Of a stretch of DNA of 64,000 nt, positions 1 through 64,000 are shown piece by piece. Both the position numbers and the translations under genes were made by a program. Below the pieces are notes generated by a model that saw nothing but the letters and a program-made list of their open reading frames with translations, was not told the DNA's origin and did no database searches. Source of the stretch: Bdellovibrionia bacterium (GTDB lineage: Bacteria > Bdellovibrionota > Bdellovibrionia > Bdellovibrionales > JAGQZY01); NCBI GenBank assembly GCA_030424715.1, contig JAUHWH010000010.1, forward strand, positions 1-64,000. The letters run 5' to 3'. The first letter of the stretch is position 1. Each line of letters opens with the position of its first letter.

Positions 1-33
1 GTCTCGAACCTCACAGTCCAAGGAGTCCTAGGT

Positions 34-2301
34 ATGGCCACTATCGAGACCACAACGCAACTTGTTGAAAAAACTTACGAAACCACTCGAGCCCGTTTAA
101 AGATTATCAAAGAGCGCTTGCAGCGACCTTTGACGATGGCGGAGAAGGTTCTCTACGGTCACCTCGATGATCCCCAAAACCAAGACTTGGAGCGAGGCAA
201 AAGCTTTCTTATGCTGAGACCCGATCGGGTGGCTATGCAAGACGCGACTGCTCAAATGGCTTTGTTGCAGTTCATGCTCGCGGGCAAAGAAGAAGCAGCC
301 GTTCCCTCGACGGTTCATTGTGACCATTTGATTTTGGCCTACAAAGGCGCCAGTGAAGATATGAAAAACTCAATGATGGAAAACAACGAGGTGTTCAAGT
401 TCTTGGCAACAGCCTCCAGTCGCTATGGCATCGGTTTTTGGAAGCCTGGAGCTGGGATCATCCATCAGGTTGTTCTCGAGAACTATGCCTTTCCGGGTGG
501 TTTGATGATCGGCACGGATTCTCACACGCCAAATGCCGGTGGCCTAGGCATGGTGGCTGTTGGAGTGGGAGGTGCCGATGCCAGTGATGTGATGGCCGGA
601 CTTCCTTGGGAAGTTAAAAACCCGCAAGTGGTCGGTGTGCATTTAAAAGGAAAGTTACAAGGTTGGACCTCCTCAAAAGATGTGATTCTTAAACTTTTGG
701 GCATTTTATCTGTGAAGGGTGGGACCAATCGTATTATCGAATACTTTGGCCCCGGTACCGAGAGTATCTCTTGCACTGGTAAAGCCACGATCACGAACAT
801 GGGCGCGGAGCTTGGAGCGACTTGTTCTTTGTTTCCTTACGACAAGCGCATGAAGGACTATCTAGAAATCACGAATCGCGGTGATCTGGCAAAGATTGCC
901 GATAGCAACAAAGACCTTTTGCACGCGGATGCTGAGGTCGAAGCCGATCCTCAAAAGTACTACGATCAAGTCATTGAAATTGACCTCGACACACTAGAAC
1001 CCCATCTGGTCGGCCCTCACACACCGGACTTGGCTCACTCTCTTTCTGAAATCAAAGAGCACGCTAAGGAAAATGGCTGGGACACTGACCTTTCGGCAGC
1101 CTTGATTGGTTCTTGTACGAACTCGTCTTATGAGGATATCGGCCGCGCCGCCCATGTGGCCGAACAGGCGAAAGCCGCGGGAATCACCAAGATGCCACAA
1201 ACATTTATGGTGTCTCCCGGCTCAAATATGATCCAAAACACCATTGAGCGTGACGGACAAATGAAAACCCTTAATGATGTGGGAGCCACCGTCCTAGCCA
1301 ACGCCTGTGGCCCCTGTATTGGTCAGTGGCGTCGCGATGACTTTAAAAAGGGTGACGTGAACACCATTGTCACAAGCTTCAACCGTAACTTCCGTGGTCG
1401 AAACGATGCCAACCCAGACACTCTTGGTTTTATTGGGAGTCCCGAGACTGTAATGGCTCTCGGCCTGGCCGGTCGTTTGGATTTTAACCCCATCACCGAT
1501 GAACTTGAAACGCCCAACGGAAAAATTAAATTGCAGCCCCCAGAGGCGCCAGAATTTCCAGCCGCAGGTTTTGTAGCTGACCTTGAAGGCTATCAAGAGC
1601 CGCAAGGGAGCGACGTTGACGTCGCTGTGGCGGACGACTCGAAGCGCTTGCAACTGCTCACTCCTTTTCCAGCATGGGAGGGTGACGACCTGACTGATAT
1701 GGTTGTCCTTGCCAAAGCAAAAGGGAAGTGCACCACAGATCACATTAGCCCGGCCGGCAAATGGTTGCGCTTTCGTGGTCACCTCGACAATATCTCTGAT
1801 AATATGCTGATCACCGCTGAGAACGCCTTTGGTGGCGAAGCGGGCACAGGTAAAAACGTGCTCACTGGTGAAACCGGTGTGGCTTTCAGTGCAATCGGTC
1901 GTGATTACAAATCGAAGAATCAAGATTGGATTATCGTTGGTGATGATAATTATGGTGAAGGCTCCAGTCGGGAGCATGCCGCCATGTCGCCGCGCTTTCT
2001 AGGGGCTCGCGCCGTTGTGGTGCGAAGTTTTGCTCGTATTCACGAAACAAACCTTAAAAAGCAAGGCGTCTTGGCCTTGACCTTCGCCAACCCGGCCGAT
2101 TACGAAAAGATTCAAGAGGAAGACCGGGTGGCAGTGAAGGGATTGAAGAGCTTTACTCCCGGCAAGAATCTACAACTTGAGATCACCCATAAAGATGGTG
2201 CGTCGGAGACCGTTGAGCTCAACCACACCTATAACGAAGAACAGATCAAGTGGTTTGAGGCGGGGTCGGCCCTTAATCTTTTACGCGCTCAAGCGGAGTG
2301 A
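34..2301 (+). CDS. acn: aconitate hydratase, mitochondrial type
   Basis: This 755-residue protein interconverts citrate and isocitrate in the TCA cycle, in the cytoplasm. It matches mitochondrial-type aconitase over its full length rather than the roughly 890-residue AcnA or the AcnB form. Visible motifs are DSHTPNAGG (about residue 160), SCTNSSYED (about 360) and ACGPCIGQW (about 430), whose cysteines ligate the 4Fe-4S cluster. The C-terminal swivel domain carries [14 protein letters not shown], which supplies the catalytic Ser/Arg region. An AAGGAG ribosome site lies 8 bases before the ATG. The gene is followed 43 bases later by a small membrane protein. This type is typical of mitochondria and of several delta-proteobacteria and Bacteroidetes. 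The family call is very secure; the symbol is generic. Confidence 0.97.
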
Positions 2302-2344
2302 ACTTCGGCGAAGATGAAACTTTCGTGAGTGTAGGGTTGGTTCT

Positions 2345-2704
2345 ATGTTGATCAAAGGACTTTTGTTTTCTGTGGCCGCCACAGCACATTTTTGGCTGTG
2401 GGGTCAGTGGTCGTTAGAAGCCTCAATGAGAACATCAATCTTGCTGGTCACTGCAACCCTGATATTTCTATTTTTAGTGGTTTATCCCATTCGATTGTCT
2501 CTGCGGGGAGGCCCATGGCGGACGGTCTTTCATCAATGGTGGATGCAAGCTTTGTTTTATACCTACCTTTTATTGGTGATCGTGATGGGTATTCTATCGT
2601 TTAAGGGATTGATCCAATTTCTGCTACCGATTATCGTTCTACTTCTAGGCCTGTCTGTTTTCTTAAAATACAGATTCAAAAAAACATCTCCGGCTCAGCG
2701 CTGA
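2345..2704 (+). CDS. small integral membrane protein, unknown function
   Basis: The 119-residue product is almost entirely hydrophobic, with about four predicted membrane segments: roughly residues 2-20, 30-48, 65-85 and 90-107. It has a short basic C-terminus. I recognise no family. It lies 43 bases after aconitase on the same strand and may be cotranscribed with it. A hairpin follows at 2719-2750, before the convergent OmpA gene. An internal reading frame at 2392 is a shadow. Membrane localisation is well supported by composition; the function is unknown. Confidence 0.7.
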   Translation: MLIKGLLFSVAATAHFWLWGQWSLEASMRTSILLVTATLIFLFLVVYPIRLSLRGGPWRTVFHQWWMQALFYTYLLLVIVMGILSFKGLIQFLLPIIVLLLGLSVFLKYRFKKTSPAQR

Positions 2705-2718
2705 AGGCGATCGAAGTC

Positions 2719-2750
2719 CAAGCGACTGGGGGTTTTAGCCCCAGTGCTTG
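2719..2750. terminator. hairpin between convergent genes
   Basis: Arms CAAGC-ACTGGGG and CCCCAGT-GCTTG pair around the 7-base loop GTTTTAG, with one bulged G at 2724. The hairpin sits between the ends of the 2345-2704 gene and the convergent OmpA-family gene. No strong T tract follows on either strand, so termination is plausible but unproven. Confidence 0.5.
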
Positions 2751-2757
2751 CATTTGT

Positions 2758-4392
2758 TTACTTGGTAATGACGTTCATCTCGACTCTTCGGTTAAGGAGG
2801 CGTCCTTTTTTTGTTTTGTTGGTAGCGATCGGTCGTGATTCTCCATAGCCCCTAGAAAAGACAAGGTTCGCGGAAATCCCGGTTTGTTTGATCAGGATAC
2901 GTCGAATGGTTCTCGCGCGTAGGCGACTGAGTTTAAGGTTGTATGCCGCCGATCCGACGCCATCAGTGTGTCCTTCGATCACGATCTTTTTTACTCTGTC
3001 TTTGATCCCGTAGACCACATTTATTTTTTTCATAAACCGTTGCCGAGAGCGTTTTGTTAACTGATCCGTGCCGGTGATGAAGTTGAGTTGACCAAGATCA
3101 ATTTTTTGAATTTCTCTTTTTTCGCAACCCCGGTCTGTGACAGGCACCCCGCGACGGGTGTCGGGGCACAGGTCGTAACTGTCAAACACACCATCGTTGT
3201 CAGAATCCACTTCATCAAGGCTGGCGACGGCGCCGCCGGCGATTGCGCAACCAAAGTCGTCGACCCGAGTTTTAGGTGAGGTCCCGGGGCATTCGTCTTG
3301 CGCGTTATCAACACCGTCGAAGTCATCATCGAGAATGCCACGGTCGGCCACCATCGGGCAGCCCGTGCGATCAACCAAAGTATTGGGCGGAGTGCCAGCA
3401 CAACGGTCCCTGCGGTCTGGAATACCATCATTATCACGATCTCTGAACTCATAGCCAGGAACCTTGCCGCCCGTTTGCCCAGGGACTCTCGCTCTATCCT
3501 CAGGAGGCCCAAAGTACCAGTTGAGACCGGCATAGATCCTGAGATCTGGGGTCGCCAAACCACTGTAGAGTCCTCTTGTGACACCAATCTGACCAGAGAG
3601 CCGTTGGTAAAATTTCTTTTTGAGCCCGAGGAGGGCCTCGAGGTTTGAGAATTCACGATCGGTATTGTTGAGAGGCGAGTTTGTGGGGCTTGAGCCGTAA
3701 AGCTCTCCGATCAACTGAGTGTCCAAACTCGACAACAGATAGTTGAGTCCCAGCGAGTAGAAAAATTGATTTTCGATCGGCCCAATGCCAGGGTAGGCGT
3801 CTCCTGAGTTTCTCAGGCGAAATCCCAAGTTGGCGGCCCATCGTAAATTGCGAGAGCTATAACGCTCGTAAAACCCACCCAGTGCCAGCGCCGGACCGGG
3901 GGTGATGCCGAGAAAGGGATTGTTGTCGATGTTGTTAAAAGTCACCGCCATCAGAGTTCCCAGTTTTGCCGTCTTGTTGTTAACCAAGCGTATTTTCGAA
4001 TCGATCCGAAAAGCCTCTCGGCCGGTATCAGCAACAAACGAAGAAAGATTGCGGTCTGAGGTTTCGTTAATCATGTTGGTCATACTAAACCCAATACTCC
4101 AACCCTTTATGACACCAACAGCACCATGAATATTCGTAGCCATTCGGTTGTTGTCGGAGGTCCCGGGGCCATTAGCTGGGTGGGGGAGCGTGTTGCTCGC
4201 AAAGTCGAGAAAAAGCCCAAGGTTAAAATGTCCTGACTCATGGATCTCACCGGATTCGACTGTACTGTAGCCCAAGCCGTCGGTGGTTGGGTTGAAGGTT
4301 TGAAAATCGGAGCCAATAATATTGGCCAGACCTGTTGAGGAAATAAGAAGGAAGCTGAGGTTGATACCAAAAAACCATTTGAAAAGAGTCAT
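2758..4392 (-). CDS. OmpA-family outer membrane protein with thrombospondin type-3 repeats
   Basis: A 544-residue secreted protein with a signal peptide (about residues 1-23, ending GLANIIG). A beta-strand-rich region follows (about 25-300), probably an outer-membrane barrel. Three Asp-rich calcium-binding TSP3-like repeats come next (about 318-430; for example DRDNDGIPDRRDRC and DSDNDGVFDSYDLC). The C-terminal OmpA/MotB peptidoglycan-binding domain (about 435-542) has IEGHTDGVGSAAYNLKLSRLR and a terminal NRRVEM. The order barrel, TSP3 linker, OmpA is the OprF-like architecture that links the outer membrane to the cell wall. It is transcribed alone. The domain calls are firm; the barrel is inferred from composition and context. 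Confidence 0.9.
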   Translation of the reverse strand: MTLFKWFFGINLSFLLISSTGLANIIGSDFQTFNPTTDGLGYSTVESGEIHESGHFNLGLFLDFASNTLPHPANGPGTSDNNRMATNIHGAVGVIKGWSIGFSMTNMINETSDRNLSSFVADTGREAFRIDSKIRLVNNKTAKLGTLMAVTFNNIDNNPFLGITPGPALALGGFYERYSSRNLRWAANLGFRLRNSGDAYPGIGPIENQFFYSLGLNYLLSSLDTQLIGELYGSSPTNSPLNNTDREFSNLEALLGLKKKFYQRLSGQIGVTRGLYSGLATPDLRIYAGLNWYFGPPEDRARVPGQTGGKVPGYEFRDRDNDGIPDRRDRCAGTPPNTLVDRTGCPMVADRGILDDDFDGVDNAQDECPGTSPKTRVDDFGCAIAGGAVASLDEVDSDNDGVFDSYDLCPDTRRGVPVTDRGCEKREIQKIDLGQLNFITGTDQLTKRSRQRFMKKINVVYGIKDRVKKIVIEGHTDGVGSAAYNLKLSRLRARTIRRILIKQTGISANLVFSRGYGESRPIATNKTKKGRLLNRRVEMNVITK

Positions 4393-4549
4393 GCTGTCAC
4401 CTTGGTTGAAAATAGGGTTTCTCTTCTTTACATCTCAAGACTAATCGTCTGTCGTAAAAGAGTCACTTCGCAACAAAAAAAAGGGACATGCCCAAGTCCG
4501 TAAACCAGCCCAACAGCCAGTGGCTGGAGCGGCTACCGAATAGGGGCAC

Positions 4550-5092
4550 TTATTGGTAAGTGAATAGGTAGCGAGTGTGAAGCGAATCTTCACCGGTGGT
4601 TTGATAGATTTCAACAACGGGACCCGAAATGGTGTATCCGTATTGATTCATCCAGTCTTTGACGTAAGGGTAGACTTTGATTGGCCCCAGAGAGGGCGAG
4701 CCCTCAAAGTGAGCCACTAAATATTCTTTTTTCGGAAGACTTTCAGAGACAAACTCCCCTTGTTTAACCAGGACCTCGAGAGCCGCGCTGGGATTAGTGA
4801 AAGCACAGCCCCCGTGGCTCACCAGGCGATCATGTTCCACTGTATTGGGATCATGCAAATAACGGCCGAAAGCCAGGGGACAAGGCATGCCCTTGTCTTT
4901 GAAATAGTTTTCAACTCCGTCGATGACCTTGGCAATTTTGTGATACGGCCCTTGATGGACTTTATAGACGAGGTAGAAGGGGCCTTGTTCACCGGAGGCT
5001 ATGGTTACGGGTTTGAGGTATCCGGTTCGGTAAACCACGAAAGCAGCGATACCAAGCAGCAGGGCTATTGTGATGGCGAAAGCCTTTCCCAT
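4550..5092 (-). CDS. membrane-anchored GyrI-like (effector-binding) domain protein
   Basis: This 180-residue protein has an N-terminal membrane anchor (about residues 4-22), followed by a GyrI/AraC effector-binding-like domain. Supporting segments are FYLVYKVHQGPYHKIAKVI near residue 42 and the C-terminal half with YPYVKDWMNQYGY and VVEIYQTTGED. The family binds small molecules, and some members are hydrolases or sit in SOUL/GyrI-type folds. Here the domain would be outside the cytoplasm if the anchor is an uncleaved signal. The AAAGGATG ribosome site is 6 bases before the start. It lies 13 bases after the biotin ligase gene on the same strand, so it may be the last gene of the operon running from 7811. 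Function is unknown. Confidence 0.75.
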   Translation of the reverse strand: MGKAFAITIALLLGIAAFVVYRTGYLKPVTIASGEQGPFYLVYKVHQGPYHKIAKVIDGVENYFKDKGMPCPLAFGRYLHDPNTVEHDRLVSHGGCAFTNPSAALEVLVKQGEFVSESLPKKEYLVAHFEGSPSLGPIKVYPYVKDWMNQYGYTISGPVVEIYQTTGEDSLHTRYLFTYQ

Positions 5093-5105
5093 GTTTCATC
5101 CTTTT

Positions 5106-5816
5106 TTACAGATTCATCCAAGACGTGACACCCGAAGGGCCGTGCAAATCGCATTGGGGCGAAACATCGGTGTACTGCTGGTCCTCGGGTAGGCCAGAGT
5201 TCAGTGCCTCAAGCAAATCGTCACGGTCGTCTTCTGACAATTCTTTGAGGGCGCCTTTTTCAATGGCGATGAGGAACTGGTTGTACAAATATTTGCAAAA
5301 ATCAGCCCAAAGCTGTCTTACGTTCTGGGTGTGATCTGCAAGAGATGCTGTGGGGGTATCAATCTTGGGAGCGCCGAAGGCGTTCAGCCCTAGGCCGATG
5401 TAGACAGAGGCCACCGGACCTTGTTGGTCGACTTCAACCAGAAGTCCGCTGAGCTTACCCTCTCCGAGATACATGTCGTTGGGGGCTTTCAAGCGTAGAG
5501 GGAGTGATGAGTCAAAAACAAAAAGTGATTCGTAGAGAGCCAGCCCCAAAAGAGGGGTGAGTAAGGGCTGTGGCGGCTTGTCGGTTTTAAAGCACCAAGT
5601 GCTCAGTAAGATCTCGCCGTCGCCAAGGTTTTGCCACGACTGGTCGCCGCGACCGCGACCTTTTGTTTGATGGTCGGCAAGATACAAGCAGAAATCCTGC
5701 TGTGACTGGCTGAACTCCGCCTTTGCCACATCGTTGGTGCTGGTGATCTCAGGATAGTATTGGCTCTTTAGATTTTTGGTTTGCGCCCATTCGTGGGTGA
5801 GCAAATTAATCGACAT
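5106..5816 (-). CDS. birA: biotin--[acetyl-CoA-carboxylase] ligase
   Basis: The product of about 236 residues attaches biotin to the acetyl-CoA carboxylase carrier protein. It has the catalytic ligase domain only. STNDVAKAEF contacts substrate, GRGRGDQSW (about residues 53-61) is the biotinyl-AMP loop, and LRLKAPNDMYLGEGKLSGLLVE supplies the catalytic lysine strand. It lacks the N-terminal helix-turn-helix of E. coli BirA, so no repressor role is expected. I place the start at the ATG at 5816 because GGAG lies 6 bases upstream and the nadC stop is only 2 bases before it; a longer reading to 5828 would run into nadC. Translational coupling to nadC is likely. Confidence 0.9.
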   Translation of the reverse strand: MSINLLTHEWAQTKNLKSQYYPEITSTNDVAKAEFSQSQQDFCLYLADHQTKGRGRGDQSWQNLGDGEILLSTWCFKTDKPPQPLLTPLLGLALYESLFVFDSSLPLRLKAPNDMYLGEGKLSGLLVEVDQQGPVASVYIGLGLNAFGAPKIDTPTASLADHTQNVRQLWADFCKYLYNQFLIAIEKGALKELSEDDRDDLLEALNSGLPEDQQYTDVSPQCDLHGPSGVTSWMNL

Positions 5817-5818
5817 GT

Positions 5819-6637
5819 TTAACTCCACTCAAACAGTAATGAAAAATCAGCATTTTTAACAGAATGAGTTAATGCCCCGACGCTGATGAAGTCAACACCG
5901 AGCGCCGCAACGCTACTGATTCGCTCCAAAGTCATATTGCCACTGGCTTCAGTTTCAATCTCTTTGGGAATGACCGCCAGACAGGCGCTCATGGCGTCGT
6001 TCGTCATATTGTCTAACATGATTCGTTGCACCCCCAGAGACACCGCTAACTTCACTTCTGCAATATTCTGAGTCTCAACTTCAATGGGAGTCGTGGTCGC
6101 TTGCTGCACCATCAACACACATTCTTTGAAGCCACCGGCAATGGCAATATGGTTCTCCTTGATCAACACACCATCACTCAAATTTTGACGATGATTGGTT
6201 CCGCCCCCATCCACCACAGCTTGCTTGGCGAGGTCGCGGTAGAGGGGCAGGGTTTTGCGAGTGTCCAGTATCTTTGTGTGAGTGCCCTGACAAGCCTTCA
6301 CATACTCTTGGGTTTGGGTGGCGATCCCTGATAAAAAACCGAGAAAGTTCAAAGCCACTCGTTCGGCCTTAATCAAAGCGATCAAGTTTCCTTTGATATC
6401 GGCCACGGTTTGTCCGGCAAGAACTTCATCCCCAGGCTTAAAGTGCCAGTGAGTGTCGAGCTCAGTGTCCCCATGTTTTAGAGTTTGAGAGAAAAGAGTT
6501 GAACCAGAGAGAACAAGGTCTTGTTTTGCAACGAGTTTAGCCAGGCCAAATTTGTTTTCAACCTTAAGGGCTTCAGTGGTGATGTCACCAGTGGGAATGT
6601 CCTCGGCAAAAGCCTGTTTGATCAGGCTTTCAGTCAT
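5819..6637 (-). CDS. nadC: nicotinate-nucleotide pyrophosphorylase (carboxylating)
   Basis: This protein of about 272 residues converts quinolinate and PRPP to nicotinate mononucleotide in de novo NAD synthesis. The family signature runs DTRKTLPLYRDLAKQAVVDGG, then GTNHRQNLSDGVLIKENH, with the catalytic Arg, Lys and His residues present. IEVETQNIAEV and IMLDNMTNDAM form the phosphate-side barrel strands. The ATG at 6637 starts MTESLIKQAFAEDIPTGDIT, which fits NadC N-termini; a GTG at 6658 in frame is possible. The start lies inside the end of the upstream REC-domain gene (stop at 6630), so the two are translationally coupled. NadA and NadB are not in the window. Confidence 0.95.
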   Translation of the reverse strand: MTESLIKQAFAEDIPTGDITTEALKVENKFGLAKLVAKQDLVLSGSTLFSQTLKHGDTELDTHWHFKPGDEVLAGQTVADIKGNLIALIKAERVALNFLGFLSGIATQTQEYVKACQGTHTKILDTRKTLPLYRDLAKQAVVDGGGTNHRQNLSDGVLIKENHIAIAGGFKECVLMVQQATTTPIEVETQNIAEVKLAVSLGVQRIMLDNMTNDAMSACLAVIPKEIETEASGNMTLERISSVAALGVDFISVGALTHSVKNADFSLLFEWS

Positions 6638-7811
6638 TGGGCGAGGGACGATTGGCACTTTTTAGGTTGATCTCTTGTTGCAAGACTTTGTCCAGCTCTT
6701 CTCGGATGACTTTTTCCATGATCAGAGGGAGCTGGTCGGCAATGATTGTCTTGAGTATCTTACGGGTTTCCGAGCGGATGATGTGTTCTGTCTCTTCAGG
6801 AGATATCGTCTCAAAGTCAGGCGCAGCCTTATGTGGAGCCGGGCCCGCATCAGTCATTAAGGTTTTGGTTAACTCCGGTGCCGTCGCCGCTGAGTTTTTG
6901 GTGGGGCTATTGGGTTTATATAAGAAATCATCGAGGTTGATCTTTTTTTCGTTGCCCAAATCCATGGACTGAAATTGATCCATGTCTCCGTCACCATCGT
7001 CAGCGCTCGTCGTTGCTAGGGCGCTGTCCTGCAGGGGCTTTGCTTCCCACTCGTCGTCATTGGAAGCTTGCATTTCGGGCTCCTTAGCGGATGGGTTGTT
7101 GTTGGTAGTCACTTCGTACATGTCAAAAGAAAGGTCAGAGTCTACGTCATCGGACGGGTTGTTAAAAAAAGAAGTGGAAGAGACCTCGTCATCACTTTCG
7201 TTTTCTGCGTCTTCCTGTTCAAGAGCGAGGTCGGCGTCGCCTAAAGCGGCGTCATCCAGTGAAAATACCGAAGTCTCAGCCTCTTTGTGGCTGACAATAG
7301 AGCGGGTGTCTTCTGCTTCTTCATTTTCTGTAGAGCCTTCAATTTTGACACTGTCTTGCATTTCTTTGTTTTTTTCTTCTTCAACGAAATCTTTCGTGAT
7401 GCTTTTGGGGAACTCCAAGAACTCAGAAATTTTTTGGCTCTGAGCCGCTTCAACCAAGGAGGTGATAAGGTTTCGCATCTTCTCGACGTCAAAGGGCTTT
7501 TCCAGTTCTCCTTGAGCTCCGGATTCTTTGTATTTGCTCTGGTCGAGCTCCATAAATGAGCTCCACATCAATACAACAGGAGTTTGGGAGAGTTCATCAC
7601 TCTGCTTAACTTCAAGGCACACTTCGTAGCCGTTCTTCTTTTGCAACAGAATGTCGGCAAAAATAATGTGGGGCTTATAGGAGAGAGCCACCTCAAGGAC
7701 ATCCAGTCCATTGTGGACGCTCTTCACTTCAGCACCAAAATCTTGGAGGCCCATTTGAAAGACTTTGCGGATGGAGGCACTTTCATCGGCAAGTAAGACG
7801 CGCAACGACAT
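6630..7811 (-). CDS. response regulator: REC domain, acidic linker, PopZ/DUF2497-like C-terminal helices
   Basis: A 393-residue protein. Residues 1-120 form a CheY-like receiver with acidic pocket D9/E10, phospho-acceptor D53 (in HIIFADILLQKKNG), S84 and K105 (EKPFD). Residues about 125-330 are very acidic and low in complexity, so probably disordered. The last 58 residues are amphipathic helices, including IADQLPLIMEKVIREELDKV. This is very like the C-terminal multimerisation module of PopZ (DUF2497). There is no DNA-binding output domain. I infer a polar scaffold or signalling adaptor rather than a transcription factor. It is the first gene of a minus-strand operon with nadC and birA. The receiver call is firm; the PopZ resemblance is by eye. 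Confidence 0.8.
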   Translation of the reverse strand: MSLRVLLADESASIRKVFQMGLQDFGAEVKSVHNGLDVLEVALSYKPHIIFADILLQKKNGYEVCLEVKQSDELSQTPVVLMWSSFMELDQSKYKESGAQGELEKPFDVEKMRNLITSLVEAAQSQKISEFLEFPKSITKDFVEEEKNKEMQDSVKIEGSTENEEAEDTRSIVSHKEAETSVFSLDDAALGDADLALEQEDAENESDDEVSSTSFFNNPSDDVDSDLSFDMYEVTTNNNPSAKEPEMQASNDDEWEAKPLQDSALATTSADDGDGDMDQFQSMDLGNEKKINLDDFLYKPNSPTKNSAATAPELTKTLMTDAGPAPHKAAPDFETISPEETEHIIRSETRKILKTIIADQLPLIMEKVIREELDKVLQQEINLKSANRPSPND

Positions 7812-7860
7812 ATAGTAAGTAAAGACTTCTTTTGAATTGGAGTCAAGAGGCTAGGCTTAC

Positions 7861-7890
7861 TTGACGCCCTAATTGGACCCTTTTTACAAT
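7861..7890 (+). promoter_or_regulatory. sigma70-type promoter of lptG, probably leaderless
   Basis: TTGACG (7861-7866) and TACAAT (7885-7890) are separated by 18 bases. Both boxes differ from consensus by one base. A transcript would start near 7896-7898, exactly at the GTG start codon of the lptG-like gene, and no ribosome-binding site is present. This suggests a leaderless message. Confidence 0.6.
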
Positions 7891-7895
7891 GGGGG

Positions 7896-8975
7896 GTGTT
7901 CAATCTTGTCGATCGCTACATTTCAAAAGCTTTTTTAACCAACTTTGTTGCGGGGCTCGTGGTTTTTTTAACCTTGTTCTTTGTCATCGATTTTATGACT
8001 CAGATCACCCGCTTCGATGTCTCCCTGGGAACTTTGGGGCGTTACTACGGCGCCTACTGCTTTGAAATCATTTATCAGTTTATCCCTGTGGCTGCCATGG
8101 TCGGAGTTATTTTTACCCTCTCAAGTTTAAATAAGAGTCGTGAGCTAACCGCCCTTTTTAGTCTAGGTATGAGTTTGACCAGGGTTCTTATGCCCATCTT
8201 TTTTTGGATTTCTCTGTTGGTGGGATTGTCTTTTTATATTGGGGATCAAGTGGTGCCGGTCACCAAAAAGAAAAAAGATTACATTTATTATGTCGAGATG
8301 AAAAAGCAACCGGGGTTGTATTCAACGGTTAAAACCAACAAGATCTGGTACCGCTCGGATAATATTATTTTTAATATTAAACTTCTGGATCCCGACAAAA
8401 GAAAAGCCTATGGCGTGACGTTTTATTACTTCTCACCGGATTGGAAGCTGCAGCAGGTGATCTCCTCAGGGGAGGCGACGATTGGCGACAATGGTTGGGA
8501 CTTGGACAAAGGGACCATCACCTTGTTTGTGCAAGATTTCAACACCCCTTTGGTAAAAAACTTTGATAGTAAAACCATCGCCATGACTGAAGAGCTGGCA
8601 GACATTCAAACCACCAGTTCTGCGTCGGACTTTTTGAGCTTCCGGCAGTTGGGGCGCTACATTTCAAAAAACAAGGAGGCGGGTCTTAACATGACAGCCT
8701 TTGAAGTCGACTATCACAACAAGCTGAGTTTTCCGTTCACGATCTTCGTGATGGCGCTCATCGGGGTGCCCTTCGTAATCACCCATCAGCGCTCCGGTGG
8801 CATGGCAAAAAATGTGGGGCTCATTCTGTTAATGACCTTTTCCTTTTGGGTGATGCATTCGTCGATGATGTCATTGGGGCGCCATGGGCAGCTCCCCCCG
8901 ATTTTGGCCACATGGGGGCCCAACTTGGTGATGATGCTGGCGACTTTTCTGAGCTTTCGGTGGTCAAAAACTTAA
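7896..8975 (+). CDS. lptG: LptF/LptG family permease (lipopolysaccharide export)
   Basis: This 359-residue inner-membrane protein belongs to the YjgP/YjgQ family, which with LptB extracts lipopolysaccharide for transport to the outer membrane. It begins LVDRYISKAFLTNFVAG, the usual N-terminus of LptG. Three membrane segments fill about residues 12-125, a large periplasmic beta-jellyroll spans about 130-260, and three more helices end the protein (about 275-355). GTG at 7896 is the only start that keeps this N-terminus. No Shine-Dalgarno is visible, and a good promoter ends 5 bases upstream. I see only one LptF/G-type gene here; LptF versus LptG is not certain. The def gene follows 43 bases later. 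Confidence 0.88.
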   Translation: MFNLVDRYISKAFLTNFVAGLVVFLTLFFVIDFMTQITRFDVSLGTLGRYYGAYCFEIIYQFIPVAAMVGVIFTLSSLNKSRELTALFSLGMSLTRVLMPIFFWISLLVGLSFYIGDQVVPVTKKKKDYIYYVEMKKQPGLYSTVKTNKIWYRSDNIIFNIKLLDPDKRKAYGVTFYYFSPDWKLQQVISSGEATIGDNGWDLDKGTITLFVQDFNTPLVKNFDSKTIAMTEELADIQTTSSASDFLSFRQLGRYISKNKEAGLNMTAFEVDYHNKLSFPFTIFVMALIGVPFVITHQRSGGMAKNVGLILLMTFSFWVMHSSMMSLGRHGQLPPILATWGPNLVMMLATFLSFRWSKT

Positions 8976-9018
8976 GGGGCTGATTGCCTTTTCCAGCGGG
9001 ATTCGCTATGGATAGGTC

Positions 9019-9612
9019 ATGGCACTGCTAGATGTTCTAAAATTCCCTGATTCTCGCTTGCGACACAAAGGTCGTAAGGTCGATGAAGTCACGCCCGAGC
9101 TGAAAAAGCTGGCGCAAGATATGCTCGAGACCATGTACCATGAAAAGGGCATTGGGCTGGCGGCGATCCAGGTGGGTGTTGAGGTTCGGCTATTGGTGAT
9201 TGATATCCGCCCTCAAGGTGAAAACGACCGTTATGAGCAAGAAGACGGCATGAGCGACCTCGAAAAACAGGTCACCCAGCCCATCGTGATCTTTAATCCT
9301 GAAATCACCAAAAAAGAGGGCAAAACCACTTATGACGAGGGCTGCCTGAGTGTTCCGGGTTTCTATGAGTCCGTGGTGCGCTCGAAATATATCGAGGTAA
9401 AGGGTTTAGGGCTCGATGGTGAGCCTGTGGAGTACAAGCTCGACGGGCTGCTTTCAATTTGTATGCAGCATGAGATGGACCATTTGGACGGCAAGGTGTT
9501 CATTGACCGGCTGAGCCCCATCAAATCCAACAGAATTAAGGCCAAAATCAAGAAATTTGGCTACCCCACGGCTGAAGACGAAGAGACCGAAGAAGAGCCT
9601 GTCACCGTTTAA
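9019..9612 (+). CDS. def: peptide deformylase
   Basis: The 197-residue enzyme removes the N-formyl group from new proteins. All three motifs are present: GIGLAAIQVGV (motif 1, with Ile where most have Pro), EGCLSVPG (motif 2, metal-ligand Cys) and QHEMDHLDGKVF (motif 3, HExxH with both His ligands and the catalytic Glu). The C-terminal tail is acidic (EDEETEEEPVTV). It lies 120 bases before fmt, the gene for the opposite reaction, which is the common def-fmt pairing. Start ATG 9019 fits the family N-terminus (LLDVLKFPDSRLR). Confidence 0.96.
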   Translation: MALLDVLKFPDSRLRHKGRKVDEVTPELKKLAQDMLETMYHEKGIGLAAIQVGVEVRLLVIDIRPQGENDRYEQEDGMSDLEKQVTQPIVIFNPEITKKEGKTTYDEGCLSVPGFYESVVRSKYIEVKGLGLDGEPVEYKLDGLLSICMQHEMDHLDGKVFIDRLSPIKSNRIKAKIKKFGYPTAEDEETEEEPVTV

Positions 9613-9732
9613 TGGCTTCTTCCCTGCAGGAATGCCTCCGGGTGGCACCCCCAGTTGCCCTTATCCTTTTTTTGTGAGTGACGCTAAACAGTAGCGAACG
9701 TGCGGCGCCTGGTTTTGTGATAGAAACCCGTC

Positions 9733-10674
9733 ATGTCTTATAAGGTCATATTTTGCGGCACTCCGCTTTTTGCAGTCCCCGCATTGGGTGCGCTTCACAG
9801 TCACAAAGACTTTGAGGTCGCCAAAGTTTATTCGCAACCTGATCGTCCCTCCGGGCGTGGCAAAAAGCTGAAGCCAAGTCCGGTGAAGTTGGCGGCACAA
9901 GATCTTGGGATCACCGTTGCAACTCCAGAAAAAATTTCGACGAAAGATATCATCGAGCAACTCCGTGATGAGAAATATGATGTGGGTGTTGTTGTGGCTT
10001 TCGGACAAATTCTGTCGCAAGATTTTTTGGATGCTTTCGCCCATGGTTGTGTGAATGTTCACTCCAGTCTTTTGCCAAGATGGCGAGGTGCGGCCCCCAT
10101 GCAACGTGCGATCATGGATGGCGATCATGAAACTGGAGTGAGTTTACAAAAAGTTGTGCGAAAACTAGATGCTGGTGATGTTATTGCAGAAAGCCGTTTC
10201 TCTCTTCCTATAGACTGTGGTGCTACGGAGCTATACCAAGAGCTCTCTCAGCGGGGTGCACAACTGCTCACCCAATCACTAGCGCCCTATATACGTGGCG
10301 AGCTGACTCTGCGTCCGCAAGACGAGAGCTTAGTGACCCACGCAAAAAAAATATCGAAAGAAGAAGGGCTCATCAATTGGAGTGAGCCGGCTTTCTCGAT
10401 TCACAATAAAATTCGCGGTCTCGATATGGGTGGCCCCTTTGCTTACACCCGGTTTCGTAACAAGACGTTAAAAATTCATAAAAGTGTTTTCCGCCAAGGC
10501 GACAGTTCGGCGACCCCAGGAATGGTGGTTGATGTGAATGAAGATTCTTTTACCGTGGCCTGTGGTCAAGGTGAGCTTGAGATCTGCGTGGTGCAACCAG
10601 AAAGCAAGGCTCGTATGGCGGCGGGCGATTTTATTCGTGGTTACCATTTGCAAGAAGGAGAAAAATTTGACTGA
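9733..10674 (+). CDS. fmt: methionyl-tRNA formyltransferase
   Basis: The 313-residue enzyme formylates initiator Met-tRNA using 10-formyl-THF. The N-terminal formyltransferase fold shows IFCGTPLFAVPAL at the start and the catalytic segment HSSLLPRWRGAAPMQRAI (Asn/His/Asp region), then DGDHETGVSLQKV. The C-terminal OB-like domain includes IHNKIRGLDMGGPFAYT. The gene follows def, and its last 8 bases overlap the TTG start of rpe. Length is normal for the family. Confidence 0.96.
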   Translation: MSYKVIFCGTPLFAVPALGALHSHKDFEVAKVYSQPDRPSGRGKKLKPSPVKLAAQDLGITVATPEKISTKDIIEQLRDEKYDVGVVVAFGQILSQDFLDAFAHGCVNVHSSLLPRWRGAAPMQRAIMDGDHETGVSLQKVVRKLDAGDVIAESRFSLPIDCGATELYQELSQRGAQLLTQSLAPYIRGELTLRPQDESLVTHAKKISKEEGLINWSEPAFSIHNKIRGLDMGGPFAYTRFRNKTLKIHKSVFRQGDSSATPGMVVDVNEDSFTVACGQGELEICVVQPESKARMAAGDFIRGYHLQEGEKFD

Positions 10675-11323
10675 TCAATTTATCCCAGCTCCCAGTCTTC
10701 TATCGGCGGACTTTTCAAAGCTCGACAGAGAGATTGCTGACGTCATGGCGGGCGGCACGCAATGGATCCACGTCGATGTGATGGATGGCCATTTTGTTCC
10801 GAACCTAACCATCGGGGCACCTGTAGTGAAGTCTCTTCGAAAAATTCAGTCGGCCTATCTCGACTGCCACCTAATGATCGAGGAACCGGAACGTTATATC
10901 GATGACTTTATAAAAGCCGGGGCCAATAACATCACTCTCCATGTGGAGTCTCAAGGAGACATGGCAACCTTAATAAAAAAAATTAAAACGGCAGGTGTTG
11001 ATGCGGGAATCACCCTGCGTCCCGCGACTCCTCTTAGTGCCATCGAGCCCTTTTTGTCAGAAGTGGATTTGGTGCTGGTCATGACGGTCAATCCGGGATT
11101 CGGTGGGCAGTCTTTTATGGAGGATCAAGTCGCTAAGGTGAATGAGTTGGCTGAGTTGAGAGAGGCCAATGGCTGGAACTACAAAATCCAAGTGGATGGA
11201 GGAGTGACTGACAAAACGAAATTGCAACTGACTCGAGCCGACGTGCTAGTGGCCGGCAGTTTTGTGTTTAAACACCCCCAGGGTTATCAACAGGCCATTG
11301 CCGATTTGAAGGAAAAGTCATGA
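10667..11323 (+). CDS. rpe: ribulose-phosphate 3-epimerase
   Basis: This TIM-barrel enzyme of about 218 residues interconverts ribulose-5-phosphate and xylulose-5-phosphate. Motifs are APSLLSADFSKL at the N-terminus, WIHVDVMDGHFVPN (metal His/Asp), DCHLMIEEPERYI, MTVNPGFGGQSF (phosphate loop) and IQVDGGV (second catalytic Asp). The start is decided by TTG at 10667. It has AAGGAG 6 bases upstream, overlaps the fmt stop by 8 bases, and gives the usual family N-terminus. A longer in-frame ATG at 10538 would lie deep inside fmt and is unlikely. The stop overlaps the hutH start as ATGA. Confidence 0.94.
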   Translation: MTDQFIPAPSLLSADFSKLDREIADVMAGGTQWIHVDVMDGHFVPNLTIGAPVVKSLRKIQSAYLDCHLMIEEPERYIDDFIKAGANNITLHVESQGDMATLIKKIKTAGVDAGITLRPATPLSAIEPFLSEVDLVLVMTVNPGFGGQSFMEDQVAKVNELAELREANGWNYKIQVDGGVTDKTKLQLTRADVLVAGSFVFKHPQGYQQAIADLKEKS

Positions 11324-12852
11324 TTCAACTAACAGGTGAAAATGTAACCATAGAAGATGTGTGGGCGGTGGCCCATGACTCGGCCCCAGTGGAACTCTCG
11401 GCACAAGCCATTGAGAGGATGCAGGAGTCTCGCACCTATATTGAAAAACGTCTTGAAACGGGTGAGGCGATTTATGGTGTGAACACTGGGTTTGGTCACT
11501 TCAGCAATATAAAAATATCAAAAGCTCAGATCATAGAACTGCAGAAAAACCTGATTCGATCGCACTGCATGGGCGTGGGTGATCCGTTCTCTAAAGAAGA
11601 GACTCGGGCGATTATGTTTTTGCGAGCCAACGCCTTGGCTCGAGGCCACAGTGGTATTCGTCCCTTGGTGGTTGAAACCATTTTGAATTATCTAAACAAC
11701 GATATCATCCCAGTCATTCCCCAGAAGGGGAGCGTGGGGGCCAGTGGTGATCTGGCGCCGCTCTCCCATCTCGCGCTGTCTATCATTGGCGAGGGCGAAG
11801 TTTGGGGCGATGACGGGTCGATTCACCCCGTGCAAGACCGATTGGATGAAAAATCGGTCCGTCCCTTAGAGCTGCAAGCCAAAGAGGGCCTTTCTATGAT
11901 CAACGGCTGTCAGGTTATGACTGCTGTTGGACTTCTCAATTTGTATCGCGCTCGTCGAATCATGTGGTTGGCCGATTTATCAGGAGCTATGACTCTTGAA
12001 GCTCTTAAAGGCTCCAGAGCTGCCTTTGATCCGCTGATCTCTGCGACTCGCGCTCACCCGGGAGAGGCAAAAACTGCGCGCAATATTTTAAAACTTATGG
12101 GTGCCACTTCTGGAATCGCTGAGAGTCATATAGATTGTGGCCGTGTGCAGGATGCTTACAGTTTGCGTTGCATGCCGGCAGTGCACGGTGCTGCGAAAGA
12201 CTCCTTTCGCCACGTGCTGAAAGTTCTAGAAACCGAGGCCAACTCGAGCACCGACAACCCATTGGTGTTTGCGAAGGACGGTAAAATTCTTAGTTGCGGT
12301 AATTTTCATGGCGAGCCGGTGGCATACGCTCTTGATTTTGCAGGGATTGCCATGAGTGGTATTGGCAGTATTTCCGAGTGTCGCATCGAAAAAATGATCA
12401 ATCCCTCCATGAGTGGACTACCAGCCTTCTTGGCTCCCGAGGGTGGCTTGAATTCGGGCCATATGATTGTCCAAGTCGCCGCGGCCTCTTTGGTGAGTGA
12501 AAATAAAATTTTAGCTCATCCTGCCAGTGTCGATAGCATACCGACGTCAGCAGATAAAGAAGATCACGTGAGTATGGGAACCATCGCGGCCAGAAAATTT
12601 GGATCTATTGTGAACAACGTTGAGCACATTGTGGCTATGGAAATGCTTTCAAGCACCCAGGCTTTGAGTATGCTGCAGCCGCTTGAGCCCGCGGCCGCTG
12701 TCAAAGCGGCTTTTGATGAAATCCGCAAAACGGTCCCCTTTGCTGAGACAGATCGCGTGTTCTCAAACGATGTAAAGCAAATTCAAACCTTAATCAGTGA
12801 TAACACGGTTTATGACGTGGTGAAAAAGACAGTGGGAGAGTTGGAATGGTAA
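11320..12852 (+). CDS. hutH: histidine ammonia-lyase
   Basis: The 510-residue enzyme deaminates L-histidine to urocanate, the first step of histidine catabolism. The Ala-Ser-Gly triad that cyclises to the MIO cofactor is visible in [17 protein letters not shown] (about residues 138-154). [11 protein letters not shown] near residue 50 and SSTDNPLVF are further signatures, the former supplying the catalytic Tyr region. The ATG overlaps the rpe stop (ATGA) and the 3' end overlaps hutU by 7 bases. The gene therefore sits in a translationally coupled run after fmt and rpe. Length is standard. Confidence 0.97.
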
Positions 12853-14492
12853 GAACAGTAAAGGCTCCGACAGGAACCGATCTCAATTGCAAGGGCTGGC
12901 TACAAGAAGCGGCTTATCGAATGATTCAAAACAATCTCGATCCTGAGGTGGCAGAAGTCCCAGAGAAACTCATTGTCTACGGCGGTATCGGTAAAGCGGC
13001 TCGCAATTGGGAGTGCTTTGATAAAATTTTAGAGGCATTAAAAAATCTAGAAAACGACGAAAGCCTGCTTGTGCAATCAGGAAAACCCATCGGCGTTATA
13101 AAAACCCACGCCGATGCCCCGCGAGTGTTGATTGCAAATTCAAACCTGGTTCCTAAATGGGCGACATGGGATCACTTTCATGAACTCGATAAACAGGGTT
13201 TGATGATGTACGGGCAAATGACAGCCGGATCCTGGATTTACATCGGCACCCAGGGGATTGTGCAAGGCACCTACGAGACTTTTATTGAAGCGGGACGACA
13301 GCACTTTGGCGGCGACCTCACCGGTAAATTGATCGTTACTGGTGGATTGGGTGGCATGGGTGGAGCTCAACCTCTGGCTGGTGTCTTTGCAGGGGCTTGT
13401 GTGTTGGCTGTCGAGGTCGACGAAGAGCGGGTGAACAAACGTTTAAAAACCCGCTACGTCGACGAAATTGCCCACGACTTGGACGAGGCCTGGGCTCGTA
13501 TCAAAAAATACGCCGCCAACGGCGAAGCCAAATCCATCGGTCTTGTTGGCAATATGTCCGAAGTCATTCAAGAGATGGTAAAGAAAAATTATGTGCCCGA
13601 GATGTTAACCGATCAAACCTCGGCTCATGATCCTCTAGTGGGCTATATCCCGGCGGGATACTCTCTAGAGAAAGCGGATCAACTTCGCGAGAGTGATCCA
13701 GAAAAATATGTGGAGTTGTCCAAGCAGTCCATGGGTGAGCATGTCCGTGGGATGCTCAAACTCAAGGAGATGGGTGCGATCACTTTTGACTACGGCAACA
13801 ATATCCGGGCCATGGCCCAAGATGTCGGGGTAGAAAACGCTTTTGATTTTCCCGGGTTTGTACCGGCTTATATTCGCCCCCTCTTTTGCAAAGGCAGTGG
13901 TCCCTTCCGCTTTGTGGCCCTGAGTGGCGACGAAGAGGATATCTTTGCTTTGGACGAAGCTCTCAAAGAGTTGTTCCCCCATAAAAAGCACTTACTAAAC
14001 TGGCTAGAGATGGCTCGCGAGCGTATAGCCTTTCAAGGTTTGCCGGCTCGGATCTGTTGGCTGGAGTATGGCGAGCGCATGCAAGCAGGGCTTAAGTTTA
14101 ACGAGATGGTTAGAGACGGCAAAGTCAAAGCGCCCATTGTGATTGGTCGTGATCACCTGGATTGTGGTTCGGTGGCGTCGCCCAATCGTGAGACCGAGAG
14201 CATGTTGGATGGTTCCGATGCGGTTGGTGACTGGCCGATTCTCAATGCTCTTACCAATACGGCCTGTGGTGCCACTTGGGTGAGTTTTCACCATGGTGGT
14301 GGCGTCGGTATGGGTTACTCACTGCACGCTGGGCAAGTGATTGTGGCCGATGGCACCGAGGAGGCCCATAAGCGATTGGAGCGTGTCTTGACGGCGGATC
14401 CCGGTATGGGTGTTTTTCGCCACGTGGACGCTGGTTACGAAGACGCTAAAGTTGTTGCGAAAGAGCGTGGTGTAAAGTCCTTATGGCTTTGA
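12846..14492 (+). CDS. hutU: urocanate hydratase
   Basis: The 548-residue NAD+-dependent enzyme converts urocanate to imidazolonepropionate. Motifs include [20 protein letters not shown] (NAD-binding glycine loop), the [18 protein letters not shown] segment and [17 protein letters not shown] near the C-terminus. Length matches the family (about 550). It overlaps hutH by 7 bases. No hutI, hutG or hutC is seen in the window, so the later pathway steps must be encoded elsewhere or be missing. A weak AT-rich hairpin lies directly after the stop. Confidence 0.97.
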
Positions 14493-14514
14493 TGAAAAAC
14501 CTGTTCGTTTTTCA
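14493..14514 (+). terminator. weak AT-rich hairpin after hutU
   Basis: TGAAAAAC and GTTTTTCA are perfect 8-base arms around CTGTTC. There is no immediate T run; ATTTTT comes 7 bases later. It could end the def-fmt-rpe-hut transcript. Confidence 0.35.
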
Positions 14515-14654
14515 GCGTTGATTTTTCGCCCCTTTGCGTTTGGGTTGCTTCGAAGTGACGCTCTACATTAAGAACGCTTCGGGTCGACTACTTTCGGAAT
14601 GACATTGTTTACTGTTCACTATCTAATTTCATAAATGAATGGAAAGGAAGAATC

Positions 14655-15365
14655 ATGAAATCATTTCTCGTTATTTTACTCGTTGGACTCTCGCCCCTCG
14701 CATTTGCTGGAGAGACTCTGGTCTACACCGGAGAAGGCTTTGATAAGACTGGCAAAACCAAGATGTTTGACTACAAGAAGTTCAAATCGGTCGATGGTAA
14801 AAAGGTGAGCGAGCGAGCTATCTACACCGATCTTTCAGGCGACATCTTAACCGAAGAAAAAGTAGAAAGTCGAGACGGCAAGTTGGTCCGTTATGATATG
14901 GATCAAAAGCAACTGAACCAAAAAGCCTGGATTGAAGTGACCGATAAAAAAGTCACATTCAACCTGAAAAAGTTTCGTAAAAAGAATTATCCGATCACCG
15001 TAGACCGCCCGGACAACTTTATCGTTGGACTAGAGATTGTTCCCACTATCATAAAAAACTGGGACGTCTTCATGAAGGGCAAAGACATGACGGTGCAATT
15101 GGGTGTTTGGCATCGTCAAGAGGCAATCGGTTTCAAACTCTCCCGTGATAAAAGCGACGACAAAAATTTGGTCGTGAAAATGGCTCCCACCAGTTTTTTG
15201 ATTCGTGCCGTGGTTGATCCCCTGTATTTTATTTTTGACAAGAAAACCAAGTTATTGACTTCCTACAAAGGAAGACTCACCCCGAAAGAGAAGCAAGGGC
15301 GCAGCTATGGCTCGGTCGACGGTGTGGTCAAGTACCAACAGGTGAAAGCCACAGAGAACAAATAA
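14655..15365 (+). CDS. secreted protein, unknown function
   Basis: This 236-residue protein has a clear signal peptide (LVILLVGLSPLAFA, cleavage near residue 18). The mature part is Lys-rich and beta-rich, without cysteines. I recognise no named family. The segment order (VYTGEGFDKTGK early, YRVS-like strands later, GVVKYQQV at the end) resembles periplasmic outer-membrane-directed proteins of unknown function. GGAAAGGAAG lies upstream of the ATG. The small secreted gene at 15413 follows 47 bases later and is probably cotranscribed. Confidence 0.75.
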   Translation: MKSFLVILLVGLSPLAFAGETLVYTGEGFDKTGKTKMFDYKKFKSVDGKKVSERAIYTDLSGDILTEEKVESRDGKLVRYDMDQKQLNQKAWIEVTDKKVTFNLKKFRKKNYPITVDRPDNFIVGLEIVPTIIKNWDVFMKGKDMTVQLGVWHRQEAIGFKLSRDKSDDKNLVVKMAPTSFLIRAVVDPLYFIFDKKTKLLTSYKGRLTPKEKQGRSYGSVDGVVKYQQVKATENK

Positions 15366-15412
15366 CAGATCAACCTGTCTAAACAAAAACGGATGACAAT
15401 CCAGGAGAATAC

Positions 15413-15673
15413 ATGAAGTTTTTAGGTCTTATTATAGTAGTTTTGAGTGTGGTGACCACGTCCTTCGCAGACGGCGGTAAGAAAAAGATGAGCATGGACG
15501 AGCGCAAAGCGATGATCATGAGCAACATCGATAAAAAAATAGCCGCGTTGACTGATTTTAAAAGTTGCGTGAGCAGCGCCAGTGCAAAAGGTGATATCAA
15601 AACGTGTCGTCAGGCTAACAAAGCGGCCCGTGAAAAAATGAAAGCCGAACGCAAAGAAGCGCACGGCAAGTAG
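15413..15673 (+). CDS. small secreted basic protein, unknown function
   Basis: The 86-residue product has a signal peptide (LIIVVLSVVTTSFA, cleavage near residue 19). The mature chain is helical and strongly Lys/Met/Ala-rich, with two cysteines (DFKSCVSSAS and IKTCRQANKAA) that could form a disulfide. The ribosome site CAGGAG is 6 bases before the ATG. I know no family. Codon pattern and Shine-Dalgarno support a real gene. Confidence 0.65.
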   Translation: MKFLGLIIVVLSVVTTSFADGGKKKMSMDERKAMIMSNIDKKIAALTDFKSCVSSASAKGDIKTCRQANKAAREKMKAERKEAHGK

Positions 15674-15754
15674 TTTTTGTGTCGATTCTAGGTCGTGGAA
15701 TTCGGATCCCCGAGTTGCGGTCCAAATTTCCACGGCCCTATTGAAAGAGCCCAT

Positions 15755-16570
15755 ATGCCAACCGAACAAAATTTATTTGAGATCGTGAAAACGACTCTCG
15801 GGGTCACGTCCATTCGCAACAACAAGGTGAACGAAACCATGCACGCCCCCCTCGGGCCATGGAGAGAAGCCAACGAGTTGTACATCGAGCAATCCAATTT
15901 AAAGACGAATCTCTCGCAAAACACATCCGAAGAATTTGTCATCTATGATGTCGGCCTGGGTGCGGCAGCCAACGCTCTCGCCACACTTGCCTGTGCCAAG
16001 TCCAGTTCGCGCCCTGTTCGCCTTGTGAGTTTTGAAATTGATCTCAGCCTATTGGAGTTTGCTCTGCAGCACAGCCACGAGTTCGAACACTTCCAGGGCT
16101 ATGAAGATGCGATCCGAGAAATTCTGGCACACAAGCGCTGGACCCAGGGCAATATCACCTGGGAGTTGTTCGAGGGTGATTTTTTACAGTGTGTCGATCA
16201 GGTTCAACACAAGTGCCATCTGATTTTTTACGACCCCTATTCGCCCCATCAAAACCAAGAGATGTGGACAACTGATTGCTTCAAAAAGCTAAAAGAAAAA
16301 TGCCATAGGGATGCTCGCTTCTACAACTACAGTCAGGCGACACCCATTCGCGCCGCTCTCTTAGAAGCTGGTTTTTACGTCGGCTATGGCAAAGCCATTG
16401 GCGAGAAAGAGACCACCACCGAGGCCGCTTGTCAGCTAAAAGACTTGCAGCGCCCCCTGGATCAACGTTGGTTTCAGCGCTGGAGCCGTTCTGACACTCC
16501 CTTGCCCCCATTGTGCGAGGACGCCGAAACCCTCAAAAAACAAATACGAGAGCACGAACAATTTCAGTAG
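15755..16570 (+). CDS. MnmC-like SAM-dependent methyltransferase
   Basis: This protein of about 271 residues resembles the methyltransferase half of MnmC, which completes mnm5U34 in tRNA wobble uridines. WREANELYIEQSNL matches the MnmC entry segment, IYDVGLGAAANAL is the SAM-binding loop (motif I), SFEIDLSLLEFAL the acidic strand, and LIFYDPYSPHQNQEMWT the catalytic DPF/Y-like segment. The FAD-dependent oxidoreductase half is absent. The ATG at 15755 fits the family N-terminus; an in-frame GTG at 15695 would add 20 unlikely residues. Several bacteria carry stand-alone MnmC2-like (MnmM/YtqB-unrelated) enzymes, so the exact tRNA substrate is inference. Confidence 0.75.
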   Translation: MPTEQNLFEIVKTTLGVTSIRNNKVNETMHAPLGPWREANELYIEQSNLKTNLSQNTSEEFVIYDVGLGAAANALATLACAKSSSRPVRLVSFEIDLSLLEFALQHSHEFEHFQGYEDAIREILAHKRWTQGNITWELFEGDFLQCVDQVQHKCHLIFYDPYSPHQNQEMWTTDCFKKLKEKCHRDARFYNYSQATPIRAALLEAGFYVGYGKAIGEKETTTEAACQLKDLQRPLDQRWFQRWSRSDTPLPPLCEDAETLKKQIREHEQFQ

Positions 16571-16868
16571 TCCTTTCGCGATCGCGCCAAAAACGAGAGG
16601 CTGGTCCCAGATGGGGAGACTGCCCCATGTCGTTGTGGTTCAGTGAACGAGCCATCTCGCGGGCGATGTTTGGCCTGGGACCGGTGCTTGGGCCACCAGA
16701 GAGGCCAGAGGGGCTAGGGCACTGGCTCCCATCAATCCTTGTGAGTTGCTTGAAAACGTCAGTGTTATTCCTGTTATTTTTACAAAAATCAGCCGTTGGA
16801 TCCTTTCTTCTTCGAATCATTGAGCCCCCTTTGTATTGTTCTGCTTATCTTCTAAGGGGAGGGGTTTC
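16571..16868. other. intergenic region with nested hairpins
   Basis: I see no convincing gene here. A perfect hairpin ATGGGG-AGACTG-CCCCAT spans 16611-16628. It lies inside weaker outer arms GGTCCCAG (16603-16610) and CTGGGACC (16675-16682). The remainder is GC-rich up to about 16740 and then AT-rich before the next gene. The nested form recalls the larger inverted repeats at 23560 and 58356, but the sequences differ. Confidence 0.4.
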
Positions 16869-17417
16869 ATGAGGTTCAGTTTTATCTTTTTATGTCTTTG
16901 TTTTGCTTTGCCAGCGGTGGCAGGGCAACAAAAGTTGTTTCAGCTGTATCGCACCAACTATTACACAGAAAAGACCATGGAGTTTTCAGCAAATATCGAT
17001 GACAAGAGCTGCTCTTTTCAAGGGAAAAGTCCGATTTCGGTTTACTTTGTTTCCACTCAAACCGGAACTCGTCTGAAAGAATTTTCATCACGCAATCGAA
17101 AATATTTTGGAGCACAGTATCTTTCGAGGTCGGCTCAATTTCTTCAATTCACTTTTCGATCTCTTACCGAGGCAGGAGCAACGGTGGGTAAAAGTTATTC
17201 TCTTGCTGTTGAACTCGAAAAGACGGGGGGACGATGTGAATCTTTGGTGTCTTTTCTTGATGGCGATGCAAAGGCATTGCTGGCGCCCTTGCAACGCATG
17301 GAGGTTGAATTCCACCTTAAAAAGTATCCCTTGATATCAGGTTTGCACCCGGCTGGTGTCAACTGGGTGAGGCTTAAAGGTTCGGAGCAGCGCTGTGTGA
17401 TTGGTCGCTGCCCCTGA
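16869..17417 (+). CDS. secreted protein, possibly DUF4833-like
   Basis: A secreted protein of about 182 residues, with signal peptide MRFSFIFLCLCFALPAVAG. The mature N-terminus QQKLFQLYRTNYYTEKTMEF, together with the later VYFVSTQTGTRLKEFSS, resembles the DUF4833 layout (a surface or periplasmic beta fold), but this is by eye only. ATG 16869 is chosen because AGGGGAGGGG lies 5-14 bases upstream and the signal peptide starts there; a start at 16836 would add residues before the signal. Two cysteine pairs occur, including the C-terminal CVIGRC. Function unknown. Confidence 0.7.
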   Translation: MRFSFIFLCLCFALPAVAGQQKLFQLYRTNYYTEKTMEFSANIDDKSCSFQGKSPISVYFVSTQTGTRLKEFSSRNRKYFGAQYLSRSAQFLQFTFRSLTEAGATVGKSYSLAVELEKTGGRCESLVSFLDGDAKALLAPLQRMEVEFHLKKYPLISGLHPAGVNWVRLKGSEQRCVIGRCP

Positions 17418-17431
17418 AGTCGAATCGGCAC

Positions 17432-18391
17432 TCATTTCATTTGCAGAAACTGCAACACGCGCTCTTCCATCCAGGATTCATTCAGTCCCGCTTTTAAAAA
17501 ACCGACGTGGCCTCCCGATTGGGGGGGTTCTAAATAAACGTTGGGGTGTTCTTTAAGAACATCAAAAGGATAACAACGATCTTTTAAAAAGGGGTCATTT
17601 AAAGCATTCAGCACAAGAGTGGGAACGGGTATTGTTTCTAAAAAATGCAGAGAGCTTGCTTTGTCCCAATACTCATCAGCATCTTTGAAGCCGTTGATCG
17701 GGGCTGTGATCTTGTCATCAAAAGCTTTAAAGCGCCACATCTTTTTTAACGAGGGGATGTCGGGGTCAAATTCTGGGAACATCTCTTCTTTGATTTTTAG
17801 TTTCTTAATCAAGCGTAGAATAAAATGGCGACTGTAGGCGAGACTCAAGCCAGAGGATAAGGCCATGGCACTGTCTGCCAGCGACACAGGTGTTGAAATC
17901 GCAACGGCTCGACAAATCCTGGGGTCCAGTTGGTCGCCTTCTTCACCAAGGTACTTCAGGGTTATATTCCCGCCCATGCTAAACCCAACCAGGTTGATCT
18001 CTTTATAGGTATGTCTTATTAAAACATGTTTGATCACTGTGCGAAGGTCAAACGAAGCGCCTGAGTGGTACATCTTTAAATTATGGTTGGTCTCTCCGCT
18101 GCAGCCCCGATTGTTCCAGGCTAGAATATCATATCCCTTCTGACTCAGAGCTTGGCTGTGGCTCAAGATGTATTTCGATTGTGAGCAGCCCTCAAGGCCA
18201 TGGGACAAGATCACCAAGCGATCATGGTTGGCGCGATACCAATCCAAGTCCAAAAAGTCATCATCGTCGGTAAAGATGCGCTCTCTTTGAAACGGTACAT
18301 CGAGAGATGGCCCCAAAAAGTAAGGGACCAGAGTTTCCACATGGCCATTGTTAAAGGGAAAGGGCGATTGGTATTCCGATGGGATCAGCAT
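17432..18391 (-). CDS. alpha/beta hydrolase, YheT family
   Basis: This hydrolase of about 319 residues has the YheT/ABHD1-3 arrangement: FPFNNGHVETLVPYF near the N-terminus, LSHGLEGCSQSKYI (oxyanion loop), AWNNRGCSGETN, the nucleophile elbow GFSMGGNITLKYL, and SGGHVGFLK with the catalytic His. The acid residue is probably in LNALNDPFLKD. Substrates of the family are poorly known; short-chain esters or lipids are likely. The start at 18391 fits homologues and avoids overlap with the upstream gene. A reading extending to 18514 would overlap that gene by 68 bases. No strong Shine-Dalgarno is visible. Confidence 0.88.
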   Translation of the reverse strand: MLIPSEYQSPFPFNNGHVETLVPYFLGPSLDVPFQRERIFTDDDDFLDLDWYRANHDRLVILSHGLEGCSQSKYILSHSQALSQKGYDILAWNNRGCSGETNHNLKMYHSGASFDLRTVIKHVLIRHTYKEINLVGFSMGGNITLKYLGEEGDQLDPRICRAVAISTPVSLADSAMALSSGLSLAYSRHFILRLIKKLKIKEEMFPEFDPDIPSLKKMWRFKAFDDKITAPINGFKDADEYWDKASSLHFLETIPVPTLVLNALNDPFLKDRCYPFDVLKEHPNVYLEPPQSGGHVGFLKAGLNESWMEERVLQFLQMK

Positions 18392-18446
18392 GACATTTTT
18401 ATGGTCGAAAACCCGAGAAAAGACAAGTCTCCTGAGATTTCTATGC

Positions 18447-19028
18447 CTATCTTGTCGAAGTGGGTTCATCCGCTGAAGCGCCATTGGCGGGCTTTGCGGA
18501 GGGATGAAAGTCAAAAGAGGAAAAGTCGAAGCAAGCTTCGGGCCATTGTTTGTAGTTGGGATTGTTTAACTTGAACAAGGCAATGGCCTGCCGTGGAGAG
18601 GGATTTTCGATGGCCACACCGTTGAGGCCGGTGATTCGACCGACACGGGTGACGGCTCGTCCATCGGTTTTACGAACCATCTGTTGCCCATTTCTGAACG
18701 ACAGAACCTTGTCTTGTTCGCATTCCGGTGGTTTAGACAGATTTTTTGTTTGTGGGTTGTTGAGACGCTGGGCTCGCTTGCCGGTAGAAAAATCAATCTC
18801 TCGAACACTGATTGCGGAAAAGCGAGCCACAAAGGAGCCGCGCGGCTGATCAATATATTCTGCGGGGTCATTATAAAACAAGGCCATTCCAAGGGCGGTG
18901 GTTTTCATATCAAAGCAGTTGATGCCAGCAAAGTCGGTGCACCGATCAATGTGAACCAGGTATGCCGCGTGTAACGTCGCACTGGAAAAAGTAAAGCAGA
19001 ATATGAAAAGAGAAATGCGTACCAACAT
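18447..19028 (-). CDS. secreted Cys-containing protein, unknown function
   Basis: The 193-residue product has a signal peptide (ISLFIFCFTFSSATLHAAY, cleavage near residue 21). The mature chain has five cysteines (early CTDFAGINCFDMK, middle PPECEQDKV, late EACFDFSSF) and a low-complexity C-terminus (SAKPANGASADEPTSTR). I recognise no family. It precedes the YheT hydrolase on the same strand by 56 bases and may share its transcript. Confidence 0.65.
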   Translation of the reverse strand: MLVRISLFIFCFTFSSATLHAAYLVHIDRCTDFAGINCFDMKTTALGMALFYNDPAEYIDQPRGSFVARFSAISVREIDFSTGKRAQRLNNPQTKNLSKPPECEQDKVLSFRNGQQMVRKTDGRAVTRVGRITGLNGVAIENPSPRQAIALFKLNNPNYKQWPEACFDFSSFDFHPSAKPANGASADEPTSTR

Positions 19029-19160
19029 AGATCTATGCTACGAAAGACTCGCACAAAGGGAAAGTGTTAAACAGAATGATATAAACATTCCACTTGATTT
19101 AGGTGTGGCGAAGAGAGGGCTGACCTTTCGTCTGGATCGCCGATAAGGCACTACCGGGCA

Positions 19161-19174
19161 GGCTCCATGGAGCC
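19161..19174. repeat. perfect 14-base palindrome
   Basis: GGCTCCATGGAGCC is self-complementary and lies 14 bases after the end of the minus-strand DUF1499 gene. It could be a binding site or part of a terminator; no T tract follows. Confidence 0.35.
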
Positions 19175-19187
19175 ATGGGTTGAGAGC

Positions 19188-19661
19188 CTAGGGGAGAAGT
19201 CTTTCACGAATGTTTTCAATTCGCTTTTTGTTAGCGCCCATATCGGAGTAACCCACACGTGACTGCGAACGAATTTCGATGACACCGGTGTCGGGTTGTA
19301 AAGCAAACTCCATATCGTCGACAAAGCCAAAAATCTTTGAGGTTGCCGTGGCATGAAGATAGTTCTCGGCGTGGTTGGCAATCTCAAATCCCATTTCGGG
19401 CAATAGAATGTTCAAATCGTCCCAGACACTCTCAATATTGCTCGCCTGAAAAGGCGGAACGTAAAAATCCGAGTCTTTTTCTGCATTGCTGGCAACGCAG
19501 TTGGGTTTGGACCCACAGCTTCTTAGGTGACCGTCGACAAGTCCGAGTGTCTGTGGAGTCATTGAGGCACTCTTTTTACCTAACCAAAACATACGCCCTC
19601 CGAAGGCAAAAAGTAGAACAACAATAATAACACAAACAATGAGTAAGACTTTTTTAATCAT
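19188..19661 (-). CDS. DUF1499 family membrane-anchored protein
   Basis: A 157-residue protein with an N-terminal membrane segment (about 4-26) followed by a DUF1499 domain. The segments are LRSCGSKPNCVASNAEKDSDFYVPPF, then HATATSKIFGFVDDMEFAL and the ending IRSQSRVGYSDMGANKKRIENIR. That is the signature order of the family, including the paired Cys and the SRxGxSDxGxNRxR motif. Molecular function of the family is unknown. It begins immediately after the alcohol dehydrogenase stop (19662), so the two are an operon. Confidence 0.9.
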   Translation of the reverse strand: MIKKVLLIVCVIIVVLLFAFGGRMFWLGKKSASMTPQTLGLVDGHLRSCGSKPNCVASNAEKDSDFYVPPFQASNIESVWDDLNILLPEMGFEIANHAENYLHATATSKIFGFVDDMEFALQPDTGVIEIRSQSRVGYSDMGANKKRIENIRERLLP

Positions 19662-20819
19662 TTACAAACACCCCTCGTAGATGGCTCGGCTTTTTGCGAG
19701 GGTGATGCTTTGGTTTTCCCCCAAGGCGACAAAGCCTTTTTGTTCAAGGCGCTCCACCATGGTGTCGATAGCCTCAGGTTTGATATCGTACTGACTCATT
19801 TTGGTTTTGATGCCCATGGCTTCAAAAAAGCCTCGGGTTTTATCAATAGCTTCATCGATCTTTTCAGAGTCCGTCCCTTCTGAAATATTCCAAACCCTTT
19901 CTGCGAACTGCAGAAGCTTGGCCTGTTTCTCAGACTTCATTTGTCGTAAGGTGCTGGGAAGGACGATCGCTAGGGTGGTGCCGTGGGCGAGGCCAAATTC
20001 CGCCGTGATTTCGTGGCCAATCATGTGGGTGGCCCAGTCCTGGGGGACGCCGGCACCGATCACACCGTTGAGAGCCATGGTTGAGCACCACATGATGTTC
20101 GAGCGGACCGCGTAGTCCTCAGGAAGAGCCAAGGCCTTGGGGCCCTCTTGAATCAGGGTGGTTAATAGGCTTTCGGCAAAACGGTCTTGCAGGGGGGCGT
20201 CCGCCGGCCGAGTCAAATATTGCTCAGTCGTGTGCACAAAGGCATCGACGACTCCATTGGCAATTTGAGTTTTTGGTAAGGAATAGGTCGTTGTGGGGTC
20301 CAGAATAGAAAACTGTGGATAAAGCTCAGGCCGCATAAAGCCTCGCTTTTCCTTGGTCGCAGCTTTGGTAACCACCGAGGCCATATTCATCTCTGAGCCC
20401 GTAGCGGGGAGTGTAAGCACGGTTCCAAAGGGGATCGCCTCTTCAGTGGGCGCTTGCTCTGAGAGAATGGTCCATGGATCATTACCCTTAAAAGGAATTG
20501 CAACCGACACGAACTTTGTGCCGTCGATGACCGACCCTCCACCAACAGCCAACAGATACTCCACACCTTCAGATCGAGCCATTTCCACCCCATTCATCAG
20601 AGTTTCATAGTGGGGGTTGGGCTCAATGCCAGAAAACTCAACGACAGAGTACCCCTCAAGAGCCTTTACCACCTGCTGATAAACGCCGTTGTTTTTAATG
20701 GAACCACCACCATAAAGCATCATGATCTTTTTTCCTGGTGGAATTTCTTGTTTGAGTTTTTCGATCTGGCCCTCGCCAAAGTGAACGCGGACAGGGTTCC
20801 AAAAGGTAAAATTATTCAT
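19662..20819 (-). CDS. iron-containing alcohol dehydrogenase (YqhD/BDH type)
   Basis: This enzyme of about 385 residues reduces aldehydes to alcohols with NAD(P)H. MLYGGGSIKNNGVYQQV, LAVGGGSVIDGTKFV and TLPATGSEMN are the nucleotide-binding loops. The metal ligands are in VVDAFVHTTEQY, HMIGHEITAEFGLAHG and later residues. The overall pattern is closest to NADPH-dependent YqhD. Start ATG 20819 gives NNFTFWNPVRVHFGEG, the usual N-terminus; an upstream start at 20852 overlaps the next gene. It is flanked by a DUF1499 gene and a small membrane gene, both on the same strand. Confidence 0.93.
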   Translation of the reverse strand: MNNFTFWNPVRVHFGEGQIEKLKQEIPPGKKIMMLYGGGSIKNNGVYQQVVKALEGYSVVEFSGIEPNPHYETLMNGVEMARSEGVEYLLAVGGGSVIDGTKFVSVAIPFKGNDPWTILSEQAPTEEAIPFGTVLTLPATGSEMNMASVVTKAATKEKRGFMRPELYPQFSILDPTTTYSLPKTQIANGVVDAFVHTTEQYLTRPADAPLQDRFAESLLTTLIQEGPKALALPEDYAVRSNIMWCSTMALNGVIGAGVPQDWATHMIGHEITAEFGLAHGTTLAIVLPSTLRQMKSEKQAKLLQFAERVWNISEGTDSEKIDEAIDKTRGFFEAMGIKTKMSQYDIKPEAIDTMVERLEQKGFVALGENQSITLAKSRAIYEGCL

Positions 20820-20832
20820 CACGGCCTCGCCA

Positions 20833-21195
20833 CTAAAAAGGTTTGTATTCAACGAGGTAGATCGTCACAAAAAGCAGAGCGATTAGGATAATATAAGGAA
20901 GCTTGGTGTTGCCCTTTTTGTAAAAGAACAGGGGATACATACCAACGATCAGCCAGGCGGCTAATTTGCCCCAAACCCAGCCACTTTGAAAAGTGTAACC
21001 GGCCTTCGCAATAAGCCCAAAACCGGCCACAAAGGTCACTAAAAGCGCGATGCCATGCAAAGCCGAGAAGAATTTTCGATTTTTGAAGTTCTCTTTTGTT
21101 CCCCCTTGTAAACGGTGGGAGGCGATAGCTCCAAGGCTCAGTAAGATGACAAAAAGTGAGGAAAGGTGCAGAAGTTTGTAAAAAGTGTAGGACAT
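20833..21195 (-). CDS. four-helix membrane protein, SirB-like
   Basis: The product of about 120 residues has four membrane segments (about 5-25, 44-63, 73-92 and 98-116). A His in helix 1 (FYKLLHLSSLF) and another before helix 2 (SALHGIALLV) recall SirB or CopD-like cytochrome-type membrane proteins. The similarity is weak. AAGGAG lies 6 bases before ATG 21195, which settles the start; the longer reading to 21273 lacks a site. It ends just before the alcohol dehydrogenase start. Function unknown. Confidence 0.7.
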   Translation of the reverse strand: MSYTFYKLLHLSSLFVILLSLGAIASHRLQGGTKENFKNRKFFSALHGIALLVTFVAGFGLIAKAGYTFQSGWVWGKLAAWLIVGMYPLFFYKKGNTKLPYIILIALLFVTIYLVEYKPF

Positions 21196-21414
21196 AGGGG
21201 CTCCTTCATGTGCTAATAAGAGTGGCAATTTTTCATAAACTAGTGCGAGAATTCCACCCTGGCAACAAGCCATATTTATCTTGTTTGCTGCTTCGCATTT
21301 TTATCCCAGATTTGGTGCCCCAGATTTAGACTTCCTCGTTGACATTCGCGTCAATCCCAGGGAAACCTAACGACTTTAAAATTGAACAACTCTAATAACT
21401 AAGGAGAAAGACAG

Positions 21415-23478
21415 ATGTCTCAGTTGATTGACAACATCGGCAGTATTGCGCCGCTTGCTGGTGGTCTCGGATTGGCTTTCGCGATGTTCCTTTATATAGT
21501 GAACATGCGATTATCCACGGGTGATGCAAAAACGACAGCGATCGGTGAAGAAATTCACTTGGGAGCAATGACCTTTATGAAGGCCGAATACAAGTTATTG
21601 GCTATTTTCGTGGTTGTCGTGGCTGGGATTTTGTTCCCCGTTAAAGGTTGGGAGACCTCTTTTGCCTTTTTCTTTGGTGCCTTAACTTCTGGCACCGCTG
21701 GTTACATCGGTATGAAGGCGGCGACTCGCTCCAATGTTCGTACAACGACGGCAGCGAAAGAAGGCGGTATTGGGCCGGCTCTTCTCGTGGCTTTTCGTGG
21801 TGGCGCGGTCATGGGGCTTTCTGTGGCCTCCTTGGGCCTCGTTGGTCTCGGTATTTTCTACTTTATTTGGGGACAGTATGTTGACACCACGGGTGTGATT
21901 TCTGGTTTCTCCATGGGTGCTTCTTCTATCGCGCTTTTTGCTCGTGTGGGTGGTGGTATCTTTACTAAGGCTGCCGATGTTGGTTCTGACTTGGTTGGTA
22001 AAGTGGAAGCCGGAATTCCTGAAGATGATCCTCGTAACCCAGGTGTGATTGCCGATAACGTTGGTGACAACGTTGGTGATGTGGCCGGTATGGGTGCCGA
22101 TATTTTTGAATCCTATGTGGGTGCCATGGTTGCAGCCATTGCCATTGCGGCGACAATGACTCTCGATCAAATTGCTATTGTTCATCCGGACCGTGAGAGC
22201 GCCCGTACCCTGTTGATGGGGCTTCCGCTTTTGCTTTCTGTTATTGGTCTAGGCGCTTCTTTTGTAGGAATCGTTGGTATGAATGTCTTTAAGTCCATGC
22301 CTCCCGCCAAGGCTTTGCATATGTCTGAGTACACTGCTGCCGTCCTGTTTTTAGGCTTGTCGGCTCTTTCGATCAGTGCACTTGGTTTTGAGTTCTCAAT
22401 TTTCTATCCCATTATCGCTGGTACCATCGCCGGTCTTGCCATTGGCTATGTGACAGAATATTACACAGCCAAAGGCCCCATCTTAAAGATTGCGGCAGCG
22501 TCTAAAACGGGCCCGGCGACAAACATCATCACTGGCTTTGCGGTCGGTCTTGAGTCTTGCGTGGCTCCTCTCATTATCTTGTGTGCGGCTATTTATGCGT
22601 CCCACACTTCGGCGGGTCTTTTCGGAATCGCTTTGGCCGCTGTTGGAATGTTGGCCACTGTTGGTGTGACAATGACAATCGATGCTTACGGCCCCGTTGC
22701 CGATAACGCTGGTGGTATCTCTGAAATGGCGGGTCTTGGCCCAGATGTTCGAGCCATCACCGATGAACTCGATGCCATCGGAAACACCACAGCAGCTATG
22801 GGTAAAGGTTTTGCCATTGGTTCAGCGGCTCTTACAGCCTTGGCCCTTTTTGTGGCCTACGGTTCTTCTGTGGACGCTTATCGCTTGGCTGCGGGTATGG
22901 ACCCACTCACTATGGACATCACTGACCCAATGGTTGTGATTGGGTTGTTCCTCGGTGCGGTTGTTCCCCTTTGGGCGGGAGCGATGACCATGACTTCCGT
23001 TGGTAAAGCGGCAAGTGATATGGTAACCGAGATTCGTCGTCAGTTCCGCGAGATCCCAGGTCTTCTTGAAGGCACGGGTAAACCGGACACCACTCGTTGT
23101 GTTGAAATCTCAACGAAAGCAGCTTTACGTGAAATGATCATGCCTGGGTTGTTGGCTGTGGTCGCTCCCGTGATCGTAGGTCTTCTCCTTGGCCCAGCGG
23201 CTCTTGGTGGAATGCTAGCGGGAGCAACCCTATCGGGTGTCCTTTTGGCTCTTCTTATGTCAAACGCCGGTGGTGCTTGGGATAACGCCAAAAAAGCTAT
23301 CGAAACGGGCGCTATTCCTGGAGAGAAAAAAGGTTCTGAAGCTCACAAAGCCACCGTTGTTGGTGACACCGTGGGTGACCCCTTCAAAGATACAACAGGT
23401 CCTGCAATGAACATTCTTATCAAGTTGATGTCCATCGTGGCCCTCCTCTTGGCCTCAGTGATTGCCCTAAAAGGCTAA
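21415..23478 (+). CDS. hppA: membrane-bound pyrophosphatase, K+-dependent type
   Basis: A 687-residue integral membrane pump with about 16 helices, hydrolysing PPi to move H+ (or Na+). The active-site segments are [40 protein letters not shown] and [19 protein letters not shown]. The segment [13 protein letters not shown] has Ala after GNTTA, where K+-independent enzymes carry Lys, so by the established rule this is a K+-dependent member. The transported ion cannot be read safely from what I see. AAGGAGAAAG lies 7 bases before the ATG. A strong terminator follows at 23506. It is a single-gene unit. Confidence 0.97.
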
Positions 23479-23505
23479 TCCAAGAACAACAACTTATCGA
23501 TTTAC

Positions 23506-23534
23506 AAAAGGGTGTCAGAAGACACCCTTTTTTT
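23506..23534 (+). terminator. intrinsic terminator of hppA
   Basis: AAAAGGGTGTC pairs with GACACCCTTTT around the loop AGAA, followed by a continuous T run to 23534. It is a textbook Rho-independent terminator, 28 bases after the hppA stop. Confidence 0.92.
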
Positions 23535-23559
23535 ATACCCTTCCCCGTCTACAAAAAGT

Positions 23560-23854
23560 CCCCTCTTGAGCCTCGGTTTTGAATCTCCAGGAAAGAGACT
23601 GCAGACCACAGCTCCTGCTTTGCCTGTCCCCCAGCTCCTGTTTGGATTTGAGAAAATTACGATTTCAAAAGGGCTTTGCGGAGCGGTTTGGATAGCTGGA
23701 AGCGCTAAGGAACGGGCCATGGATGGCCCGAGCGGAGTAAAGCCCTTTTGAAATCGTAATTTTCTCAAATCCAAACAGGAACTGCGTCCGCGTCCCGCTG
23801 ATAGGAGGCCTGCAGTCTCTTTCCTGGAGATTCAAAACCGAGGCTCAAGAGGGG
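23560..23854. repeat. 295-bp nested perfect inverted repeat
   Basis: Outer arms 23560-23604 and 23810-23854 are exact reverse complements over 45 bases. Middle arms 23636-23677 and 23739-23780 are exact over 42 bases. The arms are separated by an asymmetric internal loop of 31 and 29 unpaired bases. The 61-base centre contains a further hairpin, CGGGCCAT-GG-ATGGCCCG (23713-23730). Short open frames on both strands simply mirror each other and are not genes. The element lies between the hppA terminator and a DUF2156 gene. It could be a miniature inverted-repeat element or encode a long hairpin RNA. I see no flanking target duplication or transposase. Confidence 0.9.
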
Positions 23855-23905
23855 GCGCCACGATTTAGGTTGTTATTTTAGCGGGTGTGTTTTAACACCG
23901 GAACG

Positions 23906-24922
23906 ATGTCTTTGTTGAAATCTCTTCGTATTCCCCATGAAATCACGCCGGAAGAAGCTCTCCTTTGGTTTCAGCGCTCCATTTTTGCTGATATCCCGCC
24001 CTATTTTATGACTCACTGGAAGACCGGTAAGCAGTTCTTTTATGGCGGCGACGGTCTTTTGGCCTTCGAGGAGACGGCTCAGCATTTGATCGTAGCCGGT
24101 GAGCCTTTGGTGGCCGCTGGCTCCGATGGTGATGAGATCTATGAAGCTTTTACAGCCTTTGCCAAGCACAAGAACAAGAAGATTTGTGGTTATTACGTCG
24201 GTCGTAAATGGAACTGGTCCCGTTTTTTTAAGATTCCTCTGGGAACAAGCATTCGGATTCCGCTTTTGGACTTTGATCTGCAGGCTCCCGAGGCCAAGGA
24301 AGTGCGTCGTTCTCTTCGTAAGGGGCAGGAGCACAACTACCAAGCCATTCCGATTTATCGCAAGCAACGCGAGGGCAATGACAAAGTGGAGGCTTTGATT
24401 GCCGAGTGGCAGCAGGCGAAGTTGCCATTGCGTTTGAAATTTTTTCTGTCGCAACCCCAGCCGGTCAACCCTGTGGATAGTTACGAAGAGTGGTTTGTCG
24501 TCGAGAAAGACGGCGAGGCGCTGGCTTTTTGCAGCTTACTGCCTTACTTGCGCGACGGCGAGCTGGGTTTTTATTTGGACCATCTTGTCTACCACCCCAA
24601 CCGCGACTCCCATGCTCTGTCTTTTTTGGTGTCCTTTCTCATCGAGGTTTTAAAAGAAGAGGGCGTCAGTGAGCTCAACTTGGGATTGAACCCCTTCGCC
24701 CGCGTGGATCATAGTAGTCTGATGGGGCGTTTGTTTGGCCTGCTTTATCATGTGCCGTTTTGGTACCGTCCGAAAGGGCTACACTTTTTCAAGCGTAAGT
24801 TTTCGGGCATTGAAGAAAGAGAATACTGTTTTTTCCAACGCAAGCGAAACAAGTGGTTGGGCTTAGCCGATATGGCAAAAGTCACTCTTCTTGGAGCCAA
24901 GCGTCCTTTGGGGAGTTTGTAA
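23906..24922 (+). CDS. DUF2156 / phosphatidylglycerol lysyltransferase C-terminal-domain protein
   Basis: This soluble protein of about 338 residues matches the GNAT-like C-terminal domain of MprF-type lysyltransferases (LPG_synthase_C, DUF2156). Supporting segments are FFYGGDGLLAFEETAQHLIVAGEP, AFCSLLPYLRDGELGFYLDHLVYHP and GVSELNLGLNPFARVD. The membrane flippase half of MprF is absent. Members transfer aminoacyl or acyl groups to lipids or peptides; the substrate here is unknown. The ATG at 23906 is preferred over 23885 on N-terminal sequence, but neither has a strong Shine-Dalgarno. Its TAA overlaps the ATG of the next small gene. Confidence 0.8.
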   Translation: MSLLKSLRIPHEITPEEALLWFQRSIFADIPPYFMTHWKTGKQFFYGGDGLLAFEETAQHLIVAGEPLVAAGSDGDEIYEAFTAFAKHKNKKICGYYVGRKWNWSRFFKIPLGTSIRIPLLDFDLQAPEAKEVRRSLRKGQEHNYQAIPIYRKQREGNDKVEALIAEWQQAKLPLRLKFFLSQPQPVNPVDSYEEWFVVEKDGEALAFCSLLPYLRDGELGFYLDHLVYHPNRDSHALSFLVSFLIEVLKEEGVSELNLGLNPFARVDHSSLMGRLFGLLYHVPFWYRPKGLHFFKRKFSGIEEREYCFFQRKRNKWLGLADMAKVTLLGAKRPLGSL

Positions 24923-25128
24923 TGGCTGTGTTCGTGACTGTCGGAATCGTTTTTTTACTGACCATGGGTTACTTCTTTTTGATGATCTTTTTCCCAGAAT
25001 GGGTGGGGATGTCGGGCGACGACACTCGCAAGGTTCTTGAGTCTCACAAAGATGAAACCGGAGGCACCCCCGCTGAGGGGCAACAGGAAGGCGAAACAGG
25101 CTCGGCCTCTGAAATCGACCCTCGCTGA
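24922..25128 (+). CDS. small single-pass membrane protein
   Basis: The 68-residue product has a long hydrophobic segment (about 3-25) followed by a polar, acidic tail (DDTRKVLESHKDETGGTPAEG). ATG 24922 shares its A with the TAA of the DUF2156 gene, and GGGGAG lies upstream, so the two are translationally coupled. No family recognised. It could be a membrane tether for its upstream partner; that is inference from coupling only. Confidence 0.65.
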   Translation: MAVFVTVGIVFLLTMGYFFLMIFFPEWVGMSGDDTRKVLESHKDETGGTPAEGQQEGETGSASEIDPR

Positions 25129-25272
25129 CTAAAATCCTGCCATGATAGTTTCTTTCAGACTCTGAAACCCTGATGCTTAGCATTTTGGAGCTCGGGCTTG
25201 AGCTCCTCTCTTGTTTATTAATACCCTAAGGACACAAAAATTTATCAATCAGGGTTTACCTCAGGAGGAAAC

Positions 25273-25863
25273 ATGAAACAGATACTTGTTCTTTTGTCAT
25301 TTGTTGCTTTGGCTTTGCCAGCATCAGCAATCACTATGGATTTCGATTTTGAAAATATCACAGCAGACATGCTGCCCAGTGTAGAGATGGACGGCGAAGT
25401 TCGCGGTCATCACGGCGGTGGAGAAGGGCATGGACACAAGCAAATGTGCAAAGGTTTTAACTTTTCGAAAGTTCAAAAAACCGCATACACAGAAGCTCGC
25501 GAAATGTTTATGGCTGAGACAGCGCAACTTCGCAAAAAAATGAGTCTGACTAAACAAAGGTATTTCCGTACTTTGATGAACACCAATGTTTCCGGCGAAG
25601 TGGCTGACCAATTGGCGAATCGCATGGGGCATATGGGGCATCACCTGATGGCGGCCAGGACCAATCTTTTTCACACCATCGTTTACGACATTGCTTCTAT
25701 CGATCAAAGAAAGCCTCTTCTCCGCTGTGTAAAAATGGTTCGTATGCATATGTTGATGAAAAAGCTAAAGAAAATGAAAAAAGGTCATCACGGTAAAAAG
25801 AAGGAAAAAACTCCCGTCGAGCCCCCTTCTGAAGGCAAGCCTGCTACAGAAAAACCAGCTTAA
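25273..25863 (+). CDS. Spy/CpxP-like periplasmic protein, His/Met-rich
   Basis: A 196-residue secreted protein with signal peptide MKQILVLLSFVALALPASA. The mature part begins with a His/Gly-rich stretch (HHGGGEGHGHKQMCKGF), then a helical region rich in Lys/Met/Arg (about 75-165) with LRKKMSLTKQRYFRTLMNT and GHMGHHLMAARTNLF. A Lys/Pro tail ends it. Composition and helix layout recall CpxP/Spy or heavy-metal-sensing periplasmic chaperones, but I see no clean LTxxQ motif. Metal binding is a reasonable inference. AGGAGG lies 6 bases before ATG, and a strong terminator follows at 25903. Confidence 0.65.
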   Translation: MKQILVLLSFVALALPASAITMDFDFENITADMLPSVEMDGEVRGHHGGGEGHGHKQMCKGFNFSKVQKTAYTEAREMFMAETAQLRKKMSLTKQRYFRTLMNTNVSGEVADQLANRMGHMGHHLMAARTNLFHTIVYDIASIDQRKPLLRCVKMVRMHMLMKKLKKMKKGHHGKKKEKTPVEPPSEGKPATEKPA

Positions 25864-25902
25864 ATAGATTACAAGCTAGGATATTCGCCAAGAAACAGAT
25901 CG

Positions 25903-25935
25903 AAAGCCTGCCTCAACCGAAGCAGGCTTTTTTTT
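25903..25935 (+). terminator. intrinsic terminator
   Basis: AAAGCCTGC and GCAGGCTTT pair around a 10-base loop (CTCAACCGAA region) and run into eight T residues. It ends the His/Met-rich gene, immediately before the convergent 533-residue gene. Confidence 0.9.
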
Positions 25936-25937
25936 GA

Positions 25938-27539
25938 TCAATCGAATTGATAGAGAAAATCTAAAATTTCCAAACGCGTTTGTTGTGAGTTGGCTTTTAG
26001 AGCTGGGCTGTTCCAAGCTTCTAGGGGATAATCGCCAAGTAATGATGTGGCAGCCATTTCAATCTCGTCCCACTCTGAAGTGCGCCATCGTTCGGGAGTG
26101 TTTTTCACTAAGGCGTAGAGGTTTATTACAAAACGCCGGTACTGGATCACTAAGTCTTTCCAAGCTTTGTCGCCTTTAAAAGTCACCTGTTCTGGCTGTG
26201 TCATTTTTTGGGCGTGAGGTCGCATGTTCACAAAGTGCATGATGGCCAAGGCGTACTCACGATGGAGTGTTTCGACCTGACTCACCCGGGTCAGATAGTC
26301 TTGTTGGGTGTTGTAGGTTTCGAGCCTTTGGAAGGCTCGTTGATTGCCTTCAAGAAAAACCTCTTCGGCGGGTTTGTCTTTCTTTTCGGATTTCGGAGTG
26401 TCTCGCAACCGAAAGGAGGCCGTACCAGAGCCGAACGGACTGGAGTGGCTGAGGTTGGGCATCATATCGCCACCATAAAAACGTTGCAGGAATTCGCCCC
26501 CCGATTGACCGATCAGTATCATACCGTCGGGCAGTTGCGGCAGTGCTTCGGTTTTTTCGGCTTGCCCATTCCTATGGACTCGAAAGACCGAAGTGGCAGG
26601 CTCACCTGTTTCAGGATCCAAAACTTTAAAACCAAACTGGCGATAAAAGTCCACAAGTTCGGGCTTGGCTGACGAAATGATTTTCATGCCGACGGCATCA
26701 ACCGCATCGGTGGCTTGAAAGGTTTTGTAATGGGCGTTGTTGTAGTGGTTGTCGAGGTTTTGTGCCACCTCGGAGAACATAGCGTTCAGGCCTGCCTCGA
26801 AACCTTTTTGATTGGTGCCAATCCCCAAATGCCAGTAGTGGGCCTCTCCCTCTCGATTCCAGGGAAGGCGATAGCCCGCGGCCTGATTCTTTGGGCTCAA
26901 TTCAATGGGGTCACGAACAGCCATCCCGCCTTCCGACGGCGCTAAGTCGGTGGCGGTTCGCATCCCCAATATTTTGGGCATGGGAGTGGAGCCATCAAAG
27001 ATTCTCATTGAGGAAACACCAATAAGCTCTGGTGGTAAATCGATGGAATTGGCTCCCATCTGAGACTGGTCAAAACGAAATTGGAACCAATGCACCCGGT
27101 TGGGAGGCAGTTGATCATTGACCTCTCTTAGCAGTTGAATTTGACGGGGAGAGTAAGAGTGCACGCCCCATTGTTCCATGGCCTCTTCAAAAAGTTTTTG
27201 ATGGAGGGCTGCCGGGCGACCGGTTTGTGTGGTGATAAACTCAGGCTCGATCAAGCCCACGGGGTTGATGTTGCCGGAGAGAGCGTCTTCCATGGAGATG
27301 GTTTTCTTGCCGGCACTAAAATGAAACAAAAAGGATTGATTGGGGCGAGAGAAAACCTGTTGGCAGCTGTTGCCTTGACTTAACGGCAAAGCATCGGAGT
27401 TGGCGCTTGGGAGAGGAAACACCGTTTGATGCACACCAAATCCAAACTCCATAGCAACGGCAGGAACACCGGCGGTGGCTAGGGAAATAAAAGTCATCAC
27501 TAGAAAAGAGAGATGAAATTCTAATAGTCTTGAATTCAC
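25938..27539 (-). CDS. large secreted protein with a GNAT-like central segment
   Basis: A 533-residue protein with an N-terminal signal peptide (SFLVMTFISLATAGVPAVAM). The central region contains a GNAT-acetyltransferase-like stretch (VDAVGMKIISSAKPELVDFYRQFGFKVLDPETGEP, quoted as FYRQFGFKVLD for the key motif). The C-terminal third is helical with a Lys/Glu-rich hinge (RDTPKSEKKDKPAEEV). I do not recognise the family. Its start lies about 42 bases downstream of the small secreted gene's end at 27582, on the same strand. A secreted acetyltransferase-like fold would be unusual, so this is tentative. Confidence 0.65.
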   Translation of the reverse strand: MNSRLLEFHLSFLVMTFISLATAGVPAVAMEFGFGVHQTVFPLPSANSDALPLSQGNSCQQVFSRPNQSFLFHFSAGKKTISMEDALSGNINPVGLIEPEFITTQTGRPAALHQKLFEEAMEQWGVHSYSPRQIQLLREVNDQLPPNRVHWFQFRFDQSQMGANSIDLPPELIGVSSMRIFDGSTPMPKILGMRTATDLAPSEGGMAVRDPIELSPKNQAAGYRLPWNREGEAHYWHLGIGTNQKGFEAGLNAMFSEVAQNLDNHYNNAHYKTFQATDAVDAVGMKIISSAKPELVDFYRQFGFKVLDPETGEPATSVFRVHRNGQAEKTEALPQLPDGMILIGQSGGEFLQRFYGGDMMPNLSHSSPFGSGTASFRLRDTPKSEKKDKPAEEVFLEGNQRAFQRLETYNTQQDYLTRVSQVETLHREYALAIMHFVNMRPHAQKMTQPEQVTFKGDKAWKDLVIQYRRFVINLYALVKNTPERWRTSEWDEIEMAATSLLGDYPLEAWNSPALKANSQQTRLEILDFLYQFD

Positions 27540-27581
27540 AGGTTCCCTCTGAGTCGTGTTTTTAAATTCTCGTTTAAAACT

Positions 27582-27938
27582 CTACCGTGGCAGGCATTCT
27601 AAGGATTTTTTCATCGTCCATAATGGAAGATCCATACTAAGAAGCGCCGAGACCCAAACTCGACGCTTCAACTCTAGTTTACAAACAATCTCTTCATTTG
27701 AGACATAGAGAGAATAGTCACTCCAGGTATAGTTCATTGAAGCCGGAGGAATACCCTCACTGCGAACGAGTCTCTCAGCGACTTTCCTCGCCCAGTTCCG
27801 ATACTCTTGCTCTTCTTGTTCCGCATTTTTGATATTTGCTTCAGCTTCAAGTTCGCTGAATTCCATGGCGATGGTGCTCTCTTGTGCCGAGCAAATTAAG
27901 GGCAAACTAATTGCCAAAACGATTAGACTTTTAAGCAT
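27582..27938 (-). CDS. small secreted protein, unknown function
   Basis: The 118-residue product has a signal peptide (LKSLIVLAISLPLICSAQ, cleavage near residue 18), an acidic helical stretch (FSELEAEANIKNAEQEEQE) and a C-terminal beta-like part with two cysteines (EEIVCKLELKRRVWVSAL and SLECLPR). AGGAAC lies before the ATG. No family recognised. It is followed by the 533-residue secreted gene on the same strand, suggesting an operon. Confidence 0.65.
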   Translation of the reverse strand: MLKSLIVLAISLPLICSAQESTIAMEFSELEAEANIKNAEQEEQEYRNWARKVAERLVRSEGIPPASMNYTWSDYSLYVSNEEIVCKLELKRRVWVSALLSMDLPLWTMKKSLECLPR

Positions 27939-28155
27939 GATTTATGTTCCTTTCTGATGTATGACGTGCCGCAATATAGCGTTTCGGAGGCATCACCGCA
28001 AGGGCAATGAATTTTTTATAGTTACAGCAGCCCAATTGAATCGGTGACATCAACCTGCGAGCGGAGCGACTGTCGACTTTTTTGACACTCCTATAAGGGC
28101 TTCACCTTTCCGGAATAAAAGTGTCACTGCTATCTCAAGTTGGTAAGTTTGCCTC

Positions 28156-28854
28156 ATGTCGTTTTGGATTCCCTTTTTAGTCATTTTTTTCACTGGTGCC
28201 TCGAATGCCGTTGGTTCTCCGATGAGATCACCGAGTTTTGAGCAAGAGGTGTTCTTGGTAGTACCCTGGCAGCACCAATCAAAGGGTGAAGAGATATTTC
28301 AACAAAAGTTAACAGACACATTTCCTGTAGCCCCCAGCAGCAGAACCAAGCTGATTTTGACCGACAATACTGTGGCCCCAGAACTGAGCGCTGGCGATAT
28401 CATCAAAGCGTTACGAGAGATTGATGGAAAGGCCACTTTCGTTTGTTATGGGCGGGCGGCGGCGGACTGTTTAGAGGCTTTCTTGCGGCACCCCAAGTTG
28501 GCGAAGCGGCGAGTGGGACAAATGGTATCCCTGCAGGGGCTGGTCCGAGGGAGTACTGAAGCCGAGGGGGTTGAGAAACCATGGACCTCTGTTGATGTCA
28601 CTCGCGCTCAAAAAATTCCGCTGCTCACCGCAATGAAGATCGCCTTGCAGTGGGGCTTGTCCTTTCTTCGGCCTCACGAACCGGCTTTGTATGCTATGAG
28701 CCCAAAGGTGAGACGGGACTATCTCAAGAAACACCGGTCAGCAATCCACGAGCTGAGCCAACATATCAATTTTTTTTCGCTGGATGACTCTGCAGAAAAG
28801 TACGGGGTCTTGCCCTTTTCTGAGCCCGTGCTCGCTGTCTCAAAACGAGACTAA
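28156..28854 (+). CDS. secreted protein, possible degenerate hydrolase
   Basis: A 232-residue protein with a signal peptide (FLVIFFTGASNAVGS). The strand-helix order VFLVVPWQHQSKGEE, DGKATFVCYGRAAADCLEAFLR and RRVGQMVSLQGLVRGSTEAEG is reminiscent of an alpha/beta hydrolase in which GYSRGG-like nucleophile geometry is replaced by CYGRAAA, so no catalytic Ser is evident. Two cysteines are near this elbow. The rest is unassigned. It lies upstream of the TSP1-domain gene by 75 bases. Function unknown. Confidence 0.6.
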   Translation: MSFWIPFLVIFFTGASNAVGSPMRSPSFEQEVFLVVPWQHQSKGEEIFQQKLTDTFPVAPSSRTKLILTDNTVAPELSAGDIIKALREIDGKATFVCYGRAAADCLEAFLRHPKLAKRRVGQMVSLQGLVRGSTEAEGVEKPWTSVDVTRAQKIPLLTAMKIALQWGLSFLRPHEPALYAMSPKVRRDYLKKHRSAIHELSQHINFFSLDDSAEKYGVLPFSEPVLAVSKRD

Positions 28855-28929
28855 AACCCGCAAAAATTCCATTATCAATGGGTTCGAGATACACTAAAGG
28901 TGGAGAAACATTCTCATTGGGGGGAATCC

Positions 28930-30507
28930 ATGAGGCAACACACTCTGGGCGTTTGGATTTTATCCAGCCTGGTGCTTCTATTTTCTTACAACAATTGTGG
29001 TCCTGTGACGCCACCGACATCTTCGTCGGTCTCGTCGTCATCGACGAACGACGACCATCCGTGGCCCAACTCATCAACCACCCTCAAAGGCTCCAACCAA
29101 TTTGCTTCACAGGTGACTTTTGGAGATTTTGACAACAATAGTTTTGAAGATGCTGCCTTCGTTTCAGTGAGTCCCGATCAGCGCCAGGTGGTTCTCCGTG
29201 TGGTCCGATCTGGCTCTTTCACCGAGCAATTCAATATTATCAATTTGCCTTCTCGTCCGTCTTTAGGAACACGTATGATCTTTGAAGACCTCGACATGAA
29301 CTCAAGTTACAAAGAGCTGATTTATTTAAATGCGCAACGCACTCATGTCGTAGCGGTGGATCTCTCAGCCCCGGTGGGGCGGATTCGGTTTAACATGCCA
29401 CTGGCGGAGCCCTTGGGGCGTGTTTTTGAAACTGACTTTCGCTTGATTCGAATGGCCCAAGGGCGAGCCTTAGAGATTGGGAGTAATCTCATTTTCTATG
29501 GTCCCTCCCAATCACCATCCATAGCTTCGGGGAGTTCGCCCCTTGATGGTGGGTGGAGCGAATGGTCGGATTGGCATCGCTTTGGTCATGGTGGATTGTG
29601 TTCCAAAACTTGTGGTGACGGTATCGAGATTCGCAATCGCTCTTGTTCGAGTCCGGCCCCTCGTAGTGGAGGTCAGAATTGCCCCATGGAGAGCCCCGAG
29701 CTGGTGTGCGCTCAGTCCAGCGGTTACGGGTCGGCGAGCTCTTGCGCTTACCGCACCAATATGGATTTTGTGGGGAGTGTTCACACCAAGGCCTGTCGCC
29801 TGCGAGACTGTCAAGAGTCGGAGTGTGGCTCTAACGAAGTTTTTAACAACGGAAGTTGCGATGCCATCGATGGTTCAGACGGTGGATCTCGATCCGGCGG
29901 TGGTTCTGGCGGGGGTGGCGGTGGCCTTGTCGGAGGTGGTGACGGCGGCGGTTCCGGAGGTGGTGGCTCTGGTGGCGGTGGTTCCGGTGGCGGCTCGGGT
30001 GGTTTTCAGGATCCCACTGATTGTGCCAGCTCTGAAATTTGGGACCCGGCCTTTTCACAATGCACTAAGGCTTATCCGGCCAGCGATATTTTTCTGACTT
30101 CAAAAGAAACTCGATACCTTGGAGAAGGTGAAACAGAAGTCATCGATCACACCTATCGATTGAGTGTGAATCATTCCAAAACAATTGCTCAAAGGGTGAG
30201 TCTCGTGGCGGACGAGTACTGTCGGTTTTTGGGTCATGACACGGCGGTTTCTTTTCAAACAGCGAGCTACATTGTTGGAGCGGATCCCACGCAGGACAAT
30301 GCTTTGAGCGCCTATGTGCTTTGCAACCAGGCGGTCAATGGCATGTACAACAGATGCCAGGTGCGGGGCGGCCCACAGGATTATGTACGATTCAGCTACA
30401 CAGGGGTGACGTACCAGCCTGGCCAGCAGGTGCAATACCTCAAGTCAGTGATCTGTCGAAAATTTAACAACTCGTCTACCGGTAATCCTCAGGGAACAGT
30501 TTTCTAA
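28930..30507 (+). CDS. secreted TSP1-domain protein with Gly-rich linker
   Basis: A protein of about 525 residues. The N-terminus is a signal with a lipobox-like end (LVLLFSYNNCGP), so it may be a lipoprotein. Residues about 55-190 hold FG-GAP/VCBS-like strands (FGDFDNNSFEDAAFV, FEDLDMNSSYKELIYL). Residues about 206-262 are a classic thrombospondin type-1 repeat: GWSEWSDW, CSKTCGDG, RNRSC and GGQNC in the right order. A long Gly/Ser linker spans about 317-358, followed by a C-terminal Cys-containing domain. ATG 28930 has GGGGGGAA upstream. The last eight residues (GNPQGTVF) are read from the antisense of a duplicated lpxD fragment. Adhesion is a reasonable guess. Confidence 0.85.
   Translation: MRQHTLGVWILSSLVLLFSYNNCGPVTPPTSSSVSSSSTNDDHPWPNSSTTLKGSNQFASQVTFGDFDNNSFEDAAFVSVSPDQRQVVLRVVRSGSFTEQFNIINLPSRPSLGTRMIFEDLDMNSSYKELIYLNAQRTHVVAVDLSAPVGRIRFNMPLAEPLGRVFETDFRLIRMAQGRALEIGSNLIFYGPSQSPSIASGSSPLDGGWSEWSDWHRFGHGGLCSKTCGDGIEIRNRSCSSPAPRSGGQNCPMESPELVCAQSSGYGSASSCAYRTNMDFVGSVHTKACRLRDCQESECGSNEVFNNGSCDAIDGSDGGSRSGGGSGGGGGGLVGGGDGGGSGGGGSGGGGSGGGSGGFQDPTDCASSEIWDPAFSQCTKAYPASDIFLTSKETRYLGEGETEVIDHTYRLSVNHSKTIAQRVSLVADEYCRFLGHDTAVSFQTASYIVGADPTQDNALSAYVLCNQAVNGMYNRCQVRGGPQDYVRFSYTGVTYQPGQQVQYLKSVICRKFNNSSTGNPQGTVF
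29881..30003 (+). repeat. GGNGGN low-complexity tract encoding a Gly/Ser linker
   Basis: Tandem Gly and Ser codons (GGT, GGC, TCC, TCT) of mixed usage make an extended flexible linker within the TSP1-domain protein. Codons vary, so the tract is kept for its amino acids rather than being a simple DNA repeat. It is a likely site of length variation between strains. Confidence 0.8.
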
Positions 30508-30565
30508 GCACCTTCGCCATTTGCCGTAAGATTTCGGATCAGGCAATTTCAGAAGCCTTCGCTAT
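30481..30565 (-). pseudogene. decayed duplicate of the lpxD 3' end
   Basis: Bases 30481-30527 are identical to 31816-31862, the end of lpxD, and similarity continues to about 30565. Read on the minus strand the fragment gives AKASEIA, a stop, then SEILRQMAKVLRKLFPEDYR and a stop. The intact LpxD tail is AKASEIHLPELRRQMAKVLR followed by KLFPEDYQ. It is therefore a partial, broken copy. It flanks one side of the pilin-like gene, with the true lpxD end on the other side. The plus-strand TSP1 gene terminates within it. Confidence 0.85.
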
Positions 30566-31569
30566 TGGATGATGCAGGCTCCCCAGCGCGTTGGGTTGGC
30601 TGACACACAGGTGGTACCATTGGGGATTCCACAAGTCATCCCACAGCCGCCACCGATGCGGCAGCTTTCGTTTAACCCCAGCCGCCTTTGAACCGATGCC
30701 TCACAGACAGACTGCTCCCTAGCGATAAAATTATAAGTGAGTTTAGGCGGCTCTGGCTCGGTAGGCGCAGCCCCGTTCGGGCCTGTCGTAGAAGGATTTG
30801 AAGTCACGCCTCTTGCTGCCGTGAAAACTTCACAAGAAATTCCCGAGCCGTTGGAGACGGGAACTTGACCACTCGCGCAGACGCTCCCAAGCATCTCTTG
30901 GGTGGTTGCGCATGTGATGCCAGTACCAGTAGAAACCGGAATATGTCCACTCGGGCAGGCCTGTCCAAGGAGCTGGGCGGGCGTATGACACACAGGAATA
31001 TCAGACGCACCACTGCCTGTGCTGACCTTAAGTTCGTTGTTGCCACATTTGACCATCTCAAACATCGACGACGAATTGCAACCTTGAACACTACCATCCG
31101 CTGCGACGGTGACATAGATTGAGCCAATATCTTTTGGCATAATATTAAAGGACGAATTTTTTCTTTTAAGGGACAAGACCAAGTCGGCACTGTAAAAGAC
31201 ATCACCCGCACTATTCGTACCTAAGTTTTGTATATTACTTGCTCTGAGGTTCACATCTTCAAACTGATAACCAGTGAGCGTGTGATTTTGCTCAATAACC
31301 TCAGAATTTGCTAGCTGCACTCGAACATTGTCTGTTGTTGGACCGAAGCTGCTGTTGTGATTGACAAAATTTCGCTCACAGAGCAGGCTTGTCGAGAGCC
31401 CTTTTTTTATATCCATTTGCAACCCCAGGGCTGCGACATCCGCAATCAGTCGCCCCTTTTGACGTTCGGCCATTGTGAGTGACTGGGCAATTCCGGTGAT
31501 AATAATTGCAGCAATGCCACTCGCCATGATGACAGTAACAAGTGTGTTCCCTTTTTGATTTAAAAACAT
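30562..31569 (-). CDS. type IV pilin-like / pseudopilin-like protein with Cys-rich repeats
   Basis: A 335-residue protein. NQKGNTLVTVIMASGIAAIIITGIA at the N-terminus (cleavage motif QKG then NTLVTV) resembles the prepilin peptidase site and hydrophobic helix of type IV pilins. It lacks Phe1 and Glu5, as some minor pseudopilins do. The middle is a globular beta region. Residues about 190-260 hold two clear copies and one degenerate copy of a Cys-containing repeat (LLGQACPSGHIPVSTGTGITC; MLGSVCASGQVPVSNGSGISC). A Pro-rich link and a final Cys-rich module (CRIGGGCGMTCGIPNGTTC) follow. It is flanked by two copies of the lpxD 3' end. GAGGGGGA precedes the ATG. Confidence 0.7.
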   Translation of the reverse strand: MFLNQKGNTLVTVIMASGIAAIIITGIAQSLTMAERQKGRLIADVAALGLQMDIKKGLSTSLLCERNFVNHNSSFGPTTDNVRVQLANSEVIEQNHTLTGYQFEDVNLRASNIQNLGTNSAGDVFYSADLVLSLKRKNSSFNIMPKDIGSIYVTVAADGSVQGCNSSSMFEMVKCGNNELKVSTGSGASDIPVCHTPAQLLGQACPSGHIPVSTGTGITCATTQEMLGSVCASGQVPVSNGSGISCEVFTAARGVTSNPSTTGPNGAAPTEPEPPKLTYNFIAREQSVCEASVQRRLGLNESCRIGGGCGMTCGIPNGTTCVSANPTRWGACIIQ

Positions 31570-31810
31570 CAGAGGTCCCCCTCGCCTTTTTTAAATATAA
31601 AGGCGTCCCTTTATTGTCTACTGAGTGGACCAAAGACTCAATAGAGGTCTCTATTCGAAACATGTTAAGAGGGTTATTTGGTAGAAAAGTTGAGATTTTT
31701 AAATCGGTATCTCAAAATCATACGGAGGTGACATTTGTCAGCGGAGCACTTGGGCTATATGGGTTCACAGAGTCGCAAATTTTGCTCAGGGCGCGGTGGG
31801 TTTGTCTTTT

Positions 31811-32884
31811 TTACTGGTAATCCTCAGGGAACAGTTTTCTAAGCACCTTCGCCATTTGCCGTCGCAGTTCGGGTAGGTGAATTTCAGAGGCCTTGGCCTT
31901 GAGATGTTTTTTCAGGGGAATAAGAGGGTAGCCACCATATTGTCCTGGCTCGGTTACGTTTCCTGTGATCCCAGAAAGCCCGGCCACATGCACATTGTCG
32001 GTGATGGTGATATGTCCAGTAACTCCTGTTTTTCCACCACACATAAAGTTGTCGCCAATAGTTGTGGACCCAGCGGCTACAAACTGGGCTGTGAACAGAC
32101 CGTTCTTGCCAACCACCAAGTTGTGGGCAAAGTGACATTGGTTATCCAACTTTGTGCCTTGTCCGATGACCGTGTCTTCAATGGTGCCGCGATCAATGGC
32201 GGTTCCGGCTCCGACGTGAACATCATCTTCAAGAATGACACGTCCTGAGTGGGGCACGCGGTAGTGGTTACCCAGATGATCATGGGCGTAGCCAAACCCC
32301 TCAGAGCCAACGATGGCTTGGGGCATGATTTCGCAATGGTGACCGATTTCGCAAGAGTGCCCAATGTAGGCCTGCGGATGAATGGTGACGTGATCTTTAA
32401 TGATAACATTGGCTTCGATAACAGCGTTGGCACCCACAAAACTACCTTCGCCAATTCGACAGTTTTTACCAACCACCGCGTGGGGGCCGATGGAAACACC
32501 TTTAGCGATCTGAGCGGTGGAGTCGATAGTGGCAGTGGGATGAACTCCCGTTGCCTCATCTCGGTAGGGTGTCGAAAGAACAAAAGCATTTTTTATATTG
32601 CGAGCGGCCAGCTCTGGGTTAGGAGAGAAAAGCCAAGCTTTCTTTGAGTTCAATGCGGTAACAGCCTCTTTGCATTTTTCAGGGGCTAAAACACAAACGG
32701 CCCCCGATTTTTCCACAGCGGCGAGCATTTTCGGACTCAAAATAAAGGAAAATCCACCAGGCTCTGGGCTGTCGGGCGTTTGAAAATTGAGAACAGACGC
32801 CTCTTTGGGGCCCGCGGAACTGCTGACAAGGGGGCCACAAAACTCAATCAATTGGGTGATACTCAGGTTTTTACTAAATCTCAT
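31811..32884 (-). CDS. lpxD: UDP-3-O-acylglucosamine N-acyltransferase
   Basis: This enzyme of about 357 residues adds the N-linked acyl chain in lipid A synthesis. After a uridine-binding N-terminal domain (about 1-105), the left-handed beta-helix of hexapeptide repeats runs from IDSTAQIAKGVSIGPHAVVG to about residue 320. The catalytic His is in QCHFAHNLVVG, and GSEGFGYAHD is a further family motif. The C-terminus is helical (ELRRQMAKVLRKLFPEDYQ). ATG 32884 gives MRFSKNLSITQLIEF, which fits the family; a TTG at 32935 has a purine-rich site but spaced only about 1-2 bases. No lpxA, fabZ or bamA is adjacent, which is unusual for lpxD. Confidence 0.93.
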   Translation of the reverse strand: MRFSKNLSITQLIEFCGPLVSSSAGPKEASVLNFQTPDSPEPGGFSFILSPKMLAAVEKSGAVCVLAPEKCKEAVTALNSKKAWLFSPNPELAARNIKNAFVLSTPYRDEATGVHPTATIDSTAQIAKGVSIGPHAVVGKNCRIGEGSFVGANAVIEANVIIKDHVTIHPQAYIGHSCEIGHHCEIMPQAIVGSEGFGYAHDHLGNHYRVPHSGRVILEDDVHVGAGTAIDRGTIEDTVIGQGTKLDNQCHFAHNLVVGKNGLFTAQFVAAGSTTIGDNFMCGGKTGVTGHITITDNVHVAGLSGITGNVTEPGQYGGYPLIPLKKHLKAKASEIHLPELRRQMAKVLRKLFPEDYQ

Positions 32885-33057
32885 GCTCTTTTTGTATGTG
32901 ATTTCAGCCGGTTGCGAAACAAAAAAGCGGCTCAATCTCCTTTGTTGAGCTTAGCGTCAATCGTCAGTTAAATCGCGGAGTTCTTTTATAAAGACTGGAA
33001 ATCACCAAAGAAATTTCGTAAAAACAGGCTTTGAATTAAAGGATAGGATTCAGGTCT

Positions 33058-35424
33058 ATGGTACAAAAATCCCTTGAAAGTTTCGTCTCTGAAAAGCAGC
33101 CCAAAATTAAGTGGGAGGCTGCCAAAGCTGTGATCGAATTGACGGCCGAAGGCGCTACGGTTCCTTTTATTGCCCGCTACCGAAAAGAGAAAACCGGAAA
33201 TCTCGACGAAGTTCAGATCCGTGACATCATCGAGCTAGACAACGAATACAAAGAGCTTCTTAAACGAAAAGATTTTATAATCAAAGAAATCGAAGAGCAG
33301 GGTAACCTCACTCCGGACCTCAAAAAACGTATTCTCGGGTCCTGGGATCTCGCCGAGGTGGAAGAACTTTATCGTCCATTCAAGAAAAAGAAAAAGACAA
33401 AGGCGACACTGGCAAGAGAAGCCGGCATTGAGCCTTTTGCAGACTGGGTTTGGTCCGTAGGGAGAGGGGAGCCCGACGGAGGCCAGACTCTCGAGGTCAA
33501 GGCCAAAGAGTTTATCAACCCGTCAGCAAAATTTGCCACCTACGACGAGGTGATGCGAGGAGCTCAGCATATTCTTGTGGAGCGAATCTCCAACGATCCT
33601 GACTTGCGGGAGAGTGTACGTAAAAGCTATTTTGAAAAAGGCGTTGTCGAATCTAAGCCCGGTAAAAAAGTAAAACCCAAGTCAAAATTCGAAACCTATT
33701 TTGCCCACAACGAAAAAGCAGCGTCTCTCATGGAGAAGAAAAACTCCCATCGTTACTTGGCTATGCGTCGTGGGTGGAAAGAGGGAGAACTAACAGTCAC
33801 AATGACCAGCCCCGATGATGAAGCCCTGTTGCAGGCTTTCGAGGACTTCGCCGGACCAAAATTTGATTCGGCCGCCACCAAGTTTTTACATGCGGCTGCG
33901 AAAACCGCTTTGACCGTGCACGTTGTTCCATCAATCACCAACGAAGTTCATAAAAAAATGAAAGATCTCGCTGATCTTTTTGCCATTGAAGTCTTCGCCG
34001 AGAATGTCAGAAAGCTTTTGTTAGCCAGCCCTTTCGGCTCCCGCTGCGTTCTTGGTTTGGACCCAGGACTACGCACCGGGTGCAAGGTCGCTTTGGTTGA
34101 TAAAAAGGGCCAGTTTATCTCTCATACGGTTTTAAAGATTCAGGGTGAGAAGGCCGAGCACAATGCCAAGGAGCTCTTCTCGCAGGTTCTCAAGCAAATT
34201 GAGATTGATGCAATCGCCATCGGCAACGGCACAGGCGGTCGGGAAACCGAAGTGTTTATTCGCAAAGTGCTGAAAGATCTCGAAAAAAATATTCCAGTGG
34301 TTTTAGTCAACGAGGCCGGGGCTAGCATTTACTCGGCGTCAGACGTCGCTCGTACTGAGTTTCCGGACCTCGACATTACGGTAAGGGGAGCCATCTCAAT
34401 CGCCCGAAGATTGCAAGACCCCTTGGCCGAGCTCGTGAAGATTGAGCCGAAAAGCATTGGGGTGGGGCAGTACCAGCATGATGTTTCTCAAGGCACGCTA
34501 AAAAAGAAGCTGGACTCCGTTGTTGAAGACTGTGTGAACTTTGTGGGCGTGGATGTTAATACCGCCTCAGAGCATCTGCTGCAGCATGTGGCGGGCATCG
34601 GACCGGGTATTGCGACAAACATCGTAAAATTTCGCCAAGAGAAGGGGCTTTTCAAACGACGAGATGATCTAGCGAATGTCCCCAGTTTCAACTCAAAATC
34701 ATACGAGCAAGCTGTTGGCTTTTTGCGGGTGATTGGTGGTGAAGTTCCCTTGGATGCCACAGGTGTTCACCCCGAGCGATATGCCGCGGTTCGTGATATG
34801 GCAAAAGAGTTAGGGGAAAATGTCTCTGCACTATTCGGTGATAACGCCACTAAGATGGCCGTGCTTAAAGACAAGTGGTCCGATCTCATCGGTGAATACA
34901 CGTTCAATGATATTATCCAAGAGCTTAAAAAACCGGGCCGTGACCCTCGCGATCCGTTTAAAGTTTTTAAATTCCGAGATGACATTTTTTCGGTGGATGA
35001 TTTGAAGCCTGAAATGATCTGCAACGGTATCGTTTCCAACGTGACTAACTTTGGGGCCTTCGTTGATATTGGCGTCCATCAAGATGGTCTCGTGCATATC
35101 TCTGAAATCGCCAACCAATTCGTGAATGATCCGCAAAAGATGCTCAGTCCTGGGGATCATGTCCAAGTGCAGGTGAAGGCCGTCGATAAAGAGAAAAATC
35201 AAATCTCTTTGACGATGAAGTTCGGAGAGAAGGCCAAGCCCAAAGGTAAGCCTCACTCTAAGCGACGGGTGTCTTTAAAAGACAAAAAGGGTTCTACAGG
35301 GAAACCGGCCCGTAAAGGTGGCGGCAAAAAGGGCAGAGAGGGTGCCGGCTCTGGCAAACCACGTCGCCCGAGTCAGCCTTTCAACAACCCCTTCGCCGCT
35401 CTTCAGGATTTAAAAAAGAACTGA
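33058..35424 (+). CDS. tex: Tex family S1-domain transcription accessory protein
   Basis: This 788-residue RNA-binding protein has the full Tex order. The N-terminal helical part begins with SLESFVSEKQPKIKWE and includes IPFIARYRKE-like VPFIARYRKEKTGNLDE. The YqgF-like nuclease fold carries VLGLDPGLRTGCKVALV (about residue 335). A helix-hairpin-helix region includes VAGIGPGIATNIVKFR, and an S1 domain spans about residues 655-725 (GIVSNVTNFGAFVDIGVHQDG). A basic tail (about 728-788) is rich in Lys, Gly and Arg and extends beyond typical Tex. It lies divergent from lpxD. A bidirectional terminator follows at 35524. Confidence 0.96.
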   Translation: MVQKSLESFVSEKQPKIKWEAAKAVIELTAEGATVPFIARYRKEKTGNLDEVQIRDIIELDNEYKELLKRKDFIIKEIEEQGNLTPDLKKRILGSWDLAEVEELYRPFKKKKKTKATLAREAGIEPFADWVWSVGRGEPDGGQTLEVKAKEFINPSAKFATYDEVMRGAQHILVERISNDPDLRESVRKSYFEKGVVESKPGKKVKPKSKFETYFAHNEKAASLMEKKNSHRYLAMRRGWKEGELTVTMTSPDDEALLQAFEDFAGPKFDSAATKFLHAAAKTALTVHVVPSITNEVHKKMKDLADLFAIEVFAENVRKLLLASPFGSRCVLGLDPGLRTGCKVALVDKKGQFISHTVLKIQGEKAEHNAKELFSQVLKQIEIDAIAIGNGTGGRETEVFIRKVLKDLEKNIPVVLVNEAGASIYSASDVARTEFPDLDITVRGAISIARRLQDPLAELVKIEPKSIGVGQYQHDVSQGTLKKKLDSVVEDCVNFVGVDVNTASEHLLQHVAGIGPGIATNIVKFRQEKGLFKRRDDLANVPSFNSKSYEQAVGFLRVIGGEVPLDATGVHPERYAAVRDMAKELGENVSALFGDNATKMAVLKDKWSDLIGEYTFNDIIQELKKPGRDPRDPFKVFKFRDDIFSVDDLKPEMICNGIVSNVTNFGAFVDIGVHQDGLVHISEIANQFVNDPQKMLSPGDHVQVQVKAVDKEKNQISLTMKFGEKAKPKGKPHSKRRVSLKDKKGSTGKPARKGGGKKGREGAGSGKPRRPSQPFNNPFAALQDLKKN

Positions 35425-35523
35425 TTTTCGAGTCAGAGTTAGAGCTTTCATGGAGTCTCTTTTCTGGCGCTCTGATAAAATGAAGGAGTTTGTCTTGTGG
35501 CGATCTCGACTCAGCCGAAAGGC

Positions 35524-35556
35524 AAAAAAAAGCCCAACTGAAAAGTTGGGCTTTTG
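35524..35556. terminator. bidirectional intrinsic terminator
   Basis: AGCCCAACT (35531-35539) pairs with AGTTGGGCT (35544-35552) around GAAA. It is flanked by A7 on the left and T3-4 on the right. It can end tex on the plus strand and the secreted 35588-36022 gene on the minus strand, where the U tract is longer. Confidence 0.9.
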
Positions 35557-35587
35557 AGTTTTATTCTCTTAGGAATAAAAACAGAAA

Positions 35588-36022
35588 TTACATGTTACAA
35601 GCATCAACAGTGTAATCGAAACGATCGATTGGGTTGCGATCTTCGGTCATGTCTTGTTGAGTGCTGTAAACTTTGGCTTTGGTTGTGCCTTGGATGTAAG
35701 GAACCGTGATATACTTTTTACAGTTGCCCCCTTGATAAAATGAACATCTTTGACGAGTGCTGTTCATCTTTTGCTTTAGTTTTTTGTAAACAACTTTGCA
35801 GTTGTCGCCTCGGTCATCACAGTATTCAACAGCAATAGAGGCTTTCTTTTTATGAAAAAGGTAGCCACCATCTTGACAAACTTTCTGAGCAGGAACCCAA
35901 GTGGCCGCTGATTGAAAGTGGATGCTTCCGTAAGAAACATAGTCTTTTGCGAAACCCATGTTGAACGACAACGTCATAAGCAATACTAATAATGTTTTCA
36001 TAATTAACCCTCCCCAGGTCAT
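35588..36022 (-). CDS. small secreted Cys-rich protein, unknown function
   Basis: The 144-residue product begins MTWGGLIMKTLLVLLMTLSF; the real start is probably the ATG at 36001, giving signal peptide MKTLLVLLMTLSFNMGFA, with GGGGAGGG upstream. The mature part has seven cysteines (CQDGGYLF, YCDDRGDNCKVV, RCSFYQGGNCKK, DACNM) and many Tyr/Lys, suggesting a small disulfide-bonded beta protein. No family recognised. It is a single-gene unit with its own terminator. Confidence 0.7.
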   Translation of the reverse strand: MTWGGLIMKTLLVLLMTLSFNMGFAKDYVSYGSIHFQSAATWVPAQKVCQDGGYLFHKKKASIAVEYCDDRGDNCKVVYKKLKQKMNSTRQRCSFYQGGNCKKYITVPYIQGTTKAKVYSTQQDMTEDRNPIDRFDYTVDACNM

Positions 36023-36421
36023 ATCTCTATCTAAAAATTTAGATAGGAATGGTATAAATTGAACTTGAAACTGTTATCGTGGATTTTTGCTATTTGTTGC
36101 ACTGACACCGTCTGAAATCCCTAAGAGACTTCGTCACAGTTTCGGTATGACGAAGCGGTTCGACTGAGGCGGCGTTAACAGACTTTTGGCTTCGTCTCGT
36201 CACTCACTTTCCCTCCTAATATTGGCGGGGTGGCATTCTTTGCGTTGCGTAAAAAGAGCCATCATTGTCTCTTGTAACCTTTCATCCCTTCACCCCTCAG
36301 GCCCTTCAGGGCCTGTTAGGCACAGCACTGTGCCAATGGATTAAGAAGTTGAGGTTTGGCCAGCGATCTTCTAGGTTTTCTGTCATTGTCGAATCAACGA
36401 CCTAACAATTTGGGGGGAATT
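36023..36421. other. 399-base intergenic region with hairpins
   Basis: I see no gene. CTTCGTCA and TGACGAAG (36129-36155) form a stem around 11 bases. CAGGCCC-TTCA-GGGCCTG (36298-36315) and GGCACA-GCAC-TGTGCC (36319-36334) are two adjacent perfect hairpins about 90 bases before the next start. These could be a terminator or attenuator, or the leader of the small gene at 36422. Confidence 0.5.
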
Positions 36422-36760
36422 ATGAAGATCTTGTGTTCTGTGTTCAGTATTTTATTGGTGGCGTCCATCGCACGAGGAGAGGTGCCTTTTTATCAGTGCA
36501 GTTCAAACCAGCTCGGCGACTTTGTGAGCTACATACAAGGGGAACCCGCGGTGTTAACCAAGGCTTTGTCATCAGAGCAAATAGATACTTTAGAGACAGA
36601 GTTCGATCTAGCCTTTGATTGCAATGAAGGAGTGAATCTCGAAGGTCCGGTCAATACCGACGGTGGCGTGGCTTACTTGGCGACTTGTTATGTGGACAGC
36701 CTAGGGGCGAAGCAGGTCGCTTTGCAGCTGTCTTGTGAAAAAAAATTCACGATCAATTAG
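36422..36760 (+). CDS. small secreted protein, unknown function
   Basis: A protein of about 112 residues with signal peptide MKILCSVFSILLVASIARG. The mature chain has four cysteines (FYQCSSNQ, AFDCNEG, ATCYVDS, QLSCEKK), likely in two disulfides. ATG 36422 has GGGGGGAA directly upstream, which fixes the start; a longer frame from 36356 would add residues before the signal. Two hairpins precede it. No family recognised. Confidence 0.7.
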   Translation: MKILCSVFSILLVASIARGEVPFYQCSSNQLGDFVSYIQGEPAVLTKALSSEQIDTLETEFDLAFDCNEGVNLEGPVNTDGGVAYLATCYVDSLGAKQVALQLSCEKKFTIN

Positions 36761-36786
36761 TCAGTATAAGGTTCTGTGCCGCCTCT

Positions 36787-37746
36787 TTAGGGGCGACGCT
36801 GCAGGCGTGCGGTTCCGGCGATTCTAAATTTAGAGACCGAGGTTTGTCTGTAGTAGTTTCCGATTAGGGTGTTTCCACCATTGACGAAGTACAATTGGAA
36901 AAAACCACTTTTACCACCGAGATCCACGAAGATCGCCTGCCCCGAGCCCTGGGGTTTTTTAAAGTCGGTAATATGCCCATTCCCGGTTGAGTTCGAAAAC
37001 ACCTCGCCATTACGACTGAGCTTCATAATTTTTTGTCCCACAATCTTTCCATCCTCAAATTGTGCATCGAGCTCAAGATAGACCTGCGCAGGCGGATTTT
37101 TCTCAGGCTCTGAATATTCTAAGCGGCCTTCAAAAATACCGCGAAAAGATTGGTAGGTCTCTAGGCCGGCTTCTTTAGCATTGGCCACTTCAAAGAAGAA
37201 GTCCGGGATTTCCACGTCCTTCAGAAACTCTTGCTCGTCTTGATCCGATTTGACTTCAGACAGTAGTGTTTCTTTTTGTACCCACTCACGAGGGCGTTTG
37301 GAGCCAGCACTAAGAGGGGACAGTTTCTGTCCCGCCTGCGTCGCCATTTCGGTGAGGCTGGGGCATTGGCGAACTTTTGTAGGTTTTGGGCATGCCTCGT
37401 TGCTTGCCGGGGGACTACCGGTATCGACCTCACTCGTGGAGATCTTTTCAATATCTGCATGGCTCACGCGAAGCCCGAGGTCGGCCAAAAAGATCGTCAT
37501 TATCTGCGCGAGAATGTCGTTGGCCTTTCGGTACTTAGCCTCCATGGTTTTCAGTTGATGGTATTCTTGGATGTCAATGTCGAAGAGGTTTTGTAATTTC
37601 TCTTTCGCTCGCTGTAACTTCAGATGACTCTCGACGACAACAGGGGGTTCGTTGGCCTTCAAAATTGGGGTGTGAGGTCGAGTGAAGGACTGCAGGATTA
37701 TGGCTGTAAAAAGTCCCATTGCAAAAGCGATCAAGATATTTTTCAC
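36787..37746 (-). CDS. membrane-anchored protein, unknown function
   Basis: The 319-residue product has a single N-terminal membrane segment (NILIAFAMGLFTAIILQSF). A predicted coiled coil follows (about 40-100: SHLKLQRAKEKLQNLFDID, LKTMEAKYRKANDILAQIM). The C-terminal half is beta-rich and probably periplasmic (GIFEGRLEYSEPEKNPPAQVYL, SGFFQLYFVNGGNTLIGNYY). No family recognised. It begins 9 bases after the HAD phosphatase stop on the same strand, so the two are an operon. Confidence 0.7.
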   Translation of the reverse strand: MKNILIAFAMGLFTAIILQSFTRPHTPILKANEPPVVVESHLKLQRAKEKLQNLFDIDIQEYHQLKTMEAKYRKANDILAQIMTIFLADLGLRVSHADIEKISTSEVDTGSPPASNEACPKPTKVRQCPSLTEMATQAGQKLSPLSAGSKRPREWVQKETLLSEVKSDQDEQEFLKDVEIPDFFFEVANAKEAGLETYQSFRGIFEGRLEYSEPEKNPPAQVYLELDAQFEDGKIVGQKIMKLSRNGEVFSNSTGNGHITDFKKPQGSGQAIFVDLGGKSGFFQLYFVNGGNTLIGNYYRQTSVSKFRIAGTARLQRRP

Positions 37747-37755
37747 AACAGTCTC

Positions 37756-38532
37756 CTACCGGCAATGCAAAATCTGCTGACCAATTTGAACAAACCCCAG
37801 CCCACCTTTTTCACTAGCAACAAATCGAGGGAGGGTCGCCAGTTCATTTTTGAACTCAAGAATATTGGCCACGGCAAAAGAGTTTTCAAAAAAAGCAAAT
37901 AGAGGTTCATCGTTGGGGCTGTCGCCGACGAACCCTGCTGATTCGAGGTTGTCACTCAACTTTTTAGAAAAGTTGTTCTCGTAGAAAGTCTCACACATAG
38001 ATCTTTTGTCATAGTCACCAAACCATCCGTTAACATGAATGGAGCTGACTTTTGCGGTCGCTCCATGTTTTTCGAAAATGGCGACGATCTGGGCAATGGC
38101 TTTTTTATCAAGAGGGGGAACGTCTTCGCAAAAGTCGATCGCCAGATCAAAAAGTCGAGTGAACTGGTCAGAGGCGACCGCCGCACCCGGCACAGAGTGA
38201 AGAACCTCGTCTCGGATAGTTTGCAGTTTTTGCGCATTATTTAGGCGGGTATCTTCGTCGACGATGAATGTCCGGTGCATTTTTTTATTTTTGTATTGAA
38301 AGGCGAGGGCGCCATTTTCTCCAACAACTCCGAGCACGGGCCAAAGTCGTGCAATCATCTCACACCAACCGGCGGGACGTCCCGTGACGGGGACCACTGC
38401 AACTCCCGCATTTTGTAATTTCCAAAGCATTTCATAGCTTTGGGCGGGGAGGCGTCCGTCAGTTGTTAGGGTGTCGTCAATATCGGTGAAAAGTATGTCG
38501 AGCTTTGAATTAAAATCGGAGAAGGGTTTCAT
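37756..38532 (-). CDS. HAD-superfamily (type IIB) phosphatase
   Basis: This hydrolase of about 258 residues has all HAD motifs: LFTDIDDTLTTDGRL (motif I, nucleophile Asp and second Asp), VVPVTGRPAGWCEM (motif II), a Lys in the cap region and GFVGDSPNDEPLF (motif III). Layout fits the Cof/mannosyl-3-phosphoglycerate phosphatase subgroup. Substrate is unknown. ATG 38532 is preferred, with AGGTG nearby; a TTG at 38613 would extend it by 27 residues without a ribosome site. Confidence 0.85.
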   Translation of the reverse strand: MKPFSDFNSKLDILFTDIDDTLTTDGRLPAQSYEMLWKLQNAGVAVVPVTGRPAGWCEMIARLWPVLGVVGENGALAFQYKNKKMHRTFIVDEDTRLNNAQKLQTIRDEVLHSVPGAAVASDQFTRLFDLAIDFCEDVPPLDKKAIAQIVAIFEKHGATAKVSSIHVNGWFGDYDKRSMCETFYENNFSKKLSDNLESAGFVGDSPNDEPLFAFFENSFAVANILEFKNELATLPRFVASEKGGLGFVQIGQQILHCR

Positions 38533-38672
38533 GAGCACCTGTTTGGAAGAGATTTCGCTGGTTTTCAAAACTTTTGTACTATATTGCGTTATAATTTCCT
38601 CTTGCAAGCTCAAATTTTAGGTTTCATTGTTTTAGACGTAACAGCCATATATATAAGGACAACGTCAAAATT

Positions 38673-41396
38673 ATGAAGCTAGTCATCGTTGAGTCACCTA
38701 CAAAAGCACGCACCATTAAAAAGTTTTTAGGCCCGGAATACCAAGTCGAGTCCTGTATGGGACACATTCGCGATCTTCCGCAATCGGCCAAAGATATTCC
38801 TGAAAAATATAAAAAGGAAGATTGGTCTCGCCTGGGGGTCAATGTAGAGAAGGGCTTTGACCCCATTTACTGCATCCCCAAAACCAAAACCAAGGTGGTG
38901 CGTGAACTGAAAGCCTTACTGAAGGATGCCGATGAGCTGATTCTCGCGACGGATGAAGATCGCGAAGGAGAAAGCATCAGTTGGCATTTGGTCGAAGTGC
39001 TCAAGCCCAAAGTGACCACAAAGCGCATGGTCTTTCACGAGATCACCAAAACGGCGATTAAAAAAGCTCTCGAGGATTTTCGTGAAATCGATATGGACTT
39101 GGTGCGCGCCCAGGAAGCTCGTCGAATTCTGGATCGCTTGGTGGGATACACTTTGTCCCCTCTTCTTTGGAAGAAAGTGGCCTATGGCTTGTCTGCGGGC
39201 CGCGTACAGTCGGTCGCAGTGACTCTGATTTCAGATAGAGAAACTCAACGACTGAAATTTAAAAATGCTAAATACTGGGGCTTGTACGCCAAAACTATGA
39301 AAGAAAAGAAAGACTTTGAATCTCGACTCTGGAGCTACAAGGGCAAAAAGACCGCATCGGGCAAAGATTTTGATGCCGATACCGGTAAGCTTCTAAAAGG
39401 CAAAGAGGCTGACACCCTTTGGGTGGATGAGAAGCTAGTAAAGCAAATCAAAGCGGAGGTTTTGAAGGCGGATTGGGTGGTCCAAAGCGTCGAAGAAAAA
39501 CCGATCAGTCGCAAGCCGGCGCCACCCTTTATCACGTCGACCTTGCAGCAAGAGGCCAACCGTAAATTGGGTATGAGTGCCAAAGAGACCATGCAGGTCG
39601 CCCAGAAGCTTTACGAGCAAGGTCATATCACCTACATGAGAACGGACTCCAACTCGCTATCGAATCAAGCCATCGAAGCGGCTCGCTCTCGCATTGAAGC
39701 CATGTATGGCAAAGAGTACCTCACTCCAGAACCGCGCACCTACAAAGGGAAAACGGCCAAAGGGGCGCAAGAGGCCCACGAAGCCATTCGTCCTGCCGGA
39801 ACGGAAATGATTCCTCCTGAAGAGACGAAACTCAAAGGCGTGACCTTAGGGCTTTACGAATTGATCTGGAAGCGCACGGTGGCCTCACAACTTCCCAATG
39901 CGCAGTTGAAGCAAGTGAACGCGAGAATAGCCGCCGGAGACGCTGTATTCGCAGCATCTGGTCAGTCTGTCGAGTTTCCTGGCTTTCTAAAAGTATACGT
40001 CGAGAGCACGGATGATGATGTCGAGAGTAAAAGTGAAGAGAGTCTCCTCCCCAAAATGAAGAAAGGTGACAAGATCGATTGTACTGCTGCGGAAGAGAAA
40101 GAGCACGAGACCAAGCCACCGGCACGCTACACTGAGGCGAGCCTTGTGCAAATGATGGAGAAAGAGGGGATTGGGCGACCTTCGACCTACGCCTCTATTA
40201 TCTCGACCATCATCGACCGCGGCTACGTCAGCAAATCGGGTAATGCGCTGGTCCCGAGTTTCACAGCAATGATCGTTTCAAGACTTCTTAACCAGCATTT
40301 GCCCACCTACGTGGATCTTGGTTTTACAACGGAAATGGAAAACCGCCTGGATGATATCGCTGGTGGTGAACTCAATTCCACCAAGTTTCTAGAGAGTGTT
40401 TATTTTGGAGACAAAGGTTTGCGCGACCAGGTCGAGACCCAAGAACAAAATATAAACCCTGATGAAGCCAGACAGATCAAGTTTGACTCGCTCCCATCGT
40501 TAAGTTTTCGAGTGGGGCGCTACGGTGCGTATGTCTGTCGAATGAATGAAGGCGAGGAGCAATGCGCCTCGCTTCCAGACGCTCAAGCGCCGGCAGACAT
40601 TACCGAAGGTGACTGCTTCAAGCTGATCGAACAGAAGATCAAAGGTGCGGACGCCCTCGGGATGGACCCTGAAACCAATGAACCCGTCTATGTTTTGACC
40701 GGACGCTATGGACCCTACGTGCAGCGAGGTGACGCATCCGATGAAAATGCAAAACCGAAGAGAACCACCTTGCCAGCGGGCCTAGAGCCAGAGGATGTGA
40801 CGATTGAGCAAGCCTTGTTTCTATTGTCGCTGCCGCTCACAGTCGGTGAGCATCCCGAGCTCAAAAAAGATGTGAAAATTGGTATCGGTCGTTTTGGACC
40901 CTATGTGGTCTGTGATGGTGACTTTCGGTCTATTCCTAAGACAGAGAATCTTTTTGATGTGGACTTTGAATTTGCCATGGGCTTGTTATCACAGCCAAAG
41001 CGTGGTCGTGGACGAGCCGCTCCTCTCAAAGAGCTGGGTAAACACCCTGATGTCGAAGAAGACATGAATGTTTTCAACGGTCGCTATGGTCCCTATATAA
41101 AGATGGGCAAGCTCAATGTGTCCTTGCCCGACGACTTGGAGATCGACGATGTCACCGCTGCCAAAGCCATTGAACTGCTGGCCGACAAATTAACTAAAAC
41201 TAAGAAAAAGAAAGCAAAAAAGAAGACGACAAAAAAAGCTAAGAAAAAAACCGCCAAGAAAAAGACAGATAAAAAGGCCAAGGCCAAAGTGACGAAGTCT
41301 TCGGCTAAGGTGAAAAAGAAAGCCAAGGCTAAAACCTCGGATGATAAAGAAACCAAAAAGAAGACAGTGATCAGGAGAAGTCGAGCTTCAGAGTGA
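38673..41396 (+). CDS. topA: DNA topoisomerase I with Lys-rich tail
   Basis: This 907-residue type IA topoisomerase relaxes negative supercoils. The TOPRIM domain has VIVESPTKARTIKKFLG and DEDREGESISWH. The catalytic Tyr is in GHITYMRTDSNSLS (about residue 325), and GRPSTYASIISTI is a further signature. Instead of clear four-Cys zinc fingers, the C-terminus has four GRYGPYV-type repeats (FRVGRYGAYVCR, LTGRYGPYVQ, IGRFGPYVVC, FNGRYGPYIK). The last 75 residues are Lys/Ala/Thr-rich, a histone H1-like tail. Its stop overlaps the next ATG as TGATG. Confidence 0.96.
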   Translation: MKLVIVESPTKARTIKKFLGPEYQVESCMGHIRDLPQSAKDIPEKYKKEDWSRLGVNVEKGFDPIYCIPKTKTKVVRELKALLKDADELILATDEDREGESISWHLVEVLKPKVTTKRMVFHEITKTAIKKALEDFREIDMDLVRAQEARRILDRLVGYTLSPLLWKKVAYGLSAGRVQSVAVTLISDRETQRLKFKNAKYWGLYAKTMKEKKDFESRLWSYKGKKTASGKDFDADTGKLLKGKEADTLWVDEKLVKQIKAEVLKADWVVQSVEEKPISRKPAPPFITSTLQQEANRKLGMSAKETMQVAQKLYEQGHITYMRTDSNSLSNQAIEAARSRIEAMYGKEYLTPEPRTYKGKTAKGAQEAHEAIRPAGTEMIPPEETKLKGVTLGLYELIWKRTVASQLPNAQLKQVNARIAAGDAVFAASGQSVEFPGFLKVYVESTDDDVESKSEESLLPKMKKGDKIDCTAAEEKEHETKPPARYTEASLVQMMEKEGIGRPSTYASIISTIIDRGYVSKSGNALVPSFTAMIVSRLLNQHLPTYVDLGFTTEMENRLDDIAGGELNSTKFLESVYFGDKGLRDQVETQEQNINPDEARQIKFDSLPSLSFRVGRYGAYVCRMNEGEEQCASLPDAQAPADITEGDCFKLIEQKIKGADALGMDPETNEPVYVLTGRYGPYVQRGDASDENAKPKRTTLPAGLEPEDVTIEQALFLLSLPLTVGEHPELKKDVKIGIGRFGPYVVCDGDFRSIPKTENLFDVDFEFAMGLLSQPKRGRGRAAPLKELGKHPDVEEDMNVFNGRYGPYIKMGKLNVSLPDDLEIDDVTAAKAIELLADKLTKTKKKKAKKKTTKKAKKKTAKKKTDKKAKAKVTKSSAKVKKKAKAKTSDDKETKKKTVIRRSRASE

Positions 41397-42136
41397 TGAG
41401 AGATCCGAAAAGTTTTTATATTTTTGATTTCGATGACAACATCATCCATACGGGGTCTTTGACCTTTATCTACCATAAACAGACTGGAGAAGAGAAGAGT
41501 CTCTCTTCTCCTGAATTTGCGAAGCAGCGCGCCCTTATCGGAAAGTCGGGTCCCTATAAGAACTATCTTATCGACCCCAGTCCCGGCAGAAGTTTTAAAA
41601 GGTTTGGCGACGATCCTGCCGGGAAATTCTTCCCTTTTATGGAAGACCTCAAGATGGCAGTTAGCCAGACTGGTTGGCAGGGCCCTTCGTGGAGCCGATT
41701 TGTAAAAGCCATCAATCGAGATCGTACCATGTCGATCATCACTGCACGAGGCCACCATCCTGACCGTATTCGAGATGGTATAGAGTGGCTCGCCGAGCAG
41801 GGGCTGATTCCCAAAGCGCCCGACATCCACCGTATTTATGCCGTGACCAGTGCTGAGACCCAGAAGATCATGCGCTGGACAGGGCCTGATTTGATTGCCT
41901 CTTTGAAGAAACAAGCTCTGCATCATTTTATAGAATCCGTCTATGAAGAGTTCGGCCATGAGCCAGCCCACCGCTTTGGGTTTTCAGACGATGATCCAAA
42001 GAATATAGTCTCCACACGGCAAAAGTTTCTGGACCTTAAGCAGAGAAATCCTCATCATAGCTTTTTTCTGTACGAGGCCCGACCTACGAAGGTCATAGAA
42101 GAAGAGGTCACCTTGTCTCAGAATGAGGACCATTGA
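41396..42136 (+). CDS. HAD-fold protein, unknown substrate
   Basis: A protein of about 246 residues with HAD motifs FYIFDFDDNIIHTG (motif I with Asp-x-Asp), MSIITARGHHPD (motif II) and HRFGFSDDDPKNIV (motif III). The region between is not a standard cap. ATG 41396 overlaps the topA stop (TGATG), so it is translationally coupled to topA. No close family recognised; DNA or nucleotide phosphatase activity would fit the neighbourhood but is inference. Confidence 0.75.
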   Translation: MRDPKSFYIFDFDDNIIHTGSLTFIYHKQTGEEKSLSSPEFAKQRALIGKSGPYKNYLIDPSPGRSFKRFGDDPAGKFFPFMEDLKMAVSQTGWQGPSWSRFVKAINRDRTMSIITARGHHPDRIRDGIEWLAEQGLIPKAPDIHRIYAVTSAETQKIMRWTGPDLIASLKKQALHHFIESVYEEFGHEPAHRFGFSDDDPKNIVSTRQKFLDLKQRNPHHSFFLYEARPTKVIEEEVTLSQNEDH

Positions 42137-42137
42137 G

Positions 42138-42168
42138 GGCCGACTTTCGGCCATAGAGTTCATTTTTT
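42138..42168 (+). terminator. probable terminator after the topA unit
   Basis: GGCCGA-CTT-TCGGCC forms a short GC-rich stem, with a run of seven T residues about 10 bases downstream. It lies directly after the HAD gene stop. Confidence 0.5.
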
Positions 42169-42312
42169 TAGGACAAACTCGTCTTAAAACCCACGCTTGG
42201 CGTAGATGAGTGGCCTGGGTAAAAAAAATAGACCAGATCACTAAAAAGAGAATCAAAAAAAATGCCGATAGCGGTTATACTACCTAAGTCAAAGTTACAA
42301 AAAGGATAAGCT

Positions 42313-44376
42313 ATGAAATTTCTGTCACTCTTGCTCGCAACCTCTTTAATGCTTCCGTTGTCGCTACAGGCCCAGTGGAACCTTTTTGGTCCCGGAAAAA
42401 AGGCCAATCTCAAGTGCGACAATGTGCAAGATATTAAAAAGGGCTTTTTGATAGCCCATGTGAACACCAGCAAGCTGACTCCAACTCTCGAGGCGCGTAC
42501 GATAAAGCGACACCTCGAATCCTTTGATCCTATGAAAATCTATTTTTCAAAGCCAGACATACAAACATTAACGAAGAAAATGAAAAATGTTTTCAAGATG
42601 GTCGAGGCGGGTAATTGTAGCCAACTTTTTGAAGTGCAAGACTTTTACTTGAAGAGGGTTAAAGATCGGGTGGAATTTGCGAAGTCAAAATTGAAGAAAG
42701 ACTTTAAGTTCGACAAATCAATTCGCATTATTCTTGATCCAGACAAGCGAGGCTACGCAGCGACCGAGAAGGAACTTCAGAAACTGCAAGAGAAGTATAT
42801 CCACTTTCAAGTTTCTAATCGACTGATCACCGGCAAAAAACTACCAGAGTCTGTGACTCTCGTGAAAAAGAGCTATGACCGGGGCATTCGTAAATTGGAG
42901 AAGTACAAAAAAGAAGACGTGTTGGTTGGGTACCTGAACAGCTTTGCCCATTCTTTGGACCCTCATACCAGCTATTTTTCGGCCGATGCCCTAGAAGACT
43001 TCGAGATTCAAATGAGTCTCTCGCTTGAGGGGATAGGTGCCACTCTAACGCCTGAAGACGGTTTTACGACTGTTGATTCATTGGTTAAAGGGGGCGCTGC
43101 CGAGCGCTCGGGCAAAATTCTGCCTAAAGATAAGATCATTGCTGTGGGCCAATTTGAGAAAGGTCGCCCCCAAGCCTTTGAAAATGTGGTCGAGTGGGAC
43201 CTTCGTGATGTGGTTCGATTGATTCGTGGTAAAAAAGGCACCAAGGTGCGCCTTAAGATCTTGCGTACCGCTAAAGGAAAAACCGAGCATCACACGGTGA
43301 CGCTTGTCCGAGACAAAATCAAACTCGAAGATGAAGCCGCTCAGCTGACTTTTTTAAATAAAGAGATCAATGGTGTGAAGAGAAAAGTGGGACTCATCAA
43401 TCTTCCGTCTTTTTATGCTTCGAGTAAGGGCGATCGATCCAGTGCGCGAGATGTGAAGAATATCATTCGACAGGCGAAAGCTGAGAATGTTGATGGTTTG
43501 ATCCTAGATATGTCGCAAAATGGTGGGGGGAGCCTCAGTGATGCCGTTGACCTTGCCGGACTATTTTTTAAAACAGGTAATGTGGTTAAGCAGTCTTCAA
43601 AAAATCCAAGATTGAAGCCTATTCCATTGCAAGATGACGACCCTGAGGTCGACTGGACAGGGCCTTTGGTGGTTTTAATCAGTCGAATCAGTGCTTCGGC
43701 CTCTGAGATCGTCGCCGGCACACTGAAAGATTATGATCGCGCGGTCATTGTGGGTGCCGATCACACCTTTGGTAAGGGGAGTGTGCAGCAGGTGATCCCT
43801 CTTTCTCCTGGATTGGGTGCTCTAAAGGTCACTGTTGGGATGTTTTTTACTCCTGGCGGTTTCTCTACGCAACACAGAGGGGTGACCTCTCATGTGGTTC
43901 TCCCGAGTGTTCTAGACGACAAAGAGATCGGCGAAAAGACCTTGGACTATTCGTTACCACCTAAGAAGATTAATAAATTCATCTCAAGAAGTGCCTTTGT
44001 TAAATCGGGTAAAGACAAATGGTCGACTGTTTCGTCGAGTGTTATTAAAAAGCTAGCAAAACGCTCCGCCATTCGTGTAAAGAAAGATAAAGAGTTCCAA
44101 GAGATCGTTGAAGAAGTGAAAAAAGCGAAAGTAGAAGAAGAGAAGGGTATTGTCCTCGGTGATTCTTTTGATGAGAGAAAAGACAAGAAAGACGAGTTCG
44201 ATAAAAAGAAGAGCTTGTCTGACAAAGAGAAAATTGCTGAGTACCACAAACGTCCAGACATCAAAGAAGCGGCCAACGTGCTCGTTGATTTGATTGATGT
44301 GCAGAGCAAGGTGCCCCTCAAAATCGCGAAGGACACTAAAAAAAAAGCACCGGCAAGCATTAAGCCCGGGAGCTGA
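42313..44376 (+). CDS. prc: C-terminal processing (tail-specific) protease
   Basis: A 687-residue secreted S41 protease with a signal peptide (FLSLLLATSLMLPLSLQA). It has an N-terminal domain of the Prc type, a PDZ domain (about 225-320, SLEGIGATLTPEDGFTTVDSL) and the protease core. The catalytic Ser is in ISRISASASEIVAG and the Lys in HTFGKGSVQQVIP. A helical charged C-terminal region (about 560-680) is like the DUF3340 tail of Prc. Such proteases trim periplasmic and lipoprotein substrates and tune peptidoglycan hydrolases. AAAAAGGATAAG precedes the ATG, and a terminator follows at 44406. Confidence 0.95.
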   Translation: MKFLSLLLATSLMLPLSLQAQWNLFGPGKKANLKCDNVQDIKKGFLIAHVNTSKLTPTLEARTIKRHLESFDPMKIYFSKPDIQTLTKKMKNVFKMVEAGNCSQLFEVQDFYLKRVKDRVEFAKSKLKKDFKFDKSIRIILDPDKRGYAATEKELQKLQEKYIHFQVSNRLITGKKLPESVTLVKKSYDRGIRKLEKYKKEDVLVGYLNSFAHSLDPHTSYFSADALEDFEIQMSLSLEGIGATLTPEDGFTTVDSLVKGGAAERSGKILPKDKIIAVGQFEKGRPQAFENVVEWDLRDVVRLIRGKKGTKVRLKILRTAKGKTEHHTVTLVRDKIKLEDEAAQLTFLNKEINGVKRKVGLINLPSFYASSKGDRSSARDVKNIIRQAKAENVDGLILDMSQNGGGSLSDAVDLAGLFFKTGNVVKQSSKNPRLKPIPLQDDDPEVDWTGPLVVLISRISASASEIVAGTLKDYDRAVIVGADHTFGKGSVQQVIPLSPGLGALKVTVGMFFTPGGFSTQHRGVTSHVVLPSVLDDKEIGEKTLDYSLPPKKINKFISRSAFVKSGKDKWSTVSSSVIKKLAKRSAIRVKKDKEFQEIVEEVKKAKVEEEKGIVLGDSFDERKDKKDEFDKKKSLSDKEKIAEYHKRPDIKEAANVLVDLIDVQSKVPLKIAKDTKKKAPASIKPGS

Positions 44377-44405
44377 TACTCTGTAGTGACCTTTTGAAAG
44401 ATACG

Positions 44406-44433
44406 AAGCCAGCCTTAGGACTGGCTTTTTTTT
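44406..44433 (+). terminator. intrinsic terminator of the prc gene
   Basis: AAGCCAG-CCTTAGGA-CTGGCTT, followed by a T run to 44433, forms a good Rho-independent terminator. It separates the protease from the motor-like operon starting at 44515. Confidence 0.88.
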
Positions 44434-44514
44434 GTTTTCCTAAAATAAGACGAAAGTCGTCTCAATATTACACAAGACCACTCCGAATAGATGTATGCAA
44501 AGGAGTGCGTGATT

Positions 44515-45120
44515 ATGATTAAGAAAATCGTAGTTCTCACAGGCATAGGTTTTATCTTAGGTTCATGTTCAAGCATGACCATGATGGTAGAGTCTGAGCC
44601 ACAGCAAGCGACGGTCTATTTAAAAGACGGCAAAAAGTTGAAGAAACTGGGTGAGACCCCTCTAGAACTGAGTGCGAGAGACTTTCCAAATAGTGAACAC
44701 TTCAATTTTTCCATTCAAAAAGAAGGCTATCAGCCCCAAGATGTGTTGATCGACAAACGAAGTATGAGTGCTGAAGCGGAAGTCTTTGCCACGTTACAGA
44801 AGCTTCCTCAGATGAACGAGCAGACGGGCCTTTTGTCTCAAGACACCACAGCCAGTCAGCAACGGAGTTTGTCGAGCATCCAGTCACAGCTTTTGAGCAA
44901 CAATCATTCACAAGCTGAGGTGTTGGCACGCGGCTTTTTAAACAAATTTCCCTATTCCGCGGTGGGATGGAACTTGCTCGGAAATGCCTATCTCCTACAA
45001 AATCGCAATCAGCAGGCTCTCGAGTCTTATCGGAGAGCTCTCGAGTATGATCCTGACAATCAAGACACCCAAAAGATAATTCAGTTCTTGCAAGTGACAC
45101 CCACAAGGAGGAGTCGGTAG
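44515..45120 (+). CDS. lipoprotein with PEGA-like and TPR segments (motor operon gene 1)
   Basis: A lipoprotein of about 201 residues with lipobox ILGSC (Cys18). Residues about 25-85 resemble a PEGA surface-layer domain (ESEPQQATVYLKDGKKLKKL). The C-terminal part has one clear TPR (AVGWNLLGNAYLLQNRNQQ then ALESYRRALEYDPDN). ATG 44515 has AAGGAG 9 bases upstream. The stop codon is immediately followed by the MotA-like ATG (no gap). TPR lipoproteins serve as assembly or coupling factors; here it may link the motor to the outer membrane. Confidence 0.85.
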   Translation: MIKKIVVLTGIGFILGSCSSMTMMVESEPQQATVYLKDGKKLKKLGETPLELSARDFPNSEHFNFSIQKEGYQPQDVLIDKRSMSAEAEVFATLQKLPQMNEQTGLLSQDTTASQQRSLSSIQSQLLSNNHSQAEVLARGFLNKFPYSAVGWNLLGNAYLLQNRNQQALESYRRALEYDPDNQDTQKIIQFLQVTPTRRSR

Positions 45121-45912
45121 ATGTATAATTTGCTAGGCTTCGTCGCCGCTGTCTTCTTTGTTTATACGGCATTGTCGTCCCTTGGGGTGAGCTCTGAGTT
45201 CTACTTTGATGAAGTGGCTTTTTTAGTGGTTTTTGGTGGGACCCTGGCGGCCATGATCATCTCGTTTCCATTTTCCTTCTTGTTGCGCTTCTTTACAGCA
45301 CCCCTTCAGATGTTGCGCAACAAGCGCCCCGACTTGATCTACTCTGTCGAGGTTTTGGTGAGGGTGGCGAGCCAGTCTCACAATAGAAGAGTCTTCTTAA
45401 AAAGACTGCTTGGTGACAAAAAGATTGATGTGTTTCTTAAAGAGGGCGTTGAGTTGTACCTGCTCGATATGTCGCGCGAAGATTTCAAAAATATCCTGAC
45501 AGAGCGAATTTATCGTTCTCGGCAAAGAGACGAAGAGTGGGTCAACCTGTTCCGGCGGTTGGCTAAATACCCTCCGGCCTTTGGGCTTGTGGGAACAGTG
45601 CTTGGGTTGATCAGTCTAATGAGAACGGTGGGGGATGGTGCCAACGCAGCTCAAATCGGGGTCAATATGGCCCTTGCTTTGATCGCAACACTCTATGGTC
45701 TCGCCTTTGCTAACTTTGTATTGGCGCCCATTGCTGAGAACTTTCAAAAAAGTGCAGAAGACCAAAAAGTCTTTCGCGAGCTGTTGCTCGAAGGCTTATT
45801 GATGATATTCGATGATGGCGACTCCCTGGCCGTGCAAGAGATGTTGAACTCATACCTATCACCTCGGCAGAGAGTTGATATCTTAGGTGTCCATATTAAA
45901 GAGAGTGCCTAG
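45121..45912 (+). CDS. MotA-like proton-channel stator subunit (motor operon gene 2)
   Basis: The 263-residue membrane protein has four segments (about 3-22, 33-57, 150-168, 180-203) and a large cytoplasmic loop (about 60-148), the MotA arrangement. YPPAFGLVGTVLGLISLM carries the conserved Pro, and MALALIATLYGLAFANFVLAPIAE matches MotA helix 4. The charged loop (DEEWVNLFRRL) is where MotA contacts FliG. Length is slightly shorter than E. coli MotA (295). It starts at the base after the lipoprotein stop and ends 2 bases before the MotB-like gene. TolQ/ExbB is less likely given MotB and FliG-like partners. Confidence 0.93.
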   Translation: MYNLLGFVAAVFFVYTALSSLGVSSEFYFDEVAFLVVFGGTLAAMIISFPFSFLLRFFTAPLQMLRNKRPDLIYSVEVLVRVASQSHNRRVFLKRLLGDKKIDVFLKEGVELYLLDMSREDFKNILTERIYRSRQRDEEWVNLFRRLAKYPPAFGLVGTVLGLISLMRTVGDGANAAQIGVNMALALIATLYGLAFANFVLAPIAENFQKSAEDQKVFRELLLEGLLMIFDDGDSLAVQEMLNSYLSPRQRVDILGVHIKESA

Positions 45913-45914
45913 CC

Positions 45915-46928
45915 ATGGAACACAATAAGCTTCGTGCTCCCCTTGAAACCGAAGATGTCGAGAACAATTGGGCGATCAGCTACGGCGATATGATCACCCT
46001 TCTGTTGGGCTTCTTTGTGATTTTCTTTAATATCAAATCTGAGACTATGAACCTCACCTTAATTAAAAAGGACTTGGACCAATATTTTGATTCAGCCACT
46101 GGTTCCCAAATCGATCGTTCGTTGGCTCAGCAAGATCCGCAAAAATCACAACATAATATTCCTATGCTGACAGCGGATATGAGCAATGTTTTGCAGATTA
46201 AATCAAATATCGAAGGCGAGCGCATCTTGGTTGAGTTTCCGGGGGTTAGCTTCTTTGGTTCGGCTTCGCATCAGTTAACAAAAGCTGGGGAACAGGCTCT
46301 GAATGATTTTTCAAAAGCCATACACTCCCATTTGGGTTTGTTTCGGCTAGTGGTTCGCGGATACACCGACGGTCGACCACTTCATTCCAAGTCTCGCTAC
46401 AAAGACAATCTCGAACTCTCGGCTTTCCGCTCCATCTCAGCCATTCGATATTTGGCTACCCGGGGGGTGAACCTCGATAAAATGCGAATTGCCGGCTACG
46501 GGGAATCTTCAAAAAGTCGCCAAGATAAAGATGAAAAGTCAGACAATCAACGCAAGGTTGTAATTGTTATCGAGCCCTTGGATCACACAGAAAGAGCACC
46601 AGCAGCGGGTGTCGACGGGCCGGAGTCAGCATCAAAGGCCATCGAGTCAGTGAAGGACGTGAGTATTCCCGGGAGAGACATTGCCTCCGCGACCCCTCAA
46701 GGGCTGGGCGGTGCCATCAAGCATCTGGCAGGAAGTCTGCCGTCCGTCGATCAGCTGCAGCAAGAGGCCTATCAGGTGGTATTCGAGGTCGACTCCCGAA
46801 TCTCTGAGAACCAACTGTACCAGAAGCTTCTCGACTGGATGGTTCGTCAAAAACTGAAGTCCAAAGGCCATTCTGAAAGTAAAATTGAAAAAATGATGAA
46901 AAAACAAAAGAAAGGAGATGGTAAATGA
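45915..46928 (+). CDS. MotB-like stator subunit with OmpA domain (motor operon gene 3)
   Basis: A 337-residue protein. NWAISYGDMITLLLGFFVIFF (about 18-38) is the MotB membrane helix, and D25 is the conserved proton-binding Asp. A periplasmic plug and linker follow, then the OmpA/MotB peptidoglycan-binding domain (about 120-235) with VRGYTDGRPL, LSAFRSISAIRYL and GYGESSK. The C-terminal extension of about 100 residues is not part of ordinary MotB and ends in a Lys-rich tail (SKIEKMMKKQKKGDGK). It overlaps the next gene by 4 bases. The extension may attach to operon partners. Confidence 0.93.
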   Translation: MEHNKLRAPLETEDVENNWAISYGDMITLLLGFFVIFFNIKSETMNLTLIKKDLDQYFDSATGSQIDRSLAQQDPQKSQHNIPMLTADMSNVLQIKSNIEGERILVEFPGVSFFGSASHQLTKAGEQALNDFSKAIHSHLGLFRLVVRGYTDGRPLHSKSRYKDNLELSAFRSISAIRYLATRGVNLDKMRIAGYGESSKSRQDKDEKSDNQRKVVIVIEPLDHTERAPAAGVDGPESASKAIESVKDVSIPGRDIASATPQGLGGAIKHLAGSLPSVDQLQQEAYQVVFEVDSRISENQLYQKLLDWMVRQKLKSKGHSESKIEKMMKKQKKGDGK

Positions 46929-48604
46929 AGTATTTATTAATCTCAATGATCGTCTGTTTTTGTTCCAATGGGTTTGCCTCTCGTTTGATCGAGGTGGAAG
47001 ACTATTATTCGCAAAAGGCGTCGGACTACATTAAGACCCGGTACCCCCGTAAAGCTTTTTCAATTTATGTGAAAGTCGATGCCGAAGACAAACCACAGGT
47101 TAGGCAACCCAACAGCAGTGATCAGCAAGCCTTAAACCTTCCGTATCTTGATCAAGTCGACCCTAAGGCCTTGAGCTTCTGGGACCGCAAAGATGTTTCC
47201 CTTGGCACCTTGATCTCTTATCTTCGTGGTGTTTTTGTAAAAGTCGATATCGATGGTGATTTTTCTGATCAAGAATTAGATCAATTCAAATCTGAACTTT
47301 TTCAACATTTAAAGCTTTCAGAACTATACGATCGGGTCGATATCAACCGTCGACAGTGGCAGGGCGATTCATTTATAAATAAAAGTCGTCCCTTTTTAAT
47401 TGTGGGTGCTCTAGGAATTCTGGGGCTTGCCGCTCTGTTGTTCCTGATTCTCCAATTGGGTGTTAGTCGTCTGGTAAAGGGCTTGGCGCAACCCCTCAGC
47501 GAGATTGGGCGATCCACCGAAAACCTTTCTAACAGCTCATCGATGATGGCTGATTTGGGGGGAGGTTTTCAGCTGGCGAACCAGCGTTGGGACGAAGGGG
47601 TTCTTCCCACTGATCACGAAGAAAAAATAAAGAATGATATCCAACGTCTGTCCCACTTCATGAGTCACCCGGATGCTGAACTGATTCAGACCATTGAGCA
47701 ACTGGGGGCGAAAGATCCTTTAGCCATGGGATCAATATTTGCTCAGATGCCAACCGAGGATCTGCAAGGTCTAATCACTTGGGCACGGGGCGACTGGTGG
47801 CGCGTTGCGATCACCCAGATGACGCCCCTAACGGCCCATTCGGCTGATTGTATTGGAGAAATTTCGAGACTTAATATTAGAAAGCAATTACTCGGTGAAG
47901 TCCATTCCGATGATCTGCAGGATTTAAAGAGAGTCCTGGCTCGCTTGGATGTGAAACACTTCGGAGAGCTTTTTAAAGGTTATAAGTTCGAAGAGGCTCA
48001 GAGCTTTTTGCGGATGTTGCCTCAAACGACCATGATTAACGTTGCCAAGTATCTGTACCCGGGTCAGTGGGCCGAGCTATTAGAAGCCGCCGAATCGGCT
48101 AAGCCTATCTCTTCTGCCCAAGCTAAAAAAGTACACGATAAGGCTTTGGAGATCTGTCCCTTAAAATCAGAAACCGAGATTGCGGGCTACTTTCGAGACG
48201 CCGACCTTTTGAATCTTTTAGATCGCTCCACCACCAAGGATGAACGAGAAATTTATAAAGTGTTAGACGATAGTTCTTGGATCAAGCGAGAGCGAGTGCC
48301 CTTCTACAGTCTCTTTCAGGAGTCCAAAGATGTGTTGGAACGTTTGGGTTCTGATCTTCCTTTAGAATTGTGGGCCTTGGCGATCACAGCTTGTGACCGG
48401 CAAGAGTGTGAGACTTTATTCGAGCATTTTACAGCCAAGCAGCGTTTTATGATGCGCAACTTCAAAACCAAGTTCACCGAGCAGCGTCCCCATGAGATCG
48501 CTGTGGTCGCTGCCAAAAAGAGAATTTTAAACTCGTTGGTGCAAATCAAGTCTCGACTCGAGGTTACAGAGGGTGAAGGAGAGCTCAATGAAGCCGCTGC
48601 TTAG
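46925..48604 (+). CDS. FliF/FliG-like fusion: periplasmic ring-like domain, TM helix and FliG domains (motor operon gene 4)
   Basis: A 559-residue protein. Residues 1-19 are a signal peptide (ISMIVCFCSNGFAS). Residues 20-150 resemble the last periplasmic ring-building domain of FliF, including SIYVKVDAEDKP, FVKVDIDGDFSDQELDQF and YDRVDINRR just before the membrane. The helix is 156-178. Residues about 235-420 look like FliG N/M repeats. Residues about 425-550 match the FliG C-terminal domain (LLDRSTTKDEREIYKVL, HFTAKQRFMMRNFKTKF, VVAAKKRILNSLVQIKSRL). So one chain spans rotor base and torque domain. The call is by eye; charges at the torque helix must be aligned properly. It overlaps the next gene by 17 bases. 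Confidence 0.8.
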   Translation: MKYLLISMIVCFCSNGFASRLIEVEDYYSQKASDYIKTRYPRKAFSIYVKVDAEDKPQVRQPNSSDQQALNLPYLDQVDPKALSFWDRKDVSLGTLISYLRGVFVKVDIDGDFSDQELDQFKSELFQHLKLSELYDRVDINRRQWQGDSFINKSRPFLIVGALGILGLAALLFLILQLGVSRLVKGLAQPLSEIGRSTENLSNSSSMMADLGGGFQLANQRWDEGVLPTDHEEKIKNDIQRLSHFMSHPDAELIQTIEQLGAKDPLAMGSIFAQMPTEDLQGLITWARGDWWRVAITQMTPLTAHSADCIGEISRLNIRKQLLGEVHSDDLQDLKRVLARLDVKHFGELFKGYKFEEAQSFLRMLPQTTMINVAKYLYPGQWAELLEAAESAKPISSAQAKKVHDKALEICPLKSETEIAGYFRDADLLNLLDRSTTKDEREIYKVLDDSSWIKRERVPFYSLFQESKDVLERLGSDLPLELWALAITACDRQECETLFEHFTAKQRFMMRNFKTKFTEQRPHEIAVVAAKKRILNSLVQIKSRLEVTEGEGELNEAAA

Positions 48605-49145
48605 TGCTCTTTGTTTTGTATTTCTTTCGTCAGCGGTACAGGCGGCTCCCGGGCAACTGGCGTTTCGTGGCGGGAGCTGGAGCTTTGCCACAGAGGGTGT
48701 TCGTTCCGGAGGGCAAACCAGTTCTGGTGTGGGTGCCTATTCTTTTGAGGTAGGGTACAGCTTCTACCCTAAATGGCTTGTTGTCGTGGGCTTTAATGTC
48801 ATCATGAGTAGTCTGATCTCAGGAAGTTCAGGCTACGGTTTTGATCTGGGAGGAAAGTACTATCCTCTGACGTCTACGGGTAGTTCCGACTTAGACTCGG
48901 AGTACACCAGCGTAAGTATTTATGAAACCTGGCGACCTTACGTTGGACTTTTCATGCGTCAGCGCCTGTTTGGGCTGGCTCTTGCCACCAGCTATATCGG
49001 TCCCGGAGCCAGTGTTGGCGTCGACTACGCCCTTTCGAAAAACTGGTTGGTCACCGCCGAGTACCGCTACGACTATCTTTACGGTCCGGGCACCACCATT
49101 GCCGTTCAAAACAATATCATGATCGGTGCCGGCTTCGAGTTTTAA
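48588..49145 (+). CDS. small outer-membrane beta-barrel protein (motor operon gene 5)
   Basis: The product of about 185 residues has signal peptide MKPLLSALCFVFLSSAVQA. The mature chain is made of alternating amphipathic strands (YSFEVGYSFYPKWLVVVGFN, SVGVDYALSKNWLVTAEY) and ends with Phe (IMIGAGFEF), the outer-membrane insertion signal. About eight strands are likely. GAAGGAG is 6 bases before ATG 48588, which lies inside the end of the FliG-like gene, so the two are coupled. It may anchor the envelope end of the motor. Confidence 0.85.
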   Translation: MKPLLSALCFVFLSSAVQAAPGQLAFRGGSWSFATEGVRSGGQTSSGVGAYSFEVGYSFYPKWLVVVGFNVIMSSLISGSSGYGFDLGGKYYPLTSTGSSDLDSEYTSVSIYETWRPYVGLFMRQRLFGLALATSYIGPGASVGVDYALSKNWLVTAEYRYDYLYGPGTTIAVQNNIMIGAGFEF

Positions 49146-49171
49146 ACAAACACCAGAACCAAAATTACAAC

Positions 49172-49188
49172 AGGCTCAAGACCGAGCC
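49172..49188. terminator. weak hairpin between convergent genes
   Basis: GGCTC-AAGACC-GAGCC is a five-base-pair stem between the end of the barrel gene and the end of the NHL lipoprotein gene. No strong T run follows on either strand. Confidence 0.3.
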
Positions 49189-49195
49189 CTTATCA

Positions 49196-52100
49196 TTAGG
49201 GGCTCAGCTTTACTTTTCGAATGGTGTGGTTGTAGGTGTCACTGATGTAGAGATCACCGTTAGCATCAAAGGTGATATTGGATGGGTAGAGCAGGGTTGC
49301 TGACAGCGCGTTGATTCCTTCTTGAGAAAAATCAAAAGTAGAGCCGCCTGTCGGAGAAGCTTCGGGGTGACCAGCCACAGTTTGCACCGTACCATTGCTG
49401 GTGTTGATACAGCGAACGTTGTGGCGATTTCGTTGGGCGTAGCAAAGTTGAGTGCCACGAATGGCTAGGCCTGTGGGCTGATTGCATCGGGCTGAGGTAG
49501 CAAGAATATTTTCACTGGTACTACCACCGGTTCCTGACAAACAGGCGATCACGGCCACATTGTTGGGATTAATAGTGATGCCTCCGATAGTGATCGGCGC
49601 CACCGTTCGGTTCCAATACCAAATGTGATGATTGTTATAGTCAGAAATAAAGAGGTTGCCTACCGAGTCGATAGCTAGGCCACGAGGGCGATTGAAACGG
49701 GCCGCCGCCTCGGCGACGTTGTTGCCGGGATCACCAGAAGTCCCGCAAAGCCCTAGCACAGTCGTCATGTTACCGGACGAGTCCACTCGGCGAATACAAT
49801 GGTTCATGGTGTCCGCGATGAACATCTCAATGTTTCCACCATTGTTGTAAAACTTGACGGAATTAGGATAGTTCATCTGAGCACTGAGTGCCGGGCCATC
49901 TGCGGTACCCGAGGTGCTCCAATCACCAGCAACTGTTGATATTCGGTCGTTTTGGATGAACTGACCAAAATAAATGGTGTCGCTACCACTGCGATTCCAA
50001 AGTCTAACATTATGCCCGTAGCTGTTGAGCTGCGCCAATGTGCCATCGGTCCAAAGGTCAAAACCATTGTTCATCGAATTGTTACCGTTGATGTTGGTGC
50101 GAAGCCTGGCATTGGTCGGAATGTCATTATCGATAATGGGATCGGCAGCACCATCGATACCCCCAACAACGGTTTGCATTCGGCCGAAGCGATCCACCTC
50201 TCGAATATTAAAGTTATTTTGGTCGGCCACAAAAAGTGATTGGGTGTTGTCGTCAAAGGCGAGGCCCGTTGGAAAGTCAAAAAGGTGCTGGAAGCTTGGT
50301 AAAAGATTGTTTCCGTAGAAACCATTTTTCCCACGACCAGATCCGGCCAAATCGGTGACGTCTCCGGTGGCCACATTAACCTCGCGAACCCGAAAATTGT
50401 TGTAGTCCGATATAATCAATCGAGAGTTGTCTTGGTTGTCCACTGTGATTTGATAAAAGTCGTCGAATCGTGTACTGGCCAAACCAAGACTCGAGCCATT
50501 ATAGCCACCGGCAGGGTTGTTTATTAATCCAATTTGGCCAGCGACTACGGTCAGCCCATCAATGGTGATGGGGCCAGCGGAGTTGTTACCAAAAACCAAG
50601 TCGTCGGTGCGTCGAGCAGTGACATAAATCTCGTTACCATTGCGAACGGTGATAGAAGAGGGCTCAGCCACATCCGAACTCAAGGGGTTGCCAGCGGCGG
50701 GGGTGGCTCCGTTGCCACCATCTCCCATAATCGTGCTTATCATACCTGGGTTGACGGTCACTTGATCGGCATTGCCGTTCCAAAAAACGATAGGCGCAGC
50801 CGTGGTGTTTACAAATCGAACGCGATCATGGGTGTATGAAGTAATGTATAATCCATTGCTATCGACAAAGAGTCCGTATGGGGTGCCAACACCCGAGGAT
50901 GTAGGCACAGCATTCTCACCGGCAACATCGTTGCCTCCGTCACCGGCCGCCGTGTAGGCAAGGTCGGTTGTAAGGTCCCAGCGTTTCACACGATGTTCGT
51001 TGTAGCAGGTGACATAGAGGTTGGTACCAAGGTTCGCCAAGTGAATGGGACGATCGCAGTCATGGTTAAAAGCAGTATCACCATCGGCATGGGAAGGACC
51101 GCCACCGAGGCCAACAAATACCGTTCCACTTGAGTTGATATACTTCACTTGGTTGCCGTCGTATTCGGCGACGTAGAGACGATCGTTTCCGTCGTCGTAC
51201 CAAAGGCCCCTTGGGCTATTGAGTGGCGAGAGTGTAGCCTGTAGAGCGGCACTCCCTGTGGCGTCTTCACCGGTACCGGCCACCACTTGGATGGCTCCGG
51301 CAGCAATGGTTTGTCCAATGCGAGAGACGGCCGCTCCAGAGCGGTTCCAAAACCACACCACATTGTTTTCTATGTCCGAGATAAACAAGTTTCCGGCAGC
51401 ATCTTGGGTGTGAGCGAAGGGGCGAAATCGTAACGGGAAAGTGGTATTGTTGACGGCCAGTCCACTTCCTTTGTGGGCACTACCGGCAAAGGTACAGATT
51501 TGGCCCGTGCTCAGTTGGTTGCAAGCTTGCGGAAAATAATTCACTTCGACATTCCATGTCTCGGAGTCTGTTTTGGTTCCGTCACTGACTGTTAAAGTCA
51601 CAGTATTAGCACCCACAACCGACGCATCACCTGAAAGGACTCCAGTGCCAGAGGTCCCTGTCACCCGAGGCGAAGTGGCTCCATTAAAAGTCCAAGTGTA
51701 GGTGAGGGTGTCGCCGTTGGGGTCAGTGGCCGAGGCTTGAATATTGGTGGTCGAGTCATAAGAAACTTTCGGGGTTCCTGTGGTGATCGCCGTTATCACG
51801 GGAGGACCATTGACTTTGATGGTCCATGTTTTTTGACGAGAGGCAGATCCATCGCTGGCGGTGGCGACCAGGGTATGGTTACCGACGGTGCCAAGAGTAC
51901 CGGTTACTGAAAAACTATTAACCGCGGCAACGGGTGCGCCGTCATAGGTCCACGAATAGCTAACCACATTGGGGATTGGAGCCACAGCACTTATGGTGAA
52001 ATCTCTACTGTCTCCGATTTCGATAGTGACGTTGGTTTGCTCTGGAGTGGAACTGATGATTTGTAGACTGTCGGCATTCGAGCTGCCACTACCACCACCG

Positions 52101-52201
52101 CCGATAAGGAGATCAAGACTGTCGTCCTCCTGCTTACAAGAAGACAGAGTAAAACCGATTACCAAAGACAACAGAATATAAAATAAACGTCGATTCATCA
52201 T
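49196..52201 (-). CDS. large lipoprotein with Ig/PKD-like domains and NHL beta-propeller
   Basis: A 1001-residue lipoprotein (lipobox TLSSCKQ). Two Ig/PKD-like domains follow (about 45-130 and 132-222, each with VSYSWTYDG or LTYTWTFNG and ending in a WTIKV or WNVEV strand). A CNQLSTGQICTFAGS segment starts a long NHL-type propeller region (about 230-1000), with repeating motifs such as FISDIENNVVWFWNR, LYVAEYDGNQVKYIN and LYISDTYNHTIRKV. The tandem NHL repeats probably make two propellers. Such proteins bind other surface molecules; the ligand is unknown. A Shine-Dalgarno is not obvious. It is a single-gene unit. Confidence 0.92.
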   Translation of the reverse strand: MMNRRLFYILLSLVIGFTLSSCKQEDDSLDLLIGGGGSGSSNADSLQIISSTPEQTNVTIEIGDSRDFTISAVAPIPNVVSYSWTYDGAPVAAVNSFSVTGTLGTVGNHTLVATASDGSASRQKTWTIKVNGPPVITAITTGTPKVSYDSTTNIQASATDPNGDTLTYTWTFNGATSPRVTGTSGTGVLSGDASVVGANTVTLTVSDGTKTDSETWNVEVNYFPQACNQLSTGQICTFAGSAHKGSGLAVNNTTFPLRFRPFAHTQDAAGNLFISDIENNVVWFWNRSGAAVSRIGQTIAAGAIQVVAGTGEDATGSAALQATLSPLNSPRGLWYDDGNDRLYVAEYDGNQVKYINSSGTVFVGLGGGPSHADGDTAFNHDCDRPIHLANLGTNLYVTCYNEHRVKRWDLTTDLAYTAAGDGGNDVAGENAVPTSSGVGTPYGLFVDSNGLYITSYTHDRVRFVNTTAAPIVFWNGNADQVTVNPGMISTIMGDGGNGATPAAGNPLSSDVAEPSSITVRNGNEIYVTARRTDDLVFGNNSAGPITIDGLTVVAGQIGLINNPAGGYNGSSLGLASTRFDDFYQITVDNQDNSRLIISDYNNFRVREVNVATGDVTDLAGSGRGKNGFYGNNLLPSFQHLFDFPTGLAFDDNTQSLFVADQNNFNIREVDRFGRMQTVVGGIDGAADPIIDNDIPTNARLRTNINGNNSMNNGFDLWTDGTLAQLNSYGHNVRLWNRSGSDTIYFGQFIQNDRISTVAGDWSTSGTADGPALSAQMNYPNSVKFYNNGGNIEMFIADTMNHCIRRVDSSGNMTTVLGLCGTSGDPGNNVAEAAARFNRPRGLAIDSVGNLFISDYNNHHIWYWNRTVAPITIGGITINPNNVAVIACLSGTGGSTSENILATSARCNQPTGLAIRGTQLCYAQRNRHNVRCINTSNGTVQTVAGHPEASPTGGSTFDFSQEGINALSATLLYPSNITFDANGDLYISDTYNHTIRKVKLSP

Positions 52202-52760
52202 AATAAAGTTATCGGTATTTTCTTAATATCCATTAAGAAGTTATCATTTTGATGCAAAAAAATTGAAGTCAGTCTCTCATTTTGAGACATGATCAAAGAG
52301 GCTAATAGCGATCTCCATTCGCTCGCTGGTTTCGCAGGGAGGGGGCTGCGTTCATTGGTGGTTTCTCTCAAAGCGGACTACTCGGCCGGGAAGCTACAAA
52401 GATCGCTGGACGAACAAGAAAAACGAGAGAAAGAGCGCCGCGAGCGAGAAGAAGAGGAGCGATAGAGCATTCTGAGACCATCCCAGTAGTGACTCTGCAC
52501 AGCCGGAGAGATGAGGGCTTCGGCACGTAGAGAAAGATGAAAATTTGGGCACCCACAGAAGAGGAGGCCTCTTGAGGGCCTCCAGGGTACTCACTTTAAT
52601 GTCTCTGTGGCCCCAGCACTCCGCCCATCTGCGCCGCTCAAAAACGCGCCGTTCCAAAAGTCCTAATCCCTCTGATTATATCTTTAAGAAACAGCCGGCA
52701 TGTGAGAAAACTTTCACCTATTCAAAACCACCGATAGTTCTATAGTTTCAAGGGGATGCA
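52202..52760. other. 559-base region between divergent genes
   Basis: Apart from the possible 58-residue gene, the region holds a perfect hairpin GGAGGCC-TCTTGAG-GGCCTCC (52563-52583). Flanking arms CCACAGA (52553-52559) and TCTGTGG (52604-52610) may extend it. An AT-rich stretch precedes the E1 alpha gene. The hairpin may be a terminator or leader structure. Confidence 0.5.
52289..52465 (+). CDS. putative 58-residue charged small protein
   Basis: ATG 52289 opens a 58-codon frame ending at TAG 52465. The first part is mixed (IKEANSDLHSLAGFAGRGL), then LKADYSAGKLQRSLDEQEKR, ending in a Glu/Arg run (EKERREREEEER) expected to be a single helix or coiled coil. The composition is protein-like and low in rare residues. 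However, no good ribosome-binding site precedes the ATG, and a short hairpin overlaps it. It would be transcribed toward the E1 alpha gene. Tentative. Confidence 0.4.
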   Translation: MIKEANSDLHSLAGFAGRGLRSLVVSLKADYSAGKLQRSLDEQEKREKERREREEEER

Positions 52761-53957
52761 ATGGGTACGACCACAAATCGAAGAGGCACTTCTAAAAAAG
52801 CCAAAAAGAAAAAGGTTGTTGCGAAAAAGAAAACTCACAAAAAGAAAAGTCCGGCTAAGTCCGAGGCAAAAAAGGTTCGCAAAGCGGCCTCTAAAAAAGC
52901 CACAACATCTAAAAAAGCAGCCTCAATCAAAGGCTCTTCGACAAGAAGCAAAGTGATTGGTAGCAAACTGAAGTTGGACAAGTCTCTGCTGTTAAAAATG
53001 TACGATCTGATGGTTCAGTCTCGAGTTCTCGAAGAACGCATGATTCAGGTTTATCGTAAGGGAGGCGCTTATTTTTGGATTGGAGCCCCTGGTGAGGAGG
53101 CTTTTGGAGTTCCACTCGGTCTGTTGGGTAAAAAGGGGCAAGGCCCACAATACGACTATTGGCATTTGCACTACCGTGGGACTCCCACCCTGTTGGCATT
53201 GGGGATGGACCCAGCCGATGCCCTGCGCTTAATTATGAACAAGGCGACCGACCCTTCGACGGGAGGGCGTAACTTCTCGAACCACTATTGCTTTCCGCAG
53301 TGGAACGTGGTGCCCGTGTCGTCTCCTATTGAAGTTCAGTATTCTATGGCCATCGGCACTGGGATATCGCAACGTCGTCATCAATCCAAAGGGGTGTCTA
53401 TCATCACCGGTGGCGATGCCGGAAGTGCTGAAGGCGACTTTGCGAGTGCCTTGGTTTGGGCCAGCCGTCCAGGCTTTGAACTCCCCATGTATATTACCGT
53501 GCAAAACAATCGCTGGGGAATTTCCACAAGCTACGGCACCCAACATGGAGAAAAACATGTGTCCGATCGAGGCAAGGCCTTTGGGATTCGTACAAGGGTG
53601 CATAATGGAAACGACCCCATAGAAGCTTACCTCGCCATGCAAGATGATCTTGCGTATATTCGAAAAACTGGCAAACCGGTGGTGGCTGAATTTGAAGTCT
53701 CTCGTCTTTATGGCCACTCCTCCGCCTCGGGAGCCAATCGAATCGAGGGTGAAGAATGCTGTGTCGAGATGTTCACAAAAAAGTTAGTCGACAATGGAGC
53801 TTTGACGACCCAAAAGGCAAAAAAGATTTGGGACGAACATTTCAATACAATTAAGAAGCTCGCTGACAAGGTGTCTACTGAAGCCAACCCTAGTGCTGAT
53901 AGTATTTGGGACCACACTTATGTGAATAGTGAAAATGCAGACTGGAGGAATTTCTAA
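52761..53957 (+). CDS. pdhA: 2-oxoacid (pyruvate-type) dehydrogenase E1 alpha with basic N-terminal tail
   Basis: The 398-residue thiamine-diphosphate subunit decarboxylates a 2-oxoacid. The first 65 residues are Lys/Ala/Ser-rich, like a histone H1 tail. The conserved domain starts near LLLKMYDLMVQSRVLEERM. IITGGDAGSAEGDFASAL is the TPP motif and NNRWGIST its Asn end. GDA replaces the usual GDG. FSNHYCFPQWNVVPVSSPI is a further active-site loop. Stop and next start overlap (TAATG). No E2, E3 or lpd gene is in the window, so the rest of the complex is elsewhere. Pyruvate versus branched-chain 2-oxoacid is not decided. Confidence 0.9.
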   Translation: MGTTTNRRGTSKKAKKKKVVAKKKTHKKKSPAKSEAKKVRKAASKKATTSKKAASIKGSSTRSKVIGSKLKLDKSLLLKMYDLMVQSRVLEERMIQVYRKGGAYFWIGAPGEEAFGVPLGLLGKKGQGPQYDYWHLHYRGTPTLLALGMDPADALRLIMNKATDPSTGGRNFSNHYCFPQWNVVPVSSPIEVQYSMAIGTGISQRRHQSKGVSIITGGDAGSAEGDFASALVWASRPGFELPMYITVQNNRWGISTSYGTQHGEKHVSDRGKAFGIRTRVHNGNDPIEAYLAMQDDLAYIRKTGKPVVAEFEVSRLYGHSSASGANRIEGEECCVEMFTKKLVDNGALTTQKAKKIWDEHFNTIKKLADKVSTEANPSADSIWDHTYVNSENADWRNF

Positions 53958-55015
53958 TGGCAAATATGGCGCAATCCATTCGAATGGCTCTTCATTTCGC
54001 AGAAAAAAACTTAAAATTGACAGACGTCTTTGGGCAAGATGCTGGCCCACCCATGGGCGGTGTTTTTACCGCCACTCAAGGTGTGGAGTGTGCGTGGAAC
54101 ACTCCTCTTGATGAGCGCGGCATTGTGGGAGCGGCCATGGGTATTGCTCTTGCCGGAGACCGTTGTGTGGCCGAAATTCAATTTTGCGATTATATCTTTA
54201 ACACGATCGACCTGTTAAAAATTGCGGGGAACACCTTGTGGGTGTCCAATGGTAATTACCCGATGCCGCTGACCTTGATGACGCCTGTGGGTGCCGGGAT
54301 CCGTGGCTCGATCTACCATTCTCACAGTTTTGATGCGTGGGCCACTCGCTTGCCCGGTTGGAAGATTGTTATGCCATCGACTCCGCTCGATGCATACGGC
54401 CTACTGCTGGCGGCGATTAAAGATCCCAACCCTGTTATGTTTTTAAAACCGAAGGCTTTACTAAGGGTGCGAGGTGAAGAGTTGATCCCTGGTGAGCCAG
54501 AGAGCGAAAAAGAGCTGAAAGCCATGATCGATGCTCCCTTAGGGGATCGCTCTCAGTGGCAGCCGAAATGGCCTAAAGTTGAAGACGTCTCCATCGAGAT
54601 TGGTAAAGCTAAGATCACCCGCCAAGGTAAAGACCTGACGTTGGTGACTTATGGTCGCAACGTCTTGATGGCTAACTCAGTGGCCGACCAACTGAAAAAA
54701 GACAAAGGTCACGAGATAGAAGTCATTGATTTGAGATCACTGTACCCCTACGATTGGCAATGCGTGAAAACTTCGATCCAAAAAACCAAGCGGGTCTTGT
54801 TTTTAAACGAAGACACGGAGGTGACAAACTTCGGAGAGCACCTGGCCTATCGAGCCACACAAGAACTATTTTACGATTTACTAGCAAAACCCAAAGTCTT
54901 AGCTGCGAAGAATACACCCGGAATTGGTCTTTACGCTGAGCTTGAAGAAAACACAGTTCCACAAACTAAAGATATTATGGAGGCAGCCCTTGACGTACTT
55001 AATGAAATCCCGTGA
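53957..55015 (+). CDS. pdhB: 2-oxoacid dehydrogenase E1 beta
   Basis: The 352-residue beta subunit pairs with the product of the preceding gene. GGVFTATQGVECAWNTPLDERGI and IGIALAGDRCVAEIQFCDYIF form the TPP-binding face. MTPVGAGIRGSIYHSHSFDAW carries the active-site His, and KRVLFLNEDTE and the C-terminal transketolase domain follow. The HSHSFDAWATRLPGWKIVMP region resembles branched-chain 2-oxoacid enzymes, so BkdA2/BkdB is an alternative. ATG overlaps the alpha stop. The following methyltransferase starts 10 bases after the stop. Confidence 0.9.
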   Translation: MANMAQSIRMALHFAEKNLKLTDVFGQDAGPPMGGVFTATQGVECAWNTPLDERGIVGAAMGIALAGDRCVAEIQFCDYIFNTIDLLKIAGNTLWVSNGNYPMPLTLMTPVGAGIRGSIYHSHSFDAWATRLPGWKIVMPSTPLDAYGLLLAAIKDPNPVMFLKPKALLRVRGEELIPGEPESEKELKAMIDAPLGDRSQWQPKWPKVEDVSIEIGKAKITRQGKDLTLVTYGRNVLMANSVADQLKKDKGHEIEVIDLRSLYPYDWQCVKTSIQKTKRVLFLNEDTEVTNFGEHLAYRATQELFYDLLAKPKVLAAKNTPGIGLYAELEENTVPQTKDIMEAALDVLNEIP

Positions 55016-55025
55016 GGCCAATGCA

Positions 55026-55829
55026 ATGAGTAAGAAAGACAAAAAGAAAAAAGATTTTGATAAATACTGGTACTACAATAAGTCCGTGCAGTCGGCCGAT
55101 GTGGACGTGCAGTTTTTCTTGAGCTCATACAAAGAACTGAAAGAAAAACAGCCCAAAACTTTTCGAGAAGACTTCTGTGGAACATTCAAACTCAGTTGTG
55201 AGTGGGTTAAGCTAGACGATCAATTCGAATCATTTGGTGTCGATCTCGATCCAGAGCCTATCGAGTACGGTAAGGCTCACTATCTTCCGAAGCTTACTGA
55301 AGAGCAGCAAGGGCGTATTCATATCCAAGAGGGCAATGTGCTGGATGATGGCTTGCCGAGCACCGACATCATCGCGGCCTGTAACTTCAGCTACTTTATC
55401 TTCAAAGAGCGAGACACCCTGAAGCAGTACTTCAAAAAAAATCTATCGGCCCTCAATGACGACGGGATTTTGATTCTCGACATCTTTGGTGGTTCTGAAT
55501 GTTACGAACCTAACGAAGAAGAGACCGAGCACGATGGGTTTTCCTACTTCTGGGACCAAGACTCTTATGATCCCGTGACGAACGAAGCCATGTTTTATAT
55601 CCATTTCAAACCCAAGGGGCAGAAAAAGGTAAAGAAGGCTTTTACCTACGACTGGCGTTTGTACTCCATCCCTGAGATTCGTGAGATCCTACTAGAAGCG
55701 GGCTTTAAAAATGTCCATGTGTACTGGGAAGGCACCGATGAAGATGGCGAGGGTGACGGCGAGTTCGAGCGAGTGACCAAAGGCGAAGACTGCGAAAGCT
55801 GGGTGGCTTATATCGTAGCGGAGAAGTGA
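55026..55829 (+). CDS. class I SAM-dependent methyltransferase
   Basis: This methyltransferase of about 267 residues shows FGVDLDPEPIEYGKAHY (SAM adenosine strand), IAACNFSYFIFKERDTLK and ILILDIFGGSECYEPN motifs. The SAM glycine loop is REDFCGTFKLS rather than the usual GxGxG. It is preceded by a Lys-rich N-terminus (SKKDKKKKDFDKYWYY). The substrate is unknown. ATG 55026 avoids overlap with E1 beta; an earlier start at 54924 would run inside that gene. Position after pdhB suggests cotranscription. Confidence 0.82.
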   Translation: MSKKDKKKKDFDKYWYYNKSVQSADVDVQFFLSSYKELKEKQPKTFREDFCGTFKLSCEWVKLDDQFESFGVDLDPEPIEYGKAHYLPKLTEEQQGRIHIQEGNVLDDGLPSTDIIAACNFSYFIFKERDTLKQYFKKNLSALNDDGILILDIFGGSECYEPNEEETEHDGFSYFWDQDSYDPVTNEAMFYIHFKPKGQKKVKKAFTYDWRLYSIPEIREILLEAGFKNVHVYWEGTDEDGEGDGEFERVTKGEDCESWVAYIVAEK

Positions 55830-55993
55830 TCCCCAATCCTTCGATTTTTAGGCTGGACGTTAGATGATGCTTAAGGTCCAGCTGCTTAAGTTGCTGTATT
55901 TTTTAATTGTTTTTCAAACCACTGCAGCCGGCCTTTGGCCTAGTTTCTTCTAAATGTCTTAATATAAAACAGGATTGTGCCGATTTGATACAT

Positions 55994-56923
55994 ATGAGTA
56001 GGTGCGTCCTTTTTTTGGCCATTTTGTGTCTTCTAACTTCTTGTGGGAAAGAGCAGGGAGACGTTTTGTCTTTTGCTTCAGAAAGTGGTTCCAGCACGAA
56101 CACACCTTACTTGGTCTTGAACGGTCAAGATGGCAATCATCGCGGCTTTGCGTTTTATACCCTTGATGGTGAGTTTGTGGCCGGTGGTAATTTTCGCGCA
56201 GAAGGGGCGACCCCGAGAGGGATTGTGCCTTATTCGCCGACCTCGGTCTTAATGAGTCTCGATACCACCGACTCTATTTATGAAGTGGGTTTGGATGGGA
56301 CAAAAACTTTGTTTCACGGGTCGGCTCAGTTTAGTGGTGGGATATATGATTTGGTGGTGGGAGACTCAGGGCGAGTCTACGCGATTGAAAACAATCGCAT
56401 TGAGGTTTTTGATAGCCGAGGAGTTCGACTTGGCAGTTCCACTATTGATACGACAGTTGGGAGCTGTGTTTTAAATGCTCCGCGAGGTATGACCTTAAAT
56501 GCGAGCGGGCAATTGGTTGTGGTCAATCAAGGTGGATCTGATGCGGTTCTAACCTATGATATCTCTGGTTTGAGTGCAACTTGTGTTAGCAGCGTTGCAT
56601 TTGGAGATAATCCCTACGGTGTTCTACTGCACTCCAATGGATCACTTTATATTACAACCCAAGGAGACGATCAGGTTTATCGAGCAGACCCAGATGGCTC
56701 AAATAGGGTAGCCATCTGGAGCACAGATACTGCGACTATTAATAATCCTACAGGCATTGTTGAGCTGGCTAACGGTGATTTACTTATTGCGTCTTCGGCA
56801 ACCGATACAGTCGAGAGAATTACGGTCGACGGGGTTCGTGTTGGGACAGAGCCTTTCATACGAGACACTCAAACTTTGAATATTGGTGATCTAGCCATCA
56901 TTGGAGATGTTCCCATTGAATAA
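55994..56923 (+). CDS. lipoprotein with beta-propeller (NHL-like) repeats
   Basis: A lipoprotein of about 309 residues (signal MSRCVLFLAILCLLTSC, lipobox LTSC). The rest is a run of propeller-like repeats (GQLVVVNQGGSDAVLTYDI, GSLYITTQGDDQVYRADPDG, GDLLIASSATDTVERITVDG), as in NHL/SMP-30 proteins. It is shorter than the 1001-residue NHL lipoprotein at 49196 and lacks Ig domains. ATG 55994 follows a weak site. Its stop overlaps the TTG start of the next barrel gene, so they form a pair. Confidence 0.85.
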   Translation: MSRCVLFLAILCLLTSCGKEQGDVLSFASESGSSTNTPYLVLNGQDGNHRGFAFYTLDGEFVAGGNFRAEGATPRGIVPYSPTSVLMSLDTTDSIYEVGLDGTKTLFHGSAQFSGGIYDLVVGDSGRVYAIENNRIEVFDSRGVRLGSSTIDTTVGSCVLNAPRGMTLNASGQLVVVNQGGSDAVLTYDISGLSATCVSSVAFGDNPYGVLLHSNGSLYITTQGDDQVYRADPDGSNRVAIWSTDTATINNPTGIVELANGDLLIASSATDTVERITVDGVRVGTEPFIRDTQTLNIGDLAIIGDVPIE

Positions 56924-57578
56924 ATTGAGCTATCGGCTTCTACCTTCTATTTTCTTCTTGTGCGGCGTTGTCGTTGGAAGTCCATTTGCTGAAGCCACTT
57001 CGCAGAATGGTTTGGGTTTTGAGTTGGGAGTCGGCTACTCTCAACTTTCAATTTCCGATTCATTACAAAATGCCAAGTACACAGGGGTGAGCGCTCAGGG
57101 GAATCTTCTTTTTCCTCTACTCGCATCAGGGGCTTTTTCGATGGATCTAGATTTATCTTATCGTTACAACGCTGCCGAAAACAATGCAAGTAACGAAACA
57201 CTGAGTGAATGGGCCCACTTTAATAGCTTTGGGTCTGGTGTTCGATTGAACTATTCATTTCTATTTGTTGGTTTTGACTATCTTTTTGCCAAGGGCAAGC
57301 ATCTAAGAGCGGGTAGTAGCAACCAAATTTTTGAGTACGATTTTAACCCGATTCAATGGCACGCCGGTCTTGCATTACCACTAAGTCCGGTCACTTCCAT
57401 TGTGATTGGTTATTCCCAGATGCTCAGCACCGAATTTTCGGTTCAAAACTCAAGTTTCTCAGTGAATGAACAAGTCTACTGGTTGCGTCTTCAAATTGAC
57501 TTTGGAGTGAGCTTTTTTAACCTATTGAATCCGGGAGAGTCATTTAAAACCACTCGGGATAGTTTCTTCGTTCGCTAA
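56916..57578 (+). CDS. outer-membrane beta-barrel protein
   Basis: A protein of about 220 residues with signal peptide NKLSYRLLPSIFFLCGVVVG. Strand pairs (LGFELGVGYSQLSISD, MDLDLSYRYNAAEN, SGVRLNYSFLFVGFDYLFA) and near the end VYWLRLQIDFGVSFFNLL predict about eight strands. It ends in Arg rather than Phe. TTG 56916 is chosen because GGAG lies 9 bases upstream and the signal peptide then begins properly; it overlaps the lipoprotein stop by 8 bases, like rpe. The pair lipoprotein plus barrel may act together. Confidence 0.78.
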   Translation: MNKLSYRLLPSIFFLCGVVVGSPFAEATSQNGLGFELGVGYSQLSISDSLQNAKYTGVSAQGNLLFPLLASGAFSMDLDLSYRYNAAENNASNETLSEWAHFNSFGSGVRLNYSFLFVGFDYLFAKGKHLRAGSSNQIFEYDFNPIQWHAGLALPLSPVTSIVIGYSQMLSTEFSVQNSSFSVNEQVYWLRLQIDFGVSFFNLLNPGESFKTTRDSFFVR

Positions 57579-58099
57579 GGTTGGCTAGTCTTGAGTTGAT
57601 CCATGGTGAAGAGAGCCTTTAGGCTCAAGTCCATTCCCTGAAGTTTGCTATGGTCTCCTAGACTCCGATCAATGACGGCGACCACGTCTTTGATGATGGC
57701 CCCTTTTTCGCGAAGCATGCCGGTGCTAATAACAACCTGACCACCAGTGGTGATGACATCTTCGACGATGCAAATGGTTTTCCCCTCAATGCTTGGACCC
57801 TCGGCAAACTGACAGGTGCCGTACTCTTTGGCTTCTTTGCGAATAAAAACCATCTCTTTGCCGGTTTTCAATGCAATAGCGGTGGCGATAGGGATCCCCC
57901 CCATCTCCATCGCACCCAGCAGGTCAAAATTTTCGGGTAGAAGAGGAATGATACCGTCAGCAATTCGATTCAAAATTTCTGGTCGGGCTTCAAACTGATA
58001 CTTGTCAAAGTACTCCGAGGATGTCTGCCCCGATCGCAACAAAAAAGACCCAGTTAAATGAGCCACATCAAAAACATCCTTAGCCAACTTACTATCCAT
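57575..58099 (-). CDS. pyrE: orotate phosphoribosyltransferase
   Basis: This enzyme of about 174 residues makes OMP from orotate and PRPP. ICIVEDVITTGGQVVIST is the PRPP-binding motif, FLLRSGQTSSEYFDKYQFEARPE the orotate side, and MEMGGIPIATAIALKTGK a conserved loop. ATG 58099 has GGGAG 5 bases upstream; a TTG at 58111 is unlikely. The 3' end overlaps the convergent barrel gene by 4 bases. No other pyr gene is present. Confidence 0.95.
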   Translation of the reverse strand: MDSKLAKDVFDVAHLTGSFLLRSGQTSSEYFDKYQFEARPEILNRIADGIIPLLPENFDLLGAMEMGGIPIATAIALKTGKEMVFIRKEAKEYGTCQFAEGPSIEGKTICIVEDVITTGGQVVISTGMLREKGAIIKDVVAVIDRSLGDHSKLQGMDLSLKALFTMDQLKTSQP

Positions 58100-58494
58100 C
58101 TGAACTCCCAAAAAATATAAAGTTTAAAACCAGCGAGCATCGAAACCATCGGTCTCAGAGAGCCAGCCAAATCAAGTTAAAAATAGCGACTCTTTGTACG
58201 GGCCCCGTAAAATCAAAGGAATGATAGTCAAAAACTTTCAAAAAGCCAACCACTGCCCGTGGGTTGCTGGCTAAAAAACAAGGACGCGTCTCCATTCTCT
58301 TCTCAAAGACGGTAGGATAGTGGGGAAAGACAGACCCAAAAACGAAAGATCGGAAGATAGCCCAGAAAGACAGACTCAAACGCGAGTTCCCCAGCCAGAA
58401 ATGCAAAGCATTTCGCCGGCGAGGGCCTGTCTGAGCGTTTGAGTCTGTCTTTCCGGGCTATCGTACGGTGTTCGAAGACACGAGCCCGGTTCCA
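58100..58494. other. 395-base intergenic region holding an inverted repeat
   Basis: The region upstream of pyrE and downstream of cutA shows no gene. It contains the inverted repeat at 58356-58462 and an extra direct copy of GAAAGACAGAC at 58324-58334, 41 bases before the left arm's copy. The rest is AT-rich leader sequence with a Cys-Trp-rich short open frame that I do not believe. Confidence 0.5.
58356..58462. repeat. inverted repeat with inner hairpin
   Basis: Arms 58356-58383 and 58435-58462 are complementary over 27 of 28 bases (one A/G difference). The 51-base loop holds a perfect hairpin GAAATGC-AAA-GCATTTC (58398-58414). Its design, long outer arms around an inner hairpin, resembles the larger element at 23560. 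It lies 33 bases after the cutA stop and could serve as its terminator, though no T run is present. Confidence 0.85.
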
Positions 58495-58824
58495 CTAAGA
58501 GCGGGCTGCCGTCTGCTGATTGGCCCAGTCTAAAAAAGCCTGGGAGGTTTTCGAGGGAGTGATTTGTAGGATACAGGGGCAATCATACGGGTGTCTCTCG
58601 GTCAGCAACGCTTCAACCTTGTGAGCTGCCGCCGCGGTGGTTTTAAGGATCATGATATGCTCTGAGTCTTCTTGCAGTTCGCCATCCCATTTGTAGAGGG
58701 CGAGGTGGGGAGGCATAAGGTTGGCACAGGCAATAAGGTTTTCTTGTAAAAGTCCCTTTGCGAGTTTGAGGCCGGACTCTTTGCTTGGCACCGGCACATA
58801 AAAAAGAACCAACTCCGCACTCAT
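58495..58824 (-). CDS. cutA: divalent-cation tolerance protein CutA
   Basis: A small trimeric signal-like protein of about 109 residues. It shows VLFYVPVPSKESGLKLAKGL, then LIACANLMPPHLALYKWDGE, QEDSEHIMILKTT and HPYDCPCILQI, all diagnostic of CutA. The role of the family is debated. ATG 58824 overlaps the stop of the CNNM/CBS gene (TAAAATG), with AAGGG upstream, so they are an operon, and a link to metal transport is plausible. A start at 58848 is less likely. Confidence 0.94.
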   Translation of the reverse strand: MSAELVLFYVPVPSKESGLKLAKGLLQENLIACANLMPPHLALYKWDGELQEDSEHIMILKTTAAAAHKVEALLTERHPYDCPCILQITPSKTSQAFLDWANQQTAARS

Positions 58825-58825
58825 T

Positions 58826-59875
58826 TTAGCCCTTGTTGTCAGCGACATTGCGTTTTTGTTTGCGCTTTTTCCATTGTTCTAGAGCGTGTAAACGGAGGTC
58901 GGCCACGGAGTCAAACTCGTCGATGATTTCTACGCCCAACAAAGTTTCAATGGCATCTTCAAGAGTCACAATCCCCATGGTGGAACCGTAATCATCCACG
59001 ACCAAGAAAATATGATCATTGCGATGGATCAGTTGATCGAGGCAGGCGGACACAGAAATGTCCTCGGGGACGCTGTGCAGACTGGTTTTAAGCTCTTTAA
59101 GTCTTTTCGTGTCGAGATCACTGCTCGAAGCTTCTAAAATTTGATAGCGATGGACGACACCTTCAATACGGTCCATATTGTCGTTGTAAACGGGGATGCG
59201 GGAGTATCGGATCGGTTTGTATTCTTTGATCACCTCTTCAATGGTCTGTTCTTGATCGAGAGCAAACAGCACTGAACGAGGAGTCATGATGTCGTAAACA
59301 AAAATGTTATCGAGCATCAGTAAATTTTTAATAATATTGGATTCTTTTTTCTTGAGGGCGCCATGACCGACTCCCATCTCCGCGGTGGCTATCATTTCTT
59401 CTCGGGTGAAGATGTTTTGGTCTTTGCCGCCCACCAGTTCTGAAACCTTCTCCATCAGAAAGACCAAGGGGTAGAGAATCACGATCATCAGTCGAATGGT
59501 GTAGGCGGTGAAGGGGGCAAAGCGTTTCCAGTTGGTTGCGCCGAGGGTTTTCGGAATAATTTCAGAAAAAACCAGAACCACAAAGGTCAAAATAGCCGAG
59601 GCAATAGCGACGAAGTCGTCGCCGTAGATCTTATTAACTTCGGACCCGACTCCGGCGGCGCCGACGGTGTGGGCAATGGTATTAAGAGTGAGGATCGCTG
59701 CTAGCGGGCGATCGATGGTATCTTTGAGCCCAGAGAGAATTACGGCGTACTTCTTACCCTCCTTGATTTCCGTACCCAAGAAGCTTGGGCTCACACTCAA
59801 AATAACGGCCTCGAGCAAAGAGCACATAAACGATACAAAAATAGCGAGAAAGAGGTAGGTAAAAAGAAGAGTCAT
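58826..59875 (-). CDS. HlyC/CorC (CNNM) family protein with CBS domains
   Basis: A 349-residue membrane protein: DUF21/CNNM transmembrane domain (about 1-170, with LYPLVFLMEKVSELVGG) and a CBS pair (about 200-325, with YDIMTPRSVLFALD, IRYSRIPVYNDN and DYGSTMGIVTLEDAIETLLG). The C-terminal CorC/HlyC domain is missing; the chain ends in a Lys/Arg-rich tail. Members handle Mg2+ or Co2+ efflux. It is coupled to cutA by a stop/start overlap. Confidence 0.93.
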   Translation of the reverse strand: MTLLFTYLFLAIFVSFMCSLLEAVILSVSPSFLGTEIKEGKKYAVILSGLKDTIDRPLAAILTLNTIAHTVGAAGVGSEVNKIYGDDFVAIASAILTFVVLVFSEIIPKTLGATNWKRFAPFTAYTIRLMIVILYPLVFLMEKVSELVGGKDQNIFTREEMIATAEMGVGHGALKKKESNIIKNLLMLDNIFVYDIMTPRSVLFALDQEQTIEEVIKEYKPIRYSRIPVYNDNMDRIEGVVHRYQILEASSSDLDTKRLKELKTSLHSVPEDISVSACLDQLIHRNDHIFLVVDDYGSTMGIVTLEDAIETLLGVEIIDEFDSVADLRLHALEQWKKRKQKRNVADNKG

Positions 59876-60026
59876 CGTTGCATCAATGGGGGGTGAGGAT
59901 GTTGGAGGCTTCTAAAGGCAAAAAGAGTGTCTTTTGTCATAAGAGAACTGAGAATAACAAAAGCTTCACGAGGAGAGCCACAGAAAAGCCTTTTGACGCA
60001 AAATATTAAGTGCCCGTTAGTATTCA

Positions 60027-60563
60027 CTATAGCTGGTTTTCGGAGTCTTTAAAAACTCGTGAGCCCACCGACTTACGTTGCCCTTGATACTTACCACGAT
60101 AAGGTTTCAAAGCGGGAGCATCCATGGTGCCAAAAACCAATTGGCAAATCCGCCGTCCGGCTTCGAGCTCGATAGGGAAGGAGTTCGCGTTGTAGAGCTC
60201 AAGGGTGATTTTGCCCTCGAAGCCTGGGTCCACCCATCCGGCATTTTGTATAAAAAGTCCCATACGGCCGATGGAGCTACGTCCTTCAACAAAAGAGACC
60301 ATGTTATCCGGAAGTTTGATGTATTCCATAGTGGTCGCTAACAGAAAAGTGTGGGGAGGGATGGTGATCTTGTCAGCCACAACCTCTTTGTATTGGATTT
60401 CTTCGGACATGGAAAGAACAGAGGTCTGTTCTTCCACAACCAAAAAGTGATCGCCGAGGCGACAATCCACCGAAGCGGGTTGAATGGACTCGGGGGTTAT
60501 GGGCTCAATAACCAAATCCCCATTATCAATTAAACTTTTCAACCCACCATCGGAAAGAATCAT
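60027..60563 (-). CDS. dcd: dCTP deaminase
   Basis: The 178-residue enzyme deaminates dCTP to dUTP (or directly to dUMP in bifunctional members). SFVEGRSSIGRMGLFIQNAGWVD carries the conserved Arg and the nucleotide loop, and GFEGKITLELYN the catalytic Glu. The C-terminal YQGQRKSVGSRV binds nucleotide. ATG shares a base with the fusA stop (TAATG), so the genes are translationally coupled. Monofunctional versus bifunctional cannot be judged here. Confidence 0.95.
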   Translation of the reverse strand: MILSDGGLKSLIDNGDLVIEPITPESIQPASVDCRLGDHFLVVEEQTSVLSMSEEIQYKEVVADKITIPPHTFLLATTMEYIKLPDNMVSFVEGRSSIGRMGLFIQNAGWVDPGFEGKITLELYNANSFPIELEAGRRICQLVFGTMDAPALKPYRGKYQGQRKSVGSRVFKDSENQL

Positions 60564-62668
60564 TACTTTTTCTCCGCCGCTCGCTGTTCTTGATACTTTT
60601 TCGAAAGCTCTTCTTGGATACTGCGTGGCACTGGCGTGTACTTAGCAAATTCCATGGTGAACTCACCTTTACCCTGAGTGGCCGAACGAAGATCGTTCGA
60701 GTAACCGAACATCTCACTCAACGGGACTTCAGCGGTGACGGTCACAAAGGCCTCTTGGGTTTGTGTACCGGCAATGATTCCGCGCCGTTGGTTGATTTGT
60801 CCCATCACAGAACCTTGAAATTCTTCTGGAGCAGAGACTTCCACTTTCATCATTGGCTCAAGGGCGGTCGGATTGGCTCTTTCATAGGCCTGTCGCATGG
60901 CTGCCATGGCACAGATTTTAAAGGCCATCTCACTAGAATCCACATCATGGTACGAACCATCATCAAGGTCGACTTCGACGTTGACGATCGGAAAGCCGAT
61001 GAGAGTTCCTTTTGCCAACTGATCTTGGAAGCCTTTTTCACAAGCCGGGATGTACTCTTTCGGAATACGTCCACCAACGATGTTGTTGTTGAAGCGAAAG
61101 TTCTCTTCTTCTTCGGGAGGAATGGGGCGGATTTTACCAACCACTTTCGCAAACTGCCCGGAACCACCGGTTTGTTTTTTGTGCGTGTAATCGTAATCGG
61201 CTTCGGATCCAATGGTCTCACGATAAGCCACCTGAGGTTGACCGGTCACCACTTCACATTTGAACTCACGCTTCATGCGTTCCACATAAACTTCAAGATG
61301 GAGCTCGCCCATACCTGAAATAATAGTTTCGTTGGACTCTTCGTCTCTGTGCACACGAAAGGTGGGGTCTTCTTTTCTGAACTTCTGTAATGCTTTTGAA
61401 AAGTTACTGGCATCGGACTTGTCTTTCGGAGACACTGCGAGCGAGATAACGGCCTCAGGAACATGCATCGATGTCATTGCGTAGTTCACTTTACCATCGG
61501 TAAAGGTATCCCCAGACGCACAATCCACACCAAACAGGGCCACAATGTCCCCGGCGAAGGCCTCTTCAACGTCTTGCATTTCATCGGAGTTCATCTTTAC
61601 CACTCGCGGAACTTTTAACTTTTTGTCCGTGGTGGTGTTAAAAATGAAGTCCCCTTTTCGAAGGGTTCCTTGGTACACCCGCATATAGGTCAATTGACCG
61701 TAGCGGCCGTCTTCAAGTTTAAAGGCCAAGGCAACCAATGGTTTTTCGTTCTCTGTTTTCAAAAGAACTTCTTCTTCATTGTTATTGATATCAAGCGCTT
61801 TGTTTGTGATGTCTTTTGGGTTTGGCAAATAACGAGTCACAGCGTTAAGCAGCAACTGAACCCCTTTGTTTTTGTAGGCGGAGCCCATGAAAACAGGAGT
61901 GAGGTCGAGGCTTAAAACACCAGCGCGAACCGCTTTGTGAATTTCGTCTTCCGTTACGGGCTCGCCCTCAAGAACTTTGTTCATAAGGTCGTCATCGAAC
62001 ATGGAGACGGCTTCAAGCATTTCTTCGCGATATTTCGCCGCATCGTCAGTCATGTCTGCAGGAATGTCGGCTTCTACGATTTTTTCTCCGTTAGGGCCGT
62101 CAAAGGTGTAGGCTTTCATGGTGACCAAGTCGACCACGCCACGGTGGTCGTCTTCGGTCCCAATAGGAATTTGCATCATCACGGCATTGTGAGCGAGTTT
62201 CTCACGCAGCTGTTGAGTCACGCGGAAAGGGTTCGCCCCGGCACGATCCAGTTTGTTGATAAAAGCTAAGCGGGGTACGTCGTAACGTTTCATTTGGCGA
62301 TCCACCGTGATGGACTGCGACTGCACCCCAGAGGTTCCGCAAAGCACTAGGATGGCTCCGTCAAGAACACGAAGGGCTCGTTCCACTTCAACAGTGAAGT
62401 CAACGTGTCCGGGAGTATCGATAATGTTGATATTGGTATCACCCCAAAAAACACTGGTGGCGGCCGATTGGATCGTGATTCCACGCTCCTTCTCGAGTTC
62501 CATGGAGTCCATTTTAGCTCCGACGCCGTCTTTACCACGAACATCGTGGATCGCATGAATTCGACCGGTGTAAAAGAGAATGCGCTCGGTGAGGGTGGTT
62601 TTCCCTGAGTCGATGTGCGCTGAAATACCAATATTACGAACTTTTTCTAGTTCCCACTTCTGTGCCAT
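60563..62668 (-). CDS. fusA: elongation factor G, spd/mitochondrial-like form
   Basis: The 701-residue GTPase catalyses ribosomal translocation. G1 is [19 protein letters not shown], switch 1 includes [21 protein letters not shown]3 is DTPGHVDF and G4 NKLDRAG. The S-G-K-T-T-L-T variant and [11 protein letters not shown] are characteristic of mitochondrial EF-G1 and the spd-EFG1 group of spirochaetes, planctomycetes and delta-proteobacteria, not E. coli EF-G. Domain IV ([18 protein letters not shown]) is intact. No rpsL/rpsG or tuf neighbours are seen. It is coupled to dcd. Confidence 0.97.
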
Positions 62669-62780
62669 AGTGCCTAGTCCTCAAAATCTATGAAATTGTT
62701 TAATTATTTAAGGGCTCTAAGTAGCACGAGATGACGAGCAGTGCAAAAAAAATGCGGATGAACTCTGGAGCCGGGTCATA

Positions 62781-62786
62781 TATAAT
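62781..62786 (+). promoter_or_regulatory. -10 box of the permease gene; probable leaderless start
   Basis: TATAAT is a perfect -10 box. A weak -35 candidate (ATGAAC, 62758-62763) lies 17 bases upstream. Transcription would start near 62793, where a GTG codon in frame with the permease lies. No Shine-Dalgarno precedes any nearby start. Confidence 0.5.
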
Positions 62787-62789
62787 GGT

Positions 62790-63854
62790 TTGGTGCAGCA
62801 TAATCACTCAGCCGACCATTGTCATGCCTCGAAAGGCCGCCCGGACTACCTCCTCTGGGGGAGCCTAGCCCTTATATTTTTGGCTTTTGGATACTGGGCG
62901 GCGTCTCATACGATCTGGGGCCCCGATATTGTTGGGGAGAGTCCTTGGCTGCGGGGCTCGACCACCGTGGTTCACCTGATGCACAAAATGATTTGGGGAC
63001 TAATGTTCGCCATGGTGGTTGTGGGGCTGTTTGATTTCATCCCCCGCAGCAAGTTTCACCGGGTTTTAGGTCCTCCTTCGGGAGTTTCTGGAATCCTGAG
63101 GGCCACCCTCGCGGGCGTTCTTTTGGACTTGTGTAGTCATGGCATCTTACTGGTGGGCATGAAGCTATATGAGCGAGGCGCTAGTATCGGCCAAGTGGTG
63201 GCCTTTCTCGTCGCCTCGCCTTGGAACTCCTTTTCGCTGACACTTATTTTGTGGAGCCTCATCGGGCTTCCACTGACCGTAGCCTTTATTGTTTGCTCTT
63301 GCTTTATCGCCATAGTGACCGGCCTGCTGTTCGAGTTTTTTGAAAAAAAAGGAACCCTCCCGCAGCACCCCCATCCTTTTGACGGAGCTCAAGGGAAAGA
63401 CGAGCCCTGGTTGCAATTTCCGGAAACAGATAGTCGTTGGGAGCTGATTAAGATCATTGGGTATAGGAGCCTCGTTGAGTCGAAAATGATTTTGCGATGG
63501 ATCTTTTTTGGCGTGATTCTGACGGCCGTCGTAAAAGAAGTCTTAAGTGTTGAAAACTTTCAAACCTATTTTGGACCCGACGCCACCGGTGTTTTATTGA
63601 CGGTGCTGGCGGCTACGGTTTTAGAGGTCTGCTCTGAGGGGTCGGCACCACTGGCCTCTGAATTGGTGACCACCGCAGGGGCACCGGGAAATGGCTTTAC
63701 CTTTTTAATGGCCGGTGTTTCCACAGATTACACTGAAATTATGGCTTTAAAAGAAACCACCAAAAGTTGGCGAGTGGCTTTGTTTTTACCCTTGCTCACC
63801 TTACCCCAAGTCATTGTTATTGGTCTTTTGATGAACGGGATCACGTTTTGGTAA
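62790..63854 (+). CDS. permease of the YraQ/ArsP (DUF318) type, divergent
   Basis: A 354-residue membrane protein with about eight helices in two related halves. Each half carries a motif VLLDLCSHGILLVGMKLYERGAS or VLEVCSEGSAPLASELVTTAGAP, the DUF318 permease signature, but with one Cys where ArsP has CSCG. The N-terminus is His/Cys-rich (QHNHSADHCHASKG), suggesting metal binding. Start may be TTG 62790 or GTG 62793; the latter fits the promoter. It is divergent from fusA and overlaps the recQ start. Substrate (metal/organic arsenic-like) is unknown. Confidence 0.85.
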   Translation: MVQHNHSADHCHASKGRPDYLLWGSLALIFLAFGYWAASHTIWGPDIVGESPWLRGSTTVVHLMHKMIWGLMFAMVVVGLFDFIPRSKFHRVLGPPSGVSGILRATLAGVLLDLCSHGILLVGMKLYERGASIGQVVAFLVASPWNSFSLTLILWSLIGLPLTVAFIVCSCFIAIVTGLLFEFFEKKGTLPQHPHPFDGAQGKDEPWLQFPETDSRWELIKIIGYRSLVESKMILRWIFFGVILTAVVKEVLSVENFQTYFGPDATGVLLTVLAATVLEVCSEGSAPLASELVTTAGAPGNGFTFLMAGVSTDYTEIMALKETTKSWRVALFLPLLTLPQVIVIGLLMNGITFW

Positions 63855-64000
63855 CCGCCCTGCAGGTTCTTAAAAAACACTGGAACTATGACCATTTTCG
63901 CCCTTTGCAACAAGAGGCCATTGATGGTGCCCTGTCTGGGCAGGACGCTTTGGTATTGATGCCGACAGGATCAGGAAAAAGTTTATGCTTTCAGGTGCCT
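63848..64000 (+). CDS. recQ: ATP-dependent DNA helicase RecQ (5' part only)
   Basis: The window ends inside this gene after 51 codons. The sequence LKKHWNYDHFRPLQQEAIDG followed by LVLMPTGSGKSLCFQVP has RecQ motif 0 (FRPLQQ) and the Walker A motif TGSGKS. TTG 63848 begins it, overlapping the permease stop (63852-63854) by 7 bases. A downstream start is not available before the motifs. The helicase unwinds DNA in recombination repair. Confidence 0.9.
   Translation, partial: MVTALQVLKKHWNYDHFRPLQQEAIDGALSGQDALVLMPTGSGKSLCFQVP

Follow-up and report, generated by a model that had tools for sequence, protein, structure and literature searches.

A putative proton-driven envelope machine assembled from flagellar-motor parts in Bdellovibrionota

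Introduction

FliG is the torque receiver of the flagellum. The locus described here raises the question of whether such a receiver can also serve another machine: it places genes for a MotA- and a MotB-type protein next to a gene coding for a membrane-anchored protein with FliF- and FliG-like parts, between genes for proteins of outer-membrane type. The genes lie in the window, i.e. the stretch of 64,000 nucleotides at positions 1 to 64,000 of contig JAUHWH010000010.1 from a Bdellovibrionia bacterium (assembly GCA_030424715.1). The reading that we favour, with a probability of roughly 0.6, is that they encode a dedicated proton-driven envelope machine, made of flagellar-motor parts, having its own rotor, and linked to the outer membrane and to a surface protein. 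Stators of the flagellar type are classed as a clade belonging to the flagellum (PMC12505986). If the reading is true, the engine behind flagellar torque has been taken out of the flagellum and given another use. A 2026 review describes the gliding motor, the adhesins and the force transmission of Bdellovibrio as unidentified and as a major challenge (PMC13104615), and the cassette supplies specific gene candidates for this machinery.

Results and discussion

A conserved cassette of motor and envelope genes

Five genes follow each other closely on the forward strand. Gene A (44515..45120) encodes an outer-membrane-type lipoprotein with a lipobox (LGSC), TPR repeats (TPR_1, 4.9e-10) and a PEGA-like domain (PEGA, 0.0038), and an AAGGAG ribosome-binding site precedes its start at 44515. 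It is followed by gene B (45121..45912), a full-length MotA-type channel subunit with its cytoplasmic domain, gene C (45915..46928), a MotB-type subunit, gene D (46925..48604), the FliF-FliG-like fusion, and gene E (48588..49145), an outer-membrane beta-barrel (OMP_b-brl, 1.2e-5; OmpW and Opacity matches are weak). The gap is of 0 bases between A and B and of 2 between B and C, while C and D overlap by 4 bases and D and E by 17. Orthologues of A and E are respectively first and last in the cassette elsewhere, and both would be outer-membrane proteins by type. The order A-B-C-D-E recurs in about 30 complete loci, which excludes a chance arrangement, and a second whole copy of the cassette is present in the same genome.

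The first-pass annotation had listed these five genes, and their order, spacing and coordinates were confirmed when checked, as were the domains that it gave for A, B, C and E (Pfam). It had missed the second copy, the canonical flagellar genes located elsewhere in the genome, and a sixth gene. It was right that no flagellar gene is nearby: none was recognised among the window ORFs scanned. Inspection by eye of the bases upstream of A revealed no FliA-type promoter.

The sixth gene, F (49196..52201), is on the reverse strand and encodes a lipoprotein that combines two Ig-like domains with NHL beta-propellers in tandem (NHL, 1.5e-20; TEN_NHL, 3.2e-12). Its AlphaFold model (pLDDT 81.6) matches teneurin and LRP6 in Foldseek. 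F adjoins D in 28 loci; when we tested 14 genomes encoding D, it was present in 13 and next to D in all 13. A conserved motif follows the lipid Cys. Loci that lack the NHL-type F, and have enough flanking sequence, encode other Ig/FG-GAP giants instead, and a short post-Cys motif is common to these unrelated versions. This recurrence points to F as a conserved sixth part of the cassette, and the protein is a candidate surface effector or adhesin.

A stator pair with a different torque loop

B matches MotA_ExbB in Pfam (6.3e-23) and solved flagellar MotA over residues 4-248 (1.4e-30). C matches MotB_plug (4.5e-8) and the OmpA-like peptidoglycan domain (2.7e-10), and its transmembrane motif WAISYGDM carries the channel Asp, which is present in all 37 D-linked orthologues listed. 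C also has a C-terminal extension of about 110 aa, found in this genus. By sequence and structure comparison, B and C are thus assigned to a MotA/MotB-type pair with a channel Asp and a predicted peptidoglycan anchor.

The contacts between stator and rotor in the flagellum are R90-D288/D289 and E98-R281 (PMC12505986). We aligned the torque loop of B with that of the canonical MotA encoded in this genome. The R90/E98-type motif is absent from B, the canonical MotA has a PomA-type loop, and the flagellar contact thus appears rewired. In the loop alignment, neither the D-linked nor the D2/D3-linked MotA has the R90/E98 residues (see below for D2 and D3).

A protein joining FliF-type and FliG-like parts

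The AlphaFold model of D has a pLDDT of 78. Residues 20-145 (46982..47359) form a periplasmic FliF RBM3-like domain, as assigned by AlphaFold, Foldseek and hhalign. Its modelled fold is alpha-beta-beta-alpha-beta (H20-39, E45-53, E100-109, H115-128, E137-142); it matches FliF S-ring/RBM3 structures of the PDB in Foldseek, and the hhalign comparison of D with FliF gives P 1.8e-4. This is the only RBM of D, and it follows a signal-peptide-like N-terminus; the first TM, RBM1 and RBM2 of FliF, which forms a ring of about 34 copies in the flagellum, are not present. A single TM helix is assigned from the sequence to residues 156-178 (47390..47458), and the model has a helix at 150-187. Residues 229-550 (47609..48574) form an all-helical cytoplasmic FliG-like part, with FliG_C at about 452-540, as assigned by Foldseek and a PDB profile. 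This part and the torque domain of MotA are on the same side of the membrane.

The assignment of D to FliF and FliG, already made in the first-pass annotation, is weak when the window protein is taken by itself, and holds for its family, its paralogue and its AlphaFold model. With the single sequence, Pfam gives only MgtE_N (E 0.0024) and a PDB search gives no match. Among 26 relatives, 15 match FliG_C (best E 1.2e-6), four match MgtE_N and one weakly matches FliG_M; the AlphaFold model nonetheless aligns to full FliG. In Foldseek, each of the 26 top-ranking PDB structures for the model is a FliG or a FliF. The cytoplasmic part aligns to FliG_C 1qc7 with a TM score of 0.82 (rmsd 2.1 A), and to the FliG of the MotAB-FliG complex 8ucs with 0.74. 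A PDB profile search also retrieves 1qc7 (E 0.01). Profile and structure searches thus both found FliG, whose absence would have contradicted the first-pass proposal. The hhalign comparison of D with the phylum's own FliG alone is weak (P 0.012), probably owing to the shallow alignment of that FliG, a difficulty resolved by the D2/D3 bridge described below. At the torque ridge, the equivalent of R281 is K or R in 51 of 51 sequences and that of D288 is E or D in 40 of 51, while the equivalent of D289 is mostly non-acidic. From these comparisons of sequence and modelled structure, D is a predicted fusion in which a single TM helix connects a ring-building domain of FliF type to a FliG-like part with FliG_C.

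D2 and D3 connect D to FliF and FliG

D2, encoded in the second cassette copy, matches FliG_C with 54 bits. In the D2/D3 group, matches were found to FliG_C in 9/9 sequences, to FliG_M in 7/9 and to FliG_N in 6/9, and the group retrieves FliG from the PDB with E 2.6e-30. Its members align with FliF between RBM3 and the tail (E 2.4e-5), and beyond that with FliG N-M-C (E 3.5e-17). D itself aligns end to end with the group (hhalign, 98.4 %, E 5.3e-15). The FliM-binding EHPQ is found in all 27 canonical FliG of the phylum, and D2/D3 have other residues at the positions that align with it, a comparison that covers D2/D3 since the D family is not reliably alignable at this site. The D2/D3 group suggests that a duplicated pair of neighbouring fliF and fliG genes fused, and that the N-terminal part of FliF was lost. 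The MotA linked to D3 in genome G133 is probably that of Bdellovibrio motA2B2, and some of the "extra" motAB pairs of Bdellovibrio may thus differ from plain flagellar stators.

Distribution of the cassette and the flagellum

D is encoded in 69 of 369 Bdellovibrionota genomes, from 47 genera, and the cassette is nearly always A-B-C-D-E. On contigs, a search with D alone retrieved no relatives and a 26-row alignment was too diverse; a nine-row alignment worked. A scan of GTDB contigs with two peptide patterns, which could miss distant forms of D, gave 32 relatives, whose titles all name either the phylum or unassigned bacteria or Proteobacteria MAGs.

FlhA is found in 68 of the 69 genomes encoding D, including 46 of the 46 good genomes in that list. 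Canonical fliF-fliG, flhA and motA are also encoded in the genome studied here, with the fliF-fliG operon on another contig (L035 map). We rejected a replacement of flagellar fliG by D, given that the canonical gene is also present; the survey thus removes a substitution that would have spoken against the proposal of an independent motor. D is absent from FliG-less genomes, apart from one uncertain case. This is a single MAG, G065, which carries A-B-C and a D gene that the end of the contig cuts after its start. Neither FlhA nor a canonical FliG was found in G065, of whose 1.6 Mb about 680 kb were read, and this MAG seems aflagellate. The composition of the cassette contig is no outlier in this MAG, so that mis-binning is not suggested. 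The motor was initially proposed to be independent; what stands is a conserved unit apart from flagellar genes. It may act outside the flagellum, but it occurs together with flagella in 68 of the 69 genomes, and the roles first put forward for it, in gliding, surface rotation or envelope force, are conjectural.

A proposed mechanism and its alternatives

In the machine that we propose, proton flow would turn a B5:C2 unit, whose cytoplasmic face would push the FliG_C of D. As an oligomer of the inner membrane, D would use its periplasmic ring domain to hand this motion on to A and E, which would relay it to F or to an equivalent Ig/propeller surface lipoprotein. The likely use would be the moving or loading of a surface adhesin, e.g. 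in gliding or in contact with prey or surfaces. That the cassette encodes a dedicated motor with its own rotor seems likely, and an output coupled to the outer membrane almost as likely. We are more reserved on a wider proposal, which we place a little short of an even chance: that this is the first description of a non-flagellar MotAB-FliG rotary machine, in which a FliF-FliG rotor and its own stators move interchangeable propeller/Ig surface lipoproteins, as a candidate engine for gliding or prey contact in Bdellovibrionota, of which Bdellovibrio itself would have a diverged form, D3, beside a probable motA2B2. Gliding would be the likeliest single task, but this assignment is more tentative still. 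Several observations count against our reading. The window protein has N at the acidic D288 site and its FliG match is weak when taken alone. D is almost confined to flagellated genomes, and the MotA linked to D3 is probably among the motAB pairs linked to swimming.

The cassette could alternatively be an accessory of the flagellum, adding stators and a FliG-bearing ring to the polar motor while the outer-membrane parts serve the sheath or outer disks. The distribution of D fits this explanation, as do the retention of a FliG-like domain with its torque-ridge charges and the Bdellovibrio motAB pairs, for which a title cited in PMC11323537 reports a contribution to flagellar motility and one of which is probably beside the D3 gene. 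However, canonical fliG and motA are present, EHPQ is not retained in D2/D3 and the MotA torque motif is absent. No flagellar genes were recognised near the cassette, which is instead linked to a surface-type lipoprotein and a barrel. Moreover, FliG_C is found in 334 of the 369 genomes, against 69 for D, showing that most flagellated relatives lack D, and G065, with the start of D, seems to have no flagellum. We therefore regard an accessory role as unlikely.

Less likely again is a Tol-Pal- or Ton-like system of outer-membrane transport or assembly, where the energy from B-C-D would serve to export, dock or recycle F and similar Ig/propeller lipoproteins through or onto E, rather than to move the cell. 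The post-Cys motif common to unrelated F-type giants is what a docking or sorting signal might look like, and a small barrel and a TPR lipoprotein would suit such a function. But B is MotA-type rather than TolQ/ExbB-type, and the barrel of E, with 185 aa, would leave little room for the export of a 1000-aa protein. We also know of no FliG-type rotor in Tol, Ton or Exb systems.

The fold of MgtE_N resembles the middle domain of FliG. D could then be a membrane-anchored scaffold or regulator with an armadillo-like FliG/MgtE_N fold, in an operon that senses envelope load, which would agree with the best score of the window protein and with the weak FliG_M score of its family. We consider this improbable, because the family-wide match is to FliG_C (15/26, against 4/26 for MgtE_N), the RBM precedes the FliG part as in FliF-FliG, and the pairing with MotA and MotB is consistent. 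A Zorya-like anti-phage system, evoked by the match of C to ZorB profiles (1.9e-15), is hardly credible and was rejected, since these profiles are MotB-like, C matches the MotB/MotD families better, B has no ZorA match, and D, A, E and F match no defence model.

Comparison with known systems

The machine that we favour shares with the flagellar motor a FliF RBM3-like domain with a TM helix, FliG_C, MotA, and MotB with its proton Asp and peptidoglycan domain. It differs in having FliF and FliG in one chain, without RBM1-2 and the first TM, in lacking R90/E98 and, for D2/D3, EHPQ, and in having outer-membrane and surface-type genes instead of export apparatus, rod or hook genes. Myxococcus Agl-Glt is similar in its MotA/TolQ-family motor, its peptidoglycan-binding subunits and the outer-membrane partners that move surface adhesions, but to our knowledge has no FliG-type rotor. 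Its AglRS sit in the non-flagellar GIT clade (PMC12505986), whereas profile and structure comparison place B with flagellar MotA. T9SS/GldLM gliding also has a 5:2 motor, coupled to parts in the outer membrane and to a surface adhesin that moves. However, GldLM resembles MotAB without being homologous to it (PMC13104615) and, unlike D, has no FliG or FliF domain; GldL, GldM, GldK and GldN have no Pfam or NCBIfam match in A-E.

Single chains of FliF and FliG have been engineered: a Salmonella fusion is cited as a working rotor in PMC4768692, and a Vibrio fusion forms rings (PMC11481574). Unlike D, these laboratory constructs contain full FliF and act inside the flagellum. A natural case is found in Chlamydia, where a truncated FliF is joined to the M region of FliG only; these bacteria are non-flagellate, have few flagellar genes, and the fusion was tentatively linked to the injectisome (PMC4768692). 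The likeness to D, an RBM, a TM and a FliG domain in one chain, is at the level of architecture only, and the Chlamydia fusion was not reported with MotAB, a TPR lipoprotein, a barrel or a propeller protein. The first-pass annotation knew of no described system with this composition. Chlamydia, where the fusion was described without such an operon, provides a precedent for the fusion alone.

Identity of the fusion protein

The cassette comprises five forward-strand genes, with the coordinates and spacing claimed in the first-pass annotation: A (44515-45120), B (45121-45912), C (45915-46928), D (46925-48604) and E (48588-49145). Pfam and NCBIfam assign A to PEGA-like/TPR lipoproteins, B to MotA_ExbB, C to MotB_plug and OmpA, and E to outer-membrane barrels. 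B can be aligned along nearly its whole length to flagellar MotA of known structure (E = 1.4e-30) and is thus of the MotA type, not the TolQ/ExbB type. The MotB aspartate is invariant in the 37 D-linked C orthologues listed, inside WAISYGDM and close variants. In the window's genus, C has a C-terminal extension of ~110 aa (46570-46928 in the window; L037, 8680-9693) that is lacking in most orthologues (about 217-270 aa). The window also encodes a membrane-bound proton-pumping pyrophosphatase (21415-23478).

D had been proposed to join FliF-like and FliG-like domains. On its own, the window sequence does not carry the FliG match: Pfam returned nothing but a weak MgtE_N match, searching the PDB with this one sequence was of no use, and relatives are therefore needed. 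Across the D family, FliG_C recurs in 15 of 26 members (best 1.2e-6), followed by MgtE_N in four, and the top PDB hits of the family profile are FliG C-domain chains, but with E-values of 0.01-0.04. The D2/D3 relatives comprise D2, the homologue in a second cassette of the same genome, and D3, a diverged form probably present in Bdellovibrio; this set is drawn from the window's genome and other members of the same order. These match FliG_C (9/9), FliG_M (7/9) and FliG_N (6/9), and as a group FliG in the PDB at 2.6e-30; D2 itself scores 54 bits against FliG_C. Their FliF-like part starts at RBM3 and runs via TM2 into the tail of FliF (E = 2.4e-5); past it they align with FliG N-M-C (E = 3.5e-17). 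The alignment of D to this group spans 504 columns (probability 98.4 %, E = 5.3e-15). AlphaFold (mean pLDDT 78) models D as a periplasmic alpha-beta-beta-alpha-beta domain, a long helix that includes the TM segment and a cytoplasmic part made up entirely of helices. Among the PDB folds, the top 26 Foldseek matches of this model are without exception FliG or FliF S-ring/RBM3 structures; the C-terminal domain of the model superimposes on FliG_C (TM 0.82, rmsd 2.1 Å). E-values for the whole model are not strong (best 9.7e-4), which probably reflects flexible placement of its domains. We take a FliF-FliG-like architecture as well supported.

Stand-alone FliG_C proteins of ~150 aa also occur (L003, 1399-1860; L135, 7035-7496; L136, 7772-8218; L175), those of L003 and L135 in a similar small gene set.

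Conservation of the cassette and a sixth component

D is present in 69 of 369 Bdellovibrionota genomes, spanning 47 genera, whether searched with the single sequence or a 26-row profile. A scan of GTDB contigs returned 32 loci; their titles name Bdellovibrionota MAGs or else unassigned bacterial or Proteobacteria MAGs. The order A-B-C-D-E is kept in about 30 loci, those with sufficient flanking DNA. The window's genome has a second, complete copy of the cassette on a different contig (L034, 8419-12827; G000:C18, about 144418-148826).

Directly downstream of the cassette lies a gene that the first-pass annotation had not included, F (49196-52201, reverse strand), encoding a 1001-aa lipoprotein. 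At 28 loci a homologue adjoins the cassette, with side and strand varying. Among 20 genomes tested, F was found in 13 of 14 with D, every time at the D locus, and no full-length F in the six lacking D. The exceptions in gene order are informative. In L163 (7416-15935), B-C-D is intact and A and E lie ~4 kb away on the opposite strand, with an F homologue between: linkage survives though the operon is broken. In L048, D and E are together without A-C adjoining.

F contains Ig-like domains and NHL/teneurin-type propeller domains. AlphaFold models the protein confidently (pLDDT 81.6), and its fold matches teneurin-like proteins and LRP6, which are surface binding proteins. F is thus presumably located at the cell surface. 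Some loci have other Ig or FG-GAP giants instead, such as the 1212-aa FG-GAP/Ig lipoprotein beside the second cassette. A hydrophobic motif shortly after the lipid cysteine (52130-52201, reverse strand, in the window) is common to almost all NHL-type F, and the replacements in L161 (3736) and L137 (8265, 15117) have a similar one. Recurring across different domain make-ups, it may be a docking or sorting signal.

Relation to the flagellum

The cassette does not substitute for flagellar fliG, an outcome the first-pass annotation had considered, since the window's genome carries canonical fliF-fliG, flhA and a canonical MotA with a PomA-type torque loop. A fourth MotA-type gene (L063; G000:C17:217089-217445) is neither canonical nor D-linked.

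The cassette might still serve the flagellum as an accessory. FlhA is found in 68 of the 69 D genomes, which counts against independence; as most of the listed aflagellate genomes are small, this co-occurrence is confounded by lifestyle and genome size. Genus g7, probably Bdellovibrio, has no D, and its D3 is clustered with genes for an A-like lipoprotein, MotA and MotB. Judging from MotA gene spacing, the D3-linked pair of one g7 genome (G133) is probably motA2B2 (Bd3021/Bd3020). PMC11323537 uses these names and describes the B. bacteriovorus motAB pairs as flagellar stators, which favours an accessory role. The D3 clusters of genus g7 and relatives (L128-L132) include the lipoprotein and MotAB, several with a SpoIIE-phosphatase/HAMP sensor gene beside D3.

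One genome, G065 (1.6 Mb, 91 % complete), encodes A, B, C and the first part of D (L178/L171) on a contig that is no outlier in composition. FlhA was not found in it, FliG_C is represented by a 149-aa frame and nothing more, and the 680 kb examined contain no flagellar structural gene of those looked for. As a single MAG, it is no more than suggestive of a cassette without a flagellum.

The PomA-type torque-loop motif is missing from B and its relatives, and the FliG motif EHPQ, present in 27/27 canonical FliG, is not conserved at the aligned position in D2/D3. The position of R281 is K/R in 51/51 D sequences and that of D288 acidic in 40/51 (N in the window). Set against the flagellar contacts R90-D288/D289 and E98-R281 (PMC12505986), these residues make it plausible that B and D have been rewired to match each other.

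Possible mechanism and known systems

The data establish homology and domain order, conserved linkage and a predicted membrane topology. In the mechanism inferred beyond these, a B5:C2 unit would rotate and exert torque on the FliG_C domain of D, and the motion would be passed on to A, E and F, possibly for gliding or surface contact. Gliding is an attractive use because the Bdellovibrio gliding motor has not been identified (PMC13104615); nothing among the present results connects the cassette to it.

No MotAB operon that includes a FliF-FliG fusion and outer-membrane parts turned up in our search of the open-access literature. The cassette would be categorically new only if experiments showed it to have no role in the flagellum. 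FliF and FliG joined in one protein, as in D, are known from Chlamydia and from an engineered fusion in Salmonella (PMC4768692). We regard the cassette as a novel form of the MotAB-FliG engine.
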